The notes under the pieces: model-generated
Database searches by the model: none
The model's input: only the letters and a program-made list of their open reading frames with translations
What the model was told of the DNA's origin: nothing
Shown here: one piece after another, positions 1 to 64,000 of the stretch
How positions within the stretch are numbered: the first letter of the stretch is position 1
How the letters are laid out: the number at the start of each line of letters is the position of its first letter
Translations under genes and position numbers: made by a program
From: SAR202 cluster bacterium bin16
GTDB lineage: Bacteria; Chloroflexota; Dehalococcoidia; Lucifugimonadales; Australimonadaceae
DNA length: 64,000 nt
Reading direction: 5' to 3'
NCBI GenBank assembly: GCA_002238425.1
Contig: MPMJ01000005.1
Span: forward strand, 50,523-114,522

Positions 1-308
1 AAGCGGAGGTTCTGCGCGCCGGTCATGTCGCCGTAGAAACCGACCGACTCCGGGAGGTAGCCGACCTGGCGCTTGACGGCGAGCGGGTTGCGCGAGGGGT
101 CGTGGCCGCAGACGCGGACAGTACCGTCCGTGGGCTCGGTGAGGCCGAGCATCATGAGGATGCTGGTGCTCTTGCCGGAGCCGTTGGGGCCGAGGAAGCC
201 AAACACCTCACCTTCGCCGATGGTCAGGTCGATGCCGTCCACGGCGGTGAACGCGCCGTAGCGCTTGGTGAGGCCCTGGGCTTCTATGAGCGGACCGGCG
301 GTGCTCAT
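1..308 (-). CDS. ABC transporter ATP-binding protein (N-terminal part, runs off the window)
   Basis: ATPase subunit of an ABC transporter, which would power transport from the cytoplasmic face of the membrane. About 102 residues are present from the ATG at 308. The Walker A motif GPNGSGKS lies at residues 40-47, followed by the sequence leading to the Q-loop (QVGYLPE). The signature motif and Walker B lie beyond the window edge. The ATG overlaps the stop of the upstream gene (ATGA, 305-308), so the two are co-translated and this ATPase probably works with the membrane-anchored NEW3 protein and a permease outside the window. The sequence resembles the drug/lipid/multicopper-type exporters that fuse no permease domain. 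The substrate cannot be told. Confidence 0.93.
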
Positions 309-1546
309 CGCCTGCCAAGCCTCACGAAGAGCGCGCCGAGGATGACGATGACCAGCACAACGAGAACGATGCCGAGCCAGCCCCAGATGGTGGACTGGGC
401 CACGGTCACGCGCAGCTCGAGGGAGGCGTTCGTGTCGGGGTGGTTGGCGCGCAGGGTCACGAGGTAGTCGCCGGGGATGGCATCCGCCGCCGGCAGGACG
501 GTGGTGGTGATGTCTATCTGGTTGTTGACAGGCAGGTCCGCGACGGAGTCCACCTCAAAGTTGATCTCCCAACCTGAGGGGGCGTCCGCGAGGAGGCCGA
601 TGCCGGCGAGGTTTCCGGTGCCGAAGTTGGTAAGCCTGAGCTTGGTGGAGGCCTCCTCGCCTGCCGTAGCGTCCAGGTTGAGCAGGCCGGTGTCTGTGCC
701 GAGGAACACCTCCCCGCGTCCACGGATGGTTACGAGCAGCAGCGCATCCGCCTCGAACCCTGCGTCGTCCTGTACCTGGACCGGGATGAGGTAGTCGCCC
801 GGCGCCGTGTTGCGCGGCGGGGTGACGCGCACGTCGACACGCTCGTTGAGGGCGTCGCCCACGCTGATGCTGGAGATGACGCGCTCCTGTCCGAAGGAGG
901 GAGAGAAGGTGATATCCCAACCGGGGAGCACCTGGCCGCTCTGATCGAGCGCCGCCGCGGTGAGGTTGAATGAGGTGTCCGCGCCGGTGTCGTTGTCGAT
1001 GACGATCTCGAACTCGAACTCGCTAGTGGAAGGACCGCTCAGGGCGGGGTAGGTCACGGTGATGGCCACGCCGCTGTCCGTGCTGGCAGGCGGCTCGGGC
1101 ACCATGATCGTGTAGCGGGCGCTGTCGTACTCGATGCTGCCGTCCGGCGAGGTGATGCGCAGGCCGAAGGAGTAGCTCCCCGAAGGCGGACGCACGTCCG
1201 GCAGGTCGACGCGGAGGCGGAGACTCTGGCTCGGGCCGGTGTCATCGGCAGCGGGCGGTTCGACGACTATCTCGCCGATCTTGAAGTCGAAGAAGCGGTC
1301 CCACACGGCGATGTCCCAGCCGTCCGGGATGTCTTCGAGCTCGATCCTGACAACCCGCCTATCCGAGGTGGTGTTATAGAGATCGACGGTGAGGTCGGTT
1401 CGAGTCTCACGGGGACCCATCTCCAGCGAGCGCACGGCGGAGTCGAGCCGCACATCGCTGGGCTCCTGGGCATACGCCGTAGCGGAGAGCAGGCCAAAGG
1501 CGAAGGCGAGCGTGGTAAGCACCAATAGCAGTCGACCGATACGCAT
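305..1546 (-). CDS. Membrane-anchored extracellular protein with NEW3-type beta-sandwich domains
   Basis: About 413 residues. A signal peptide ends near residue 23 (TAYAQE), then there are three to four Ig/NEW3-like modules, each with the W-(D/E)-(I/V) pattern seen in [15 protein letters not shown] and [10 protein letters not shown]-terminal membrane helix (about 387-408, [20 protein letters not shown]) and a short basic tail hold it on the outer face of the membrane. NEW3 modules often accompany ABC exporters, and here the stop codon overlaps the ATPase start, so it is probably an accessory or substrate-handling subunit. The start was set at the ATG at 1546 because the signal peptide begins there, although the frame stays open further upstream. 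Function beyond this is unknown. Confidence 0.85.
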
Positions 1547-1610
1547 ACTTCCGGTTACCTCACGATGTTGTTGTGCTACGGGGCGCTCCGAAACGAGCGT
1601 CCAACTCCCA

Positions 1611-1616
1611 ATTATA
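1611..1616 (-). promoter_or_regulatory. -10 hexamer TATAAT upstream of the NEW3/ABC genes
   Basis: On the minus strand a perfect TATAAT, preceded by GG, lies 65 nt upstream of the ATG at 1546. No convincing -35 is visible at 17 nt. It is the only strong -10 in the 160-nt gap shared with the downstream end of mazG. Confidence 0.5.
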
Positions 1617-1706
1617 CCGCGTGTGCGCAGGATGGGAGAGATGCGTGCCGCGAACGGTGGCAGTCTCCCCGTGTGGTATACGTCCGACGGGCGTTGACGG
1701 TTCTCT

Positions 1707-2483
1707 TCACTCTGCGGCCTTTGCCTCTTCCCAGAGTGCGAGTTTGGCGTCGACCGGCATCTCGGCGAGCGTGCGGGCATCACTGCGCAGGGCATCCTCG
1801 ACATGCTTGAAGCGCGTGGCGAAGCGGTCGTTCGCGCCGCGCAGGGCCTGCTCCGCGTCGATATCCATGCGGTGCGCAGCGGCGACGAGCGCCAGGAGGA
1901 GGTCGCCGAACTCTTCTTCGCGGCGCTGAGGGGTTTCGCTGTCGCGGAGTTCTCCGGCTTCTTCGGCGACCTTGTCGAAGACCGCGTCCGGGTCGTCCCA
2001 GTCGAAACCGGCCCTGCGGGCGCGGCTGAGGACGGACTGGGCGTACGCAAGGGCGGGCATGGCGCGGGAGACGCCGGAGAGCATGGAGCGGTCGCCCTCG
2101 CCCTTCTTCGAGCGTTCCTCAGCCTTGAGGCGCTCCCACTGGCCGGTGACCTCGGTCGCGGTGCGGGCCGCAGCGTCCTCGAAGACGTGGGGGTGACGGC
2201 GGATGAGCTTCTCGTTGAGTTGGGCGGAGACGTCGTCCATGGTGAACGCGCCCTCGTCCGCGCCGATCTGGGCGTGGAAGATGACGTGGAGGAGGAGATC
2301 GCCGAGCTCCTCGACGAGCGCGGAGCGCTCGCCGGAGGCCATGGCGTCGAGGGCCTCGTAGGTCTCCTCCAGCAGCGAGCCCCGGAGCGAGTCGTGGGTC
2401 TGCTCGAGGTCCCACGGACAGCCGGCGACGGGGTCGCGCAGGCGGCGCATCGTTTCCAGGAGGGCGTTGAAGGTATCGGACAA
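1707..2483 (-). CDS. mazG: Nucleoside triphosphate pyrophosphohydrolase MazG
   Basis: Hydrolyses (d)NTPs to the monophosphate and pyrophosphate, a house-cleaning enzyme in the cytoplasm. The N-terminal domain begins MRRLRDPVAGCPWDLEQT and has the metal-binding EExxE/ExxD pattern (LLEETYEALDA, ELGDLLLHVIFHAQ). A second MazG domain follows (EEAGELRD, EEFGDLLLALVAAAHR), as in full-length MazG. The start is placed at a TTG at 2483: it restores the usual N-terminus (SDTFNALLETMRRLRDP), and GGAG lies 8 nt upstream. The result is 258 residues, normal for the family. A TATAAT on the same strand sits 32 nt upstream. Confidence 0.93.
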   Translation of the reverse strand: MSDTFNALLETMRRLRDPVAGCPWDLEQTHDSLRGSLLEETYEALDAMASGERSALVEELGDLLLHVIFHAQIGADEGAFTMDDVSAQLNEKLIRRHPHVFEDAAARTATEVTGQWERLKAEERSKKGEGDRSMLSGVSRAMPALAYAQSVLSRARRAGFDWDDPDAVFDKVAEEAGELRDSETPQRREEEFGDLLLALVAAAHRMDIDAEQALRGANDRFATRFKHVEDALRSDARTLAEMPVDAKLALWEEAKAAE

Positions 2484-2514
2484 GGGAAGCGCTCCGCAGG
2501 GAGTGGGTGCGCGG

Positions 2515-2520
2515 ATTATA
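2515..2520 (-). promoter_or_regulatory. -10 hexamer TATAAT for mazG
   Basis: Minus-strand TATAAT, 32 nt upstream of the TTG start of mazG. It lies back to back with the TAGAAT of the plus-strand gene, so this 60-nt gap is a compact divergent promoter pair. No clear -35 is visible. Confidence 0.55.
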
Positions 2521-2537
2521 GCGGAGGCTCGGCGGGA

Positions 2538-2543
2538 TAGAAT
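2538..2543 (+). promoter_or_regulatory. -10-like TAGAAT placed for leaderless transcription
   Basis: TAGAAT ends 6 nt before the ATG at 2550, so a transcript starting at the usual distance would begin on the start codon. There is no Shine-Dalgarno sequence. The same arrangement is seen at 58523. Confidence 0.5.
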
Positions 2544-2549
2544 CGGATG

Positions 2550-3272
2550 ATGGAGCGTGTCTTCAAAGAACGGTGGCGCATCGCGGGGTGGGTGGCAGCG
2601 GTGGCGCTGGGGTTGTTGCTGGTGACGACGACGGTGCGCTGCGCCGCGGAGAGCCTGACGTTGTACGAGGCGCTGTTCGAACGGCACTCGGTGTCGGAGC
2701 GTACGGGCATCACGCCGGAAGGGCTGACGCACGTGGGGCGGGAGGTGCAGGCGTACTTCGCGAGCAGCAGCGACGACCCCCTGGACGTGACCGTCCCGGT
2801 CCACGGTGTGCCGCGCACGCTGTTCAACGAGAACGAGGTGTCGCACATGGCGGACGTGAAGGCGCTCTTCCTGCGCGTCTACCGCGTGCAGTGGATCTCG
2901 GCGGTCCTGCTTGTCGCGCTCACGCTGGTGGCAGCATGGCGCCTGCGCAGGGAGGCGTATCCCGCCGTCGCATCGTGGCTGCGGTGCGGCGGGGCGCTGA
3001 CGGCGGCGGTCATCCTGGTGTTGGGACTGCTGAGCGTGGTGGCCTTCCGGCAGGTGTTCATCGTGTTCCACTACATCGGGTTCCCGCAGGGGAACTGGGT
3101 GTTCGACCCGCGGACGGAGTATCTCGTGCAGGTGTTCCCTTTCGGTTTCTGGCGGGACATCACGCTGTTCATCGGAGCGTTCATCCTGCTGGGGGCGGCG
3201 GTGCTGTGGGGCGTGGGCGGCGCGCTGCGCAGGTACGGCAGCCCGGGCAGGGGCGGTTATGGGGATGGGTGA
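2550..3272 (+). CDS. DUF1461/TIGR01906 integral membrane protein (Lit-like)
   Basis: About 240 residues with four membrane helices (near residues 12-32, 114-134, 150-172 and 205-228). Between helices 1 and 2 it carries the family motif NENEVSHMADVKALF. Between helices 3 and 4 it carries FHYIGFPQGNWVFDP followed by VFPFGFWRD. The family includes Lit, the lipoprotein intramolecular transacylase of some Gram-positives, whose conserved histidines fall in these two motifs, so lipoprotein remodelling is possible but not shown. Start codons occur at 2547 and 2550; the second is preferred because a -10-like TAGAAT ends at 2543. The gene overlaps the next by 14 nt. Confidence 0.85.
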   Translation: MERVFKERWRIAGWVAAVALGLLLVTTTVRCAAESLTLYEALFERHSVSERTGITPEGLTHVGREVQAYFASSSDDPLDVTVPVHGVPRTLFNENEVSHMADVKALFLRVYRVQWISAVLLVALTLVAAWRLRREAYPAVASWLRCGGALTAAVILVLGLLSVVAFRQVFIVFHYIGFPQGNWVFDPRTEYLVQVFPFGFWRDITLFIGAFILLGAAVLWGVGGALRRYGSPGRGGYGDG

Positions 3273-3480
3273 GGGGATCGCGCGGGTGCGCATCTACCCG
3301 AACGAGTTGGAGGCACGCCTGGCGGAGGGCGTGCTACAGGACGCCGGGATCAGAGCGGTAGTGCGCCCGGAGTTCGGAGGCTACGGGCTATGGGGGCAGA
3401 ACCAATTCTCAGCACACGGGCTCTGGGTTCTGGAAACGCAGGTGGAGGAGGCACGGGCGCTGCTGGAAGGGATCTGCTAG
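3259..3480 (+). CDS. DUF2007-type small protein
   Basis: 73 residues with the pattern of the DUF2007 'putative signal transducing protein' family: a short beta-alpha-beta unit (ARVRIYPNELEARLAEGVLQ, then a strand with AVVRPE) ending in a helix with LETQVEEARALLEG. Members are ferredoxin-like folds of unknown role, often encoded beside membrane proteins. It overlaps the Lit-like gene by 14 nt and is translated with it. The start is the ATG at 3259; a second in-frame ATG lies two codons on. Its stop codon interlocks with that of the convergent FmdB-like gene (CTAG, 3477-3480). Confidence 0.75.
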   Translation: MGMGEGIARVRIYPNELEARLAEGVLQDAGIRAVVRPEFGGYGLWGQNQFSAHGLWVLETQVEEARALLEGIC

Positions 3481-3698
3481 CCGCAGCCGCAGGAGCCGCC
3501 GCAACACGCGCTGCTGAGCGGGCCGACAGGTGAGGGTCCTGCGCCGGCGCCCACGGCGACGGGAGCGGCAAAGAGCGACAGAACGCGCCTGGCTTCCTCG
3601 CCGCAGTCCGGGCAGTCGCTCACGTGGGCCGCGGACATGGGCTGCAGCCGCTCGAAGCGGGTGTCGCAGTCGTCGCAGAGGTATTCGTACAGGGGCAT
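3477..3698 (-). CDS. FmdB-family zinc-ribbon small protein
   Basis: 73 residues starting MPLYEYLCDDC. Two CxxC pairs (Cys8/Cys11 and Cys29/Cys32, CPDC) form the single zinc ribbon typical of the FmdB/CxxC_CxxC_SSSS family of small putative regulators. The C-terminus is Gly/Cys-rich (CCGGSCGCG), also usual in this family. The ATG at 3698 is preceded by a good GGAGGG. Function is unknown beyond metal binding. Convergent with the DUF2007 gene, sharing the CTAG stop palindrome. Confidence 0.85.
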   Translation of the reverse strand: MPLYEYLCDDCDTRFERLQPMSAAHVSDCPDCGEEARRVLSLFAAPVAVGAGAGPSPVGPLSSACCGGSCGCG

Positions 3699-3817
3699 GG
3701 CTCCCTCCTTGCCAACAGCGGCATGGTACACCAAGCCCATCCGGGCTGCGAGATTCCCGCCTGCGGGGGTTATGACGGGAAAGGGGTGGGAACGGCGGAG
3801 AGGGGCGGGAACGGCGG

Positions 3818-4501
3818 TTAGCCGCGGAAGCGGTAGCCGACGTTCCAGACCGTGTCGATGAACGTGTGTGAGGCGTCCTCGATCTTGCTGCGGAGGCGGC
3901 GGATGTGGACGTCCACGGTCCGGGTGCCGCCGAAGTACTGGTAGCCCCACACCTGCTCCAGCAGCGTTTCGCGGCTGTAGACACGGCCGGGATTGGCGGC
4001 CATGAGCTTGAGGAGCTCGTACTCCTTGAAGGCGAGGACGACGGGCTTACCTGCGAGGTAGACGTCGTAACGGCTGGGGTTGATGACGAGGTCGCCCACG
4101 CGGATCACGCCCGGCTCATCAGGGGGCGCCTTGCGTTCCAGTTGCTTGTTGATGCGGAGGGCGAGTTCGCCGGTCTCCCAGGGTGCAACGATGAAGTCGT
4201 CCGCGGAGATGCTGAGGTCGGGGGCCTGCAGGTGGCTCCGGGAGAGGACCGCGATGACCGGGCACGGGCTCTTGGCGTAGCTCCGGGAGAGCGATTCGGC
4301 ACGATGGCGGTCAGCGTCCACGAGGTCGAGGACGAAGGCGTGCGGCTCCTCCATTTCGTCCGCGGGGCCGAAGCGGACTCCCTCCTTGCGAAGGCTGTCC
4401 AACAGGTCGGCGTTCGGTGTGCGGGCGTCGTAGAGGATGCCGACGGTGAGGTCAGCGCGCCAGGCGGCGGCATGGTCCCGGAATGCGCTCGTGTCTACCA
4501 C
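3818..4501 (-). CDS. Winged-helix response regulator with a degenerate receiver (OmpR/PhoB type)
   Basis: About 227 residues. The C-terminal half (about 130-227) is a clear OmpR-type winged helix: LAFKEYELLKLMAANPGRVYS, then the recognition region TRTVDVHIRRLRSKI. The N-terminal half folds like a receiver, but the acidic pocket is reduced to YDA and the invariant Lys of the last strand is Ala (IVAPW for the usual xxKPF), so it is unlikely to be controlled by standard phosphorylation, as in orphan regulators such as actinobacterial GlnR. The start is a GTG at 4501 that overlaps the cysM stop (4495-4497), giving translational coupling to sulfur metabolism. No histidine kinase is nearby. Confidence 0.85.
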   Translation of the reverse strand: MVDTSAFRDHAAAWRADLTVGILYDARTPNADLLDSLRKEGVRFGPADEMEEPHAFVLDLVDADRHRAESLSRSYAKSPCPVIAVLSRSHLQAPDLSISADDFIVAPWETGELALRINKQLERKAPPDEPGVIRVGDLVINPSRYDVYLAGKPVVLAFKEYELLKLMAANPGRVYSRETLLEQVWGYQYFGGTRTVDVHIRRLRSKIEDASHTFIDTVWNVGYRFRG

Positions 4502-5433
4502 CAGACCTTGCCCTGCACTTTCTCCCGAAGCCCGGCAGCGTCTTCGTCCGTCCAGAGGCCGGTGCTGAGGTACTTCCACCCGCCATCGGCGAAGAGGCAG
4601 ACGATGTTCGCGTCCGAAACGCGCGCGGCAACCCGCTGTGCCGCCGCGAGGACGGCACCGGACGAGACGCCAGCGAAGACGCCCTCCTTGTGCAGCACCT
4701 CGGCAGTCTTCTGGAAGCTCTCCTCGCCGCCGACCATGATGCGGCCGTCGAGCAGCGAGAGGTCGAGAATGGGAGGGACGAACCCTTCCTCGAGGCTGCG
4801 GAGTCCCTGGATGCGGTCGTCTATCTCCGGCGCGGCGGCGATGACTTCTATGGCAGAGTTGTACTCCTTGAGGCGGCGTCCCACGCCCATGAGCGTGCCG
4901 CCGGTGCCGAGTCCGGCGACGAAGTGCGTTACCTCGGGTAGGTCGCGGATGATCTCCGGCGCTGTGGTCTCATAGTGGGCCTGCGGGTTCGCGGGGTTGC
5001 CGTACTGGTAGAGCATCAGGTACCGCTCGTCCGCAGCGGCCATCTCCTGCGCAAGGGCGATGGAGCCGTTGGAGCCGCCATCGCCGGGGGAGTAGACGAT
5101 CTCCGCGCCGTATGCGGAAAGGAGCTGGCTGCGCTCCACGCTGACGTTATCCGGCATGACGGCGGTGAAGCGGTAGCCGAGGCGGTGCGTCACCATCGCG
5201 AGGGAGATGCCGGTGTTGCCGCTGGTGGGCTCCAGCAGGATCCTGTCCCGGGAGAGGATGCCATCGCTCAGGGCGGCCTGCACCATGGCGCGCGCGATCC
5301 TGTCCTTCACGGAGCCCGTGGGGTTATTGCCCTCCAACTTCGCGTAGATGCGGACGGAGGGCGTAGGGCTGAAGGTTGGCAGTTCGACGAGCGGGGTGTT
5401 GCCGATGGCCTCGATGAGGTTGCCGCTGCGCAT
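4495..5433 (-). CDS. cysM: Cysteine synthase of the CysM type
   Basis: 312 residues, a PLP enzyme that replaces the side-chain leaving group of an activated serine with sulfide or a protein thiocarboxylate. The PLP lysine is Lys43 (NPTGSVKDR), with the phosphate loop SGNTG and the glycine loop GLGTGGT. From memory it matches mycobacterial CysM closely (SVERSQLL, YQYGNPANP, THFVAGLG). It keeps an Arg (Arg212, GLRSLEEGFVP) at the place of the Arg that selects O-phosphoserine there. With a MoeB-like enzyme upstream, the CysO-thiocarboxylate route is plausible, although no CysO or Mec gene is in the window. Ends in Val-Trp-Trp, as does the paralogue at 58.5 kb. Confidence 0.9.
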   Translation of the reverse strand: MRSGNLIEAIGNTPLVELPTFSPTPSVRIYAKLEGNNPTGSVKDRIARAMVQAALSDGILSRDRILLEPTSGNTGISLAMVTHRLGYRFTAVMPDNVSVERSQLLSAYGAEIVYSPGDGGSNGSIALAQEMAAADERYLMLYQYGNPANPQAHYETTAPEIIRDLPEVTHFVAGLGTGGTLMGVGRRLKEYNSAIEVIAAAPEIDDRIQGLRSLEEGFVPPILDLSLLDGRIMVGGEESFQKTAEVLHKEGVFAGVSSGAVLAAAQRVAARVSDANIVCLFADGGWKYLSTGLWTDEDAAGLREKVQGKVWW

Positions 5434-5483
5434 AGCCGTAGGCGGTCTCTACATGCAGGCGCGGCCCCGCGTGGGGGCCGCCG

Positions 5484-6332
5484 CTAGTGAGCCGCTGCGA
5501 CACCCTCCTGGTCAGGCGCTGGGGCGAGGCCGCAGAACACCTCGTAGTCGATGAGCTCGGTCACGGTGGGCTCGTCGCCGCAGAGCGGGCACGAGGGGTT
5601 GCGGCGCGCACGGACGACACGGAACTCCATGTTGAGCGCGTCCACGAGCAGCAGGCGTCCGGTGAGCGTTTCGCCGACGCCGAGGATGAGCTTGACCGTC
5701 TCGGTCGCCTGGATGCTGCCGATGGTGCCGGTGAGCGCGCCGAGCACTCCGGCCTCTGCGCAGTTGGGGACGAGGCCGGGCGGCGGAGGCTCCGGGAAGA
5801 GGCAGCGGTAGCAGCCCTTGCCCGGCTCATAGACGGAGACCTGGCCGTCGAAGATGAGGATGCTGCCGTCCACGATGGGCTTCCCGCTGAGGTAGGCGGC
5901 GTCGTTCACGAGGTAGCGGGTGGCGAAGTTGTCCGCGCCGTTCACGACGATGTCGTACTGCGCGATGAGGTCCATGGCGTTCTCCGCGTTGATGGGGAAC
6001 TCGTGGGGAACGACGTTGACGTCCGGGTTGTAGCGGTTGAGCGTCTGGATGGCGGACTCGACCTTCGGCATGCCGACCGTCTCGCTGTTGTGCAGGACCT
6101 GGCGCTGCAGGTTGCTGAGGTCGACCACGTCGAAGTCCACGAGCCCGATGGTGCCGACGCCCGCCAGTGCGAGGTAGAGCGCGACCGGGCCGCCGAGACC
6201 GCCGGCGCCAACGACGAGCACTTTCGCGTCCATCAGCTTGCGCTGTCCGTTGCTGCCTATCTGGGGCATGATGATGTGCCTGCTGTAACGCTTGACCTGT
6301 TCAGGCGTCAGCTGGGGTGCGGTGGTAGTCAT
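5484..6332 (-). CDS. moeB: MoeB/ThiF-family ubiquitin-like protein activating enzyme
   Basis: 282 residues. E1-like enzyme that adenylates the C-terminus of a small sulfur carrier (MoaD, ThiS or CysO type) before thiocarboxylate formation. The nucleotide loop GAGGLGG is at residues 42-48 and DFDVVDLSNLQRQ follows. Two CxxC zinc pairs are present (Cys174/177 and Cys248/251), and the likely catalytic Cys is Cys191 (NCAEAGVLG). The C-terminus ends as the MoeZ core does (ELIDYEVFCG), but the rhodanese domain of MoeZ is absent, so sulfur must come from another donor. It sits between rrf2 and cysM on the same strand, gaps of 70 and 50 nt. Confidence 0.93.
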   Translation of the reverse strand: MTTTAPQLTPEQVKRYSRHIIMPQIGSNGQRKLMDAKVLVVGAGGLGGPVALYLALAGVGTIGLVDFDVVDLSNLQRQVLHNSETVGMPKVESAIQTLNRYNPDVNVVPHEFPINAENAMDLIAQYDIVVNGADNFATRYLVNDAAYLSGKPIVDGSILIFDGQVSVYEPGKGCYRCLFPEPPPPGLVPNCAEAGVLGALTGTIGSIQATETVKLILGVGETLTGRLLLVDALNMEFRVVRARRNPSCPLCGDEPTVTELIDYEVFCGLAPAPDQEGVAAAH

Positions 6333-6402
6333 CTCTTCTCCTCTCGTTCATAACGTACCCGGCGCCGCGCCATGCTGCATGCCGAGTTGTAGTCGTGCGG
6401 GT

Positions 6403-6846
6403 TCAGGATGCGAATGTCAGCGGGGCTATCGTTCGCGCGTGTTGGCGATGGGCCAGATCCGCGATGGTGGTCGTGGTCAGGACGGCGTGGATGGCTTCCT
6501 CGACGTCCCGCCAGATGTCACGCTGGGCGCAACAGCCTGACAGCGCGCATTCGGTTGCGTCGTCGATACACTCGAGGGGAGGGTTGCGTCCGTCGAGCGT
6601 TGCGACGACCTCGTCGAGGGTGATGTCGGTGGCTGAACGCGCAAGGACGTGGCCTCCCTGGGGGCCCCTCCGGCTCGTGATGAGCCCGAACTTGTTGAGC
6701 GTGGTAAGCACCTGGTCGAGATAGGGTTCGGGGATGCCCTGGCGTCCGGCGATGTCTGCGGTGCGGACAGGACGGTGAACGTCCGGCTGTCCGGCGAGGT
6801 CCACCAGGGCCCTCACTCCGTAGTCCACTTTCATCGGGATCCGCAT
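6403..6846 (-). CDS. Rrf2-family regulator with a cysteine cluster
   Basis: 147 residues. N-terminal winged helix (MKVDYGVRALVDLA, then PEPYLDQVLTTLNKFGLITSR) and the family's GPxGG wing. The C-terminal part has four cysteines, Cys93, Cys100 and Cys105-Cys106, close to the three-Cys arrangement that binds an iron-sulfur cluster in IscR, NsrR and RsrR. It is the first gene of the operon rrf2-moeB-cysM-regulator, so it probably senses Fe-S, cysteine or nitrosative status and controls cysteine synthesis, comparable in role to CymR. Divergent from rplY across a 187-nt gap. Confidence 0.92.
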   Translation of the reverse strand: MRIPMKVDYGVRALVDLAGQPDVHRPVRTADIAGRQGIPEPYLDQVLTTLNKFGLITSRRGPQGGHVLARSATDITLDEVVATLDGRNPPLECIDDATECALSGCCAQRDIWRDVEEAIHAVLTTTTIADLAHRQHARTIAPLTFAS

Positions 6847-6884
6847 AGCCGTCCCCTTCCCGAGCAGCCCGCCTCAACAGGCTG

Positions 6885-6890
6885 ATGATA
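6885..6890 (-). promoter_or_regulatory. -10 hexamer TATCAT for the rrf2 operon
   Basis: Minus-strand GGGTATCAT, 38 nt upstream of the rrf2 ATG. It shares the TATCAT hexamer with the rplY promoter on the other strand. No good -35 match is seen. Confidence 0.45.
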
Positions 6891-6932
6891 CCCGCTCCTC
6901 AAGGGTAAAGTCCACTTAGGCAGTCGACAATG

Positions 6933-6950
6933 GGCCTCTCGGGAGAGGCC
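6933..6950. promoter_or_regulatory. Operator-like inverted repeat in the rrf2/rplY divergent region
   Basis: GGCCTCTC (6933-6940) and GAGAGGCC (6943-6950) form a perfect 8-bp dyad with a 2-nt centre. It lies between the two divergent promoters, upstream of the rplY -10. A binding site for the Rrf2 protein or another dimeric regulator is possible; this is inference from position and symmetry. Confidence 0.4.
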
Positions 6951-6975
6951 AGTGGTAGCAGGAGACAAGCCGGTC

Positions 6976-6984
6976 TGCTATCAT
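6976..6984 (+). promoter_or_regulatory. Extended -10 promoter TGCTATCAT for rplY
   Basis: TG at 6976-6977 followed by one base and TATCAT (6979-6984). The extended -10 form explains the lack of a clear -35. The predicted start near 6991 lies just before the leader hairpin. Confidence 0.55.
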
Positions 6985-6993
6985 CTGTCGTTA

Positions 6994-7013
6994 GCCCCGT
7001 TGAGGAACGGGGC
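6994..7013 (+). promoter_or_regulatory. 5' leader hairpin of rplY
   Basis: GCCCCGTT (6994-7001), loop GAGG, AACGGGGC (7006-7013): a perfect 8-bp stem at the predicted 5' end of the mRNA, 20 nt before the ATG. There is no U-tract, so it is not a terminator; 5'-end stabilisation or protein binding is more likely. Similar hairpins follow the promoters of ppdK, glnA and gapA. Confidence 0.55.
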
Positions 7014-7033
7014 ACGTTTATGGAAGGCGCATC

Positions 7034-7690
7034 ATGGACGAAGTACAGATCGCGGCAGAGGAGCGCGTAGCGCTCGGCAAGAAGGTGAAAGCGCTGCGGC
7101 GCTCCGGCATCACCCCCATCCACGTCTACGGACCGGGCGGGCCCTCGCTCTCCCTGCAGTCCGACACGTACGACCTCGTTCACGCCCTGGGAGTCGTCGG
7201 GCAGACGAGCCCGATGACCGTTCAGGTGGGCAGCGACGAACACTTCGTTATGGTCCAGCACATCCAGCGACACCCCGTGAGCGAGCGGCTGTTGCACGTC
7301 GACCTGCTCCGCGTGTCGCGAACGGAGCGCATCCACGCCTCGGTGCCGCTGCACTTCGAGGGCGAGGCGCCGGGCGCCCGCGCAGCAGGCGCAACCCTCT
7401 CCGAAGACCTGCACGAGCTTGCGGTCGAGGCGCTGCCGACTGCCATCCCCCACGCCATCGTCGTGGACCTCGCCGCTCTCAGCGACTCCGACTCAGTCAT
7501 CCACGCGGGCGACCTCGACCTGCCCACCGGCGTCACGATGGTCACCGATCCGGGCACCTACGTCGCGCGCATCATCACGCACGCCGCCGTAACCGAGGAA
7601 GGCGAGGAAGTCACTGAGGGGGGCGCAGCAGCAACCCCGGCTGCCACCGAAGAGCCCGCTGCTGCCGAGGCAGACGGCTCCTCCGAGTAG
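7034..7690 (+). CDS. rplY: 50S ribosomal protein bL25 (CTC form)
   Basis: 218 residues. Binds 5S rRNA in the large ribosomal subunit. The N-terminal L25 domain starts with the usual basic segment (RVALGKKVKALRRSGITPIHVYG) and contains VQHIQRHPVSERLLHVDLLRV. The TL5/CTC C-terminal beta domain follows (HASVPLHFEGEAPGAR, then HELAVEALPTAIPHAIVVDL). A disordered Ala/Glu-rich tail of about 30 residues ends the protein, common in long bL25. The start ATG at 7034 follows GGAAGG. The gene is monocistronic and convergent with fmt only 9 nt away. Confidence 0.96.
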   Translation: MDEVQIAAEERVALGKKVKALRRSGITPIHVYGPGGPSLSLQSDTYDLVHALGVVGQTSPMTVQVGSDEHFVMVQHIQRHPVSERLLHVDLLRVSRTERIHASVPLHFEGEAPGARAAGATLSEDLHELAVEALPTAIPHAIVVDLAALSDSDSVIHAGDLDLPTGVTMVTDPGTYVARIITHAAVTEEGEEVTEGGAAATPAATEEPAAAEADGSSE

Positions 7691-7699
7691 GCAGAACGC

Positions 7700-8650
7700 T
7701 CAGGACACCAGGCGGGCACTCCCGAACGACGGGTGCCCGCGCAGGAACTCGGTTGCGCTCATCTCCTGGCGGCCTTCCATCTTCACACGGAGGAGCCGCA
7801 AGGCTCCCTCGCCTGTTCCGACGAGCACGTCGTCCCCGTCCGCCCGCACTTCGCCGGGAGCGAGGTCGCCCATCTCTCCGCCCACTGCCACGGCCGCTAT
7901 AGCAAGCCGCCTGCCATCCCAGAGAGTCGCCGTACCGGGCCAGGGGTCGTAAGCGCGCACCTTGCGCTCGATGAGCAGCGCGGGCTCCCGCCAGTCGATC
8001 AAGCCGTCGGCCTTGGTCATGCGTGGCGTATACGTAGCGCCTTCCTCGGGTTGCGGCACCGGACTGAGCTCGCCCGCGATGTAGCGGGGGAGCACGTCGG
8101 CGAGCAGTCCGCAGCCGAGGGCGAAGAGCCGCTCCGTCAGCGCGGGTGTGCGTTCTTCGCCATTCAAGGGCATGGTTCGCGTTGCGAGGATGGGCCCCGT
8201 GTCCAGCCCCTCATCCATCGTCATCAGCGCCACACCGGTTTCCGTATCGCCCGCGAGGATCGCCGCTGCGCCGGGCGCAGCGCCCCGGTGGCGCGGCAGC
8301 AGCGAGGGATGGATGTTCACCGCGCCGTGGCGCGGTTCGAACAGGAAGGGTGGCGGGAGGAGCAGGCCGTAGGCCGCGAGGACCACGAGGTCGGCTCGCA
8401 GCGAGCGGAAGCGTTCCTGCTCTTCGGGCAGCGTGACGCGCCGGGGTGTGAGCACAGGTATGCCCAACGCTTCCGCCCGTTCGCGCACCGGCGAGGGCGA
8501 CAGACGGCGCCCGCGTCCCGCGGGTCTGTCCGGTGCGGTGTAGGCGGCCACGATCGACCACCCGTTCTCCCCGGCGATCTCCACTGTTTTGTCCAGCACG
8601 CCAACGGCAGGTTGAGGGGTTCCCATGAAAACGATGCGCACCGGCTCCAT
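7700..8650 (-). CDS. fmt: Methionyl-tRNA formyltransferase
   Basis: 316 residues. Transfers a formyl group from 10-formyltetrahydrofolate to initiator Met-tRNA in the cytoplasm. The Rossmann-like N-terminal domain starts RIVFMGTPQPAV. The folate/formyl site has the signature NIHPSLLPRHRGAAP (Asn, His) and the later Asp in MDEGLDTGPIL. The C-terminal tRNA-binding domain contains LLIERKVRAYDPWPGT. Length and motifs are normal. No def gene is adjacent. The gene ends 9 nt from rplY and no terminator hairpin can be fitted between them. Confidence 0.97.
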   Translation of the reverse strand: MEPVRIVFMGTPQPAVGVLDKTVEIAGENGWSIVAAYTAPDRPAGRGRRLSPSPVRERAEALGIPVLTPRRVTLPEEQERFRSLRADLVVLAAYGLLLPPPFLFEPRHGAVNIHPSLLPRHRGAAPGAAAILAGDTETGVALMTMDEGLDTGPILATRTMPLNGEERTPALTERLFALGCGLLADVLPRYIAGELSPVPQPEEGATYTPRMTKADGLIDWREPALLIERKVRAYDPWPGTATLWDGRRLAIAAVAVGGEMGDLAPGEVRADGDDVLVGTGEGALRLLRVKMEGRQEMSATEFLRGHPSFGSARLVS

Positions 8651-9922
8651 AGGAGTAATACTAGCAGCCTGCTAGGCCATGACGGGCTGTCAGCCGGGGA
8701 CTAGGCCATCATGCCGTTGCGCGCTCGCCGACTTTTTTGCAAGTGCGATTCCGGCGGGAATCCCACGGATTTCACACAGCGGTGCAAGCCCGACGACATG
8801 GTACTTTGAGTCAACCCACCGGTCGGTGCCCCGCTCTTTCCCCAGAGTTCCGCAGTCCCATCCGCCGGTATCAACACCCAGCCCCGGGAAGGACCGCCGC
8901 TCTTGACGGAGAGTTCAGCACGCCGCCTATGGGACGCCGTCCTTGGCCGACTGCAGTTGCAGACGCCCAAGGCGACGTTCGACACGTGGCTCGCGGGCAC
9001 GAGCGGTGAACACCTCGCAGACGACACCTTGACCGTATCAGCCCCGACCGCCTTCGCCGTCGCGTGGCTGGAAGGCCGGATGCAGGGGCTGGCGGACACC
9101 ACGGCATCGGCCATAGCCTCGCACGCCGTCAACGTGCGGTTCGTCCTGCAGGGCAGCGTCCCGACGCAGGCATCCGGGGCAGAGCCTGCAGCTTCTGCCC
9201 CCAGCCGCCCGGTCAACCCAACGCTCTCGTCGACGGAGACCTTCGATACGTTCGTCGCTCTGCCGGAGAACCAGCTCGCTCATGCGGCGGCGCTCGCTAT
9301 CGCGCGGGCGCCGGGATCAGCCTATAACCCGCTGTTCATCTACGGCGGCGTTGGGCTGGGGAAGACGCACCTGCTGCACGCGATCGGGCACCACGCCCAC
9401 AACGCCGGGCTCTCCGTCGAGTACACCACCGCAGAGGACTTCACGAACGCTTACCTCGCTGCCATGCGGGAGAAGCGGACCAAGGCGTTCCGCGGCCGCT
9501 TCTGGACCGTGGACATCCTGCTCCTGGACGACGTCCACGGATTCGAAGGCAAGAGCACGCGCATCCTCGACGGGCTCCTTCACACACTCGACACCCTCCG
9601 CAGCCGCGGCAGTCAGATAGTGCTGGCGAGTGACCGCCCTGCCCTGTCGATAGCCGTCGAGAAGCGCCTCCAGTCGCGGCTTGCAGCCGGGCTACAGGCC
9701 GACTTGGAGTCGCCAGGTATCGAGTCACGCACTGCCCTGCTGGGCGCGTTCTCTCGAGGCGTCGGCGTAGAGCTGACCCCCGACGTGCTGTCGTTCATCG
9801 CTGAACGGCTGGCTCCCAACGGCCACGTCCTCAAGGGTGCTCTCACCAGGCTCCTTGCTCTCGCGGACCTCACCGGGCGCACCGTCACACCTCACCTCGC
9901 ACGGCAGGCGCTCTCCGCTCAC

Positions 9923-11619
<1,697 letters not shown>

Positions 11620-11623
11620 GGCG

Positions 11624-12265
11624 GTGCGCAGGGGCATCCTCGGCGGAACGTTCGATCCGGTGCACACCGGGCATCTGATCCTCGCGCAGGAGGTGCTGTG
11701 GCGCCTGGGACTGGACGAGGTCTGGTTCATCCCGACCGGGCTCCCGTGGATGAAACGCGATGAGCGGATCACCTCCGGCGAGCATCGACGCGCGATGGTG
11801 GAACTGGCGATAGCAGGGAACCCTGCGTTCCAGCTGTCGACCATCGAGATGGACAGGCCGGGGGAGACATACACCGTGGATACGCTCGACGCGCTCCGTG
11901 CCGGGCCGATGGCCGGCGACGAGCTGCTGTTCATCATGGGCGCGGACACGTTACACACGATGCCAAGGTGGAAGGACCCGAAGCGCATCCTGGAACAGGT
12001 GCGGCTGGTGGTTGCGTTACGCCCCGGGCACGGTACGGTGGACCTCGAGGCGCTGACAGCGATAGACCCTGCGGCAGCGGAACGGGTGATGGTTGTGCAC
12101 ATGCCGCTCATCGAGATCAGCGGCACGGAGCTTCGGAGGCGAATGAGCCTGGGAGAACCAGTGCGATACCTGGTGCCAGACGCGGTCGGCGACTATATCG
12201 AACAACACCATCTGTACCGGGGTGTGCGGGGGCAAATCGCGCTTGCAGGAGGAGACACGGCATGA
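11624..12265 (+). CDS. nadD: Nicotinate-nucleotide adenylyltransferase
   Basis: 213 residues. Adenylates nicotinate mononucleotide to deamido-NAD, a step in NAD synthesis. The nucleotidyltransferase signature GGTFDPVHTGH is at the N-terminus and the C-terminal ISGTELRRRM is the ISSTxIR motif. The start is the GTG at 11624 (VRRGILGGTFD), with GGGAG 7 nt upstream inside the end of obg; the frame is open further back but that would add an odd N-terminus. It overlaps pyrE by ATGA. Obg-nadD is a common bacterial pairing. Confidence 0.95.
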   Translation: MRRGILGGTFDPVHTGHLILAQEVLWRLGLDEVWFIPTGLPWMKRDERITSGEHRRAMVELAIAGNPAFQLSTIEMDRPGETYTVDTLDALRAGPMAGDELLFIMGADTLHTMPRWKDPKRILEQVRLVVALRPGHGTVDLEALTAIDPAAAERVMVVHMPLIEISGTELRRRMSLGEPVRYLVPDAVGDYIEQHHLYRGVRGQIALAGGDTA

Positions 12266-12834
12266 CGCAGACGGAGAGCGGACTGGGGGAGGAGATACTG
12301 GAGGTAGCGCAGGAGCTGGGAGCGCTCCTGTACGGGGAGTTCGTGCTGGCGTCAGGGCAGACGAGTACGTACTACTTCGATGGCCGCCTGCTGACGCTGT
12401 CGCCCAAGGGCGCGGACATCGTGGCCCGCGCGCTGCTGCCGGCGATACGGGAGTCGGGCGCGTCGGCAGTGGGAGGTCCCGCAGTGGGGGCAGTTCCTCT
12501 CGTGACGGAGATCGCGATGCTGAGCGGCCAGGACGGCGGCGCCCCGGTGTCGGGCTTCTTCGTGCGCAAGGAGGCGAAAGACCACGGGGCGGGGAAGGCG
12601 ATAGAAGGGCCGCTGGCCGATGGTTCCCGGGTTGCGATCGTGGACGACGTCTGCTCGACGGCAGGCTCGCTCTACATGGCGATCGAGGCTGCGGAGGCCG
12701 CGGGCCACGAAGTTGCGCTGGTGGCGTGCATCCTCGACCGAAGGCAGGGCGGCCGCGACCGTCTGCTTGCAGACGGCTACAAGTTCCACACGGTCCTGGT
12801 GAGCGACGATGAGGGGCGGGTGGGCGTAGCGTAA
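12262..12834 (+). CDS. pyrE: Orotate phosphoribosyltransferase
   Basis: 190 residues. Couples orotate to PRPP to form OMP in pyrimidine synthesis. The PRPP loop reads VAIVDDVCSTAGS, a slight variant of VVIVDDVVTTGGS. FFVRKEAKDHGAGKAIEG is the flexible catalytic loop, and the N-terminal segment (LASGQTSTYYFDGRLLTLSP) is typical of PyrE. The ATG at 12262 overlaps the nadD stop. It ends 16 nt before the convergent gyrB stop, and no other pyr gene is near. Confidence 0.95.
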   Translation: MTQTESGLGEEILEVAQELGALLYGEFVLASGQTSTYYFDGRLLTLSPKGADIVARALLPAIRESGASAVGGPAVGAVPLVTEIAMLSGQDGGAPVSGFFVRKEAKDHGAGKAIEGPLADGSRVAIVDDVCSTAGSLYMAIEAAEAAGHEVALVACILDRRQGGRDRLLADGYKFHTVLVSDDEGRVGVA

Positions 12835-12850
12835 CGCGCCCAGTGGCGGG

Positions 12851-15265
<2,415 letters not shown>

Positions 15266-15326
15266 TCAAGGCTCCCGTGGCTGCGGGGTAGTGCGTGCGT
15301 CTCCCGCAGGCGTGCGTAGCACTCCA

Positions 15327-15355
15327 ATTCTACCAGATAGCGATACTTCGGTCAA
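15327..15355 (-). promoter_or_regulatory. gyrB promoter TTGACC-N17-TAGAAT
   Basis: Minus strand: -35 TTGACC (15350-15355), 17-bp spacer, -10 TAGAAT (15327-15332). It lies about 70 nt upstream of the gyrB ATG and is one of the best sigma-70-like matches in the window. Confidence 0.75.
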
Positions 15356-15426
15356 AGGTAAAGCACAATATATTGTAGTTGGCTGCACGCCTGTGGGACG
15401 ATTATGCACCCACTTGCCGCCCACTG

Positions 15427-15432
15427 TACTAT
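15427..15432 (+). promoter_or_regulatory. -10-like TACTAT before cmk
   Basis: TACTAT followed 7 nt later by the GTG at 15440, with no ribosome-binding site. This spacing suits a leaderless mRNA and is one reason for choosing that start. Confidence 0.4.
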
Positions 15433-15439
15433 TTTCCCC

Positions 15440-16108
15440 GTGCGGTACCCCTCTGTCATCGCGATTGACGGGCCTGTTGCCTCCGGTAAGACGACCGTTG
15501 GCAGGGAATTGGCGCGCCGGTTGGGCTACGCCTTCGTGGATACGGGCGTCTACTACCGCGCCGCTACCATCGCCGCGCTCGATACGGCGACCCCGCTCGA
15601 CGACGAGGCCGCGCTCACGCGGCTCGCGGAAGCGATGGACGTACGCCTCGGCGATGGAGGCCTGACCGTGTTGGTTGACGGCGTCGACGTTACCTCCCGT
15701 CTGCGTGCCCCCGAGGTTGATGCGGCCGTATCTCCGGTCGCGAAGGTGGGGGGCGTCCGCAGTGCAATGGTCGCGCAGCAGCGTGCGACCGCGGAAGGGG
15801 GCGATGTCGTAATGGTGGGGCGCGACATCGGGACGCACGTGCTGCCGGACGCAGCGAAGGTGTACCTGGACGCATCGCCGGAAGAGCGAGCCCGTCGGCG
15901 GAGCAAGGAACTGGCGGGAACTGCGCAGGCACGTTCCGAGGCCGAAGTGCTGGGGAACCTGAGGATGCGCGACGCGATCGACTCCGGGCGGGAGGACTCC
16001 CCGTTGCGCGTGGCGGACGACGCCATTCGAATCGTGACGGACGGGTTGGAGGTGGAGGGCGTCGTGGAGCGCGTGCTTGCCGTGCTGGGGACGGAGGAGG
16101 CCGAGTGA
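15440..16108 (+). CDS. cmk: Cytidylate kinase
   Basis: 222 residues. Phosphorylates CMP and dCMP. The P-loop GPVASGKTTV lies 8 residues from the chosen GTG start, as is normal for Cmk; an in-frame ATG at 15404 would add 12 atypical residues. Other motifs: YVFVDTG-like YAFVDTGVYYRA, the CMP-binding DVTSRLRAPEV and GRDIGTHVLPDAAKVYLDASPEERA. Its stop overlaps the GTG of plsC (GTGA), the familiar cmk-plsC pair. Confidence 0.95.
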   Translation: MRYPSVIAIDGPVASGKTTVGRELARRLGYAFVDTGVYYRAATIAALDTATPLDDEAALTRLAEAMDVRLGDGGLTVLVDGVDVTSRLRAPEVDAAVSPVAKVGGVRSAMVAQQRATAEGGDVVMVGRDIGTHVLPDAAKVYLDASPEERARRRSKELAGTAQARSEAEVLGNLRMRDAIDSGREDSPLRVADDAIRIVTDGLEVEGVVERVLAVLGTEEAE

Positions 16109-16785
16109 CAGGCTCTCCGTTCGACTGTTGGTACCGGCTGGGGCAGGTGCTTGCCCGCATCTTCATCCCGACGTTCGGGAGCATCAGGGTCATGGGGCGG
16201 GAGCACGTTCCCCGGGCAGGGCCACTGATCATCGTGGCGAACCACCAGAGCAACGCCGACCCTCCGGTGATGGTGTACGCGATCCCGCGGGCGGTCTTCT
16301 TCATGGCGAAGCGTTCGCTGTTCTGGGGGCCGGTTATCTCGTATCTGCTCCGGTCGGTGCACGTTTACCCGGTGGACCGCGATGGCCGCGACATGGACGC
16401 GCTGAGGTGGGCGCAACGCACGCTGGACAGTGGCAAGGCACTGCTGATCTTCCCGGAAGGCACCCGGAGCCCCGGCGCGTTGCGCAAGGCAACCGATGGC
16501 CTCGCGTACCTTGCGCTGTCGTCGGGCGCCCCAATCCTGCCGGTCGCAATGACGGGGACGGAACGCATCCGGGGCATGTTCTGCATCGCCTTCCACTTCC
16601 AGCGGCTGCGGGTGACGATCGGTGAGCCGTTCACGCTCCTGCGGGGGGAGGGCCGTCTGGACAGGGCGCAGCTGCAGGCGGCGACGGGCGAAGTGATGAA
16701 GCGCATCGCGGAACTGCTTCCGCCGGAGTATCGTGGGGCATATGCGGGGAGCGCTGATGGGACCGAAACGGGAGAGCGCGCATAG
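16105..16785 (+). CDS. plsC: 1-acyl-sn-glycerol-3-phosphate acyltransferase
   Basis: 226 residues. Acylates lysophosphatidate at the membrane to give phosphatidate. The catalytic HxxxxD is in NHQSNADP and the second motif FPEGTRSPG follows, with GAPILPVAMTGTERI as motif IV. The N-terminus is a short amphipathic region (YRLGQVLARIFIPTFGSIRV) rather than a full membrane helix. GTG start at 16105, overlapping the cmk stop. Confidence 0.93.
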   Translation: MTGSPFDCWYRLGQVLARIFIPTFGSIRVMGREHVPRAGPLIIVANHQSNADPPVMVYAIPRAVFFMAKRSLFWGPVISYLLRSVHVYPVDRDGRDMDALRWAQRTLDSGKALLIFPEGTRSPGALRKATDGLAYLALSSGAPILPVAMTGTERIRGMFCIAFHFQRLRVTIGEPFTLLRGEGRLDRAQLQAATGEVMKRIAELLPPEYRGAYAGSADGTETGERA

Positions 16786-16802
16786 ACCGCCCATCGGCCT
16801 TG

Positions 16803-16811
16803 TGCTAGCAT
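16803..16811 (+). promoter_or_regulatory. Extended -10 promoter TGCTAGCAT for ppdK
   Basis: TG, one base, TAGCAT (16806-16811), nearly identical to the rplY promoter TGCTATCAT. The predicted start near 16818 precedes the leader hairpin. Confidence 0.5.
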
Positions 16812-16826
16812 CGAGTGTTGGTGTGA

Positions 16827-16855
16827 CCGGCTGTAGCCGCATACTCGCGGGCCGG
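16827..16855 (+). promoter_or_regulatory. 5' leader hairpin of ppdK
   Basis: Outer stem CCGGC (16827-16831) with GCCGG (16851-16855), a 5-nt bulge TGTAG, then inner stem CCGC/GCGG around the loop ATACTC. It sits at the predicted 5' end of the ppdK mRNA, 20 nt before the ATG. No U-tract follows. Confidence 0.4.
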
Positions 16856-16875
16856 CTGCATGGGGGTTTCAGTAA

Positions 16876-19842
16876 ATGACGGCGACGGTTTCCGGGAAGA
16901 TGGTGTACCGCCTCGCAGAAGGCGGAGCAGACATGGTGAGTCTTCTCGGAGGGAAGGGAGCGCATGCGAGCGAGATGGCCCGCATCGGCGTTCCGGTGCC
17001 TCCGGGATTCGTAATCACGACAGAGACTTCGCTGGAGTATTTCCGGCAGGGACGGCGCTTACCTGACGGCCTGTGGGAAGAGATCGTCCGGCACGTTCAC
17101 GTGCTGGAGGAACAGACAGGACGCCGGTTCGGAGATGCGGGCAACCCGCTGGTGGTCTCGGTCCGTTCGGGCGCCCCGGTCTCCATGCCGGGGATGATGG
17201 ACACCATCCTCAACATGGGCGTGACTGACGCCACGGTGGGTGGGCTGGCGAAGATGATGGGCGACGAGCGCCCCGCGCTGGACGCCTTCCGCCGGCTGAT
17301 CCAGGGCTTCGGCGACGTGGTGTTGGGCATCCCCAAGGCCCGATTCGAAACAGTGCTGGAAGCAGCGAAGGAACGCGCCGGCGCGGAGTTCGACTACGAA
17401 CTGCAACCGGATGCGCTGCAGGAACTCATAACGGACTTCAAAGGGATCATCCAGGAGGCGACCGGAGAGCAGCTCTCGGACGACCCGTGGGTGCTGTTGC
17501 AGGCGGCGGTGGAGGCGGTGTTCAACTCCTGGAACAACCCGCGCGCCATCACGTACCGCGAGTTCCAGGGTATCTCCCACGACATGGGCACTGCGTGCAT
17601 CATCATGGCGATGGTGTTCGGCAACCTGGGGGACGACAGTGGCACAGGCGTGCTCTTCTCCCGTAACCCCGGCAGCGGCGAGCGCGGACTGTACGGCGAG
17701 TTCCTGCCGAACGCGCAGGGCGAGGACGTAGTCGCGGGCATACGCACTCCCCAGCGCATCCAGGCCCTGCGCACGGCGTGGCCGGAGATATACGACCAGA
17801 TAGACGAAACGGCGCGCCAGCTGGAAGCGCACTACAAGGACGTGCAGGACATCGAGTTCACGGTGGAACGCGGCAAGCTGTACATCCTGCAGACGCGCTC
17901 CGCCAAGCGAACGGCGTCGGCGGCCGTGCGGATAGCGGTGGAACTGGCGGGAGAGGGCGTGCTCACCCAGGAGCAGGCGCTCGGGCGCGTGGAAGCGGGA
18001 GAAGTCTCGGCTGTCCTCATGCCGCACTTCGTGGCCGAGGCGAAAGCGGCGGCGATCAAGGAAGGGCGTCTGCTGGCGGAAGGCGTCGGAGCATCTCCCG
18101 GTGCGGCGTCCGGTGTCGTGGTGATGGACCCGGACCGCGTTGCGGCGATCGCTGACAGCGGCCAGCCGGTGATCCTGGTGCGCCAGGAGACGAACCCGGA
18201 CGACGTGCACGGCATCATCAAGGCGAATGGAGTGCTCACGAGCCGGGGCGGGATGACGAGCCACGCGGCGGTCGTCACGCGGGGGCTGGGCAAGCCGTGC
18301 GTAGTCGGGTGCGAGGAGTTGCGCTTCGAGGCGGACGGGCGGGCCACGGCGCGCGGGAAGTCCATCTCAGAAGGAGACGTCGTCAGCCTCGACGGCGCGA
18401 CGGGCGAGATATTCGTCGGCGACGTTGAGGCGGTTGCTCCAAGGCCCGATGAACTGGCGGAATTGAACACCCTGCTCGGCTGGGCGGACGGGGTCCGACG
18501 GTTGCAGGTGTGGGCGAACGCGGACACCCCGGAAGACGCACACCGTGCACGAGCGAACGGCGCCGAAGGGATCGGCCTGTGCCGCACGGAGCACATGTTC
18601 TTCGCGGAGGAGCGCTTGCGGCACATCAGGCGCCTGCTGGCGATCGGGCCGGAGGCGTCGCAGTTGATACGCCGGGTAAGCGAATTGGAAGAGGCCCTGG
18701 AGAACGCGCCCGCTTCCGAACGCGAAGCGATGCGGCACCGGCTCGAGGAGGCGAGAGCGCAGTGCGACTCGTCCGAGGCGGTCCAGGGCTTCCACGCGGA
18801 ACTGGCCGAACTCGAGCGCTTCCAGACCGAGGACTTCTACGGCATCTTCAAGGCGATGGAAGGCCTCCCGGTGGTGATCCGCCTGCTGGACGCACCGCTG
18901 CACGAGTTCCTGCCGGACTACGGGGAGCTCGTGCAGGAGGTGGGGGAACTGACGCGCCGCATCGAGGGCGACAGCCGGATGGAGGCGTGGTTGAACAAGG
19001 GCCGGGACCTGGCCAACCGCTCGGCGTCCGAGCTGGAGAAGCTCGCGGTGGGCAAGCGCGTGATGGACTGGCTCTCGGAGCGCGTGTCCCTCCCGCAGCA
19101 GGAGGATGAAGAGGCGTTACGGGCGGAACTGGAAGAGAAAGAGCGGACACTCGCGCTCGTAGCTCACTTGCGGGAGTCGAACCCGATGCTGGGGCACCGC
19201 GGTTGCCGCGTGGGCCTGACGATGCCCGAGATATACGAGATGCAGGTGCGGGCCATCGTCACGGCAGGCTGCCGCCTGGCTGAAGAAGGCTCCCCGGTGC
19301 GGGCGGAGATCATGATCCCCATCGTCTCCCACGTGAACGAGTTGAAGTGGCTTCGCCCGCGGCTGCGGGCGGTCGCCAGCAAGACACGAGAGGCCTTGGG
19401 GATATACGTGACGTACCTGTTCGGGACGATGATCGAGGTGCCTCGCGCGGCGCTGACGGCGGACGAAGTAGCCACCGAGGCGGAGTTCTTCTCCTTCGGC
19501 TCGAACGACCTGACGCAGATGACGTTCGCGTTCAGCCGGGACGACGCGGAGAGCAAGTTCCTGAACCACTACGTCGAGACGGAGATACTCCCGCGCAACC
19601 CGTTCAACACGCTCGATACGCGAGGTGTGGGGAAGCTGATGCGGATGGCTACGGAGGCAGCGCGTCAGGTCGACCCCGACTTCCCCATCGGTATCTGCGG
19701 CGAGCACGGAGGCGACCCTCGGAGCGTGGCATTCTGCAACGAGTTGGGGCTGAACTACGTGAGTGCATCGCCGTTCCGCGTTCCGGTGGCGCGTCTGGCT
19801 GCTGCGCAGAGTGCGCTGGGTCAGATAACGGCCGCAGATTAG
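16876..19842 (+). CDS. ppdK: Pyruvate, phosphate dikinase with two charged insertions
   Basis: 988 residues. Interconverts pyruvate, ATP and Pi with PEP, AMP and PPi. The N-terminal ATP-grasp domain begins with GGKGAHASEMARIGVPVPPGF. The phosphotransfer His is His463 (RGGMTSHAAVV). The PEP-binding TIM barrel has NPMLGHRGCRVG, FSFGSNDLTQMTFAFSRDD and the catalytic Cys941 (GICGEHGGDP). It is about 100 residues longer than common PPDKs: a Glu/Arg-rich helical stretch near 590-640, and a second stretch between LHEFLP (about 675) and NPMLGHRGC (about 768). Both fall around the barrel's first strands. With eno and gapA at 46-48 kb it serves the PEP node. Confidence 0.95.
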   Translation: MTATVSGKMVYRLAEGGADMVSLLGGKGAHASEMARIGVPVPPGFVITTETSLEYFRQGRRLPDGLWEEIVRHVHVLEEQTGRRFGDAGNPLVVSVRSGAPVSMPGMMDTILNMGVTDATVGGLAKMMGDERPALDAFRRLIQGFGDVVLGIPKARFETVLEAAKERAGAEFDYELQPDALQELITDFKGIIQEATGEQLSDDPWVLLQAAVEAVFNSWNNPRAITYREFQGISHDMGTACIIMAMVFGNLGDDSGTGVLFSRNPGSGERGLYGEFLPNAQGEDVVAGIRTPQRIQALRTAWPEIYDQIDETARQLEAHYKDVQDIEFTVERGKLYILQTRSAKRTASAAVRIAVELAGEGVLTQEQALGRVEAGEVSAVLMPHFVAEAKAAAIKEGRLLAEGVGASPGAASGVVVMDPDRVAAIADSGQPVILVRQETNPDDVHGIIKANGVLTSRGGMTSHAAVVTRGLGKPCVVGCEELRFEADGRATARGKSISEGDVVSLDGATGEIFVGDVEAVAPRPDELAELNTLLGWADGVRRLQVWANADTPEDAHRARANGAEGIGLCRTEHMFFAEERLRHIRRLLAIGPEASQLIRRVSELEEALENAPASEREAMRHRLEEARAQCDSSEAVQGFHAELAELERFQTEDFYGIFKAMEGLPVVIRLLDAPLHEFLPDYGELVQEVGELTRRIEGDSRMEAWLNKGRDLANRSASELEKLAVGKRVMDWLSERVSLPQQEDEEALRAELEEKERTLALVAHLRESNPMLGHRGCRVGLTMPEIYEMQVRAIVTAGCRLAEEGSPVRAEIMIPIVSHVNELKWLRPRLRAVASKTREALGIYVTYLFGTMIEVPRAALTADEVATEAEFFSFGSNDLTQMTFAFSRDDAESKFLNHYVETEILPRNPFNTLDTRGVGKLMRMATEAARQVDPDFPIGICGEHGGDPRSVAFCNELGLNYVSASPFRVPVARLAAAQSALGQITAAD

Positions 19843-19848
19843 GATTGA

Positions 19849-19877
19849 TTGACGCTCGCACCCAGAGACACTACGAT
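19849..19877 (+). promoter_or_regulatory. glnA promoter TTGACG-N17-TACGAT
   Basis: -35 TTGACG (19849-19854), exactly 17 bp, -10 TACGAT (19872-19877). The predicted start near 19884 lies just before the leader hairpin. The -35 begins 6 nt after the ppdK stop, so glnA is transcribed separately from ppdK. Confidence 0.7.
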
Positions 19878-19888
19878 TGACTCACGCG

Positions 19889-19907
19889 CCGGGGTACCGT
19901 ACCCCGG
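19889..19907 (+). promoter_or_regulatory. 5' leader hairpin of glnA
   Basis: CCGGGGT (19889-19895), loop ACCGT, ACCCCGG (19901-19907), a perfect 7-bp stem. The symmetry extends to GTAC at the centre, so it could also be a DNA operator. TTTCGTATTT follows, so a weak terminator is a third reading. Position right after the promoter favours a leader element. Confidence 0.5.
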
Positions 19908-19955
19908 TTTCGTATTTCCCGCGCATCAGGCGTTGGGTCTGAGAGGAGGCGGGCA

Positions 19956-21299
19956 ATGGCGATAGCCCGCGACCACGAGGCGCGACAGTACGTCCTCCGC
20001 ACGGCCAAAGAGAACGACGTCAAGTTCATCCGTCTCTGGTTCACCGATATCCTGGGGACGCTCAAGGGCTTCGCTATCACCGAAGCGGAGCTCGAAGGGG
20101 CGTTGGAATACGGCATGGCCTTCGACGGCTCCACGGTGCAGGGTTTCGCGCGCCGGGACGAGAGCGACATGGTGGCGATGCCGGACCCGACGACCTTCTC
20201 GATTCTCCCCTGGCGTCCGCGCCAGAACGCAGTCGCCCGCATGTTCTGCGACGTGCTGCGCCCTTCGGGCGAGCCGTTCGAGGGAGACCCGCGCCACGTC
20301 CTGAAGGTCGCGCTGGAGCGCGCGGCGCAGCAGGGCTACGAATTCCAGGTCGGGCCGGAGATGGAGCACTTCTACCTGAAGTCGATGGAGGACCCGGAGC
20401 CGCTCGATGCGGGCGGCTACTTCGACCTCACCACGACGTTGGACAGGGGCGCCGACCTGCGTCGGCAGACCGTGCTTTCGCTGGAGGAGATGGGCATCCC
20501 CGTGGAGTACAGCCACCACGAGGTGGCGCACGGCCAGCACGAGATCGACCTCCGCCACACAGACGCTTTGACGATGGCCGATGCGGTGATGACCTACCGC
20601 CAGGTGGTGAAGGAAGTGGCGATGGGCCAGCAGGTCTACGCCACGTTCATGCCCAAACCGTTCGAGAACCAGAACGGGAGCGGCATGCACATCAACATGT
20701 CGCTCTTCCAGGGTGGAGAGAACGCGTTCTACGACCCGGAGGCAGAGCACAAGCTCTCCGCGACGGGTCAGCACTTCATCGCAGGGCTGCTGCGGCACGC
20801 GGGCGAGATAGCGTGCGTGTGCAACCAGTGGGTCAACTCCTACAAGCGGCTCACTCCCGGGTACGAGGCCCCGGTGTACGCGACGTGGGCGGCGGTCAAC
20901 CGCTCCAACCTCGTGCGGGTGCCGGCGTATCGCCCTGGGAAGGAGGACTCGGTCCGCATCGAGTTCCGCCTGCCTGATCCGGCATGCAACCCGTACCTCG
21001 CGTTCGCTGCGATCCTCACGGCGGGTCTGGCTGGAGTACAGCACGAATACCCGCTGGAGAGTGCCACGGAACTGGACGTGGATGCACTCTCAGAAGTGGA
21101 GCGCTCGAAACTTGGCATCCACCGTCTGCCTGGCAGCCTGTACGAGGCGCTGGCAGAGGCAGAGGGGAGCGTGCTCCTGCGAGAGGCCCTTGGCGAGCAC
21201 ACGTTCAACTCGCTACTCGAGAACAAGCGTATCGAATGGGACGGGTACCGATTCGCGGTGACCGATTACGAGATGAAGCGGTACCTGCCCATCCTGTAA
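19956..21299 (+). CDS. glnA: Glutamine synthetase type I (alpha)
   Basis: 447 residues. Makes glutamine from glutamate, ammonia and ATP. Beta-grasp and catalytic domains with GMAFDGSTVQGF, QVGPEMEHFY, HHEVAHGQHEIDLRH, NGSGMHINMSL and EFRLPDPACNPYLAFAAIL. The length matches the GSI-alpha group, which lacks the 25-residue insertion and the adenylylation Tyr of GSI-beta, so control by GlnE is unlikely and feedback or regulator control is expected. GGAGG lies 10 nt before the ATG. Convergent with gltD, making a GS/GOGAT locus. Confidence 0.97.
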   Translation: MAIARDHEARQYVLRTAKENDVKFIRLWFTDILGTLKGFAITEAELEGALEYGMAFDGSTVQGFARRDESDMVAMPDPTTFSILPWRPRQNAVARMFCDVLRPSGEPFEGDPRHVLKVALERAAQQGYEFQVGPEMEHFYLKSMEDPEPLDAGGYFDLTTTLDRGADLRRQTVLSLEEMGIPVEYSHHEVAHGQHEIDLRHTDALTMADAVMTYRQVVKEVAMGQQVYATFMPKPFENQNGSGMHINMSLFQGGENAFYDPEAEHKLSATGQHFIAGLLRHAGEIACVCNQWVNSYKRLTPGYEAPVYATWAAVNRSNLVRVPAYRPGKEDSVRIEFRLPDPACNPYLAFAAILTAGLAGVQHEYPLESATELDVDALSEVERSKLGIHRLPGSLYEALAEAEGSVLLREALGEHTFNSLLENKRIEWDGYRFAVTDYEMKRYLPIL

Positions 21300-21309
21300 C
21301 CGAAGGACG

Positions 21310-21322
21310 ACCCATCCTGGGT
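21310..21322. terminator. Short hairpin between convergent glnA and gltD
   Basis: ACCCA, TCC loop, TGGGT: a 5-bp symmetric stem in the 40-nt gap between the two stops. There is no U-tract on either side, so a role as bidirectional terminator is only suggested. Confidence 0.25.
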
Positions 21323-21339
21323 ACGGGAGAAGGGCGAAG

Positions 21340-22795
21340 CTACGCCCAGCTGCGCAGGTCCACGGACGGGAGCGACGTGGCCCCCATGAGGTAGGCGTCG
21401 ATGCCGTGGGCGGCCTGCCGCCCCTCTGCAATTGCCCACACGACGAGCGACTGGCCTCGTGCCATGTCTCCTGCGGCGAACACTCCGGGCACGCTGGTCA
21501 TCTTGGACACGTCTGTCTTGACGTTGCCTCGTCCGTCGAGCTCTACGCCAAGCTGCTCCAACAGCCCCTCGTGCTGGGGGTGCAGGAAACCCATGGCGAG
21601 CAGCACCAGCGACGCCTCCACCTCGAACTCGCTGCCGGGTACCTCGGTCATCGTGGGCCGGCCCGTGTCATCCGGCGGACCCCATTCGATGCGGGCTGCG
21701 TGGAGTCGCTCGACATGACCGTTGCTGCCCGATAGACGCTTCGTGAGGATGGAGTAGTCGCGGACGCCGCCTTCCTCGTGGGCGGCGGAACTGCGCAGGA
21801 TGAGGGGCCACAGGGGCCACGGATTGTTCTCCGACCTCGATGTGGGCGGTTCCGGGAGGATCTCCCATTGCATGACCGACTCTGCACCTTGGCGGTGGGC
21901 GGTCCCCAGGCAGTCGGCGCCGGTGTCGCCTCCGCCCAGAATCATGACCCGCTTGCCCTCGGCTGTGATGCGCTGCTCGGGAGGCACTTCCAAGCCACGA
22001 TTGATCCTGTTCTGTTGCATCAGGTAGTCAACTGCCAGGTGTACGCCCTCGAGCTCCTCGCCCGGGACATTCAGCCGGCGAGCAATCGTCGAGCCGCCGG
22101 TGAGGCAAACGGCGTCGTACTCTCGCCGCAGGTCGTCCGCGGAAACGTCCACGCCGACGTTGCAACTCGTGCGGAATTCGATTCCCTCCGCGGCCATCAA
22201 TTCGACGCGTCGATCGACAACACTCTTTTCCAGCTTGAAGTCGGGGATGCCGAGCGTGAGCAGCCCGCCCACGTACTCGTCACGCTCGAATACCGTGACC
22301 AGATGCCCGGCCCGGTTCAGCTGGACGGCGGCGGCCAGGCCGGCAGGACCGGACCCAACGACGGCGACGTGCTTGCCCGTCCGCTTCTCGGGCGGGTGCG
22401 GCTCCATCCATCCCTCGTCGAAGCCGCGGTCCACGATGGCCTTCTCGATGTATTCGATCGTGACAGGCTCCTCGTTGATGGAGAGCACGCAGGAGGCCTC
22501 GCAGGGCGCGGGGCATATCCTGCCCGTGAACTCGGGGAAGTTGTTGGTTGCGTGCAGCGCCGCCAGTGCATCCTGCCAGCGCCCCTTGTACACCAGGTCG
22601 TTCCAGTCGGGGATGAGATTACCCAGTGGACAGCCCTTGTGGCAGAAAGGGAGCGCGCAGTTCATGCAGCGCGCAGCCTGGGCCCGAGACTTGTCCTCGG
22701 GCCAAGCCTCGTAGATCTCGCGGTAGTCCTTCGTTCGCTCGCCGGCTGGCCGGCGCTCAGGGGGCACGCGCTCGAATTCTAGAAATCCGGTTGCC

Positions 22796-22803
<8 letters not shown>
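21340..22803 (-). CDS. gltD: Glutamate synthase small subunit
   Basis: 487 residues. Passes electrons from NAD(P)H through FAD to the large subunit. The N-terminal Fe-S region has CMNCALPFCHKGCPLGN and a second Cys set (CPAPCEASC). The FAD fold starts VVGSGPAGLAAAVQL, and the NAD(P)H fold has ILGGGDTGADC. The C-terminal GVFAAGDMARGQSLVVWAI closes the FAD site. GTG start at 22803, overlapping the gltB stop by 8 nt, so the subunits are translationally coupled. Confidence 0.96.
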
Positions 22804-27399
<4,596 letters not shown>

Positions 27400-27514
27400 G
27401 GATTACTCCTCGGCCTCTCAGCGCTGAACGCAAACAGTGCGCCTCTCCTCCGCCTGACCTGGAAGCCTAGAGGAAGAGAACGCTGCTCAACCTAACGGGG
27501 ATACGTACTTTCCA

Positions 27515-27523
27515 AGAATAGCA
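27515..27523 (-). promoter_or_regulatory. Extended -10 promoter TGCTATTCT for gltBD
   Basis: Minus strand TGC (27521-27523) then TATTCT (27515-27520), the same TGCTAT core seen upstream of rplY. The leader to the GTG at 27399 is about 110 nt. Confidence 0.45.
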
Positions 27524-27585
27524 GATTCCGCCACGCGGTAAAAGGCGCGGTACGCGTTCGGTACACCAGTGACACTCGGCCGCGA

Positions 27586-27615
27586 TTGACAGTCTTTCGC
27601 GCGCTGCCGGATAAT
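27586..27615 (+). promoter_or_regulatory. trp operon promoter TTGACA-N18-GATAAT
   Basis: Consensus -35 TTGACA (27586-27591), 18-bp spacer, -10 GATAAT (27610-27615). Transcription would start near 27622, just before the T-box. Confidence 0.75.
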
Positions 27616-27621
27616 CACTCC

Positions 27622-27906
27622 TGTTACAGGCTGGGATGGGGAGTAGTACTCCTTCTGGCGGGGCTTCAGAGAGCCGGGATTTGGTGAGAACCGGCGCCTG
27701 CGCGAAGGCCGAATGGACCCCTGAGCCTCGGTCCGAAGCCTGCGATGGCAGGATGTAGGCGCCGACGGGACCGCCCCGTTACAGGTGGACGGCATAACCC
27801 GCTTCACAGCGGCCGTGCCGGTAAGAGTCCCTCCGCATAGCGCTGAGGGAGAAGTAAGGGTGGCACCGCGGTAGCCCCGCCCCTTGTATGAGGAGCGGGG
27901 CTATTT
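27622..27906 (+). ncRNA. T-box riboswitch, tryptophan-specific
   Basis: Leader RNA that senses uncharged tRNA-Trp. Stem I contains the AGAG and GGTG loop-like motifs (27667-27690). The specifier is TGG at 27714-27716 in the usual GAA-xxx-ACC setting, the Trp codon. The antiterminator T-box GGGTGGCACCGCGG is at 27858-27871; its TGGC pairs with a tRNA end GCCA, agreeing with the G discriminator of bacterial tRNA-Trp. The terminator is AGCCCCGC (27873-27880) with GCGGGGCT (27895-27902) followed by ATTTTT. Low charged tRNA-Trp should therefore switch on the trp genes downstream. Confidence 0.95.
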
Positions 27907-27908
27907 TT
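27873..27908 (+). terminator. T-box intrinsic terminator
   Basis: 8-bp GC stem (27873-27880 with 27895-27902) and a run of five T. It is mutually exclusive with the antiterminator that uses the T-box sequence just upstream. Confidence 0.9.
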
Positions 27909-27928
27909 GTGTCCAAGAAGGAAGAGTG

Positions 27929-29419
27929 ATGGCGGACTACGTTCCGACGATCGAAGAGTTTAAGCGTCTGGCGCAGCAGGGCTACAACCTGATCCCGGTC
28001 TACCGGGAGGTCGTGGCCGATATGGAGACGCCTGTGTCCGCGTACCTGAAGATCACAGGCGGCGGCGAAAGCGTGTCATTCCTGCTGGAGAGCGTCGAAG
28101 GCGGCGAGCGGATGGCGCGCTTCAGTTTCATCGGCACGGAGCCCTATCGAGTGTTGCGGACGGGCGAGGGCGAACCGGACGGCCCCGGCGACCCGCTCCT
28201 TGCGATAGAGGCGGAGCTGGGGCGTTTCCGTCCTGCGCAGGTGGATGGACTCCCGCGCTTCGTCGGTGGGGCCGTTGGCTATCTCTCCTACGAGACGGTG
28301 CACTACTTCGAGCCGTCGGCGTCTATGGCCGGGCAGGACCCGCAAGGGCTGCCGGAGTCCATCTTCCTCTTCACGGACTCGCTGCTCGTCTTCGATCACC
28401 TGCGGCACTGCATCCAGGTCGTCGCCACGGCGTACGTGGATGGTTCGCCGGACGAGGCGTACGCGCGCGCCACGCAGCGCGTGGACGAACTGGCGGAGCG
28501 CCTCGCGAGCCCGCTTCCGCGGCAGGCGCAGCTGGCTGGAGGTCCCACAGAGGTGCCGGCCGCCGGCGGGTCCGGCGCGGAGCTCCTCGAACACTCCAAC
28601 AAGACACCCGGCGAGTACCACGGCATGGTGGAGCGCGCCCGCGAGTACATCGTGGCGGGCGACATCATCCAGGTGGTGCCGTCGCAGCGCGTGGAGTTGG
28701 CGGTTGAATCGAGTGCGTTCGACCTGTACCGCTCGCTTCGAGCGGTCAACCCGTCGCCGTACATGTACTACCTGTGGCTGGACGACTTCGCCATCGTGGG
28801 TGCATCGCCGGAGATGCTTGTCCGGGCGGAAGACGGCCTCGTCGAGACGCATCCCATCGCGGGTACGCGCCGCCGAGGGAAGGACACCCGGGAGGATGCG
28901 GCGCTGGAACGGGAACTGCTCGCAGACGAGAAGGAGCTCGCGGAGCACGTGATGCTGCTCGACCTGGGGCGCAATGACATCGGGCGGGTGAGCAAACCCG
29001 GCACGGTGCAGGTGACCCAGATGCTGGAGGTGGAGCGCTACTCCCACGTCATGCACCTCGTCTCCCACGTCACGGGTGAACTGCGTGATGACCGCTCGGT
29101 GTTCGATGCGTTGCGGGCCTGCTTCCCGGCGGGAACAGTATCGGGCGCGCCGAAGATACGTGCGATGCAGATCATCTCCGACCTGGAGGGCGAGCGACGG
29201 GGTGTCTATGCGGGCGCGGTGGGCTACTTCAGTTTCTCCGGCAACATGGACACCGCCATCGCCATCCGCACGATGGTCGTGAAGGACGGTAAGGCGTACC
29301 TGCAGGCGGGCGGAGGCGTGGTATTCGACTCGGACCCGGAGGCGGAACGGATGGAGTCGTTCTACAAGATGAACGCGCTGCTGCGGGCCATCACGCAGGC
29401 GGACACAGGGCGCGGGTAG
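27929..29419 (+). CDS. trpE: Anthranilate synthase component I
   Basis: 496 residues. Converts chorismate to anthranilate with ammonia supplied by TrpG. The N-terminal tryptophan-feedback motif LLES is present ([12 protein letters not shown]), so the enzyme should be inhibited by tryptophan. The catalytic domain has [32 protein letters not shown] and [15 protein letters not shown]. The ATG at 27929 follows AAGGAAGAG just after the T-box terminator; the open frame reaches back into the riboswitch but that part is not protein. Confidence 0.97.
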
Positions 29420-29444
29420 CCCTCGGGGCGCCAGGAGAACGCAG

Positions 29445-30014
29445 ATGCTGTTGCTCATCGACAACTACGACAGTTTCACCTACAACCTCTACCAGTTCCT
29501 GTGCGAACTGGGAGCCGACGTGCATGTGGTGCGGAACGACGCCATAACGCTGGATGAGATAGAGCAGATGGGGCCGGAGCGCATCGTCATCTCGCCGGGC
29601 CCGTGCACGCCGGAGGAGGCGGGCATCTCAACGGACGTCATCAGGCGGTTCGGTGGCCGCATGCCCATCCTGGGCGTTTGCCTGGGGCACCAGTGCATCG
29701 GCGTGGCGTACGGCGGTTCAGTGAGCGGCGCCGGAGAGATAGTCCACGGTAAAATGAGCGCGATAACGCACGACGGTAAGGGCGTCTTCGCTGGCTTGCC
29801 CAGCCCGTTCCAGGGCATCCGCTACCATTCGCTCGCCATCCAGCCGGATGCTACCCCTGAGGTGCTCGAGGTGACGGCACGGAGCGACAGCGGGGTCATC
29901 ATGGGTGTACGGCACAAGGAGTTCGCCGTGGAAGGCATCCAGTTCCATCCGGAGTCCATCATGACGCAGAACGGCAAAGACCTGCTGCGGAACTTCCTGG
30001 AGGCTGTTGCGTGA
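29445..30014 (+). CDS. trpG: Anthranilate synthase component II (glutamine amidotransferase)
   Basis: 189 residues. Class I amidotransferase that feeds ammonia to TrpE; may also serve para-aminobenzoate synthesis. Starts [13 protein letters not shown], nucleophile Cys in [10 protein letters not shown], oxyanion motif SPGPCTP and catalytic His-x-Glu in FHPES. It lies 25 nt after trpE, and its stop overlaps the GTG of the next gene. Confidence 0.96.
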
Positions 30015-30580
30015 CGACCACGGAGCCTATTGGCACGTCACTATCCTCGGAATGGACCATGGACATTCCCGCTCGTGAGGCTTGCGAGCGGGCTCAGTTG
30101 CGGCTCGAAGCGCGCGGCTACCGGCTCAGCGGGCCGGTAGAGGAGAACGAGGACGGGTGCTGCCGGGTGGTGATGACCAACGAACGGACCCTGGGCGTGC
30201 GCCAGCGAAGACAGGGCAAGCTCATGCTCGCCCTTGCGATCGCGCTCACGCTGGTGCTGCTGGTGATGATGGCGCGCGACATAGGAGGCGAACGGGCGAT
30301 CGTCTCCGGGCCTCTGCTGGTGGCAGTGCTCCTTGGTGGGTTCGGGATGAATCGCCTGCGGACGCCGTTGCGCCCGCAGCGCAGAACGATGGACGTTTCC
30401 GTGACTGTCTTGCCCGACGGCTGCTGTTGCGTGCTCGCGAAAGGGGAGTTCGACTTCGGCGTGCTCGCCATCACCGACGACCCACCTACGAAGGCACAAC
30501 TGACTGCGGTTGGGGAAGCGTTGTCGGAGGACATGCGCGTGGTGGAAGGGCACCGTGGTGCCACGGAGGAGGCGCTGTGA
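30011..30580 (+). CDS. Unknown two-helix membrane protein inside the trp operon
   Basis: 189 residues and not recognised. A GTG start overlaps the trpG stop, and its own stop overlaps the trpD GTG, so it is locked into the operon on both sides. An N-terminal soluble part (about 1-68) has [19 protein letters not shown] and a CC pair at 50-51. A hairpin of two membrane helices lies at about 71-88 and 97-114. The C-terminal soluble part (115-189) has a CCC at 138-140. The two soluble parts look alike in outline, each with a (D/N)-G-C-C-(R/C) turn, suggesting repeats on the same membrane side. No enzyme motif is seen. Confidence 0.85.
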
Positions 30581-31605
30581 TTCAGGAAGCGATAGGGAAA
30601 CTGGTGACGCGGCAGCCGCTGTCGGTAGAGGAGTCAGCCGCCGTCGCGGAAGACATCATGACGGGCGAGGCAACCCCTGCCCAGATCGGCGCGTTCCTGG
30701 TTGCCCTGCGCCTCACCGGCGAGACGGTGGAAGCGCTCACCGGCATGGCGCGCGTGATGCGCGAGAAGGCGCTCCACGTCAAAACCGACGGGCAGTTGGT
30801 GGACGTGGTAGGCACCGGCGGCGACGGCCTGCGGACGTTCAACGTCTCCACTGCGTCGGCGCTTACAGTCGCTGCGGCCGGCGCGAAAGTGGCGAAACAC
30901 GGGAACCGCGCCGCCTCTGGCAGCGTGGGCGCTGCGGACATCCTCGATGCGAACGGCGTGAGGTTGGAGCTGAGCCCGGAGGCCGTGGGACGTTGTATAG
31001 AAGAGGTGGGCGTAGGGTTCATGTTTGCGCAGGCGTTCCATCCCGCGATGCGGTTCGCGGGCCCGCCCCGCCGCGAGCTGGGAGTGCGCACCGTCTTCAA
31101 CTTCCTCGGGCCGCTGACGAATCCCGCGGGAGCGCTCTACCAGTTGCTTGGCGTAGCGCAGCCCGCCGATGCCCCGTACGACGTAGCCGAACTGATGGCG
31201 AACGTGCTCGGCGCGCTCGGCACGGAACGTTCGTGGGTGGTCCGGGGCGACGATGGCCTCGACGAACTGACGACGACGGCTGCGTCGCAGGTGTGGGAAG
31301 TCTCGGCTGACGGCGTGCGGCACTTCACGCTCACGCCGGAGGATGCGGGTCTGCCTCGAGGCACACTCGCCGACCTGCAGATTGACGGCGTGGAACAGGC
31401 GCGGGAAAAGTTCAGCCGGGCGCTATCGGCGGGCGATTCGCCGGAGAAGGACATGGTGCTGCTGAACTCGGCGGCGGCGCTCGTCGTGCGAGGCGTGGCA
31501 GAGGACCTGCCGTCCGGCGTGGCGAAGGCCCGTGCCGCCATAGACTCCGGCGGCGCATTGGAGAAACTGCGGCAGCTGGCGGAACTGAGCCAGTCGCTCG
31601 CGTAG
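30577..31605 (+). CDS. trpD: Anthranilate phosphoribosyltransferase
   Basis: 342 residues. Transfers phosphoribose from PRPP to anthranilate. Family motifs: VVGTGGDGLRTFNVSTASALTVAAAG for PRPP, KHGNRAASGSVGAADILD for anthranilate, and FMFAQAFHPAMR with NFLGPLTNPA. GTG start at 30577 overlaps the preceding stop. Eight nt separate it from trpC. Confidence 0.97.
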   Translation: MIQEAIGKLVTRQPLSVEESAAVAEDIMTGEATPAQIGAFLVALRLTGETVEALTGMARVMREKALHVKTDGQLVDVVGTGGDGLRTFNVSTASALTVAAAGAKVAKHGNRAASGSVGAADILDANGVRLELSPEAVGRCIEEVGVGFMFAQAFHPAMRFAGPPRRELGVRTVFNFLGPLTNPAGALYQLLGVAQPADAPYDVAELMANVLGALGTERSWVVRGDDGLDELTTTAASQVWEVSADGVRHFTLTPEDAGLPRGTLADLQIDGVEQAREKFSRALSAGDSPEKDMVLLNSAAALVVRGVAEDLPSGVAKARAAIDSGGALEKLRQLAELSQSLA

Positions 31606-31613
31606 CGGAAGCC

Positions 31614-32417
31614 ATGAGCACCACTGGCACGATCCTCGACAAGATACTGGAAGCGAAGCGCGCGGAACTCGTACGCCATCAGCGGGAGACACCGTTCTCG
31701 ACGCTGGAGTCGCAGGTGCGGGAGTCCCCCTTCCCACTCAATCTATCCGGCGCGCTCTGGGGCGACCGCGTGCGCCTCATCGCCGAGACGAAGAAGGCGT
31801 CGCCGTCCAAGGGGCTGCTCGCGCCGGAGTACGACCCTGCGGCTCTCGCGTCGACGTATGCATCGAACGGCGCGGCTGCCATATCCGTGCTGACGGAGGT
31901 CGACCACTTCCAGGGGAGCCTGGCGCACCTTGCGGCGGTCAAGGCGGCTGTCGGGCCGGAGGGGGTCCCCGTTCTCCGGAAGGACTTCCTGTTCGACCCG
32001 TACCAGCTGCTCGAAGCCCGCGTGCACGGCGCGGACGCGGCGCTCCTCATCGTCGCAGCGCTCTCGCCGGAGCAGTTGCGCGAGATGCTGGACGCCGCGC
32101 AGCGCATCTGGCTGCAGTGCCTCGTGGAAGTGCATGACGAACACGAACTTGAGACCGCGTTGAGCGCTGGCGCGGAGATCATCGGCGTCAACCACCGAGA
32201 CCTCCGCACCTTCAATGTGGACATCACACTCACGGGCCGGTTGCGCCCGCTCATCCCGCACGGGCGGATGGTGGTTGCTGAGAGCGGGATCAACTCGCGA
32301 GAGGACGTGGTTTCCCTCCAGCAGGCGGGTGTCCATGGCATACTGGTGGGCGAGGCGCTGATGACCGCGCCCGACATCGGCGAGAAGGTCCGGGAACTGT
32401 CAGGAGTGCAGGCGTGA
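31614..32417 (+). CDS. trpC: Indole-3-glycerol phosphate synthase
   Basis: 267 residues, a (beta-alpha)8 barrel that closes the indole ring. Catalytic Lys in IAETKKASPSKG (usual IAEIKxxSPS), LRKDFLFDPYQ and the phosphate site AESGINSREDV with GILVGEALM. Overlaps trpF by GTGA. It is not fused to trpF, unlike in enteric bacteria. Confidence 0.97.
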   Translation: MSTTGTILDKILEAKRAELVRHQRETPFSTLESQVRESPFPLNLSGALWGDRVRLIAETKKASPSKGLLAPEYDPAALASTYASNGAAAISVLTEVDHFQGSLAHLAAVKAAVGPEGVPVLRKDFLFDPYQLLEARVHGADAALLIVAALSPEQLREMLDAAQRIWLQCLVEVHDEHELETALSAGAEIIGVNHRDLRTFNVDITLTGRLRPLIPHGRMVVAESGINSREDVVSLQQAGVHGILVGEALMTAPDIGEKVRELSGVQA

Positions 32418-33112
32418 CACACGTGAAGATATGCGGCTTCCGCTCCGCCGAGCCGTTGCTCGCGGCAGTGGATGCGGGAGTGGACGCGGTGGGGCTCGTG
32501 TTCGTGCCGTCGGCGCGGAGGCGCCTTACGTCGGCGGAGGCTCGCGCGGTGCTCGACGAGGCGCGCGCGTCCGGACGGACGCTGCCCCCGATCGTTGGAC
32601 TGTTCGCGGACCAACCTCTGGACGAGGTTCGGGAGACCGTGACGTCGGTGGGGCTGGACGCGGTGCAACTGTGTGGGAGCGAGGGTGTGGAGTACGCGTC
32701 ACAGCTCGGCGTTCCGGTGTACAAGGTGATCAGCATCGACGCTGAGACGCCGATAAGCGCGCAGATGCCCCGCATCATGGTGTTACAGCAGCGCCACGCA
32801 CTGGCGGGCCACCGGATCGTGCTCGATGCGCAGGTGCCCGGCGAGTACGGCGGCACGGGTCAGCAGTTCGACTGGGACCTCGCGGCCGACTTCGCGGGTG
32901 CGTTCGAGATGAGCCTTGCAGGAGGCCTCTCGCCCGATAACGTGCAGGAGGCAGTCGAACGGGTGCGCCCGTGGGGCGTTGACGTCTCCACCGGCGTGGA
33001 GACGGACGGCGAGAAGGACTTGACCAAGGTGCGGGCGTTCGTGGAGACGGTGCGGGCGGTGGACGCACGCAAGAAGAAGGGCGGCCTTGCCCGTCTGTTG
33101 GGCAGGCGCTGA
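32414..33112 (+). CDS. trpF: Phosphoribosylanthranilate isomerase
   Basis: 232 residues. Amadori rearrangement of PRA to CdRP. Catalytic Cys in VKICGF at the N-terminus and the general acid Asp in [14 protein letters not shown]. The phosphate loop is in [14 protein letters not shown] and GVDVSTGVE. The last 13 residues are a basic tail ([13 protein letters not shown]) beyond the usual end. GTG start at 32414. Confidence 0.96.
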
Positions 33113-33113
33113 C

Positions 33114-34307
33114 GTGACGACGCTTCCTGACGACAAGGGACGGTACGGCCAGTTCGGCGGCCAGTATGTGCCGGAGACGCTGATGCCGGCGCTGGCAGAG
33201 TTGACCGAGGCATGGGAAGAGGCCCGCGAGGACGACGCGTTCCAGGCTGAATTGGGCCGGCTGCTGCGGGACTACGTGGGGCGCCCTACCCCACTGCATC
33301 ATGCGCTGCGGCTCACTGAGTACGCCGGCGGCGCAGAGATATACCTGAAGCGTGAAGACCTGGCGCACACCGGCGCGCACAAGATCAACAACGCGCTGGG
33401 GCAGGGACTGCTGGCCAAACGCATGGGGAAGCGGCGCATCGTGGCGGAAACCGGCGCAGGGCAGCATGGCGTTGCGACAGCCACGGTCTGCGCGCTGCTC
33501 GGCATCGACTGCGTGGTCTACATGGGCGAGGAGGACATGCGCCGCCAGGCCCCGAACGTCTACCGCATGGGGATGCTCGGCGCGGAGGTCCGGCCCGTCA
33601 CCGCGGGCAGTCGCACGCTGAAAGAGGCGATAAGCGAAACCATCCGTGACTGGGTCACCAACGTCCGGGACACGCACTACATCATTGGCAGCGTCGTGGG
33701 TCCGCACCCCTATCCCATGATGGTGCGCGACCTGCAGTCGGTGATCGGTCGGGAGTCCCGGGAGCAGATGTTGGCGCAAGTAGGGCGCCTGCCAGACGCG
33801 GTCGTAGCGTGCGTCGGCGGCGGCTCAAACTCCCTGGGCCAGTTCCACTCGTTCATCCCGGACGAGGGCGTTCGCCTCATCGGGGTCGAAGCGGGTGGAG
33901 AAGGCGTGGAGACGGGAAGGCACGCCGCGTCGATCGGCGGCGGGAGCGTCGGAGTGCTGCACGGCTCAATGTCGTACATCGTTCAGGACGGCGACGGCCA
34001 GATCCACGAGACGCACAGCATTTCCGCCGGTCTGGATTACCCGGGCGTCGGGCCGGAGCACGCGTGGCTCCGTGAGAGTGGCAGAGCGGAATACGTGAGC
34101 ATTACGGACGAAGAGGCAGTCGCCGCCTTCCGGCTCACCTGCGAACTGGAAGGCATCATTCCTGCGCTGGAGTCGTCGCACGCGGTTGCGTACACGGTGC
34201 AGTCGCTTGCCGCCGACGTCGGAAATGGCGGCGCCGTGCTGGTCTGCATGAGCGGTCGCGGCGACAAGGACATGGGCACGATCATGGAGCGCGACGCTGC
34301 TTCCTGA
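33114..34307 (+). CDS. trpB: Tryptophan synthase beta subunit (TrpB1 type)
   Basis: 397 residues. PLP enzyme that joins indole and serine. PLP lysine is Lys90 in [13 protein letters not shown], with [14 protein letters not shown] and the phosphate site [10 protein letters not shown]. It is of the TrpB1 kind that normally pairs with TrpA. The GTG start at 33114 lies 1 nt after the trpF stop. No trpA follows: the next genes are nuo. TrpA must be encoded elsewhere or the enzyme uses free indole. Confidence 0.97.
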
Positions 34308-34429
34308 GCCTGTCGGCGTTGACAGTTCAGGGGCAGGAACGGGAAGATAGGAACTCGGGAGACCGCTTCTTTCGCGCTTCACCGCGCGGGTAGAGAGCGG
34401 ATGGCAGGCAGCCTTACCCCAAGGAGCGC

Positions 34430-34807
34430 ATGGCCCCAGAGGGTTACGTCGTCAACTGGACGGCAGTCGTACTGGCGTCTGTGGTAGGCATCGTGGCGAT
34501 GGGCCTCATGCTTGCCGCTTCGGCGTTACTCTCTCCGCGCAGGCCCTCGAAGACGAAGGGCATCGCCTACGAGTCAGGCATCCTCCCCACGCCGCTGAAC
34601 TGGACGCAGTTCAACGTCCGCTACTACATCTTCGCCATCCTCTTCCTCATCTTCGATGTCGAGGCCGTGTTCCTCTTCCCATGGGCGCTGGTCTTCGCAG
34701 ACGAAGGGATTCCAGGCTACGTTTTCTACGCGATGATGCTCTTCATCGCGGTGCTGCTGCTGGGCGTCGTCTACGCCTGGCGAAAGGGGGTGCTGCGATG
34801 GAGATAG
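34430..34807 (+). CDS. nuoA: NADH-quinone oxidoreductase subunit A
   Basis: 125 residues, three membrane helices. Contains the diagnostic YESGILPT and [26 protein letters not shown]. Together with NuoH and NuoJ/K it forms the heel of the membrane arm near the quinone site. It begins the nuoABCDHIJKLMN cluster and overlaps nuoB by 10 nt. The 122-nt gap after trpB has a TTGACA (34319-34324) but no matching -10, so the promoter is uncertain. Confidence 0.96.
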
Positions 34808-35475
34808 AGAGCGGACAGGCACTGCCGGTCTTCCGGCCGTCCTCGTGGGAGCGGCCCAGGGAAGGGCGCTTCTTCGATTCGGACGAAGGCGGCGCGATCT
34901 CCACGGCCAAGGGCAACTCCCCAGCCCCGAACCTGATCAGGAACGCCGCGCCGGGCGTGGTCACCGCAAGGCTGGACGACCTCGCAGCGCTCGGCAGGAG
35001 CAACTCGCTCTGGACGCTCACCTTCGGGCTCGCGTGCTGCGCCATCGAGATGATCTCGACGCACATGGCGCACCACGACCTGGACCGCTTCGGCGTCGTC
35101 ACCTGGCCGTCGCCCCGTCAGTCGGACGTGATGATCGTGGCGGGGACGGTGGTCAAGAAGATGGCCGACCCCATCAAGCTGCTCTACGAGCAGATGCCGG
35201 ACCCGAAGTGGGTGATCGCGATGGGCACCTGTGCCACGAGCGGCGGCCCGTACTACCGCTCCTACAGCGTGGTCATGGGCGTGGACCATCTCGTGCCGGT
35301 GGACGTGTACGTTCCCGGCTGCCCGCCCCGTCCCGAGGCGCTGATGGACGGCATCGTCAAGCTGCAACAGAAGATCAAGCGCGACGCGAAAGAAGGCGTC
35401 CGCAGCGCCCCGGTAACGGTGGGGTCGGAGCCTGAATCGGCTCCCGAGTCCGGCGCCGAGGAGAACGATGACTGA
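34798..35475 (+). CDS. nuoB: NADH-quinone oxidoreductase subunit B
   Basis: 225 residues. Carries the N2 4Fe-4S cluster that reduces quinone. Ligands: the CC pair in [10 protein letters not shown], Cys in GTCATSGG and Cys in [11 protein letters not shown]. An N-terminal extension of about 50 residues and an acidic C-terminal tail flank the core. ATG at 34798 inside the end of nuoA. Confidence 0.97.
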
Positions 35476-36019
35476 GCAGCAGCCTCCCGAAGAGCAGGCT
35501 GCCCCTCGCCCGGCAGCGCACCGTGGGCCTCCCATCGAGGTGGCCGAAGAGGTGCTCGACTCCCGTGGCGAGCACACCGCGGGCGCGCTTCGGCTGGCCT
35601 TGCGCGATATGGCGCTCGAGTCCGGCGGGCGCGACGATGTTCCTTGGGTCCGCATCGGGCGGGAGCACCTCATCCGCGCCGTGGAGTCCTGCGTGCGAAG
35701 CCCCAACCTCCGCATGGACATGCTCCACTGCCTGTTCGCCGTGGACTACGAGGAGCGCATCGAGTTGAACTACGTGCTCTTCTCGCTGGGGAACGGGCAC
35801 AAGTCGCTGCTGAAGGTGGACGTTCCACCTGACGATGCGCGCGTGGACTCGCTCACCGGCGTCTGGGAGGCAGCGGGCTGGTACGAGCGCGAAACGCACG
35901 ACCTGTTCGGCGTGGAATTCGATGGGAACCCGGACATGTCCCCGCTGATCCTGTACGAAGGCTTTGAGGGCTACCCCGGCCTGCGGAGCTTCCCGCTGCA
36001 CGACTACGAGGAGTGGTAG
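35468..36019 (+). CDS. nuoC: NADH-quinone oxidoreductase subunit C
   Basis: 183 residues. The 30-kDa subunit of the peripheral arm, separate from NuoD. Family motif [19 protein letters not shown], followed by [12 protein letters not shown] at the C-terminus. Overlaps nuoB by 8 nt. Confidence 0.95.
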
Positions 36020-36027
36020 GCGTTCCT

Positions 36028-37140
36028 GTGACGGCGGAGCAGACATACGACACCGTAGACATGATGCTGAACATGGGGCCGCAGCATCCGGCGACCCACG
36101 GCGTGTTCCGCATGGTGCTGACGATAGATGGCGAGCGCGTCGTGGACGTGACGCCCCACATCGGCTATCTGCATCGCGGCTCTGAGAAGCTCGCCGAGAA
36201 CGAGAGCTACGGGCAGGTCGTAACGCTGTTCGACCGGCTGGACTACGTCGCCAACCTGAACAACGAACTCATCTTCTGCCGCGCCGCCGAACGCCTCATG
36301 GGCATCGAGCCGCCGGAGCGCGGACAGTACATCCGCGTCATCCTCGCGGAGTTGAATCGGCTGGCGAGCCACCTCCTCTTCATCGGCACCTACGCCATCG
36401 ACCTGGGGGCGATGACGCCCATCATGTACGGGTTCCGCGAGCGCGAACGTATCCAGAACATGTTCGAGTCCGTCACCGGCGCGCGCATGATGCACAACTT
36501 CATCCGCATCGGCGGGGTGAAGGAAGACGTGCCGGCGGACTTCGTACCGCGCGTGCGGGCGCTGCTGGACGACGTCGAGCGCGGCGTGCACGAATGCGAC
36601 CGCCTGCTGACGTTCAATGAGGTCTTCCTTGCACGAACGCGCGGGGTAGGCGTGATTGATGTCCCCACGGCCCTCTCATGCGGCCTGACTGGCCCATCCC
36701 TGCGCGCCAGCGGCATGGCCTACGACGTCCGCAAGGATTACCCGTACGAGGTCTACCCCTACCTCTCCTACAAAGTGCCGGTGGGGGAGAACGGCGACTG
36801 CTGGGACAGGTACTACATGCGCGTGCTGGAGTGCTACGAGTCTCTCTCCATGGTCAGGCAGTGCCTCGACCAGATGGAGGAGGGGCCGGTGATGGCGCAG
36901 ATGCGGCGCATCGCCAGGCCGCCCAAGGGCGAGGTGTACGTGCACGGCGAGAACCCGCGCGGCGACATCGGCGTCTTCCTCGTGAGCGACGGCACGGACA
37001 AGCCGTACCGCGTGAAGGTGCGCCCGCCGTCCTTCTGCAACCTCGTGTCCCTGCGCCCGATGATGCGCGACGCGTACATCGCGGACGCGGTCGCCATCCT
37101 GGGCTCGCTGGACATCGTGCTGGGCGAGGTGGACCGATGA
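36028..37140 (+). CDS. nuoD: NADH-quinone oxidoreductase subunit D
   Basis: 370 residues. The 49-kDa subunit lining the quinone cavity. Has NMGPQHPATHGVFRMVL, with the quinone-site His, plus HIGYLHRGSEKLAE and YFVRVGGV-like MHNFIRIGGVKED, and ends IVLGEVDR. GTG at 36028 gives a normal N-terminus; an alternative GTG at 36013 would overlap nuoC. Confidence 0.96.
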   Translation: MTAEQTYDTVDMMLNMGPQHPATHGVFRMVLTIDGERVVDVTPHIGYLHRGSEKLAENESYGQVVTLFDRLDYVANLNNELIFCRAAERLMGIEPPERGQYIRVILAELNRLASHLLFIGTYAIDLGAMTPIMYGFRERERIQNMFESVTGARMMHNFIRIGGVKEDVPADFVPRVRALLDDVERGVHECDRLLTFNEVFLARTRGVGVIDVPTALSCGLTGPSLRASGMAYDVRKDYPYEVYPYLSYKVPVGENGDCWDRYYMRVLECYESLSMVRQCLDQMEEGPVMAQMRRIARPPKGEVYVHGENPRGDIGVFLVSDGTDKPYRVKVRPPSFCNLVSLRPMMRDAYIADAVAILGSLDIVLGEVDR

Positions 37141-38393
37141 GGTCGAAGCCCGTACAGCTCGCGATAGCAGGGGTGCTGTTCGTGGGAGTTGGCGTGCTCG
37201 TCGCGGTCTTCACGCTCGCGCTGGCGCTGCTGGGCGAACCTGACGACAACGTGACAGCCCTCACGGCGGGCAAGCTCGTGATTGCGCTGTTCGCACTGCT
37301 GACGCTCATCACGACGCTCGGCATCTCGCTGGTCTGGCTGGAGCGCAAGCAGTTGGGGCGGATGCAGGGGCGCGTCGGTCCGACACGCGTTGGCCCATTC
37401 GGGCTGCTGCAGGTGGTGGCGGACGGCATCAAGCTGCTGATGAAGGAAGACGTTTCGCCGAGCTCCTCGTCGAAGGCCATCTTCTACGTGGCGCCCCTGC
37501 TCGTGTTCGTGCCGAGCTTCGTCGTCTGGCTCACCATCCCGCTGTCCGAGGACCTGGTGGTGCGGAGCCTGGACCTCGGCGTGTTCTTCTTCATCGCGGT
37601 TTCGGTGCTCAGCATCGTGGGGCTGATACTGGCCGGCTGGAGCTCCAACAGCAAGTACGCCATCCTCGGCGGCTTCCGCTCCGCGGCGCAGCTCGTCAGC
37701 TACGAGATACCGCTCATCCTGGGCGTGCTGAGCGTCGTGATGGTCGCGGACTCGATGCGTTTCACAGACGTGGTGAACGCGCAGGCGACCGTGCCGTACA
37801 TCGCGCTGCTGCCGCTCGCGTTCGTGGTCTTCTTCATATCGGGCCTCGCTGAGGTCGGCAGGACGCCGTTCGACATCTACTTCGCGGAGTCGGAGGTCGT
37901 CGGCGGGCCGTTCGTCGAGTACAGCGGCGCGCACTGGGCGATATTCTTCCTGGCGGAGTACGTCAACACGTTCGTCGTCGCGGCGCTGGGCGCACTGCTC
38001 TTCCTGGGTGGCTGGGTATGGCCGTTCGGCGATCTGGGCCAGGTCCCCTCTGTGGCGATCTTCCTCGGCAAGACGTACTTCCTCGCCGTCGTTATCTTCT
38101 GGGTGCGCGCGACGCTGCCGCGTCTGCGGATAGACCAGCTGATGAACGTGGGCTGGAGGCTGCTCATACCGCTGGGGTTCGCCAGCGTCATCCTGATCGC
38201 GGTGCAACGCTTCTATGGATGGCCGACGTGGACGCTGACGCTGATGTCGCTGGCGGCATTGGTGGTTGCCGCGTGGGTGCAGATGCGCATGCAGCGAAAG
38301 GACGCGGTCGCCACTGCTCAGCGTTACGCACAACGCGCCGTTGAGGTTCAGCCGAGTCGGCGCAGGCCGGGACCGGAGAGTCAGCAGGCATGA
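37137..38393 (+). CDS. nuoH: NADH-quinone oxidoreductase subunit H
   Basis: 418 residues, eight or more membrane helices. Links the quinone site to the membrane arm. Contains LERKQLGRMQGRVGPTRVGPFGLLQ, shortened here to its key ERK, MQ-R-GP and the loop DGIKLLMKED, plus GLAEVGRTPFDIYFAESE. The ATG overlaps the nuoD stop (ATGA). A 40-residue polar tail extends beyond the last helix. Confidence 0.96.
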   Translation: MRSKPVQLAIAGVLFVGVGVLVAVFTLALALLGEPDDNVTALTAGKLVIALFALLTLITTLGISLVWLERKQLGRMQGRVGPTRVGPFGLLQVVADGIKLLMKEDVSPSSSSKAIFYVAPLLVFVPSFVVWLTIPLSEDLVVRSLDLGVFFFIAVSVLSIVGLILAGWSSNSKYAILGGFRSAAQLVSYEIPLILGVLSVVMVADSMRFTDVVNAQATVPYIALLPLAFVVFFISGLAEVGRTPFDIYFAESEVVGGPFVEYSGAHWAIFFLAEYVNTFVVAALGALLFLGGWVWPFGDLGQVPSVAIFLGKTYFLAVVIFWVRATLPRLRIDQLMNVGWRLLIPLGFASVILIAVQRFYGWPTWTLTLMSLAALVVAAWVQMRMQRKDAVATAQRYAQRAVEVQPSRRRPGPESQQA

Positions 38394-38965
38394 TAGGAAC
38401 GTTCAAAGGACTACTGACGACGGCGCGCTGGCTGCTCAAGCGGCCTGTCACCGCCCACTACCCGGAGCAGCACCTGCCCGTGCAGCAGCGCTACATGGGC
38501 TTCCCTGCGCTCCTGATGGACGACACGGCGGACGAGCCGTTCTGCACCGGCTGCATGGTGTGCGTGCGCGAGTGCCCGACACAGTGCATGTCGGCCCAGA
38601 TGCACGACAACCCGAATTTCACCGATGGCACGAGCCACCGCCGCAAGATCATCAACGAGTTCGAGATCAACCTGAACCGCTGCATCCTCTGCGGCATCTG
38701 CGTGGACGTCTGTTCGTTCGACGCCATCGAGATGTCGTACGAACACGAGCTGGCGAGTTACGCGCGCACCGGCTCGCGCGCCGACCTGCCACAGTTGCTG
38801 GACCTGGGGCGGCGGTACGTGGACATGAGCGGATGGAGCCCTGCGAACGCTGAGAAGAACGTCGCTGAGGTCGCGCTCGCGAAGAGGGCGGCGGCCGCGG
38901 CTGCAAAAGCCGCTTCTGCGGGCGACGACGCTTCAACCGATGAACCAACCGAGGGTGGTGAGTAG
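38390..38965 (+). CDS. nuoI: NADH-quinone oxidoreductase subunit I
   Basis: 191 residues. Ferredoxin-like subunit with two 4Fe-4S clusters (N6a and N6b): CTGCMVCVRECPTQCM and CILCGICVDVCSFDAI, where the proline after the last Cys is Ser. The Ala/Lys-rich C-terminal tail of about 40 residues is unusual but harmless. Overlaps nuoH by 4 nt. Confidence 0.96.
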   Translation: MIGTFKGLLTTARWLLKRPVTAHYPEQHLPVQQRYMGFPALLMDDTADEPFCTGCMVCVRECPTQCMSAQMHDNPNFTDGTSHRRKIINEFEINLNRCILCGICVDVCSFDAIEMSYEHELASYARTGSRADLPQLLDLGRRYVDMSGWSPANAEKNVAEVALAKRAAAAAAKAASAGDDASTDEPTEGGE

Positions 38966-38967
38966 GC

Positions 38968-39555
38968 GTGGGTCTCGCTCTCTTCTACGCTGCCGCCTTC
39001 CTGACGCTCCTCGCCTCATTCGGAGTCGTCGCCACGCGCAACATCGTCCACGCTGCGCTCTTCCTGCTCGCGGCGCTGGCCGGGGTCGCCGGCCTGTTCG
39101 TCCTGCTGTACGCAGAGTTCCTGGCGCTTGTGCAACTGCTCATCTACGGCGGCGCCATCATCATCGTCATCCTGTTCGCCCTGATGCTGACCCGCTCAGG
39201 CGAATACGAGGGCGAGACCGAGACGCGACGCCGCCCGTTCGCCGCGGTGGCGGCCGCTCTCCTTTTCGGTCTCATGACCGCCGTGTTCGTGGCCGACGCG
39301 GAACAGTTCAACACCAACACGCGCCAGGCGATCCCGTTCCGGACGCTGGCGGAAGACCTGTTCGCGGCTTGGGCCGTGCCGTTCGAGATAGCGTCGCTGG
39401 TGCTCCTAGTCGCCCTCATCGGAGCAGTCGTGATTGGCCGCGCAGGGCGTGAGGAAGACGAGACGCTACCGGAGGACGACGAGCCTGACGATGCAGAAGG
39501 CCCCGTGCGCCGCGGAAGCCGCAGGCGTGCAGAGCGCCGACGGAGGGGCGTATGA
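38968..39555 (+). CDS. nuoJ: NADH-quinone oxidoreductase subunit J
   Basis: 195 residues, five membrane helices. Has ARNIVHAALFLLAALAGVAG-like core and QLLIYGGAIIIVILFALML, the pi-bulge helix region of NuoJ. A charged tail (EEDETLPEDDEPDDAEG, then an Arg-rich end) extends into the cytoplasm. GTG start 2 nt after nuoI; overlaps nuoK by ATGA. Confidence 0.94.
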   Translation: MGLALFYAAAFLTLLASFGVVATRNIVHAALFLLAALAGVAGLFVLLYAEFLALVQLLIYGGAIIIVILFALMLTRSGEYEGETETRRRPFAAVAAALLFGLMTAVFVADAEQFNTNTRQAIPFRTLAEDLFAAWAVPFEIASLVLLVALIGAVVIGRAGREEDETLPEDDEPDDAEGPVRRGSRRRAERRRRGV

Positions 39556-39857
39556 CGCTGCTCCACTTCCAACTGCTCAGCGCGGCCATCTTCTGCATCG
39601 GCCTGTACGGCGTGCTGGCGAGGCGCAGCGCTGTCCTCGTGCTCATGTCCATCGAACTGATGCTCAACGCGGTGAACCTCCAGCTCGTGGCATTCGGAGC
39701 GTTCAGCGGGTTCGGCACCTCTACGGGACAGGTGATAGCCGTGTTCGTCATCACCATCGCTGCGGCGGAGGTCGGTCTCGCGCTGGCCATCGTGATGCGG
39801 CTGTTCAGGAGCAGGGGCGGCGTGAATATGGATGAGATCGACGTGATGAGGGGCTAG
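39552..39857 (+). CDS. nuoK: NADH-quinone oxidoreductase subunit K
   Basis: 101 residues, three membrane helices. Contains the conserved Glu residues of the proton path in MSIELMLNAVNL and VITIAAAEVGLALAIV. Normal length. Confidence 0.96.
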   Translation: MTLLHFQLLSAAIFCIGLYGVLARRSAVLVLMSIELMLNAVNLQLVAFGAFSGFGTSTGQVIAVFVITIAAAEVGLALAIVMRLFRSRGGVNMDEIDVMRG

Positions 39858-39859
39858 GC

Positions 39860-41734
39860 GTGGAACAGGCTTGGCTCATCCCCGTATTCGGTTTCGGAGC
39901 GTTCGCGTTCCTTGCCCTCTTCCGGAAGTACCTGCCCGGCCAGGGCAAGCACCTCGCGGTGCTGGCGATCATCGCTGCGTTCGTCGCGGTCTGGCCGGTG
40001 CTGTTCGACATGCTGGACAAGGGTGTGGGCGAGCACCACTTCCCCAGGGACTGGTTCAGCGCCGGTCCGCTCGAAGTGGGCTGGGGCATCATCGTCGACC
40101 CGCTGACGGTGGCGATGCTTGCGCTCATCACGTTCGTGTCGGTCATCGTGCAGGTGTACTCGCTCGGGTACATGCGCCACAACGGCACGGACGACTCCCG
40201 CATCGGCTGGTACTTCGCGGTGCACTCCCTGTTCAGCGCGAGCATGTTGATGCTCGTGCTGGCGGACAACCTGCTCCTGCTCTACGTGGCGTGGGAACTC
40301 GTGGGGCTCTGCTCTTACCTGCTCATCGGCTTCTGGTTCGAGCGACGCTCGGCTGCTGAGGCCGCGAAGAAGGCGTTCGTTACCACGCGGATAGGCGACG
40401 TCGGCCTCCTCATCGGCGTCGTGCTGCTCATCGTCGAGTTCGGTACGGTCGACATCATCGAGATCATGGGTTCGCTCGGTGACCCGGGCGTGAACCAGGC
40501 GGTGGTGACCGCAAGCGCGTTCCTCGTCTTCTTCGGCGCAATGGGCAAGTCGGCGCAGTTCCCCCTGCATGTGTGGCTGCCCGACGCCATGGAAGGCCCG
40601 ACGCCCGTGAGCGCGCTGATCCACGCTGCCACGATGGTGACCGCGGGCGTGTTCCTCGTGGCCCGGCTCTTCCCGCTGTTCGATGCGACCGACAGCGCGC
40701 AGATGGCGATCGCCTCCATCGGCCTCGTGACCGCGCTCATGGGCGCCGCGATGGCCCTGGTGATGACGGACCTGAAGCGCATCCTCGCCTACTCCACGAT
40801 GAGCCACCTGGGCTTCATGATGCTGGCGCTCGGTGCAGGAGGCTACACGGCGGCCATCTTCCACCTGCTGATGCACGGCATCGCGAAGGCCATGCTCTTC
40901 CTCTCCGCGGGCTCGATCATGCACGCGGCCCACGAGGAGACGGACATCCGCAAGATGGGTGGCCTACGGAAGCGGATGCCCATCACTTCAGCCGCGTTCA
41001 CCATCGGCGCGCTCGCGCTGGCGGGCATACCGCCGCTGAACGCGTTCTGGAGCAAGGACGAGATACTGCTGGCTGTCGCCGACGGCCTGAACCCTGTGTT
41101 CGTCGTGCTCTTCCTCATCGCCATCGTGCTGAGCGCGCTCTATATGGGGCGCGCCGTGCTCGTCGTCTTCTTCGGAAAGCTGAAACCGGAGAACCTGGAC
41201 ATCCACGAATCGCCGCGCATCATGGCCTGGCCGCTCGCGCTCCTCGCAGGGCTTGCCGTCGTGACCGGATTCATCGCGCTGCCCATCGGCTACGAGGGCA
41301 TCGGCACGTTCCTCGTCGCTCCGGGCGACAAACCCCACGCCTTCGAGGTCGTCCCCATCTGGCTCGTGGCGAGCGTCGTGCTGGCGCTTGGTGGGCTGGC
41401 GCTGGCGTACCTCCTGTATGGAAAGGAAGACACCTCGCGCGTCGACGCGCTCCGTGAGCGGTTCGCCCGTGCGCACGACATCGTCGCGAACCGGTTCTAC
41501 ATGGACCACGCCTACCAGTGGACGATCGACCGCGTCGTGCTCAAGGTGAGCGGGCTCCTGGCCCGGTTCGACCGCAAGGTGGTGAACGACGTTGGCGTGA
41601 ACGGCCCCGGTCTGGGCGCGGTGGAAGCGGGGCGGCGTCTGCGGTACCACGTTACCGGCCTCTTCGCGGACTACGGCCTCGGCATAGTCGTAGGCGTTGC
41701 CGTGCTGGGAGCGCTGCTGTGGTTCGGGGTGTGA
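39860..41734 (+). CDS. nuoL: NADH-quinone oxidoreductase subunit L
   Basis: 624 residues. Distal antiporter-like proton pump with the long lateral helix. Core features: WELVGLCSYLLIGFW with the key Glu, GKSAQFPLHVWLPDAMEGPTP (Lys and the Pro-rich break) and HAATMVTAGVFLVARL. GTG start at 39860, 2 nt after nuoK. Confidence 0.96.
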   Translation: MEQAWLIPVFGFGAFAFLALFRKYLPGQGKHLAVLAIIAAFVAVWPVLFDMLDKGVGEHHFPRDWFSAGPLEVGWGIIVDPLTVAMLALITFVSVIVQVYSLGYMRHNGTDDSRIGWYFAVHSLFSASMLMLVLADNLLLLYVAWELVGLCSYLLIGFWFERRSAAEAAKKAFVTTRIGDVGLLIGVVLLIVEFGTVDIIEIMGSLGDPGVNQAVVTASAFLVFFGAMGKSAQFPLHVWLPDAMEGPTPVSALIHAATMVTAGVFLVARLFPLFDATDSAQMAIASIGLVTALMGAAMALVMTDLKRILAYSTMSHLGFMMLALGAGGYTAAIFHLLMHGIAKAMLFLSAGSIMHAAHEETDIRKMGGLRKRMPITSAAFTIGALALAGIPPLNAFWSKDEILLAVADGLNPVFVVLFLIAIVLSALYMGRAVLVVFFGKLKPENLDIHESPRIMAWPLALLAGLAVVTGFIALPIGYEGIGTFLVAPGDKPHAFEVVPIWLVASVVLALGGLALAYLLYGKEDTSRVDALRERFARAHDIVANRFYMDHAYQWTIDRVVLKVSGLLARFDRKVVNDVGVNGPGLGAVEAGRRLRYHVTGLFADYGLGIVVGVAVLGALLWFGV

Positions 41735-41738
41735 CCGG

Positions 41739-43280
41739 ATGAGTTTCGCGGAGCGGCACGTCCTCGAGTGGCTCATCTACCTGCCGATGCTGACGGCGGC
41801 TGTGCTGGTCGCGATCCCGGCGGCATGGCGGACGACGGCCCGCTGGGTCGGCATTGGGTCCGGTGCGCTCCTCATGGTGGGCTCGGCCTGGGTGTTCATA
41901 GCCTTCGACTACTCGGCAGGCGCCGAGACCTTCCAGCTGATCAAGGTCTACACGTGGCTCGAGTCCGTGGGGATAGATTTCCGGCTGGGGGTCGACGGCA
42001 TCGCGGCCCCGATGATCCTGCTCACGGGCATCGTTGCGCTCACCGGCTCGGTGATCGCCGCGAACGTGGACCGGGACGCGAAGAACTACTACATCCTCCT
42101 CTTCGTGCTCATCGCGGGCGTGTACGGGACGTTCGCGTCCATAGACCTCTTCTTCCTCTTCTTCTTCTACGAACTGGCCATCGTGCCGATGTTCCTCCTC
42201 ATCGCGGTGTGGGGCTCCAGCTCCACCTTCGCCGACTTCGTGCGGACCAAGGAATACGGCGCCCTGAAGCTCGTGCTCATGATCGTGGCGGCGAGCGTGC
42301 TCGTCTGGATAGCCATCATCGCCATCTACGTATGGGTCGACATAGGCACCTTCGACATCCTCCGGCTGCGCGACGCGGTGCAGGACGGCGGGCTGTCGTC
42401 CGGTGCGCAGAAGACGCTGTTCCCGCTCGTGATGGTGGGCTTCGGCCTGCTGGCCGGCCTCTGGCCGTTCCACACGTGGTCGCCGGACGGCCACGTCGCT
42501 GCGCCGACCTCCGTGAGCATGCTGCACGCCGGCGTGCTGATGAAACTGGGCGCGTTCGGCATCATCCGTGTCGGCATGACGCTGCTGCCGGAGGGTATGG
42601 AGGCGTGGGCGGTCGTTCTCTTCATCCTGGGCACGGTCAACGTGGTCTACGGCGCGATATCGGCGATGTCCCAGACGGACCTGAAGTACGTCATCGGCTA
42701 CTCCAGCGTGAGCCACATGGGCTACGTCATCATGGGCATAGCAACCCTGGACAGCATCGGACTCACCGGAGCGACGCTCCAGATGTTCTCCCACGGCATC
42801 ATGACCGCCCTCTTCTTCGCCGTCGTCGGAGCCATCTACGAGCGCGCACACACGCGTGACACGCTCATCCTGAACGGTCTCGCGGCGAAGATGGGCTGGA
42901 CGACGGCCTTCTTCGTGATTGCGGGCCTCACGTCGCTCGGCCTGCCCGGGCTGAGCGGCTTCATCGCTGAGGTGCTGGTGTTCATCGGTGCGTTCAGCTC
43001 GGAGGTGACGTTGGCCGGGACATTCCGCGCAGGGCCCTTGCTGGGGGCGCTCGGTATCCTCGGCGCAGCGATCACGGCGGTCTACATATTGAGACTCGTC
43101 GCGCGTGTCTTCTTCGGCCAGCGCGACCCCCAGTGGGACGCCCTGCCCGACCTCACGCCGCGTGAGATCCTGGCGTCCGGCGCGCTCGTGATCCCGTTGG
43201 TGCTCGTAGGCGTCTGGCCTGCGCCCTTCCTGGACGTCATCAGGCCCGGCGTCGACGCCATACTCGGAGGTCTCCCGTAG
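41739..43280 (+). CDS. nuoM: NADH-quinone oxidoreductase subunit M
   Basis: 513 residues. Antiporter-like proton pump. FYELAIVPMFLLIAVWG has the channel Glu, and FHTWSPDGHVAAPTSVSMLHAGVLMKLGAFG is represented by its FHTW-PD-H pattern. ATG at 41739, 4 nt after nuoL. Confidence 0.96.
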   Translation: MSFAERHVLEWLIYLPMLTAAVLVAIPAAWRTTARWVGIGSGALLMVGSAWVFIAFDYSAGAETFQLIKVYTWLESVGIDFRLGVDGIAAPMILLTGIVALTGSVIAANVDRDAKNYYILLFVLIAGVYGTFASIDLFFLFFFYELAIVPMFLLIAVWGSSSTFADFVRTKEYGALKLVLMIVAASVLVWIAIIAIYVWVDIGTFDILRLRDAVQDGGLSSGAQKTLFPLVMVGFGLLAGLWPFHTWSPDGHVAAPTSVSMLHAGVLMKLGAFGIIRVGMTLLPEGMEAWAVVLFILGTVNVVYGAISAMSQTDLKYVIGYSSVSHMGYVIMGIATLDSIGLTGATLQMFSHGIMTALFFAVVGAIYERAHTRDTLILNGLAAKMGWTTAFFVIAGLTSLGLPGLSGFIAEVLVFIGAFSSEVTLAGTFRAGPLLGALGILGAAITAVYILRLVARVFFGQRDPQWDALPDLTPREILASGALVIPLVLVGVWPAPFLDVIRPGVDAILGGLP

Positions 43281-43282
43281 CG

Positions 43283-44731
43283 ATGCAGGTAGACTTCACA
43301 CTCCTGATTCCAGAGTTCATGCTCGCCGGACTCGGCGTGCTGGTGCTCGTGGCGGACTTCGCTGTCCCGTGGGCGTCGCGAGGCGCGAAGAACGGCGTGC
43401 TGGCCGCGCTCACCGTCCTGGGACTGGCGGTAACGTTCGTCGTCACGCTCTGGATGCAGTGGGACACGCACGAGATCCTGTACGAGCATCTGATCTACGT
43501 GGACCGCTACGCGCTGCTGTTCAAGGCGCTCGCGATGGCCATCGGGGCCGTGATCGTGCTCATCTCCATGGAGTACGTGCACACGCGCATCCGGCATGTG
43601 GGAGAGTTCTACACCCTCATCGTGTTCGCGGTGCTGGGCGCGAGCCTCATGGCGGGCGCAGCGGAGCTGCTGACCGCCTACATCGCCATCGAACTGCTGG
43701 CCTTCTGCCTCTACGTGCTGGTCGCGCTGAGCCGGGGCGACTCGCGCTCGAGCGAGGCCGCGGTGAAGTACATTCTGCTGGGCGCGATATCCTCCGCGGT
43801 CATGCTCTTCGGCATCGCGCTCATCTACGGCGCGATAGGTGAGACCGGCTTCCGCCGCTCCGAGTTGCTCCTGGAGGCGGTCTTCGGGCCCACAGTGGCA
43901 TTGGGGCTGGCCATGTTCGTCGCCGGACTCGGCTTCAAACTGTCGATGGCCCCGTTCCACCTCTGGGCGCCTGACGTCTACGAGGGCGCCCCCACGCCGG
44001 TGACCGCGCTGGTCTCCGTGCTCTCCAAGGCCGCCGCGTTCGCGCTCACGCTCCGCTTCCTCGCGGAGGCCGGACGGGCGACGCTGGAAGAGTGGCAGCT
44101 GGCGCTCGCGATCCTCGCGGCGCTGACGATGACCGTAGGCACGTTCACTGCGCTGGTGCAGGACAACATCAAGCGGCTGCTCGCCTACAGCAGCGTCGCC
44201 CAGGTGGGATTCGTGCTCATAGGCATCATCGCGCTCAACGAATCGGGCGCACGCGCCGCGCTGCTGCACATCGCGGGCTACTCGTTCACGAACCTTGCCG
44301 CGTTCGCGGTGGTGATCGCCGTCGAGGCCAAGACCGGCAAGGAGCGCATCGCGGACTACGCCGGACTGGCGTCCCGTTCGCCCTTCCTCGCGATGGTGAT
44401 GGCGTCGGCGATGTTCTCTCTCGCTGGCCTGCCCATCTTCGCGGGATTCGTCACGAAGTTCCTGCTCTTCACCTCCGCGGTCGAGGGCGGGCTCTTCTGG
44501 CTCATGGTGATTGCCGTCGTGAACAGCCTCGTCTCGCTCTACTACTACCTGCGCATCGTGCGCGAGATGTACGTGGGCGAACCTGCCGAGACGGGGCGTC
44601 TGCGCCTGCCCATTGCGGCGTCGATACCCGTATGGTTCCTCTTCGCGGGCACCGTGTTCGTCGGCGTCTACCCCGCGCCGCTCATGGACGCCGCAGGCGC
44701 CGCCGTCGGCGTCCTCGCGCCATTCCTCTAG
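43283..44731 (+). CDS. nuoN: NADH-quinone oxidoreductase subunit N
   Basis: 482 residues. Antiporter-like proton pump next to NuoK. AYIAIELLAFCLYVLVAL has the Glu, then FKLSMAPFHLWAPDVYEGAP and YSSVAQVGFVLIGI. Last gene of the cluster; no terminator with a U-tract follows. Its stop is followed by the repeat-bearing gap at 44.7-45.1 kb. nuoE, nuoF and nuoG are absent. Confidence 0.96.
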   Translation: MQVDFTLLIPEFMLAGLGVLVLVADFAVPWASRGAKNGVLAALTVLGLAVTFVVTLWMQWDTHEILYEHLIYVDRYALLFKALAMAIGAVIVLISMEYVHTRIRHVGEFYTLIVFAVLGASLMAGAAELLTAYIAIELLAFCLYVLVALSRGDSRSSEAAVKYILLGAISSAVMLFGIALIYGAIGETGFRRSELLLEAVFGPTVALGLAMFVAGLGFKLSMAPFHLWAPDVYEGAPTPVTALVSVLSKAAAFALTLRFLAEAGRATLEEWQLALAILAALTMTVGTFTALVQDNIKRLLAYSSVAQVGFVLIGIIALNESGARAALLHIAGYSFTNLAAFAVVIAVEAKTGKERIADYAGLASRSPFLAMVMASAMFSLAGLPIFAGFVTKFLLFTSAVEGGLFWLMVIAVVNSLVSLYYYLRIVREMYVGEPAETGRLRLPIAASIPVWFLFAGTVFVGVYPAPLMDAAGAAVGVLAPFL

Positions 44732-44766
44732 CCCCCTCCCCCTCGTAGCCTGACGACCACCTCTGG

Positions 44767-44786
44767 GTTCCCGCCTGCGCGGGAAC
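44767..44786. repeat. REP-like 20-bp palindrome, copy 1
   Basis: GTTCCCGC, loop CTGC, GCGGGAAC, a perfect 8-bp hairpin 36 nt after nuoN. Three related copies with the form RTTCCYGC-N4-GCRGGAAY lie at 61436, 62596 and 62722. It may double as a transcription end signal for nuo. Confidence 0.7.
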
Positions 44787-45027
44787 TCCGCCCCCGGTTC
44801 TCTGACACCCGCCCCTTTCGCCGCCGCTCCCGCGTCCGCTACGCTGGTCCCATAACCGCGCATCCCCCCGGCCCTACCCCCAGGACCCCATCGCAGCGGC
44901 GCAGAACTTTGAAACGCATGAGATTGTTGTTGCCTTGTTCACGGGAAGCAGGCCACGGCCATGAAAATGCCTGTCACGGACGGAACAAGAATGTCAGAGC
45001 GGCATCCCCGTTTACTCCTGAGAATCG

Positions 45028-45070
45028 GGAACAAGGATCTCATCGAGCCCCCAGTTGACATCCTTGTTCC
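45028..45070. repeat. Inverted repeat with GGAACAAGGAT arms
   Basis: GGAACAAGGAT (45028-45038) and ATCCTTGTTCC (45060-45070), 11 perfect base pairs around a 21-nt loop. Two looser copies of the unit (CCTTGTTC at 44933-44940 and GGAACAAGA at 44982-44990) form a second inverted pair just before it, the same two-pair plan as at 61.1-61.25 kb. Confidence 0.65.
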
Positions 45071-45122
45071 AGAGAGGCCGGGAGCAGCCCGCATCGGCGG
45101 GTCATGGGAAGCGCTCGGCTGG

Positions 45123-45128
45123 TAGAAT
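45123..45128 (+). promoter_or_regulatory. -10-like TAGAAT before the LOG-like gene
   Basis: TAGAAT lies 24 nt before the ATG at 45153, so the leader would be under 20 nt and has no Shine-Dalgarno. No -35 is clear. Confidence 0.4.
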
Positions 45129-45152
45129 CGAACGTGCCGCACGGCCACTGCA

Positions 45153-45704
45153 ATGACGAACCCGACGACCAACACCTCGCACCCGCTGGACGCTTCTGAA
45201 CGCCCCCTGCTGATTTCGGTCATAGGGGGCGGTGCGCCCTCCGCCCGTGCGTACGAACTGGCGGAAGCCGTGGGGCGCGAGCTCGCGCAGCGCGGCGCCG
45301 TCGTGGTGTGCGGAGGGCTCGGTGGCGTGATGGAAGCCGCGTGCAAAGGCGCCAAGTCCGCGGGCGGCGTCACGATAGGACTGATGCCCGGGAGTGACCC
45401 GCGCGCCGCGAACCCGTGGGTGGACTACCCGGTGATGACCGGCATGGGCTACGCGCGGAACGTCATCGTGGTCAAGACGGGGCGCGCAGCCATCGCTGTG
45501 GACGGCGCGTACGGCACGCTCTCCGAGATGGCCCACGCGCTGGGCGACGGAACGCCGGTCATCGGCCTCGAAACGTGGGAGATGACGAGCGGCGACGGCT
45601 ACCAGTTGGAGATCACACGCGCGGACTCGCCGGTGGACGCTGTTGAGAAGGCTATCGCCGCAGCGCACGAGCGCGACGCACGGGAACGCGCTGCGGCGCA
45701 CTGA
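45153..45704 (+). CDS. TIGR00725/LOG-like Rossmann protein
   Basis: 183 residues. Contains the family's GGLGGVMEAACKGAKSAGG and the segment GMGYARNVIVVKTGRAAIAVDGAYGTLSEMAHAL, of which the PGGxGT-like loop reads DGAYGT. Members belong to the SLOG/LOG superfamily that binds nucleotide derivatives, some being cytokinin-activating phosphoribohydrolases, but this subgroup has no proven function. The first 20 residues are polar and may be disordered. It lies 15 nt before eno and is probably co-transcribed with it. Confidence 0.85.
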   Translation: MTNPTTNTSHPLDASERPLLISVIGGGAPSARAYELAEAVGRELAQRGAVVVCGGLGGVMEAACKGAKSAGGVTIGLMPGSDPRAANPWVDYPVMTGMGYARNVIVVKTGRAAIAVDGAYGTLSEMAHALGDGTPVIGLETWEMTSGDGYQLEITRADSPVDAVEKAIAAAHERDARERAAAH

Positions 45705-47000
<1,296 letters not shown>

Positions 47001-47003
47001 ACC

Positions 47004-47465
47004 ATGGGCATCACGGGAATGGACCACGTTGAAGTCTGGGCGAAGGACATGAAGGAGTCGCTTGCGTTCTACACGGACGTGCTTGGCTTCCGGCACTTGC
47101 GCACGACTGCGGCGCACAGGGAGGACGGCCTGGTGCACGAGCAGGCGTGTATCACCCTCGGTGACATGATGGTTGAACTGATCGCAGCGCCACCGGCACG
47201 GGCATCGGAAGAGGTGGACGTCGGACGCATGGGGGTCAAGGCCATCGCCCTCACCGTGGAGGATATGGAGGCGACCGCCGCCGCCCTCCGGGAGCGCGGT
47301 GTGACGTTCGTGCAGCAGCCGAAACCCGGCTCGTCCTTCAACGGCTGGCGCGCCGAGATCCTCGACCCGAACGGCATCGGCATAGAACTGCGGGAGTGGA
47401 TCGGCGACAGCATCCACAACGAGACATGGCAACCGGCGAGTGACGCGGTCAGCCGTACGGCCTGA
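47004..47465 (+). CDS. VOC-family (glyoxalase/dioxygenase fold) protein
   Basis: 153 residues made of two beta-alpha-beta-beta-beta units: GMDHVEVWAKDMKESLAFY then KAIALTVEDMEATAAAL. Possible metal ligands are His8 in the first unit, Glu in MVELIA, and Glu in GIELREW. Methylmalonyl-CoA epimerase, glyoxalase I and others share this outline, so the substrate cannot be told. Placed between eno and gapA and translated right after eno. Confidence 0.85.
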   Translation: MGITGMDHVEVWAKDMKESLAFYTDVLGFRHLRTTAAHREDGLVHEQACITLGDMMVELIAAPPARASEEVDVGRMGVKAIALTVEDMEATAAALRERGVTFVQQPKPGSSFNGWRAEILDPNGIGIELREWIGDSIHNETWQPASDAVSRTA

Positions 47466-47473
47466 CCCGCGCC

Positions 47474-47502
47474 TTGTTGTCCAGGCGAACGGTCTATAGC
47501 AT
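47474..47502 (+). promoter_or_regulatory. gapA promoter TTGTTG-N17-TAGCAT
   Basis: -35 TTGTTG (47474-47479), 17 bp, -10 TAGCAT (47497-47502). The predicted start at about 47509 coincides with the leader hairpin. gapA can thus be transcribed apart from eno. Confidence 0.55.
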
Positions 47503-47507
47503 GGAAC

Positions 47508-47525
47508 AGCCTCAGGAACGAGGCT
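47508..47525 (+). promoter_or_regulatory. 5' leader hairpin of gapA
   Basis: AGCCTC (47508-47513), loop AGGAAC, GAGGCT (47520-47525), followed by AAGGAGGAGAAAG and the ATG at 47549. Sits exactly at the predicted 5' end. Confidence 0.55.
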
Positions 47526-47548
47526 AGGCAAGGAGGAGAAAGAGGCGT

Positions 47549-48562
47549 ATGAGCACGAGAGTTGGCATCAACGGCTTTGGGCGCATCGGCAGGCAGGTGC
47601 TCCGGGCAACGTTGGAACGGCATCCGGACGAACTGGAAGTGGTCGCGGTGAACGACCTCGCGGCCCCGCAGGCGAACGCGCACCTCTTCAAGTACGACTC
47701 GAACTACGGGCGTTACCCTGGCACGGTGCAGGCAGTGGACGGCGGCATCGAGGTCGATGGACGCCTCATCAAGTCGCTCTCGGAGCGCAACCCGGCCGAT
47801 CTGCCGTGGGGAGACCTGGGCGTGGACATCGTCATCGAGTCCACCGGCATCTTCACGCAGCGCGAGAAAGCCGCGGGCCACATCGAGGCAGGAGCGAAGA
47901 AGGTCATCATCTCCGCGCCCGCCACCGGCGAGGACAAAACGCTCGTTCTGGGCGTGAACGCGGACGAGTACGACCCCGGCGAGCACCACGTCCTCTCCAA
48001 CGCATCCTGCACGACCAACTGCGTCGCGCAGCTCATCAAGGTGCTCAACGACGAGTTCGGCATCCAGCACGGTCTGATGACCACGGTCCACGCCTACACG
48101 AACGACCAGCAGATACTCGACCAGGTGCACTCGGACATGCGCCGCGCCCGCGCCGCCGCGTCCAACATCATCCCCACCAGCACCGGCGCCGCGAAGGTCG
48201 TCGGCGTGGTGATCCCGGAGCTGAACGGCAAGCTGCACGGCATGGCGCTGCGCGTGCCGGTGCCCACGGGCTCCATCACCGACTTCGTTGCCGACGTCGG
48301 GCGCGACGTGACGAAGGAAGAGGTGAACGAGGCGTTCCGGAATGCCGCCGAGGGCCCACTCAACGGCATCCTCGAGTACACCGAGGACCCCATCGTCAGC
48401 AGCGACATCAAGATGAACCCGGCCAGCTGCATCTTCGACGCCGACTCCACCATGGTGATGGAGGGCAACATGGTGAAGGTGCTCGGCTGGTACGACAACG
48501 AGTGGGGCTACTCCTGCCGCACATCCGACCTCACGGCGATGATTGCGGAGAGGGGCGTCTAA
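47549..48562 (+). CDS. gapA: Glyceraldehyde-3-phosphate dehydrogenase, type I
   Basis: 337 residues. Oxidises and phosphorylates glyceraldehyde-3-phosphate with NAD(P). [15 protein letters not shown] starts the Rossmann fold, catalytic Cys154 in [28 protein letters not shown] and the C-terminal [11 protein letters not shown]. Strong ribosome-binding site AAGGAGGAG. Confidence 0.97.
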
Positions 48563-48575
48563 GGCACGGCACTTC

Positions 48576-48623
48576 GATGCGGGGCCGCACAGGCCGCGCC
48601 CCTTCGTTGCGGCCCCCCGCATC
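48576..48623 (+). terminator. GC-rich hairpin after gapA
   Basis: GATGCGGGGCCGC (48576-48588) pairs with GCGGCCCCCCGCATC (48609-48623), 13 bp with a 2-nt bulge. There is no U-tract, so it is a structured 3' end or attenuator rather than a classical intrinsic terminator. Confidence 0.45.
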
Positions 48624-48672
48624 GCATACGCGCAGCCCCCCACCCACGCCGTAGGTCTGCGGCCTGCCGTTC

Positions 48673-51600
48673 GTGAGCGATATGTCAACCGACGCGCTGC
48701 CCTCACCGCCCAGCGCCACGGAGACTGAGCCGCAGGAGCGACCGTCGAGCGTGGCAGCCGAACTCGCGCTGGTGCGCGGATGGCTCAGGGCCACGCCGGC
48801 GTGGGTCTTCATCCTCGTACTGCTCGCCGCCGCCGCGCTTGGCCTGCGGCTGCACGGCCTCGACTGGGACGGCGGCAGCTTCTACCACCCCGACGAGCGC
48901 TCCATCTACCTCCGCGCGGACTGCATGTACCGGGTGCTGACCGAAGCGCCCGGCTGGGACTCCTGCCAGAACCGCGATTTCCCGCAGGACACGCCGGGCT
49001 TCCCCGGCATCGGCACATTCTTCGATAAAGACGCCAGTCCACTCAATCCGCACTGGTTCCCCCTCGGCACCATCATCATCTACCTGCTGGTAGGCATCCG
49101 CTTCGTCCTGGAACCGTTCATGGACCAGGTGCGGCTGGAGGACCTGGCATCGGCGGGACGGGCGTTGGCCGCGTTCGCCGATACCGCCTCCGTGCTGTTG
49201 CTGTTCTTCCTGGGACGGCGGCTCTTCGGGCAGGGAGCGGGCCTGCTCGCCGCTGCGCTCGGCGCCTTCACCGTCTTCAACATCCAGGTCACACATTTCT
49301 ACCGCCCCGAGTCATTCGTGGTCTTGCTGGCGCTCGTCGCCTTCTGGTGGATGCTGAACGTGCTGGAGCGCGGGCGCCTCCGCGACCATGCTGTCCTTGG
49401 CTTCGTCATCGGGATGACCTTCGCGTTCAGGGGCAGCAGCCTGCCGATACTCGCGCCCGTCGCGCTCACCTATGCCGCACTCCTGTGGCGACAGTGGGAG
49501 ACCGGCGAAAGGGGCTGGCCGCTCCTGCAACCCCTGGTACGACCCGCCGTGCTCGCGTTCGGCGCCGCCCTCCTCACCTTCATCGTGCTGCAGCCATACG
49601 CGCTTATCGACTACCGGAAGTACGTGGCGGACCTTGGCTGGGAGGGGATGGTCGCGCGCACCGCCGGGCTCGTGCCGTACACGCTCCAGTACGTGGGCAT
49701 ACCGCGCAACGGGCTCTACGAACTGCGGCAGACGGCGCTCTGGGGCCTGGGCCTGCCGCTGGGCGTCGTTGCGTGGGGAGGACTGGCGGCGGCCGTGATA
49801 GCGGGGCTGCGGCGCCCGCGCATCGGCGAGTGGCTGCTCATCTCGTGGGTCGTCGTCCTCCTCGCGGGCATCGTGCCGCTCTTCGAGGTGAAGTTCCTGC
49901 GTTACGTGGCCCCCACGTTGCTCGTGCTCGTCCTGTTCGGAAGCCACTGGCTGATGGAGGCGTACCGGTTCGCGCGAACGCGAGGGGTTGCGTGGGAACG
50001 TCTCGTCCAGGCTGTGATGGCGTTCGTCGTGGCATCGACCGCCTTCTACGCGCTCGCGTTCGCCTCGATCTACTTCACGGACCACCCGGGCTTACAGGCG
50101 TCTGCCTGGATGAACGAGAACGTCCCGGCGCGCGCGAACGTCGTTACCGACAACCACTGGGACGAGGGCTTCCCGAACCTGGGCCGGTTCAACGTCGACC
50201 AGTTGCGCATGTACGAGGGCGACACCTTCGACAAGGCCTTGGAGGTGGCCGCACAGGTTGCTGATGCCGACTACATCATGTCCTACAGCAACCGGCCCTG
50301 GGGAAGCATCTCCCGGGTGCCGGAGCGCTATCCCTACAGCGCGGCGTACTATCGCGCGCTCTTCTCCGGTGAACTCGGCTTCGAACTCGTGCGGGGTTTC
50401 GCCCGCTACCCCACCCTCGCGGGTGTGTCGTTCGTGCACGACCCGTTCACGGCGGCGGAGATGGAGCGCCCGGAGAGCGTGCCCGGTGTGGAGACCGGTG
50501 CGCTCGCGCTGAATCTGGGCTACGCGGACGAGAACGTTACGAACTACGACCACCCCCTCGTGCTCGTGTGGGAGAACGTGGAGCGCCTCGGCGAGCACGA
50601 GATCAGCGCCATCATGTTCCTGGGGGACTTCGACCCGCCACCCGAACGGGCGCTACTGAGCGATGAGGACCGCGCCGTCCAGCAGGCGGGCGGCACCTGG
50701 ACCGACATCTTCAGTGAGGGTGGGCTGAACGACTGGGCGCCGTGGCTCGTCTGGCTGATCGCTATCGAAGTCGTCTTCCTTGCTGGACTACCCCTCGCCG
50801 TGCGACTCATGCGCTGGCTGCCGGACAGAGGAGTCGTGCTCGCGAAACCACTGGCGCTGCTGCTGGTCTCGTGGCTGGTGTGGATGGGAGCGAATCTCGG
50901 CGTGTGGACGTTCTCCCGCACCAGCGTGGCGCTCTCGATACTGCTGCTGGCCGCGGTCTCGGGCGTGCTGCTCTATCGCAACCGCTGGCTCATCGCGCTG
51001 GCGAAGCGTCACTGGAAGTACATCGCGAGCGTGGAGGCGCTGTTCATCGCAGCCTACCTCGTGTTCGTGCTGGTCCGCGCCGCGAACCCGGACCTCTGGC
51101 ACGCGTGGCGCGGCGGCGAGAAGCCGATGGACCTCACCTACCTCATCGCCGTCGTGAAGTCGTCCACCTTCCCGCCCTACGACCCGTGGTACGCCGGAGG
51201 CTTCATCAACTACTACTACTACGGGTTCGTGCCCGTCGCGGCTCTGATACGGCTCACCGGCATAGTGCCGGAGGTTGCGTACAACCTCGCGCTGCCCATG
51301 CTGTTCGCGTTCACGCTCACGGGTGCGTTCAGCGTCGGGCACAACCTCGCGGAAGCAGTGCGGCAGCGTGGGGCGCGGATGGTGCGTCGCTGGAGCCCTG
51401 TCTGGGCGGGCGTGGGCGCTGCACTGCTCGTGACGGTGCTGGCGAACGTGGACGGCGCGGCGCAGTTGCTGCAGGGCGCGTGGCGCACATTCACAGACGA
51501 GTCGTTCGGACGCTTCGACTTCTGGCGCAGCAGCCGGCTGATGCCGGACCAGATAGCGATCAACGAGTTCCCGTTCTGGACGTTCCTCTTCGGCGACCTC

Positions 51601-53100
51601 CATGCGCATCTCATATCGCTCCCGTTCCAGGTGCTCGCCGTCGGGCTGGCAGCGAACCTCGTGCTGGGGGCGCGCAAGGCGAACCCGCTGCGAAAACTGC
51701 TGCCTGCGCTCGCGGGGCTTGCGTTCGTCGTGGGGTCGTTTGCCGCAATCAACACGTGGGAAGTACCCGCGTACGGACTGCTGGGCCTCGCGGCGATAGC
51801 CATCGTGCTGCTCGCGCGTGGCGGCCCTCCGGAACCGATGACGATCGCGAAAGGCGTGCTACTGGCCGCGCTGTTCTGGGGAGTGCTCTACGCCGCGTGG
51901 CTGCCGTTCCACCAGAACTACGAGATCCCTGCCGCGGGCGTGAAGTTGAGCGAGTGGCGCACGGTACTCTGGCAGTACCTCGCCATACACGCCCTGCTGT
52001 TGTTCTCCGTGCTCTCCTGGCTTGTGTTCGAGACCCTTCAGATGTTCAAGCGGCCCGCGCTGGAGAACGAAGTCACGGGTGGAAGCGGATCGCGAAGATG
52101 GGTCCCGCTGGCAATCGGTCTGCTGCTGCTGGCGCTCGCGGGCGGAGCCTTCGTGTGGTCGGACACATTGCGGGAGTGGCTGACGGCGGCGCTGCTGTTG
52201 CTGGTCATCCTGTGGGCGTCGGCGGTTGCATTGGGCTGGCTCTTCCGGAGCAACGAGCGCGCTGCCCCGGTGCACCTCCTCCTGCTGGTCATGCTCGTCC
52301 TTGCGCTGGGCATCGGCGTCGGCGTGGACGTCGTAACCGTCGAGAACGACATAGACCGGATGAACACCGTGTTCAAGCTGTACCTGAATGCGTGGGTGCT
52401 GTTCGGCATCGCGGGAGGCGTTGGGCTGTGGCACGTGTGGGCGTCAGGGGCGGTCCGTTTCAGCAGCAGGGGAGGGAAGGTCTGGCTGGGTGTGCTGGCG
52501 CTCCTCGTGCTTGCGGGCGCCGTCTTCCCCGTGCTCGGTACGCGGGCGCGTCTCGCCGACAGGTTCGATACGTCGGTGGGCGTGACCCTGGACGGGCGCG
52601 CATACCAGTGGACGACCGTCTACGGTGATCCGGCTGAGCCGAACAAGGGGCTGCCTGAAGCGAGATACGCGTTGAGCTACGACGCGGAGGCCATCGACTT
52701 CATCCGGGCGAATGTAGAAGGGTCCCCGGTGTTCCTGGAAGGCGTCACCGCGCATGCGTACCGCTGGCCTCCGCGCGTGGCCAAGTACACAGGGCTGCCG
52801 GTAGTGGTCGGCTGGCAATGGCACCAGATACAGCAACGGGGCGCAGGCGGAGCGGAACCGGCAGCCGTGCGCGGACGAATCTACGATGTGAGCCTGATGT
52901 ACGAGACCGAGAGCGAACAGCTCTTCCTCGACCTCGCTTCGGAATACGGCGTCGAGTACGTCTACGTCGGGCCGTCCGAGCGCGTGTATTTCCCGGGTCC
53001 GGGACTGGAGAAGTTCGACACGATGGTCGGTTCGTCGCTGGAGGTCTTCTTTGCCAACCAGGAGGTTACGGTCTATCGTGTTCTGGAGGCTGGGGCGTGA
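48673..53100 (+). CDS. Fused GT-C glycosyltransferase and Chlor_Arch_YYY (DUF2298) membrane protein
   Basis: 1475 residues with more than 20 membrane helices. The first half (to about 685) is a PMT/ArnT-like GT-C glycosyltransferase: after helix 1 comes the acidic loop FYHPDERSIYLRAD, which should hold the catalytic acid, followed by several helices and a soluble extracytoplasmic part. The second half carries the DUF2298 motifs DLTYLIAVVKSSTFPPYDPW, GGFINYYYYGFVPVA (near 845), EFPFWTFLFGDLHAH and DIDRMNTVFKLYLNAW. The two are often adjacent genes in Chloroflexi and archaea; here they are one chain. Sugar transfer from a lipid-linked donor outside the membrane is expected. GTG at 48673 or ATG at 48682 could be the start; neither has a ribosome-binding site. 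Confidence 0.88.
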   Translation: MSDMSTDALPSPPSATETEPQERPSSVAAELALVRGWLRATPAWVFILVLLAAAALGLRLHGLDWDGGSFYHPDERSIYLRADCMYRVLTEAPGWDSCQNRDFPQDTPGFPGIGTFFDKDASPLNPHWFPLGTIIIYLLVGIRFVLEPFMDQVRLEDLASAGRALAAFADTASVLLLFFLGRRLFGQGAGLLAAALGAFTVFNIQVTHFYRPESFVVLLALVAFWWMLNVLERGRLRDHAVLGFVIGMTFAFRGSSLPILAPVALTYAALLWRQWETGERGWPLLQPLVRPAVLAFGAALLTFIVLQPYALIDYRKYVADLGWEGMVARTAGLVPYTLQYVGIPRNGLYELRQTALWGLGLPLGVVAWGGLAAAVIAGLRRPRIGEWLLISWVVVLLAGIVPLFEVKFLRYVAPTLLVLVLFGSHWLMEAYRFARTRGVAWERLVQAVMAFVVASTAFYALAFASIYFTDHPGLQASAWMNENVPARANVVTDNHWDEGFPNLGRFNVDQLRMYEGDTFDKALEVAAQVADADYIMSYSNRPWGSISRVPERYPYSAAYYRALFSGELGFELVRGFARYPTLAGVSFVHDPFTAAEMERPESVPGVETGALALNLGYADENVTNYDHPLVLVWENVERLGEHEISAIMFLGDFDPPPERALLSDEDRAVQQAGGTWTDIFSEGGLNDWAPWLVWLIAIEVVFLAGLPLAVRLMRWLPDRGVVLAKPLALLLVSWLVWMGANLGVWTFSRTSVALSILLLAAVSGVLLYRNRWLIALAKRHWKYIASVEALFIAAYLVFVLVRAANPDLWHAWRGGEKPMDLTYLIAVVKSSTFPPYDPWYAGGFINYYYYGFVPVAALIRLTGIVPEVAYNLALPMLFAFTLTGAFSVGHNLAEAVRQRGARMVRRWSPVWAGVGAALLVTVLANVDGAAQLLQGAWRTFTDESFGRFDFWRSSRLMPDQIAINEFPFWTFLFGDLHAHLISLPFQVLAVGLAANLVLGARKANPLRKLLPALAGLAFVVGSFAAINTWEVPAYGLLGLAAIAIVLLARGGPPEPMTIAKGVLLAALFWGVLYAAWLPFHQNYEIPAAGVKLSEWRTVLWQYLAIHALLLFSVLSWLVFETLQMFKRPALENEVTGGSGSRRWVPLAIGLLLLALAGGAFVWSDTLREWLTAALLLLVILWASAVALGWLFRSNERAAPVHLLLLVMLVLALGIGVGVDVVTVENDIDRMNTVFKLYLNAWVLFGIAGGVGLWHVWASGAVRFSSRGGKVWLGVLALLVLAGAVFPVLGTRARLADRFDTSVGVTLDGRAYQWTTVYGDPAEPNKGLPEARYALSYDAEAIDFIRANVEGSPVFLEGVTAHAYRWPPRVAKYTGLPVVVGWQWHQIQQRGAGGAEPAAVRGRIYDVSLMYETESEQLFLDLASEYGVEYVYVGPSERVYFPGPGLEKFDTMVGSSLEVFFANQEVTVYRVLEAGA

Positions 53101-53131
53101 CATGGCGGTGCGGATGCGCGGCCGGCAACGG

Positions 53132-53137
53132 TAGAAT
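53132..53137 (+). promoter_or_regulatory. -10-like TAGAAT before the small membrane protein
   Basis: TAGAAT about 63 nt upstream of the TTG at 53200. GGAG at 53189-53192 gives that start a normal ribosome-binding site. Confidence 0.35.
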
Positions 53138-53199
53138 GGCGCATCTGCGAGTGGATAGACGCAGCGATAGAACAGCCCGAAGAGGCTTGGAGAATTGCC

Positions 53200-53511
53200 T
53201 TGTTTGATCAAGAGACGGTGACGCTGATACGCGACATCCTCGTCAGCGCCTACCTGTTGGTGGGGATCCTCGTCCTGCTCGTACTGCTGGTGGCCGCCTT
53301 CCTGCTGGTCAAGGCGGTCCGTCGCCTGATCGGCTCCATGACCAGGACGGTCGATAACGTCAACGATGCGTTGGACAACGTCAACAAAGCGTCCGGGGCT
53401 GCGTTGAAGTACATGTCTTCTCCGTCTGCTGAGGGAAGCACTGCATCGCTCGCAAACGGGCTGGGTATACTGATCAACTTCGTAGGCGGGTTACGCGGCA
53501 AGGCGAAGTAG
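53200..53511 (+). CDS. Small membrane protein of unknown function
   Basis: 103 residues from a TTG start. One strongly hydrophobic helix (about 15-40, VSAYLLVGILVLLVLLVAAF) is followed by a basic patch (KAVRRLIG) and an amphipathic helix with a regular VDNVNDALDNVNKAS pattern likely to form a coiled coil. The C-terminus is a Gly-rich hydrophobic stretch. The outline resembles DUF948-type membrane proteins, but I cannot assign it. It ends 9 nt before the convergent pheA-side reading frame. Confidence 0.7.
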   Translation: MFDQETVTLIRDILVSAYLLVGILVLLVLLVAAFLLVKAVRRLIGSMTRTVDNVNDALDNVNKASGAALKYMSSPSAEGSTASLANGLGILINFVGGLRGKAK

Positions 53512-53520
53512 CGCCGGCGG

Positions 53521-53712
53521 TTACAACAGTTCGCCTATGTGCTCGGTGGTCGTGAAAGCGGCCGCCGCAGCGAGTTCTTCCGGCCATTCAGCGGCTGCGG
53601 CGCGCGCTTTCTCCGCGACCGTAGGGTCGGCGAAGACGAAGATGGCCTGTGCCAGACCAGCCTCGCGGAACGATTCTGCCGTCGAGCGAACGTCCTCAAC
53701 GGACGACGATAC
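53521..53712 (-). pseudogene. Displaced C-terminal coding fragment downstream of pheA
   Basis: On the minus strand a 63-residue open frame with clean coding character runs from the homopolymer patch to a TAA at 53521 (SSVEDVRSTAESFREAGLAQ, then AIFVFADPTVAEKARAAAAE). It has no start codon of its own and is out of frame with pheA. It is probably the end of the protein that the patch interrupts: either a C-terminal extension of PheA or a short gene overlapping it. I do not recognise the domain. Confidence 0.55.
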
Positions 53713-54703
53713 GGGGGGCCCCCCCCCCCTCTCTTCCCCCCCCCCCTCCCCCCTCCACCCCTATCTCTGCGCCCCCGGATTGCAGGAGCACGTCCACCTG
53801 TACACCCACGTGCAGCACCTGCTCCTGCGAGCGGTAGCCCCGCAGCGCGGCGATCTCCCGCACCAGCGCCGAAAGATACGAAGTGATGGTCATTCGAGGG
53901 AAAGAGCCGAACACCTTGAGCAGCGACGCCCTCTTCCTGACATTTCCGAGCACTTCCTCCAGCAGCGGGTCATCCCTGTGCCCTTCGATGTCCATGAGGA
54001 AGTAGTACTTGCCGAGCCCGAGCCGGGTAGGACGGGACTCGATCTTGGTGAGGTTGATGTTGCGCTCAGCGAACTCCTTGAGCACCCCGAACAGCTGCCC
54101 CGGCCGGTCCTGGGAGAATGCCATTGCCATGGACGTCAGGTCGTTACCGGTGCGGGGGTGGTCGCTCCTCCCCAGCACGAGGAAGCGTGTGACATTGTTG
54201 TCGTCGTCCTGGATGCCGGGGGCGAGCACCTGTGCGCCGTACAATTCGGCTGCCCTGCTCGGCGCGATGGCGGCGGCAGGTACGTCCGAGGCCATCGCCT
54301 GCTCGACAGCTCCGGCGGTGCTGAGCGCCGCCGCGAGCTCTGCATTCGGAAGGTGCTGTTCCAGGTATCTGCGGCATTGGCCGAGGGCCTGAGGGTGGGA
54401 GTAGACGCGCTTCACCGCAGCCAGCACCACTCCGGGCTTCACCATCAGGTCGTGCACGATGTCCAGGCTCAACTCTTGCCGGATGTGCAGGCCTTCCTCG
54501 TGCAGCAGCACATCGAGCGTATCCGTGACCGAACCCTGCAGACTATTCTCGATGGGACAGACAGCCTCATCTGCTTCACCGTGCAGGACGGACATCGCAG
54601 CGGCGGTGATGGAGGGAAATGGGATGAGTTCGGTACTGCCCGCGTAATCAAGTGCGGCCTGCTCAGAGAACGTGCCCTGTGGCCCCAGGTAGGCGATCCT
54701 CAT
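53696..54703 (-). CDS. pheA: Prephenate dehydratase, C-terminus damaged
   Basis: Makes phenylpyruvate from prephenate. The ATG at 54703 overlaps the preceding stop (ATGA). The catalytic domain has YLGPQGTFSEQAAL, ENSLQGSVTDTLD and the TRF motif NNVTRFLVLG. The ACT regulatory domain has the phenylalanine-binding ESRP (KIESRPTRLGLGKYYFLMDI) and ends KVFGSFPR at 53894, where a normal PheA stops or nearly so (270 residues). The frame continues with a plausible 45 residues (MTITSYLSALVREIAALRGY), then runs into the homopolymer patch and ends artificially at 53696. No fused chorismate mutase. Confidence 0.9.
   Translation of the reverse strand: MRIAYLGPQGTFSEQAALDYAGSTELIPFPSITAAAMSVLHGEADEAVCPIENSLQGSVTDTLDVLLHEEGLHIRQELSLDIVHDLMVKPGVVLAAVKRVYSHPQALGQCRRYLEQHLPNAELAAALSTAGAVEQAMASDVPAAAIAPSRAAELYGAQVLAPGIQDDDNNVTRFLVLGRSDHPRTGNDLTSMAMAFSQDRPGQLFGVLKEFAERNINLTKIESRPTRLGLGKYYFLMDIEGHRDDPLLEEVLGNVRKRASLLKVFGSFPRMTITSYLSALVREIAALRGYRSQEQVLHVGVQVDVLLQSGGAEIGVEGGGGGGREGGGAPRIVVR
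53712..53775. other. Homopolymer-rich patch, suspected sequence error
   Basis: About 64 bases made almost only of long C runs with a few T and A (runs of six G, then eleven, eleven and six C). It contrasts sharply with normal coding DNA on both sides and coincides with the loss of frame at the end of pheA. The gltB break at 26.9-27.0 kb has a similar look. Confidence 0.7.
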
Positions 54704-55371
54704 CGGCGTGCCTCTCCGGTAAGCGCGTGCCACAGCTCGTCTTCCTTCTCCGGGGGCGTGATGGCCACGATGGCGTCGTCCGCCGCCAGTTCAGGGTCGT
54801 TGACGGCCGGCTTGAGTTCGCCGCTCTTGTGGATCACCGCGGTCAGCAGCGTGCCCTGCGGCAGTTTGATGCGAGATACCGGCTGGCCCACCACCGGAGA
54901 CCCGCTCGGGACACGCATGGAGACGATACCGCTCGCTGCCCCACGGAGCGGGAGCACGTGTACGAACGGCCCGCCGGTGAGCTCCTCCTCGACATGCGAG
55001 AGGATGAGTTCCGTGGTGCTGATCGTTACGTCAACACCCAGCGCGCGGAAGAGCGGCACGTGATCGGGGTCGGTGACCACGGCCATCGTCTTCGCGACGT
55101 TAAACGAGTACTTGGCCACCTGGCAGGCGGTGAGATTCGTCGCGTCCTGACCGGTCGTGGAGATGAGGATGTCGCACCGTTCCGCGCCGGCCTCGCCGAG
55201 CACGGTCGGTTCGGTGCCGTCGCTGGTGATGAGGATGGAGCCGAACTCCTCCGCCGCGGTGGCGCTCACGTAGGCATCGCGTTCGATGAGCGCAACCTCA
55301 TGGCTCGCTGCGAGGAGTTCCCGTGTGAGGTAGAAGCCTATCTTGCCTGCGCCGACGACGATGACGTACAT
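54700..55371 (-). CDS. TrkA-type NAD-binding K+ channel regulator
   Basis: 223 residues. RCK_N Rossmann domain (MYVIVVGAGKIGFYLTREL, then ERD at the end of the second strand) and a TrkA_C domain (about 140-215, IKLPQGTLLTAVIHKSGEL). Cytoplasmic gating subunit of a K+ transporter. Its ATG is directly after the stop of the next TrkA-like gene, and its stop overlaps pheA. Confidence 0.9.
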   Translation of the reverse strand: MYVIVVGAGKIGFYLTRELLAASHEVALIERDAYVSATAAEEFGSILITSDGTEPTVLGEAGAERCDILISTTGQDATNLTACQVAKYSFNVAKTMAVVTDPDHVPLFRALGVDVTISTTELILSHVEEELTGGPFVHVLPLRGAASGIVSMRVPSGSPVVGQPVSRIKLPQGTLLTAVIHKSGELKPAVNDPELAADDAIVAITPPEKEDELWHALTGEARR

Positions 55372-55779
55372 CTACAACTGCTCCATCGCGTTCAAAACGA
55401 GTTCGATGAGCAACTGGTTCGGGTTCACAGTGGTGAGCCCCAGCCGCTCGTACATCTCGCTCCGGGTCGGATCGTTGATGCGGCACACGACGTGTTCGAT
55501 GCCGAATGTGGTGCGGGCCGACTGCGCTGCGAGCGCGTTGGTCGTATCCCGCCCGGTGGCGGCGATGAACGCCCCGACGGACTCGATGCCGGTGCGCCGC
55601 AGCACCTCGTGGGAAGTACCGTCGCCGACGTACATGCTGAGCCGGACGCGGGGGCGCAGGCGCCGGAAGTTCTCGGCGTCCGTGTCGAGTATCGTGACAC
55701 GGTCGCCGCGGTCGAGCAGCGCGGTCGCTGCCGTCGCCCCAAGCCTGCCGCAGCCGACGATCATCACGTGGCGCGTCAT
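55372..55779 (-). CDS. Short TrkA_N-only protein
   Basis: 135 residues, a single RCK_N domain (HVMIVGCGRLGATAATALLD, acidic residues at DTDAEN, CRINDPTR). The TrkA_C half is missing. With the neighbour it could form a two-chain RCK unit, since full TrkA of some bacteria holds two N/C pairs. Its ATG overlaps the uspA-like stop by 4 nt. Confidence 0.88.
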   Translation of the reverse strand: MTRHVMIVGCGRLGATAATALLDRGDRVTILDTDAENFRRLRPRVRLSMYVGDGTSHEVLRRTGIESVGAFIAATGRDTTNALAAQSARTTFGIEHVVCRINDPTRSEMYERLGLTTVNPNQLLIELVLNAMEQL

Positions 55780-56228
55780 GAGGAGCCTTCCGATATGGGG
55801 TCGGGCTGCTGCTCCCGGTAGACGACGACACGGCAGTGACTGTGGCGCAGCACGTAGGGCACCATGTCACCGAGCGATGGGCTGCCGTAGTGCTCGGTGT
55901 ACGGCATGCCCGCAACGATGACGTCGGTCTGGCGGTCTGCTGCCTCCCGCACGATGGCTGCGCCTGTGTCCCTGGCCTGCAGGATGTCGCCCTCCACTCT
56001 GCACTTGAGGGTCTTGCCGAACGCCTCCATGCGCTGCAGCAAGTGCTCGCCGCGTGCGGTCTCGTTCGGCAACTCCGCGTCCAGCGGCAGCTTGCGTCCG
56101 ACCTCGATGACGTAGAGCGCCCAGACCTGCCCCTTGTAGGGACGTACGAGATCGCAAGCGATGGAGACGACGGCCTTGTCCATCGGAGTGCCGGTGACGA
56201 GAGCGAGGGCGCGTTCGATCTTTGCCAT
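55776..56228 (-). CDS. Universal stress protein family
   Basis: 150 residues. UspA fold, with IERALALVTGTPMDKAVVS at strand 1 and the C-terminal DVIVAGMPYTEHYGSPSLGD, which keeps the length of the GxxGx9G nucleotide loop but only part of its glycines, so ATP binding is uncertain. In this operon it probably tunes K+ transport, a link known for KdpD and other Usp-bearing K+ systems. Confidence 0.85.
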   Translation of the reverse strand: MAKIERALALVTGTPMDKAVVSIACDLVRPYKGQVWALYVIEVGRKLPLDAELPNETARGEHLLQRMEAFGKTLKCRVEGDILQARDTGAAIVREAADRQTDVIVAGMPYTEHYGSPSLGDMVPYVLRHSHCRVVVYREQQPDPISEGSS

Positions 56229-56230
56229 GC

Positions 56231-56893
56231 CTATTGAAGCCCGAAACGTTCGAGCGTGTCTTCCCTGCCCGCAAGGATGAGCAGGTCGCCTTCCTGCAGC
56301 ACCTCGTCCTTGGACGGCGAGAGGATAGGTTCGCGCCCCCTGCGTATGGCGACGACCGCCGCGCCGTACTTGTCGCGAGCAGTGCTCAGTCCCGCTCGTT
56401 CCAGCGACAGGCCGGTCATCTCCGGAGGCACGTTCACCTTGCTGAACCCGAAGCCGCCGGCGAGCTCCATATACTCCAGCACGTCGCGCTGGAAGAGGCT
56501 GTGCGCCGAACGCACTCCAGTCTCCTGCTCCGGGTACACGACGCGGTCTGCTCCCACCGCTGAGAGCGTCTTGCCGTGGATGTCGCTGATGGCGCGCGCC
56601 ATCACCTGGGGCACTTCGAAGGTCTGCTTCAGGAGAACGGTGGTGAGGACGCTCGACTGGATGTCCGTGCCGATGGCGACGGCCGCGGTGTCGAAGTTGC
56701 GGATGCCCACTTCCTCCAGGAATTCCATGGAGGTGGAGTCGCCCGTGACGGAATAGGTCACCTGGCCCATCATCATCTGGGTGAGCGACTCGTCGCGGTC
56801 AACGGCGAGCACGTCGTGACCGATGCGGTACAGTTCATGTGCCAGGCTTATACCGAACCTGCCCATGCCGATGACGGCTACCTGGTGAGCCAT
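56231..56893 (-). CDS. ktrA: K+ uptake regulatory subunit KtrA
   Basis: 220 residues. RCK_N (VAVIGMGRFGISLAHELYRIG, AVDRDE, GDSTSMEFL) plus RCK_C at about 135-220. Length and the GDSTxxxxL motif fit KtrA/KtrC rather than full TrkA. Forms the octameric nucleotide-gated ring on KtrB. Ten nt after ktrB. Confidence 0.93.
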   Translation of the reverse strand: MAHQVAVIGMGRFGISLAHELYRIGHDVLAVDRDESLTQMMMGQVTYSVTGDSTSMEFLEEVGIRNFDTAAVAIGTDIQSSVLTTVLLKQTFEVPQVMARAISDIHGKTLSAVGADRVVYPEQETGVRSAHSLFQRDVLEYMELAGGFGFSKVNVPPEMTGLSLERAGLSTARDKYGAAVVAIRRGREPILSPSKDEVLQEGDLLILAGREDTLERFGLQ

Positions 56894-56903
56894 AGGGTAC
56901 CTC

Positions 56904-58364
56904 TCAACCGATTCTAACGCGTTCCTCTGCGTATCGGTACAGCGCCCGGCGTTGGCGAAGCGCCAGTCCGAGCGCGATCGTCAGCGGGCCCAGCCGGCCC
57001 ACGTACATCGCCAGCGTGATGATGAGCTTCCCGGGTGTGGAAAGGTCAGGCGTGATTCCGTGCGACAACCCCACCGTGCCGAAGGCGGACATCGTCTCGA
57101 ACATCGTGTCACCGAACTCGAAGACGCCTGCTTCGAGGTTCGACCGCTCGGAGACCATGAGCGCGATGATGAACAGCGATACGCCGATCACTCCCAACAC
57201 GAGCACGCCCAGCGCGCGGCTCACCTGGGAGAATGCGATCTCACGTCTCGCGAACTCGACGTTGGGCCGCCCTCGCACCGCTGCGATGGTCGCCACGATG
57301 ATGACCATCGCCGTGTTGACCTTGATGCCTCCCGCCACCGACCCGGACGCTCCGCCGACGAACATCATCACCATGTAGAGGTAACTCGTGCCGGCCTCCA
57401 CGTGGCCGAAGTCGATGGAGCTGAAGCCTGCCGTGCGCGACGTGAACGCCTGGAACGCACCGTTGCTGATCTTGTCTCCCACGCTCATACCACCGAGCGT
57501 CAGAGGGTTCGCGACCTCGAAGAGGAGCACCGTAACGGCACCCGTGGCCCACAGGCCGAGCGTTCCGAGCACGACCAGGCGCGTGTCCAGTGTCCAGCGG
57601 CTGAACCCCTTGCGCCGCGCCAGCTCGTTCATCACGGGGTAGCTCATCGCGCCGAGCAGGATGCTCAGGCCTATGGTCCAGAGCACGGCGGGATCGGACT
57701 GGAAGGCGGACAGGCTGTGGGAGTCCGGGAAGATGGTGAACCCCGCGTTATTGAACGCGGAGATGCTGTGGAAAAGGCTCTGCCAGAACGCCTCGATGGC
57801 CGGGTACTTGAACACGAGTCGCACGAAGAGCAGCAGGAATGTTACGAGTTGCGCTCCCAGTGCGAAGCAGATGATGTAGCGCACGAGCCGTACGGCGCTG
57901 CCCAGCGCCTCGCCGCCCAGCGTCTCCCGCACGAGGAGTCGCTGGTTGAGGGTTACGCGCTTCCCCAGCACCGCTAGGACGACGATGCCCGCGCTCATGA
58001 TGCCCAACCCGCCCATGAGCATGAGCGCGGCTATCACCACCTGCCCGAACACGCTCCAGTAGTCGCCGCTCGAGACGACGACCAGACCTGTCACGCAGAC
58101 GGCTGAAGTGGCGGTGAAAAGCGCGGTGACGAGGCCTGCGCTCTCCTGCCCGGCTGCCGCGAACGGCAGCATGAGGAGTGCGGTGCCCGCCAGGATGAGG
58201 ACGGCGAACCCTCCGGCGAGCGTGAGCAGTGCAGAGGACGACGAAGGCAGGACGAAGCGGCGGCGCCGGTCATGCGTGCGGATGCGCACGGGCGCGGTTT
58301 CACTCTGGCGGGGGCGCCTGACGACACGGTCGCCCGGACGGAGACGCCAGTTGTTGCGTCTCAT
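56904..58364 (-). CDS. ktrB: K+ transporter membrane subunit KtrB/TrkH
   Basis: 486 residues. Four pore loops, each with the selectivity Gly: SAVCVTGL, SAFNNAGF, SRTAGFSS and SAFGTVGLS. About 8-10 helices. The start is the ATG at 58364 with GAGGA upstream; the frame is open further but that part reads like non-coding. The first 45 residues are very basic. First gene of ktrB-ktrA-usp-trkA_N-trkA-pheA. Confidence 0.95.
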   Translation of the reverse strand: MRRNNWRLRPGDRVVRRPRQSETAPVRIRTHDRRRRFVLPSSSSALLTLAGGFAVLILAGTALLMLPFAAAGQESAGLVTALFTATSAVCVTGLVVVSSGDYWSVFGQVVIAALMLMGGLGIMSAGIVVLAVLGKRVTLNQRLLVRETLGGEALGSAVRLVRYIICFALGAQLVTFLLLFVRLVFKYPAIEAFWQSLFHSISAFNNAGFTIFPDSHSLSAFQSDPAVLWTIGLSILLGAMSYPVMNELARRKGFSRWTLDTRLVVLGTLGLWATGAVTVLLFEVANPLTLGGMSVGDKISNGAFQAFTSRTAGFSSIDFGHVEAGTSYLYMVMMFVGGASGSVAGGIKVNTAMVIIVATIAAVRGRPNVEFARREIAFSQVSRALGVLVLGVIGVSLFIIALMVSERSNLEAGVFEFGDTMFETMSAFGTVGLSHGITPDLSTPGKLIITLAMYVGRLGPLTIALGLALRQRRALYRYAEERVRIG

Positions 58365-58522
58365 CTCAAGTCCTCGATGAGCGCCGAGGGGACTGGGTTG
58401 GAGGTGTGCGTAGCGAACTCCAGCCGCTTGCAGCAACGGCATAGGAAATTCTAGCAGGCGTCAGAGGCGAGTCAACGGCTCCTGGCTGCGGGGTAGCGCG
58501 CATCGTCCGTCACCCGCCGCGA

Positions 58523-58528
58523 TAGAAT
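58523..58528 (+). promoter_or_regulatory. -10-like TAGAAT for leaderless cysteine synthase gene
   Basis: TAGAAT ends 6 nt before the ATG at 58535, so transcription should start on the initiation codon. No ribosome-binding site is present. Confidence 0.5.
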
Positions 58529-58534
58529 CGGCGC

Positions 58535-59473
58535 ATGGCGCAGGATGGACGAGGAACGCTGGCTGCACTCGTGGGGAGAACGCCGCTCATCGAGCTGCGC
58601 AACCTCAGCCCCCGCCCCGGCGTTCGGCTCTTCGCCAAACTGGAAGGGCAGAACCCCAGCGGCAGCGTGAAGGACCGGATAGCAGTGGCGATGCTGGACG
58701 CGGCGGAAGAGAGCGGCGTCCTCCAACCCGGAGCAACGCTGGTGGAGGCGAGCACGGGGAACACCGCCATCGCGCTTGCGGCGCTCGCGCCTCGCAGGGG
58801 CTACCGCGTGCGCGTCGTGCTGCCGAAGGGCATCGTCCCCAGCATCGCGGACATCCTGGACCTCTACGGGGCTGAGATTGAGTGGTGCGAGCCGGAGGCC
58901 GGGATGCGCGGCGCGATCAGGCGGGTGCAGGAGCTGGCTGAGCAGCCGGGCTTCCACGCGGTCGGCCAGTTCAGCGATCCGGCCAACGTGAGGTGCCACT
59001 ACTCCACGACGGGAGAGGAGATCGCTCTGGCGATGGAGCGCGTGGACGTGTTCATCGCCGGCATCGGCACGGGCGGCACGATCACCGGGGTTGCGCGGCG
59101 CCTGCGAGAGCGGTGGCCGGACGTGCAGGTCGTCGGCGTCGAGCCAAAGCTGGGGGAGCGCCTGCAGGGGCTGCGGAGCCTCTCAGAGGGCTACATCCCG
59201 CCGCTGCTCGACCTCGGCCTGCTGAACCGGCGGTTCCTCGTCGACAGCGCGAGCGCCATCGCGGCGGCGCGGGACGTGATGCGGGCTGAGGGCGTCTTCG
59301 CGGGGGTGTCGTCCGGGGCGGCGCTGCATACGGCCTTGCGCGTCGCCGAGGGGATGGAGAGCGGGAACATCGTCATGATGTTCTCGGACGGGGCGTGGAA
59401 GTACCTCCCGTCGCGTCCGTGGGATGCCACGGGTGCGGACGCCGAGGCGCTCGACGAGGTGCACTGGTGGTAG
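58535..59473 (+). CDS. Second cysteine synthase-like PLP enzyme
   Basis: 312 residues, a paralogue of the CysM at 4.5 kb. PLP lysine Lys46 in NPSGSVKDR, STGNT phosphate loop, GIGTGGTITGV. It keeps the GLRSLSEG Arg linked with O-phosphoserine use but diverges in the loop after the first helices (LPKGIVPSIADILDLYGAE instead of MPxxxSxER), so substrate may differ. Ends His-Trp-Trp. It stands alone with a possibly leaderless mRNA, not in the sulfur operon. Confidence 0.9.
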   Translation: MAQDGRGTLAALVGRTPLIELRNLSPRPGVRLFAKLEGQNPSGSVKDRIAVAMLDAAEESGVLQPGATLVEASTGNTAIALAALAPRRGYRVRVVLPKGIVPSIADILDLYGAEIEWCEPEAGMRGAIRRVQELAEQPGFHAVGQFSDPANVRCHYSTTGEEIALAMERVDVFIAGIGTGGTITGVARRLRERWPDVQVVGVEPKLGERLQGLRSLSEGYIPPLLDLGLLNRRFLVDSASAIAAARDVMRAEGVFAGVSSGAALHTALRVAEGMESGNIVMMFSDGAWKYLPSRPWDATGADAEALDEVHWW

Positions 59474-59525
59474 CGAGGGTGGCGTACCACTACCCCGCTC
59501 CACGCACGCAGGGCCCTCACCCTAG

Positions 59526-59545
59526 CCCTCTCCCTCAGGAGAGGG
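59526..59545. repeat. Palindromic repeat CCCTCTCC/GGAGAGGG
   Basis: CCCTCTCC, loop CTCA, GGAGAGGG, a perfect 8-bp hairpin in the gap after the cysteine synthase gene. A second, GCCCTC-CTAGC-GAGGGC (59578-59594), follows. A related CCCTCTCC...GGAGAGAGGG occurs near 61050. These are short dispersed repeats and may also end transcription from both sides. Confidence 0.6.
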
Positions 59546-59614
59546 GATGAAGACCCCCACCCCCAAGTCGTGTCTCCGCCCTCCTAGCGAGGGCCTCCTT
59601 GTAGGGAGGGAGAA

Positions 59615-60472
59615 TCAGGAGACGCCGAGAACCTGCTCCAGGGCGCGGCGGGTGAAGACGACGGACATGTCCCGCTTGTACCACGCGGAGCCGCGCGGGT
59701 CGTCGGTCGGGTCGACGATGTCGGCGATGGCCTGCGACGCCTCACGCAGTGCATCGAGCGTCGGAGCCTGGCCAGCCAGCGCCTCCTCGACGACCGAGGC
59801 GCGCACCGCGGTCGGCGCGACCGCTCCGAGCGCGACGCGTACGTCGGCGATGCTGCCGCCCTCGACGCTGCCGATGGCGGCGACGGAGACGGTGGCGTAG
59901 TCGTCCTCGGTGCGGGGGAGGTACTTGATGTACGTCCACCCTGCGCCGGAGGGCTGCGCGGGGACGCGCAGCTCCGTCACGATTTCGTCCGGCTCCAGCG
60001 TCGTCTCGTAGTAGTCGGCGTAGACCTCGCTGATGGGGATGACGCGCTCGCCGCGCGTGGACGTGGCAACGACGCTCGCGCCGAGGATGAGCAGCGACGG
60101 GGGCGGGTCCATCGCGGGGTCGGCCTGGGCGATTCCGCCGCCGACCGTGGCGACGTTCCGGATGCGGACGGTGGCGACGCGGCGGTAAGCCTCTGCGAGC
60201 AGCGGCGCATGCTCTTTCACGACGGACGACGTCTCCATGTCGCGCTGGGTGGTGAGCCCGCCGATGCGGAGTTCGCCGTTCGACGCCTCGATGGAGTCGA
60301 GACCGGGCACGCGGTGGAGGCTGACGATGTGGTCGGGCGCGATGAGCGACTGCTTCAGGAGCGTGGTGAGCGAGGTGCCGCCCGCCAGCAGCTTGGCGTC
60401 GCCGTCGTGCTCGGCGAGCAGTTCGAGCGCGCCGGAGAGGGAGTCTGGTGCGTGGAAGGTGAAGTCGTGCAT
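59615..60472 (-). CDS. Molybdenum hydroxylase medium (FAD) subunit, CoxM type
   Basis: 285 residues. FAD-binding subunit of a xanthine dehydrogenase/CO dehydrogenase family enzyme. AGGTSLTTLLK binds the pyrophosphate and NVATVGGGIAQADP is the second FAD motif; the C-terminal CO_deh_flav_C domain follows. It starts 2 nt after the stop of the small subunit. The large molybdopterin subunit is not in the window, so the substrate is unknown. Confidence 0.93.
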   Translation of the reverse strand: MHDFTFHAPDSLSGALELLAEHDGDAKLLAGGTSLTTLLKQSLIAPDHIVSLHRVPGLDSIEASNGELRIGGLTTQRDMETSSVVKEHAPLLAEAYRRVATVRIRNVATVGGGIAQADPAMDPPPSLLILGASVVATSTRGERVIPISEVYADYYETTLEPDEIVTELRVPAQPSGAGWTYIKYLPRTEDDYATVSVAAIGSVEGGSIADVRVALGAVAPTAVRASVVEEALAGQAPTLDALREASQAIADIVDPTDDPRGSAWYKRDMSVVFTRRALEQVLGVS

Positions 60473-60474
60473 GG

Positions 60475-60954
60475 CTACTTCGCCTCCGCAGCGGCCTGGA
60501 TGGACTCGATGATCTGGTAGTAGCCGGTGCAGCGGCAGAGGTTACCCATCATCCACTCTTTGATCTCTGCCTCGGTGGGGCTGGAGTTGTGCTCCAGCAG
60601 CGCCTTGGCGGCCATGATTTGGCCGGGGGTGCACGCGCCGCACTGGAAGCCGCCGTAGTTGATGAACGCTTCCTGCACGGGGTGGAGCGTGTCGCCGTCG
60701 GCGACACCTTCGATGGTGGTGATGTTTGCGCCGTCGGCCCGCACCGCGAGCGTGATGCACGACGCGGCGATCCTGCCGTCCAGTTCGATGGTGCACGCGC
60801 CGCAAACGCCGACGCTACACGCCTCCTTGGTGCCGGTGAGGCCGAGGTCGTAGCGGATGAAGTCGACGAGGGTGCGGTAGGTAGGCACCTCGCGGGTGTA
60901 TTCCTGGCCGTTGACGGTGACCGTGACGGTCTGCCTGACTGGTGTTGTGGTCAT
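60475..60954 (-). CDS. Molybdenum hydroxylase small (2Fe-2S) subunit, CoxS type
   Basis: 159 residues. Plant-type cluster Cys in CSVGVCGACTIELDG and the second in the C-terminal domain CGACTPGQIM with CRCTGYYQI. Carries electrons from the molybdenum site to FAD. GAGGGAGG lies just upstream. Order here is small then medium, and no large-subunit gene is adjacent. Confidence 0.95.
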   Translation of the reverse strand: MTTTPVRQTVTVTVNGQEYTREVPTYRTLVDFIRYDLGLTGTKEACSVGVCGACTIELDGRIAASCITLAVRADGANITTIEGVADGDTLHPVQEAFINYGGFQCGACTPGQIMAAKALLEHNSSPTEAEIKEWMMGNLCRCTGYYQIIESIQAAAEAK

Positions 60955-60998
60955 AGAGCCTCCCTCGCGGCCCGCGCCGGCCGCGTCCTGCTCGGCGG

Positions 60999-61004
60999 AT
61001 GCTA
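60999..61004 (-). promoter_or_regulatory. -10 hexamer TAGCAT for the coxS/coxM pair
   Basis: Minus strand TAGCAT, 44 nt upstream of the small-subunit ATG and the same hexamer as in the ppdK and gapA promoters. No good -35 is visible. Confidence 0.4.
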
Positions 61005-61102
61005 TCGCAGATGCGCCTCGTTCGCCAACCTTTCACCCTCACCCGCCCTCTCCCGAGGAGAGAGGGCGTAGACCGGCTGTCGCCGGAGCGGGGAAGAGGT
61101 GC

Positions 61103-61254
61103 GACCAAGGTGTCCAACCTGCCGGGATTCTGAACCCCTTGGTCGTCGCCGCAGGAGTGAATCGACATGGCGATCTGGACATCTTGAACGCCTTGGTCGG
61201 GGGTGTTTCCAAGGCCATGGCCTGCTTCCCGCGACCAAGGTGTTCAAGATGTCC
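61103..61254. repeat. Two inverted pairs of a GACCAAGG-GTTCAAGAT-TCC unit
   Basis: Pair 1: GACCAAGG at 61103-61110 with CCTTGGTC at 61137-61144. Pair 2: GGACATCTTGAACG... at 61177-61198 against its complement at 61233-61254, 21 of 22 bases pairing around a 34-nt loop that itself holds GGCCATGGCC. The four arms are variants of one unit. Confidence 0.85.
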
Positions 61255-61294
61255 ATCGGAATCACTTTTTTCGTGCCGGAGCCATAGAGCGAAT

Positions 61295-61318
61295 CTATAG
61301 CTGCGCCGTGAGCTATAG
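61295..61318. repeat. CTATAGCT hairpin
   Basis: CTATAGCT (61295-61302), loop GCGCCGTG, AGCTATAG (61311-61318). A third half-site AATCTAT occurs 6 nt further on. AT-rich symmetry in GC-rich DNA is unusual here. Confidence 0.6.
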
Positions 61319-61435
61319 ACGCAATCTATGGGTGCTGCCGGGACGACGGTCATGCAACCAGCGTACGCGGGGATGGGGCGTTCGCGTAAGGGGCTGGTGT
61401 CAGAGAAAGGGATGCGTGACCTGTCGGTCACCCGG

Positions 61436-61455
61436 GTTCCTGCCTCCGCAGGAAC
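61436..61455. repeat. REP-like 20-bp palindrome, copy 2
   Basis: GTTCCTGC, loop CTCC, GCAGGAAC. It lies 10 nt beyond the stop of the first selenoprotein-like gene and could serve as its 3' hairpin. Confidence 0.7.
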
Positions 61456-61465
61456 GACGGGGGGC

Positions 61466-62098
61466 CTACGAAGAGGTCAACTGATCTAGGATGCTGGGCC
61501 AGTCCTTGCCGGAGCCGCCGCCGCTGCTGGCAACGATGGTGCCGTCGCGGGCGATGCCGACGTAGGTCGCCTGTGAGCGGATGTTGAAGGCCTGCTGCGT
61601 GCCCTGCTCGGCCTCGGCGAAGATCCAGTCGTAGCCTTCGTTCCTGGCGAACGAGTCCAGCGCGGCAGCGTTCTCGTTGAAGGCGACATGGATGATCTCG
61701 ACGTCATCCTTGTAGTTGTCGTAGAGGGTGTCCAGCGTGCGAGACTCGCCGCGGCACGTCGGTCACCACGTGGCGAAGAAGTAGAGGAGGACGGCGCGGC
61801 CTGCGGCTGCCGATTCGAGGGTGCCGGTGGAGCCGTCCGGGAGCGATATCGACGCGTTGGTTGCCCGGTCGCCGTGGTCAGAGCCGACGGCGATGTCGGT
61901 GCGCCAGCCTCCGGCGGCCGTGCCGTCCGAGGCGGCGGGCACCGGGGTGGCGGTCGGTTCCGGTTCAGGGGTCGGGGTTGGCTGCGGCACCGGCGTTGCG
62001 GTGGGGTCCGAGCCGCACGCGGTGAGCGTCGCCAGCAGCAGGAGCAGGGCTGCCCCCGCCTTTACGAGGCGTGATATGGATGCGCTGCGCATGGTCAT
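61466..62098 (-). CDS. Candidate selenoprotein 1: thioredoxin-fold lipoprotein with in-frame TGA at residue 112
   Basis: 210 residues if TGA (61763-61765) is read as selenocysteine. Signal peptide with lipobox LTAC near residue 27, a short Thr-Pro linker, then a TlpA/ResA-like thioredoxin domain outside the membrane. The redox motif reads Trp-TGA-Pro-Thr-Cys, where relatives have W-C-P-x-C. The frame after TGA is open and typical: TLDTLYDNYKDDVEIIHVAF, QQAFNIRSQATYVGIARDG, ending at TAG 61466. Same layout as its paralogue at 62.8 kb. Normal TGA stops elsewhere rule out TGA as Trp. Start ATG at 62098; 62092 is an alternative. A conventional reading would call a truncated gene. Confidence 0.85.
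61736..61762 (-). promoter_or_regulatory. Possible SECIS hairpin in candidate selenoprotein 1
   Basis: Directly after the TGA. CGTGC pairs with GCACG (5 bp, 13-nt loop with G second). Alternatively GCGA pairs with TCGC around the loop GTC, with CGT/ACG below. In the second fold the loop G and T fall 18-19 nt after TGA, as in E. coli fdhF. Less regular than in the paralogue. Confidence 0.5.
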
Positions 62099-62115
62099 GC
62101 CGCTCACTCTCGTTA

Positions 62116-62145
62116 AGGCTAGGCGGTGTGCGGAGGGGGTGTCAA
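62116..62145 (-). promoter_or_regulatory. Promoter TTGACA-N18-TAGCCT for candidate selenoprotein 1
   Basis: Minus strand: consensus -35 TTGACA (62140-62145), 18 bp, -10 TAGCCT (62116-62121), 18 nt before the ATG. Indicates the gene is expressed. Confidence 0.6.
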
Positions 62146-62595
62146 TGCGGTGGGGGGACACTCACAGGGATGCGCAGGATGGGATCAAGGGTTCGTGGTC
62201 CGATGGGCTCACCACGAATCGGATGTCGACCCTTTGCCAGCGCCCTCAGTACCTCACCGCGCGCTGAAGCGCGTTGCCCTCTGCCCTTGAGGGGACCTTT
62301 ACGCAACTGCCTTCAGCGCACGCGGTTATATCCCACCCACCCGCACGTACGCCCTTCGGCAGGCTCAGGACAGGCTTGGGGGACACCCCCACGCCCCCGG
62401 CAGAGGGGATCCCCCTCTGCACTCCCTTCAATTCGCAGGCCGCCCCGTGGTTCGACAAGCTCACCATGAGCGGTTTATCTCCGAGAGTATGCTCAACCTT
62501 GAGCGGGATGAGAGTTACGCAAGGGTCTCCTGTAGGGAGAGGGGATCAGGCAAGGGCACCCACAAGGGGTGCCCCTACACCGGGCAGGGGGCGGG

Positions 62596-62615
62596 ATTCC
62601 TGCCTGCGCAGGAAT
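62596..62615. repeat. REP-like 20-bp palindrome, copy 3
   Basis: ATTCCTGC, loop CTGC, GCAGGAAT. The loop is the same as in the copy at 44767. Confidence 0.7.
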
Positions 62616-62721
62616 GGCCCAGGCCACGCTCGCCCTGTACTTGCCAGCCGCGTAACGCAGTAGACGGCAGGACGCGCCCCACCCTTCCCCCCGCCCCGTG
62701 TGGCCTGCCCGGCCACTCTGG

Positions 62722-62741
62722 ATTCCCGCCGGTGCGGGAAT
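62722..62741. repeat. REP-like 20-bp palindrome, copy 4
   Basis: ATTCCCGC, loop CGGT, GCGGGAAT, followed by GACGG as is usual for this repeat class. It lies 84 nt beyond the stop of the second selenoprotein gene. Confidence 0.7.
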
Positions 62742-62824
62742 GACGGACCGTCGGCGTGGCGCCTTTTTCGCAGGAACGGCAGAAAGGGGCAGGAACGACG
62801 GGCAAGTTGGGAATGGCGGAAGTG

Positions 62825-63697
62825 CTAGGACGAGGACTGCAGCGTGTCCAGGACGCCGCGCCAGAAGGACGCGCCATCCGCGCCGTAGCCGCGCCTGTTG
62901 AGGATGGCGCCGTCGCGCCCGATGCCGACCCACGACGATTGCTGGCGGACGTTGTAGTCGCGGACGAGCGATGCAGGACCCTCGGCGAACACTCCGGCGT
63001 AGCCCTGCCGCCCGGCGTGCGCGCCGAGCTGGTCGGCGTTCTGGTTGAAGGCGACAGCCACGACTTCGACATCGCTGCTGTAATCGTTGTAGAGGCTGGT
63101 TAACGTCCGTAACTCGGCGTTACAGGACGGTCACCACGTGGCGAAGAAGTAGAGGATGAGCCCCCTTCCTCCGGCTGCGGACTCGATGGTCGTAGTGGAG
63201 CCGTCCGGGAGGGTCAGGGAGGCGTCGGTTGCGCGTTCGCCGATGCCGGAGCCGGTGGCGACGTCCGTGCGCCAGCCGGTAGCGGGCGCGGGCTCCGGGG
63301 TCGGGGTGTCGGTCGGCTCGGGCGCCGGTGTTGGTGTGTTGGTGGGAGCCGGCCTTGGTGTCGGGGTGTTCGTCGGTTGCGGCGTGGGAGTAGGCGTGTC
63401 GGTTGGTTGCGGCTCCGGCGTCGGAGTGTTGGCGGGCTGCGTTCCCGTAGACGGCGCAGGCGTCGGAGTTGGAGCAGGGGTGTCGGTCGGCTCGGGGGCC
63501 GGTGTTGGCGTGTTGGTGGGCGCGGGTGTGTCGGTAGGCTGTGGTTCCGGCGTGGGGGTGTTCGTCGGGGCCGGAGGGGGCGGGCTGGTTGGCGTTGCCG
63601 TGGGCGGCTCACTGGCGCAGGCGGCGAGCGCGAGGACGAGCAGCGCGGCGGCTGCCGTTCGTGGGAGGCTCCATGCGGATGCGGTGCGCGTGGTCAT
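62825..63697 (-). CDS. Candidate selenoprotein 2: thioredoxin-fold lipoprotein with in-frame TGA at residue 189
   Basis: 290 residues if TGA (63131-63133) is read through. Signal peptide and lipobox LAAC near residue 26, then about 90 residues of Thr-Pro repeats (TPTPEPQPTDTP type) as a stalk, then GWRTDVATGSG and the thioredoxin domain. The redox site is Trp-TGA-Pro-Ser-Cys. After it the frame stays open for 101 codons with normal fold signals (TSLYNDYSSDVEVVAVAFNQ, SSWVGIGRDGAILNRRGYG). It closely matches candidate 1 on both sides of the TGA, and 28 bases around the codon are identical. The TGA is followed at once by a perfect SECIS-like hairpin. Likely role: thiol-disulfide or selenol redox chemistry on the cell surface. 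Confidence 0.88.
63104..63130 (-). promoter_or_regulatory. SECIS-like hairpin in candidate selenoprotein 2
   Basis: Starts 1 nt after the TGA. Lower stem CGTCC/GGACG, one bulged T on the 5' side, upper stem GTAAC/GTTAC and loop GCCGA. All ten pairs are Watson-Crick. A bulged U and a G at the start of the loop are the features SelB recognises in bacterial SECIS elements. The loop begins 13 nt after TGA, slightly closer than in E. coli. Confidence 0.78.
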
Positions 63698-63728
63698 TGC
63701 CCATTCACCCCATCCCAGCCTTCCCATC

Positions 63729-64000
63729 TGTATAGACCGGAGACATGGTTTACGGGTGTTCGGAGACATACTTTACACATCCGGGCACCTTGTGACCTGC
63801 GGTTCAGGGCCGCGCAGATCCACGTCGGCGATGGGGTGTGTCATGAACCAGACACCCCATATGCCGTCGTCTTCTGTTGGCCGGAGCGCTACCGGATACC
63901 CCCGGAGCGCCCGGCCCACCTTGAACGCGTAGCCCTTGAAGCTCACCCACCCTTCTGCCATCACCTTGCGCACCAGGTCGCCGTCTCCGTATTCGATCGG
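63729..64000. mobile_element. IS481-like insertion sequence, one end (continues beyond the window)
   Basis: The terminal region begins TGTATAGACC at 63729 and contains two direct sub-repeats, GGAGACATGGTTTAC and GGAGACATACTTTAC, then the end of a transposase. The boundary is set from the TG...CA-type ending, since the other terminus is outside. It inserted about 32 bp upstream of candidate selenoprotein 2. Confidence 0.8.
63773..64000 (-). CDS. Transposase C-terminus (IS481/integrase core family), partial
   Basis: About 75 residues, open to the window edge. The C-terminal beta domain typical of these transposases is clear: GWVSFKGYAFKVGRALRGY, PVALRPTEDDGIWGVWF and HPIADVDLRG. The DDE catalytic core lies outside. 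The stop at 63773 is 44 bp inside the element's end, as expected. Confidence 0.85.
   Translation of the reverse strand, partial: PIEYGDGDLVRKVMAEGWVSFKGYAFKVGRALRGYPVALRPTEDDGIWGVWFMTHPIADVDLRGPEPQVTRCPDV

What the first reader, a model, noticed from the sequence alone, without database searches (positions are those of the whole stretch)
61466..63697. Two paralogous exported thioredoxin-like proteins with TGA at the first active-site cysteine
Both genes have a lipobox, a Thr-Pro linker and a TlpA-like domain, and both read Trp-TGA-Pro-(Ser/Thr)-Cys where W-C-P-x-C is expected. The frame continues for about 100 conserved codons after TGA in each. The two copies have diverged in protein sequence but keep the TGA, the downstream frame and the second Cys. 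TGA is used as a normal stop throughout the window, so reassignment to Trp is excluded. Decay would not place the same stop at the catalytic Cys and preserve everything after it. Selenocysteine in UxxC redox motifs is well known, but a tandem surface-lipoprotein selenoprotein pair in what looks like Chloroflexota would be unusual.
Basis: partly seen in the sequence, partly recalled or inferred. Interest (0 to 1): 0.95.

Follow-up and report, generated by a model that had tools for sequence, protein, structure and literature searches.

The report
Paired selenocysteine lipoproteins of Dehalococcoidia
Two neighbouring genes carry a "stop" codon exactly where a thioredoxin-like protein, predicted to be exported, should have its catalytic cysteine; that codon and an RNA hairpin behind it are kept across many Chloroflexota genomes, so it is very likely read as the rare amino acid selenocysteine, while close relatives' entries in a public protein database end at it.

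Summary
Both minus-strand genes have in-frame TGA at the first active-site position (FFATW-U-PTC and FFATW-U-PSC). The window's genome encodes tRNA-Sec(UCA), SelA, SelB and SelD, itself with CAGUAGK. No other UCA-anticodon tRNA was found. I read 104 UGA family genes, 89 distinct domains; all 46 named contigs are titled as Chloroflexota. A hairpin 10 nt behind the UGA has all six pairs in 36 of 39 UGA genes but 1 of 11 Cys homologues, with changes on both sides in all six pairs. Eleven database entries of relatives stop at the UGA.

Beyond the finding: (1) the family lacks the cis-proline of CxxC thioredoxin-fold reductases (1 Pro among 88 UGA members); (2) same-strand tandem pairs recur in several clades; (3) three nested Cys members suggest Sec-to-Cys reversions, two in genomes without selA; (4) no DsbD/CcdA or VKOR was found in this genome, so the redox partner is unknown.

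The parts
61466..62092 (-). Gene A: predicted lipoprotein with Redoxin/AhpC-TSA (ResA/TlpA-like) domain, UGA at codon 110, ends with TAG
61763..61765 (-). In-frame UGA of gene A at the first active-site position (W-U-P-T-C)
61735..61752 (-). Predicted bSECIS hairpin of gene A (GCG-GCG, loop AGUCU, CGC-A-CGC; 16 nt between UGA and loop)
62015..62017 (-). Predicted lipidated Cys (residue 26, ...LTAC) of gene A
   Evidence: sequence; lipobox rule recalled
62825..63697 (-). Gene B: paralogous predicted lipoprotein with long Thr-Pro linker, UGA at codon 189, ends with TAG
63131..63133 (-). In-frame UGA of gene B at the first active-site position (W-U-P-S-C)
63103..63120 (-). Predicted bSECIS hairpin of gene B (ACG-CCG, loop AGUUA, CGG-A-CGU; extended outwards by an A-U and a U-A pair)
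63617..63619 (-). Predicted lipidated Cys (residue 27, ...LAAC) of gene B
   Evidence: sequence; lipobox rule recalled

Best explanation
The two genes have an in-frame UGA, followed by a conserved hairpin, where relatives have a catalytic cysteine, and are very likely selenoproteins: predicted exported lipoproteins in which UGA would be decoded as selenocysteine by SelB and tRNA-Sec. Inferred mechanism: after SelB-dependent insertion the proteins would be exported and lipidated, the Thr-Pro linker holding a ResA/TlpA-like domain off the outer membrane face. There Sec would attack a disulfide, sulfenic acid or methionine-sulfoxide-reductase partner, and the Cys three residues on would resolve it through a selenenylsulfide, as the CxxC pair does in ResA or in the pneumococcal surface lipoproteins Etrx1/Etrx2. 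Shown: the gene structure, the conserved UGA, the co-varying hairpin, the Sec machinery and the lost cis-proline. Predicted: the fold. Inferred: Sec insertion, export, direction of catalysis, substrates. Unknown: the reductant.
Against: No peptide, 75Se or transcript evidence. Gene A's hairpin alone is not exceptional: synonymous-shuffle p 0.16, folding z -0.90. Gene B as a free 38-mer prefers another hairpin (-13.1 kcal/mol) that excludes the conserved one; the conserved one forms (probability 0.96 or more) only when the UGA and the next 7 nt are taken out of the fold. One Cys homologue (L077) also makes 6 of 6 pairs. selA is common in relatives in which I read no such gene too (22 of 30), so co-occurrence alone is weak. 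No DsbD_TM, VKOR or over-cut-off DsbD_2 match in the genome, so the redox cycle is incomplete. The missing cis-proline makes ordinary ResA-type activity less certain.
Confidence: 0.93

Rival explanations
1. The Sec reading is right, but the proteins are not disulfide reductases: without cis-proline the UxxC site would be a peroxide-reducing or metal-handling (Hg, Cu, Fe-S) selenolate site.
Against: Peroxiredoxins have Arg there (PMC2757866); this family has none among the 88 letters read. The CxxCxxE arrangement of ResA is kept (Glu in 100 of 104 UGA rows). ResA remains the best fold match.
Confidence: 0.3
2. UGA is read as Trp or Cys by a suppressor tRNA or by near-cognate read-through, not as Sec.
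For: A Trp codon precedes the UGA; Cys would restore CxxC.
Against: The assembly has 45 tRNA-family matches; ARAGORN called 44 of them and none has anticodon UCA: Trp is CCA only, Cys is GCA only. The sole UCA tRNA seen is tRNA-Sec (one match, L186, was not called; genome 92.6% complete). TGA ends 11 of 30 long ORFs in the window. The hairpin co-varies.
Confidence: 0.03
3. The genes are decaying pseudogenes, or the TGA is a sequencing error.
For: Public gene calls stop at the TGA.
Against: Same codon in 104 genes read; dN below dS after the UGA in 13 of 13 ortholog pairs; paralogues kept in tandem in several clades.
Confidence: 0.01
4. The UGA acts as a regulatory switch: two products, a short lipoprotein when Se is scarce and the full enzyme when Se is present.
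For: The truncated product would keep its lipobox and linker; gene B's mRNA can fold two mutually exclusive hairpins.
Against: The short product lacks most of the domain; among the 42 UGA rows folded, the alternative hairpin was seen in gene B and G005's copy; no expression data.
Confidence: 0.08

Closest known systems
UxxC thioredoxin-fold selenoproteins predicted from sequence: 'Thiol-disulfide isomerase-like protein' (cd02966, 4 Sargasso Sea sequences), 'Redoxin family protein' (PF08534), 'Prx-like thiol:disulfide oxidoreductase' (PF00578), as listed in PMC13188914 and PMC1088965 (passages read)
   Same: UGA for the first Cys of CxxC in a TlpA/Redoxin/AhpC-TSA domain; predicted from UGA/Cys pairs and bSECIS
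NF041057 Rcas_1661 family thioredoxin-like (seleno)lipoprotein (the review files NF041057 under 'DsbG-like')
   Same: By its name a thioredoxin-like (seleno)lipoprotein; the prefix Rcas suggests Roseiflexus, also Chloroflexota (recalled)
   Different: Gene A scores 11.7 bits against a cut-off of 190, over the signal region only; gene B is not listed at E up to 1
ResA (thiol-disulfide oxidoreductase, cytochrome c maturation)
   Different: Sec for first Cys, no cis-Pro, no CcdA/DsbD found in this genome, score far below the ResA model's cut-off (51.1 of 170 bits)
Etrx1/Etrx2 of Streptococcus pneumoniae (PMC3914529, abstract and outline read)
   Different: Cys enzymes (recalled), in separate etrx1 and etrx2 operons with CcdA-Etrx-SpMsrAB2 pathways (headings of the outline); here Sec, adjacent genes, CcdA not found

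Membership tests
Bacterial selenoprotein (UGA-Sec) | In-frame UGA aligned with a redox Cys of homologues, with conserved coding sequence after it | tested here: met
Bacterial selenoprotein (UGA-Sec) | bSECIS hairpin just after UGA: small loop with G in its first two positions, 16-37 nt from UGA | tested here: met
   16 nt between UGA and loop; gene B only when the UGA and the next 7 nt are left out of the fold
Bacterial selenoprotein (UGA-Sec) | tRNA-Sec, SelA, SelB, SelD in the genome | tested here: met
Bacterial selenoprotein (UGA-Sec) | Selenium at the residue in the protein | not testable with these tools
   needs 75Se or mass spectrometry
ResA/TlpA-like thiol-disulfide oxidoreductases | Thioredoxin fold with the ResA/TlpA arrangement, best matched by ResA | tested here: met
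   predicted model; Pfam for gene A: Redoxin 48.9 bits, AhpC-TSA 40.7 bits
ResA/TlpA-like thiol-disulfide oxidoreductases | cis-proline before strand 3 | tested here: not met
   Ala in gene A, Ser in gene B; Pro in 1 of 88 UGA members with a letter there
NCBIfam ResA model NF002854 | Score over curated cut-off | tested here: not met
   51.1 of 170 bits for gene A's domain; 38.8 for gene B
Peroxiredoxin | Arg at the cis-Pro position | tested here: not met
   no Arg in 88 letters; Arg rule from PMC2757866 passages
NF041057 Rcas_1661 (seleno)lipoprotein | Score over curated cut-off | tested here: not met
   11.7 of 190 bits for gene A, not listed for gene B
Thiol-disulfide isomerase-like selenoprotein of the Sargasso Sea list | Homology to the published sequences | not testable with these tools
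   sequences not held; passages only

The most novel reading that the evidence does not exclude
This is a lineage-wide, selenium-dependent redox module on the outer face of Dehalococcoidia cells that runs without DsbD/CcdA and without the cis-proline that CxxC thioredoxin-fold reductases keep: the UxxC site is a remodelled selenolate centre that reduces peroxides or handles metals, and repeated tandem duplication supplies a Sec-to-Sec relay between two lipoproteins.
Probability: 0.2. Interest if true: 0.8.

Novelty: new variant of a known kind. Interest (0 to 1): 0.6.

Why it matters
These proteins are cut short at the active site in eleven public entries found here, so a selenoprotein family spread through many uncultured Chloroflexota is hidden from annotation. 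If confirmed, it links selenium to the cell-surface redox chemistry of Dehalococcoidia/SAR202-type bacteria. It also offers a natural test of why most thioredoxin-fold reductases keep the cis-proline: here its loss goes with Sec across dozens of sequences, and three nested Cys relatives that also lack it are natural controls. The recurrent tandem duplication with Sec kept in both copies is a clean set for asking what Sec is selected for.

Tried and rejected
Suppressor tRNA or reassigned TGA: rejected on the tRNA survey and on TGA as an ordinary stop. Assembly error and decay: rejected. A common operon partner: ORFs around 76 loci were clustered; the two largest clusters look like pieces of the UGA proteins themselves (by eye), and no neighbour cluster is in more than 10 of the 76 loci, so no partner is proposed. 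CcdA/DsbD as reductant: in the own genome PF02683 and VKOR gave none and PF13386 one match below cut-off, whose 257-residue frame reads to me as a nickel/cobalt-transporter type, not CcdA (sequence; family recalled). In relatives PF02683 passes its cut-off in 11 of 59 genomes, 2 of the 29 with a UGA gene I read; six more of the 29 have a match under the cut-off, and none of the 6 genomes of the window's genus has any. Other hairpins like this in the genome: only genes A and B score (58.4 and 57 bits; next 18.7). Single-sequence folding as proof of SECIS: rejected, it is weak for gene A and misleading for gene B. RNAalifold on the mixed alignment found only the three inner pairs, I think because the bulged and unbulged forms are out of register; for the same reason each register alone pairs 75.0% or 83.8% of cells. 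Papers: searches listed none that describes this family in its title or the opening of its abstract (selenoprotein + SAR202: 0 papers); only five papers were opened, four by passages (one also by a section) and one by abstract and outline.

Rows dropped: domains scoring under 60 in the HMM pass; three UGA rows (L081, two of L087; motif FWU(P/T)(F/Y)C, a different AhpC-type family) were left out of the hairpin counts and the tree; L136 (own region fetched again) was left out of totals; rows under 115 residues and duplicates were left out of the tree. Weak TGA-bearing matches (for example G010) were not examined. L055 is counted among the UGA genes although it is frameshifted upstream and probably mis-binned. 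At least four of the 28 tandem loci are the same locus fetched twice (equal contig lengths: L050/L123, L052/L101, L053/L110, L054/L109), and more of the 76 loci repeat; 89 distinct domains is the safer count.

Full report
What is there. Two genes lie on the minus strand, 732 nt apart. Gene B (63697..62825) precedes gene A (62092..61466) in the direction of transcription. Each encodes a signal segment with a lipobox-like end, a Thr-Pro-rich linker and one domain; each has TGA exactly where the first Cys of a W-C-P-x-C motif belongs, and 98 or 101 more codons before TAG. The domains match Pfam Redoxin and AhpC-TSA over their cut-offs when TGA is read as Sec, written C, and are 52% identical to each other. 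TGA ends 11 of 30 mechanical ORFs of at least 250 aa in the window.

Sec machinery. The window lies in a 3.22-Mb, 101-contig genome, 92.6% complete. It has tRNA-Sec with anticodon UCA, SelA, SelB and SelD. SelD carries its own TGA in CAGUAGK. ARAGORN read anticodons for 44 of the 45 tRNA-family matches: none is UCA, Trp is CCA only, Cys is GCA only; tRNA-Sec, outside those 45, is the one UCA seen.

Conservation of the UGA. A search of 59 genomes (own included) found matches in 54. I read 40 regions chosen from that list and the window: 53 domains with a score of 60 or more carry the motif, 42 with TGA (3 of them from a different AhpC-type family) and 11 with Cys codons. A scan of the species-level genome collection with a 38-position pattern (20 fixed letters) gave 46 stretches, all titled Chloroflexi, Chloroflexota, Dehalococcoidia or SAR202. 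They hold 65 family genes, all with TGA (two rows from the own region removed). The pattern itself asks for TGA; eleven distinct sequences there that lack its core letters have TGA too. In all, 104 UGA rows give 89 distinct domains. Contigs of the window's own genus have the same lengths as named Chloroflexi/Dehalococcoidia records, which is how I place the organism. After the UGA, dN is below dS in 13 of 13 within-genus pairs among 8 genes.

The hairpin. Counted from the U of UGA, columns 14-19 pair with 25-30, or with 25-27 plus 29-31 around a bulged base (usually A) at column 28. The loop is AGUUN in 28 of 39 genes and lies 16 nt behind the UGA. All six pairs form in 36 of 39 UGA genes and 1 of 11 Cys homologues; synonymous-codon shuffles predict 3.79 pairs on average where 5.92 are seen. 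Each of the six pairs has changes on both sides; 0 of 500 shuffles reach the covariation score in either register, and sliding the partner by 1-3 columns cuts the score from 0.250 or 0.285 to 0.134 or less. The number of further pair types is less striking (3 and 36 of 500 shuffles as high). An example: where Arg-CGC becomes Asn-AAC, G14 turns to A and its partner C31 to T (alignment). In 47 further distinct sequences 45 have six pairs. Since the search pattern fixes the two innermost pairs, I also held its letters fixed: the outer four pairs form in 34 of 36 against 3.8 expected, and in 11 of 11 against 2.2 where the pattern does not apply. Results against: gene A alone has shuffle p 0.16 and folding z -0.90, and gene B's free RNA prefers another hairpin; the conserved one wins only when the UGA and the next 7 nt are left out, as they might be inside the ribosome (the last clause is inference). 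Spacing and loop fit the bSECIS model given in PMC13188914 (passages).

Sec and Cys forms. In a tree of 98 domains (few columns, some forks open) the Sec/Cys label needs at least 4 changes, of which well-supported branches force 3. Eight Cys rows form a separate canonical group (WASWCxPC). Three Cys rows (L069, L076, L088:4141) lie inside the Sec rows and look like Sec-to-Cys reversions; two of their genomes (G045, G056) have no selA over cut-off, the third (G037) does. selA passes in 27 of the 29 genomes in which I read a main-family UGA gene; G011 (60% complete) and G055 (83%, with a selA fragment) miss it. In the other 30 genomes it passes in 22, so the association is mild.

Tandem pairs. 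28 of 76 loci (window included) hold two UGA genes, always on one strand, with UGAs 744-1368 nt apart; at least four are repeats of the same locus. In the tree the pairs fall in several separate clades, including three in which the two copies are each other's nearest relatives with strong support (L050 100/99, L074 100/99, L133 99/87), so tandem duplication, or gene conversion between copies, recurred. In G003 the copy in gene B's place has gene A's hairpin and active-site DNA but a B-like C-terminal half, which suggests gene conversion.

Mechanism. Most likely the proteins are surface-anchored Sec thiol-disulfide reductases working like Etrx1/Etrx2 (PMC3914529, abstract and outline read). Against a plain version of this: no DsbD_TM, VKOR or over-cut-off DsbD_2 match in this genome, and PF02683 passes its cut-off in only 2 of the 29 UGA genomes, with weaker matches in six more. 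The partner is unknown.

Public annotation and novelty. Eleven of 18 database hits end at ...LYFFATW (14 of the 18 were read). NCBIfam release 20.0 has no model over cut-off among those listed for either protein (the best 25 of 28 shown for gene A). For 54 domains its best match is ResA in all 54; one search shows cut-offs for gene A only, so a named family for some distant member is not excluded. The 2026 review lists related kinds: TlpA-type UxxC, Redoxin UxxC, Prx-like UxxC and DsbG-like NF041057. I therefore call it a new variant of a known kind.

Noticed in passing
L016 (own genome C87), SelD gene: SelD of the same genome is itself a predicted selenoprotein (CAGUAGK).
   Followed up: partly
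L087 (4316-4366, 5051-5101, +) and L081 (4007-4057, -): A second UGA family with motif FWU(P/T)(F/Y)C(K/R)xQ and another kind of hairpin; in L087 two UGA domains lie in one reading frame.
   Followed up: no
L055 (G057:C83, 7.2-kb contig): A contig 83-86% identical to gene A sits in a genome of another family and is frameshifted ahead of the UGA; likely a mis-binned contig.
   Followed up: no
L052 4100-4525: The copy in gene B's place in G003 carries gene A's hairpin and active-site DNA but a B-like C-terminal half, suggesting gene conversion between the pair.
   Followed up: partly
L094, L097, L100, L105, L124, L125, L133: In these loci a gene that reads like release factor 2 (recognised by eye, not by a search), the factor that ends translation at UGA, lies near the UGA genes.
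   Followed up: no
window 63096-63133 (-): The RNA just after gene B's UGA can fold two mutually exclusive hairpins; the alternative (-13.1 kcal/mol) hides the conserved one.
   Followed up: partly
window 61102-61145 and 61275-61338: Two imperfect inverted repeats between gene A and the downstream 2Fe-2S/FAD molybdenum-hydroxylase-type genes.
   Followed up: no
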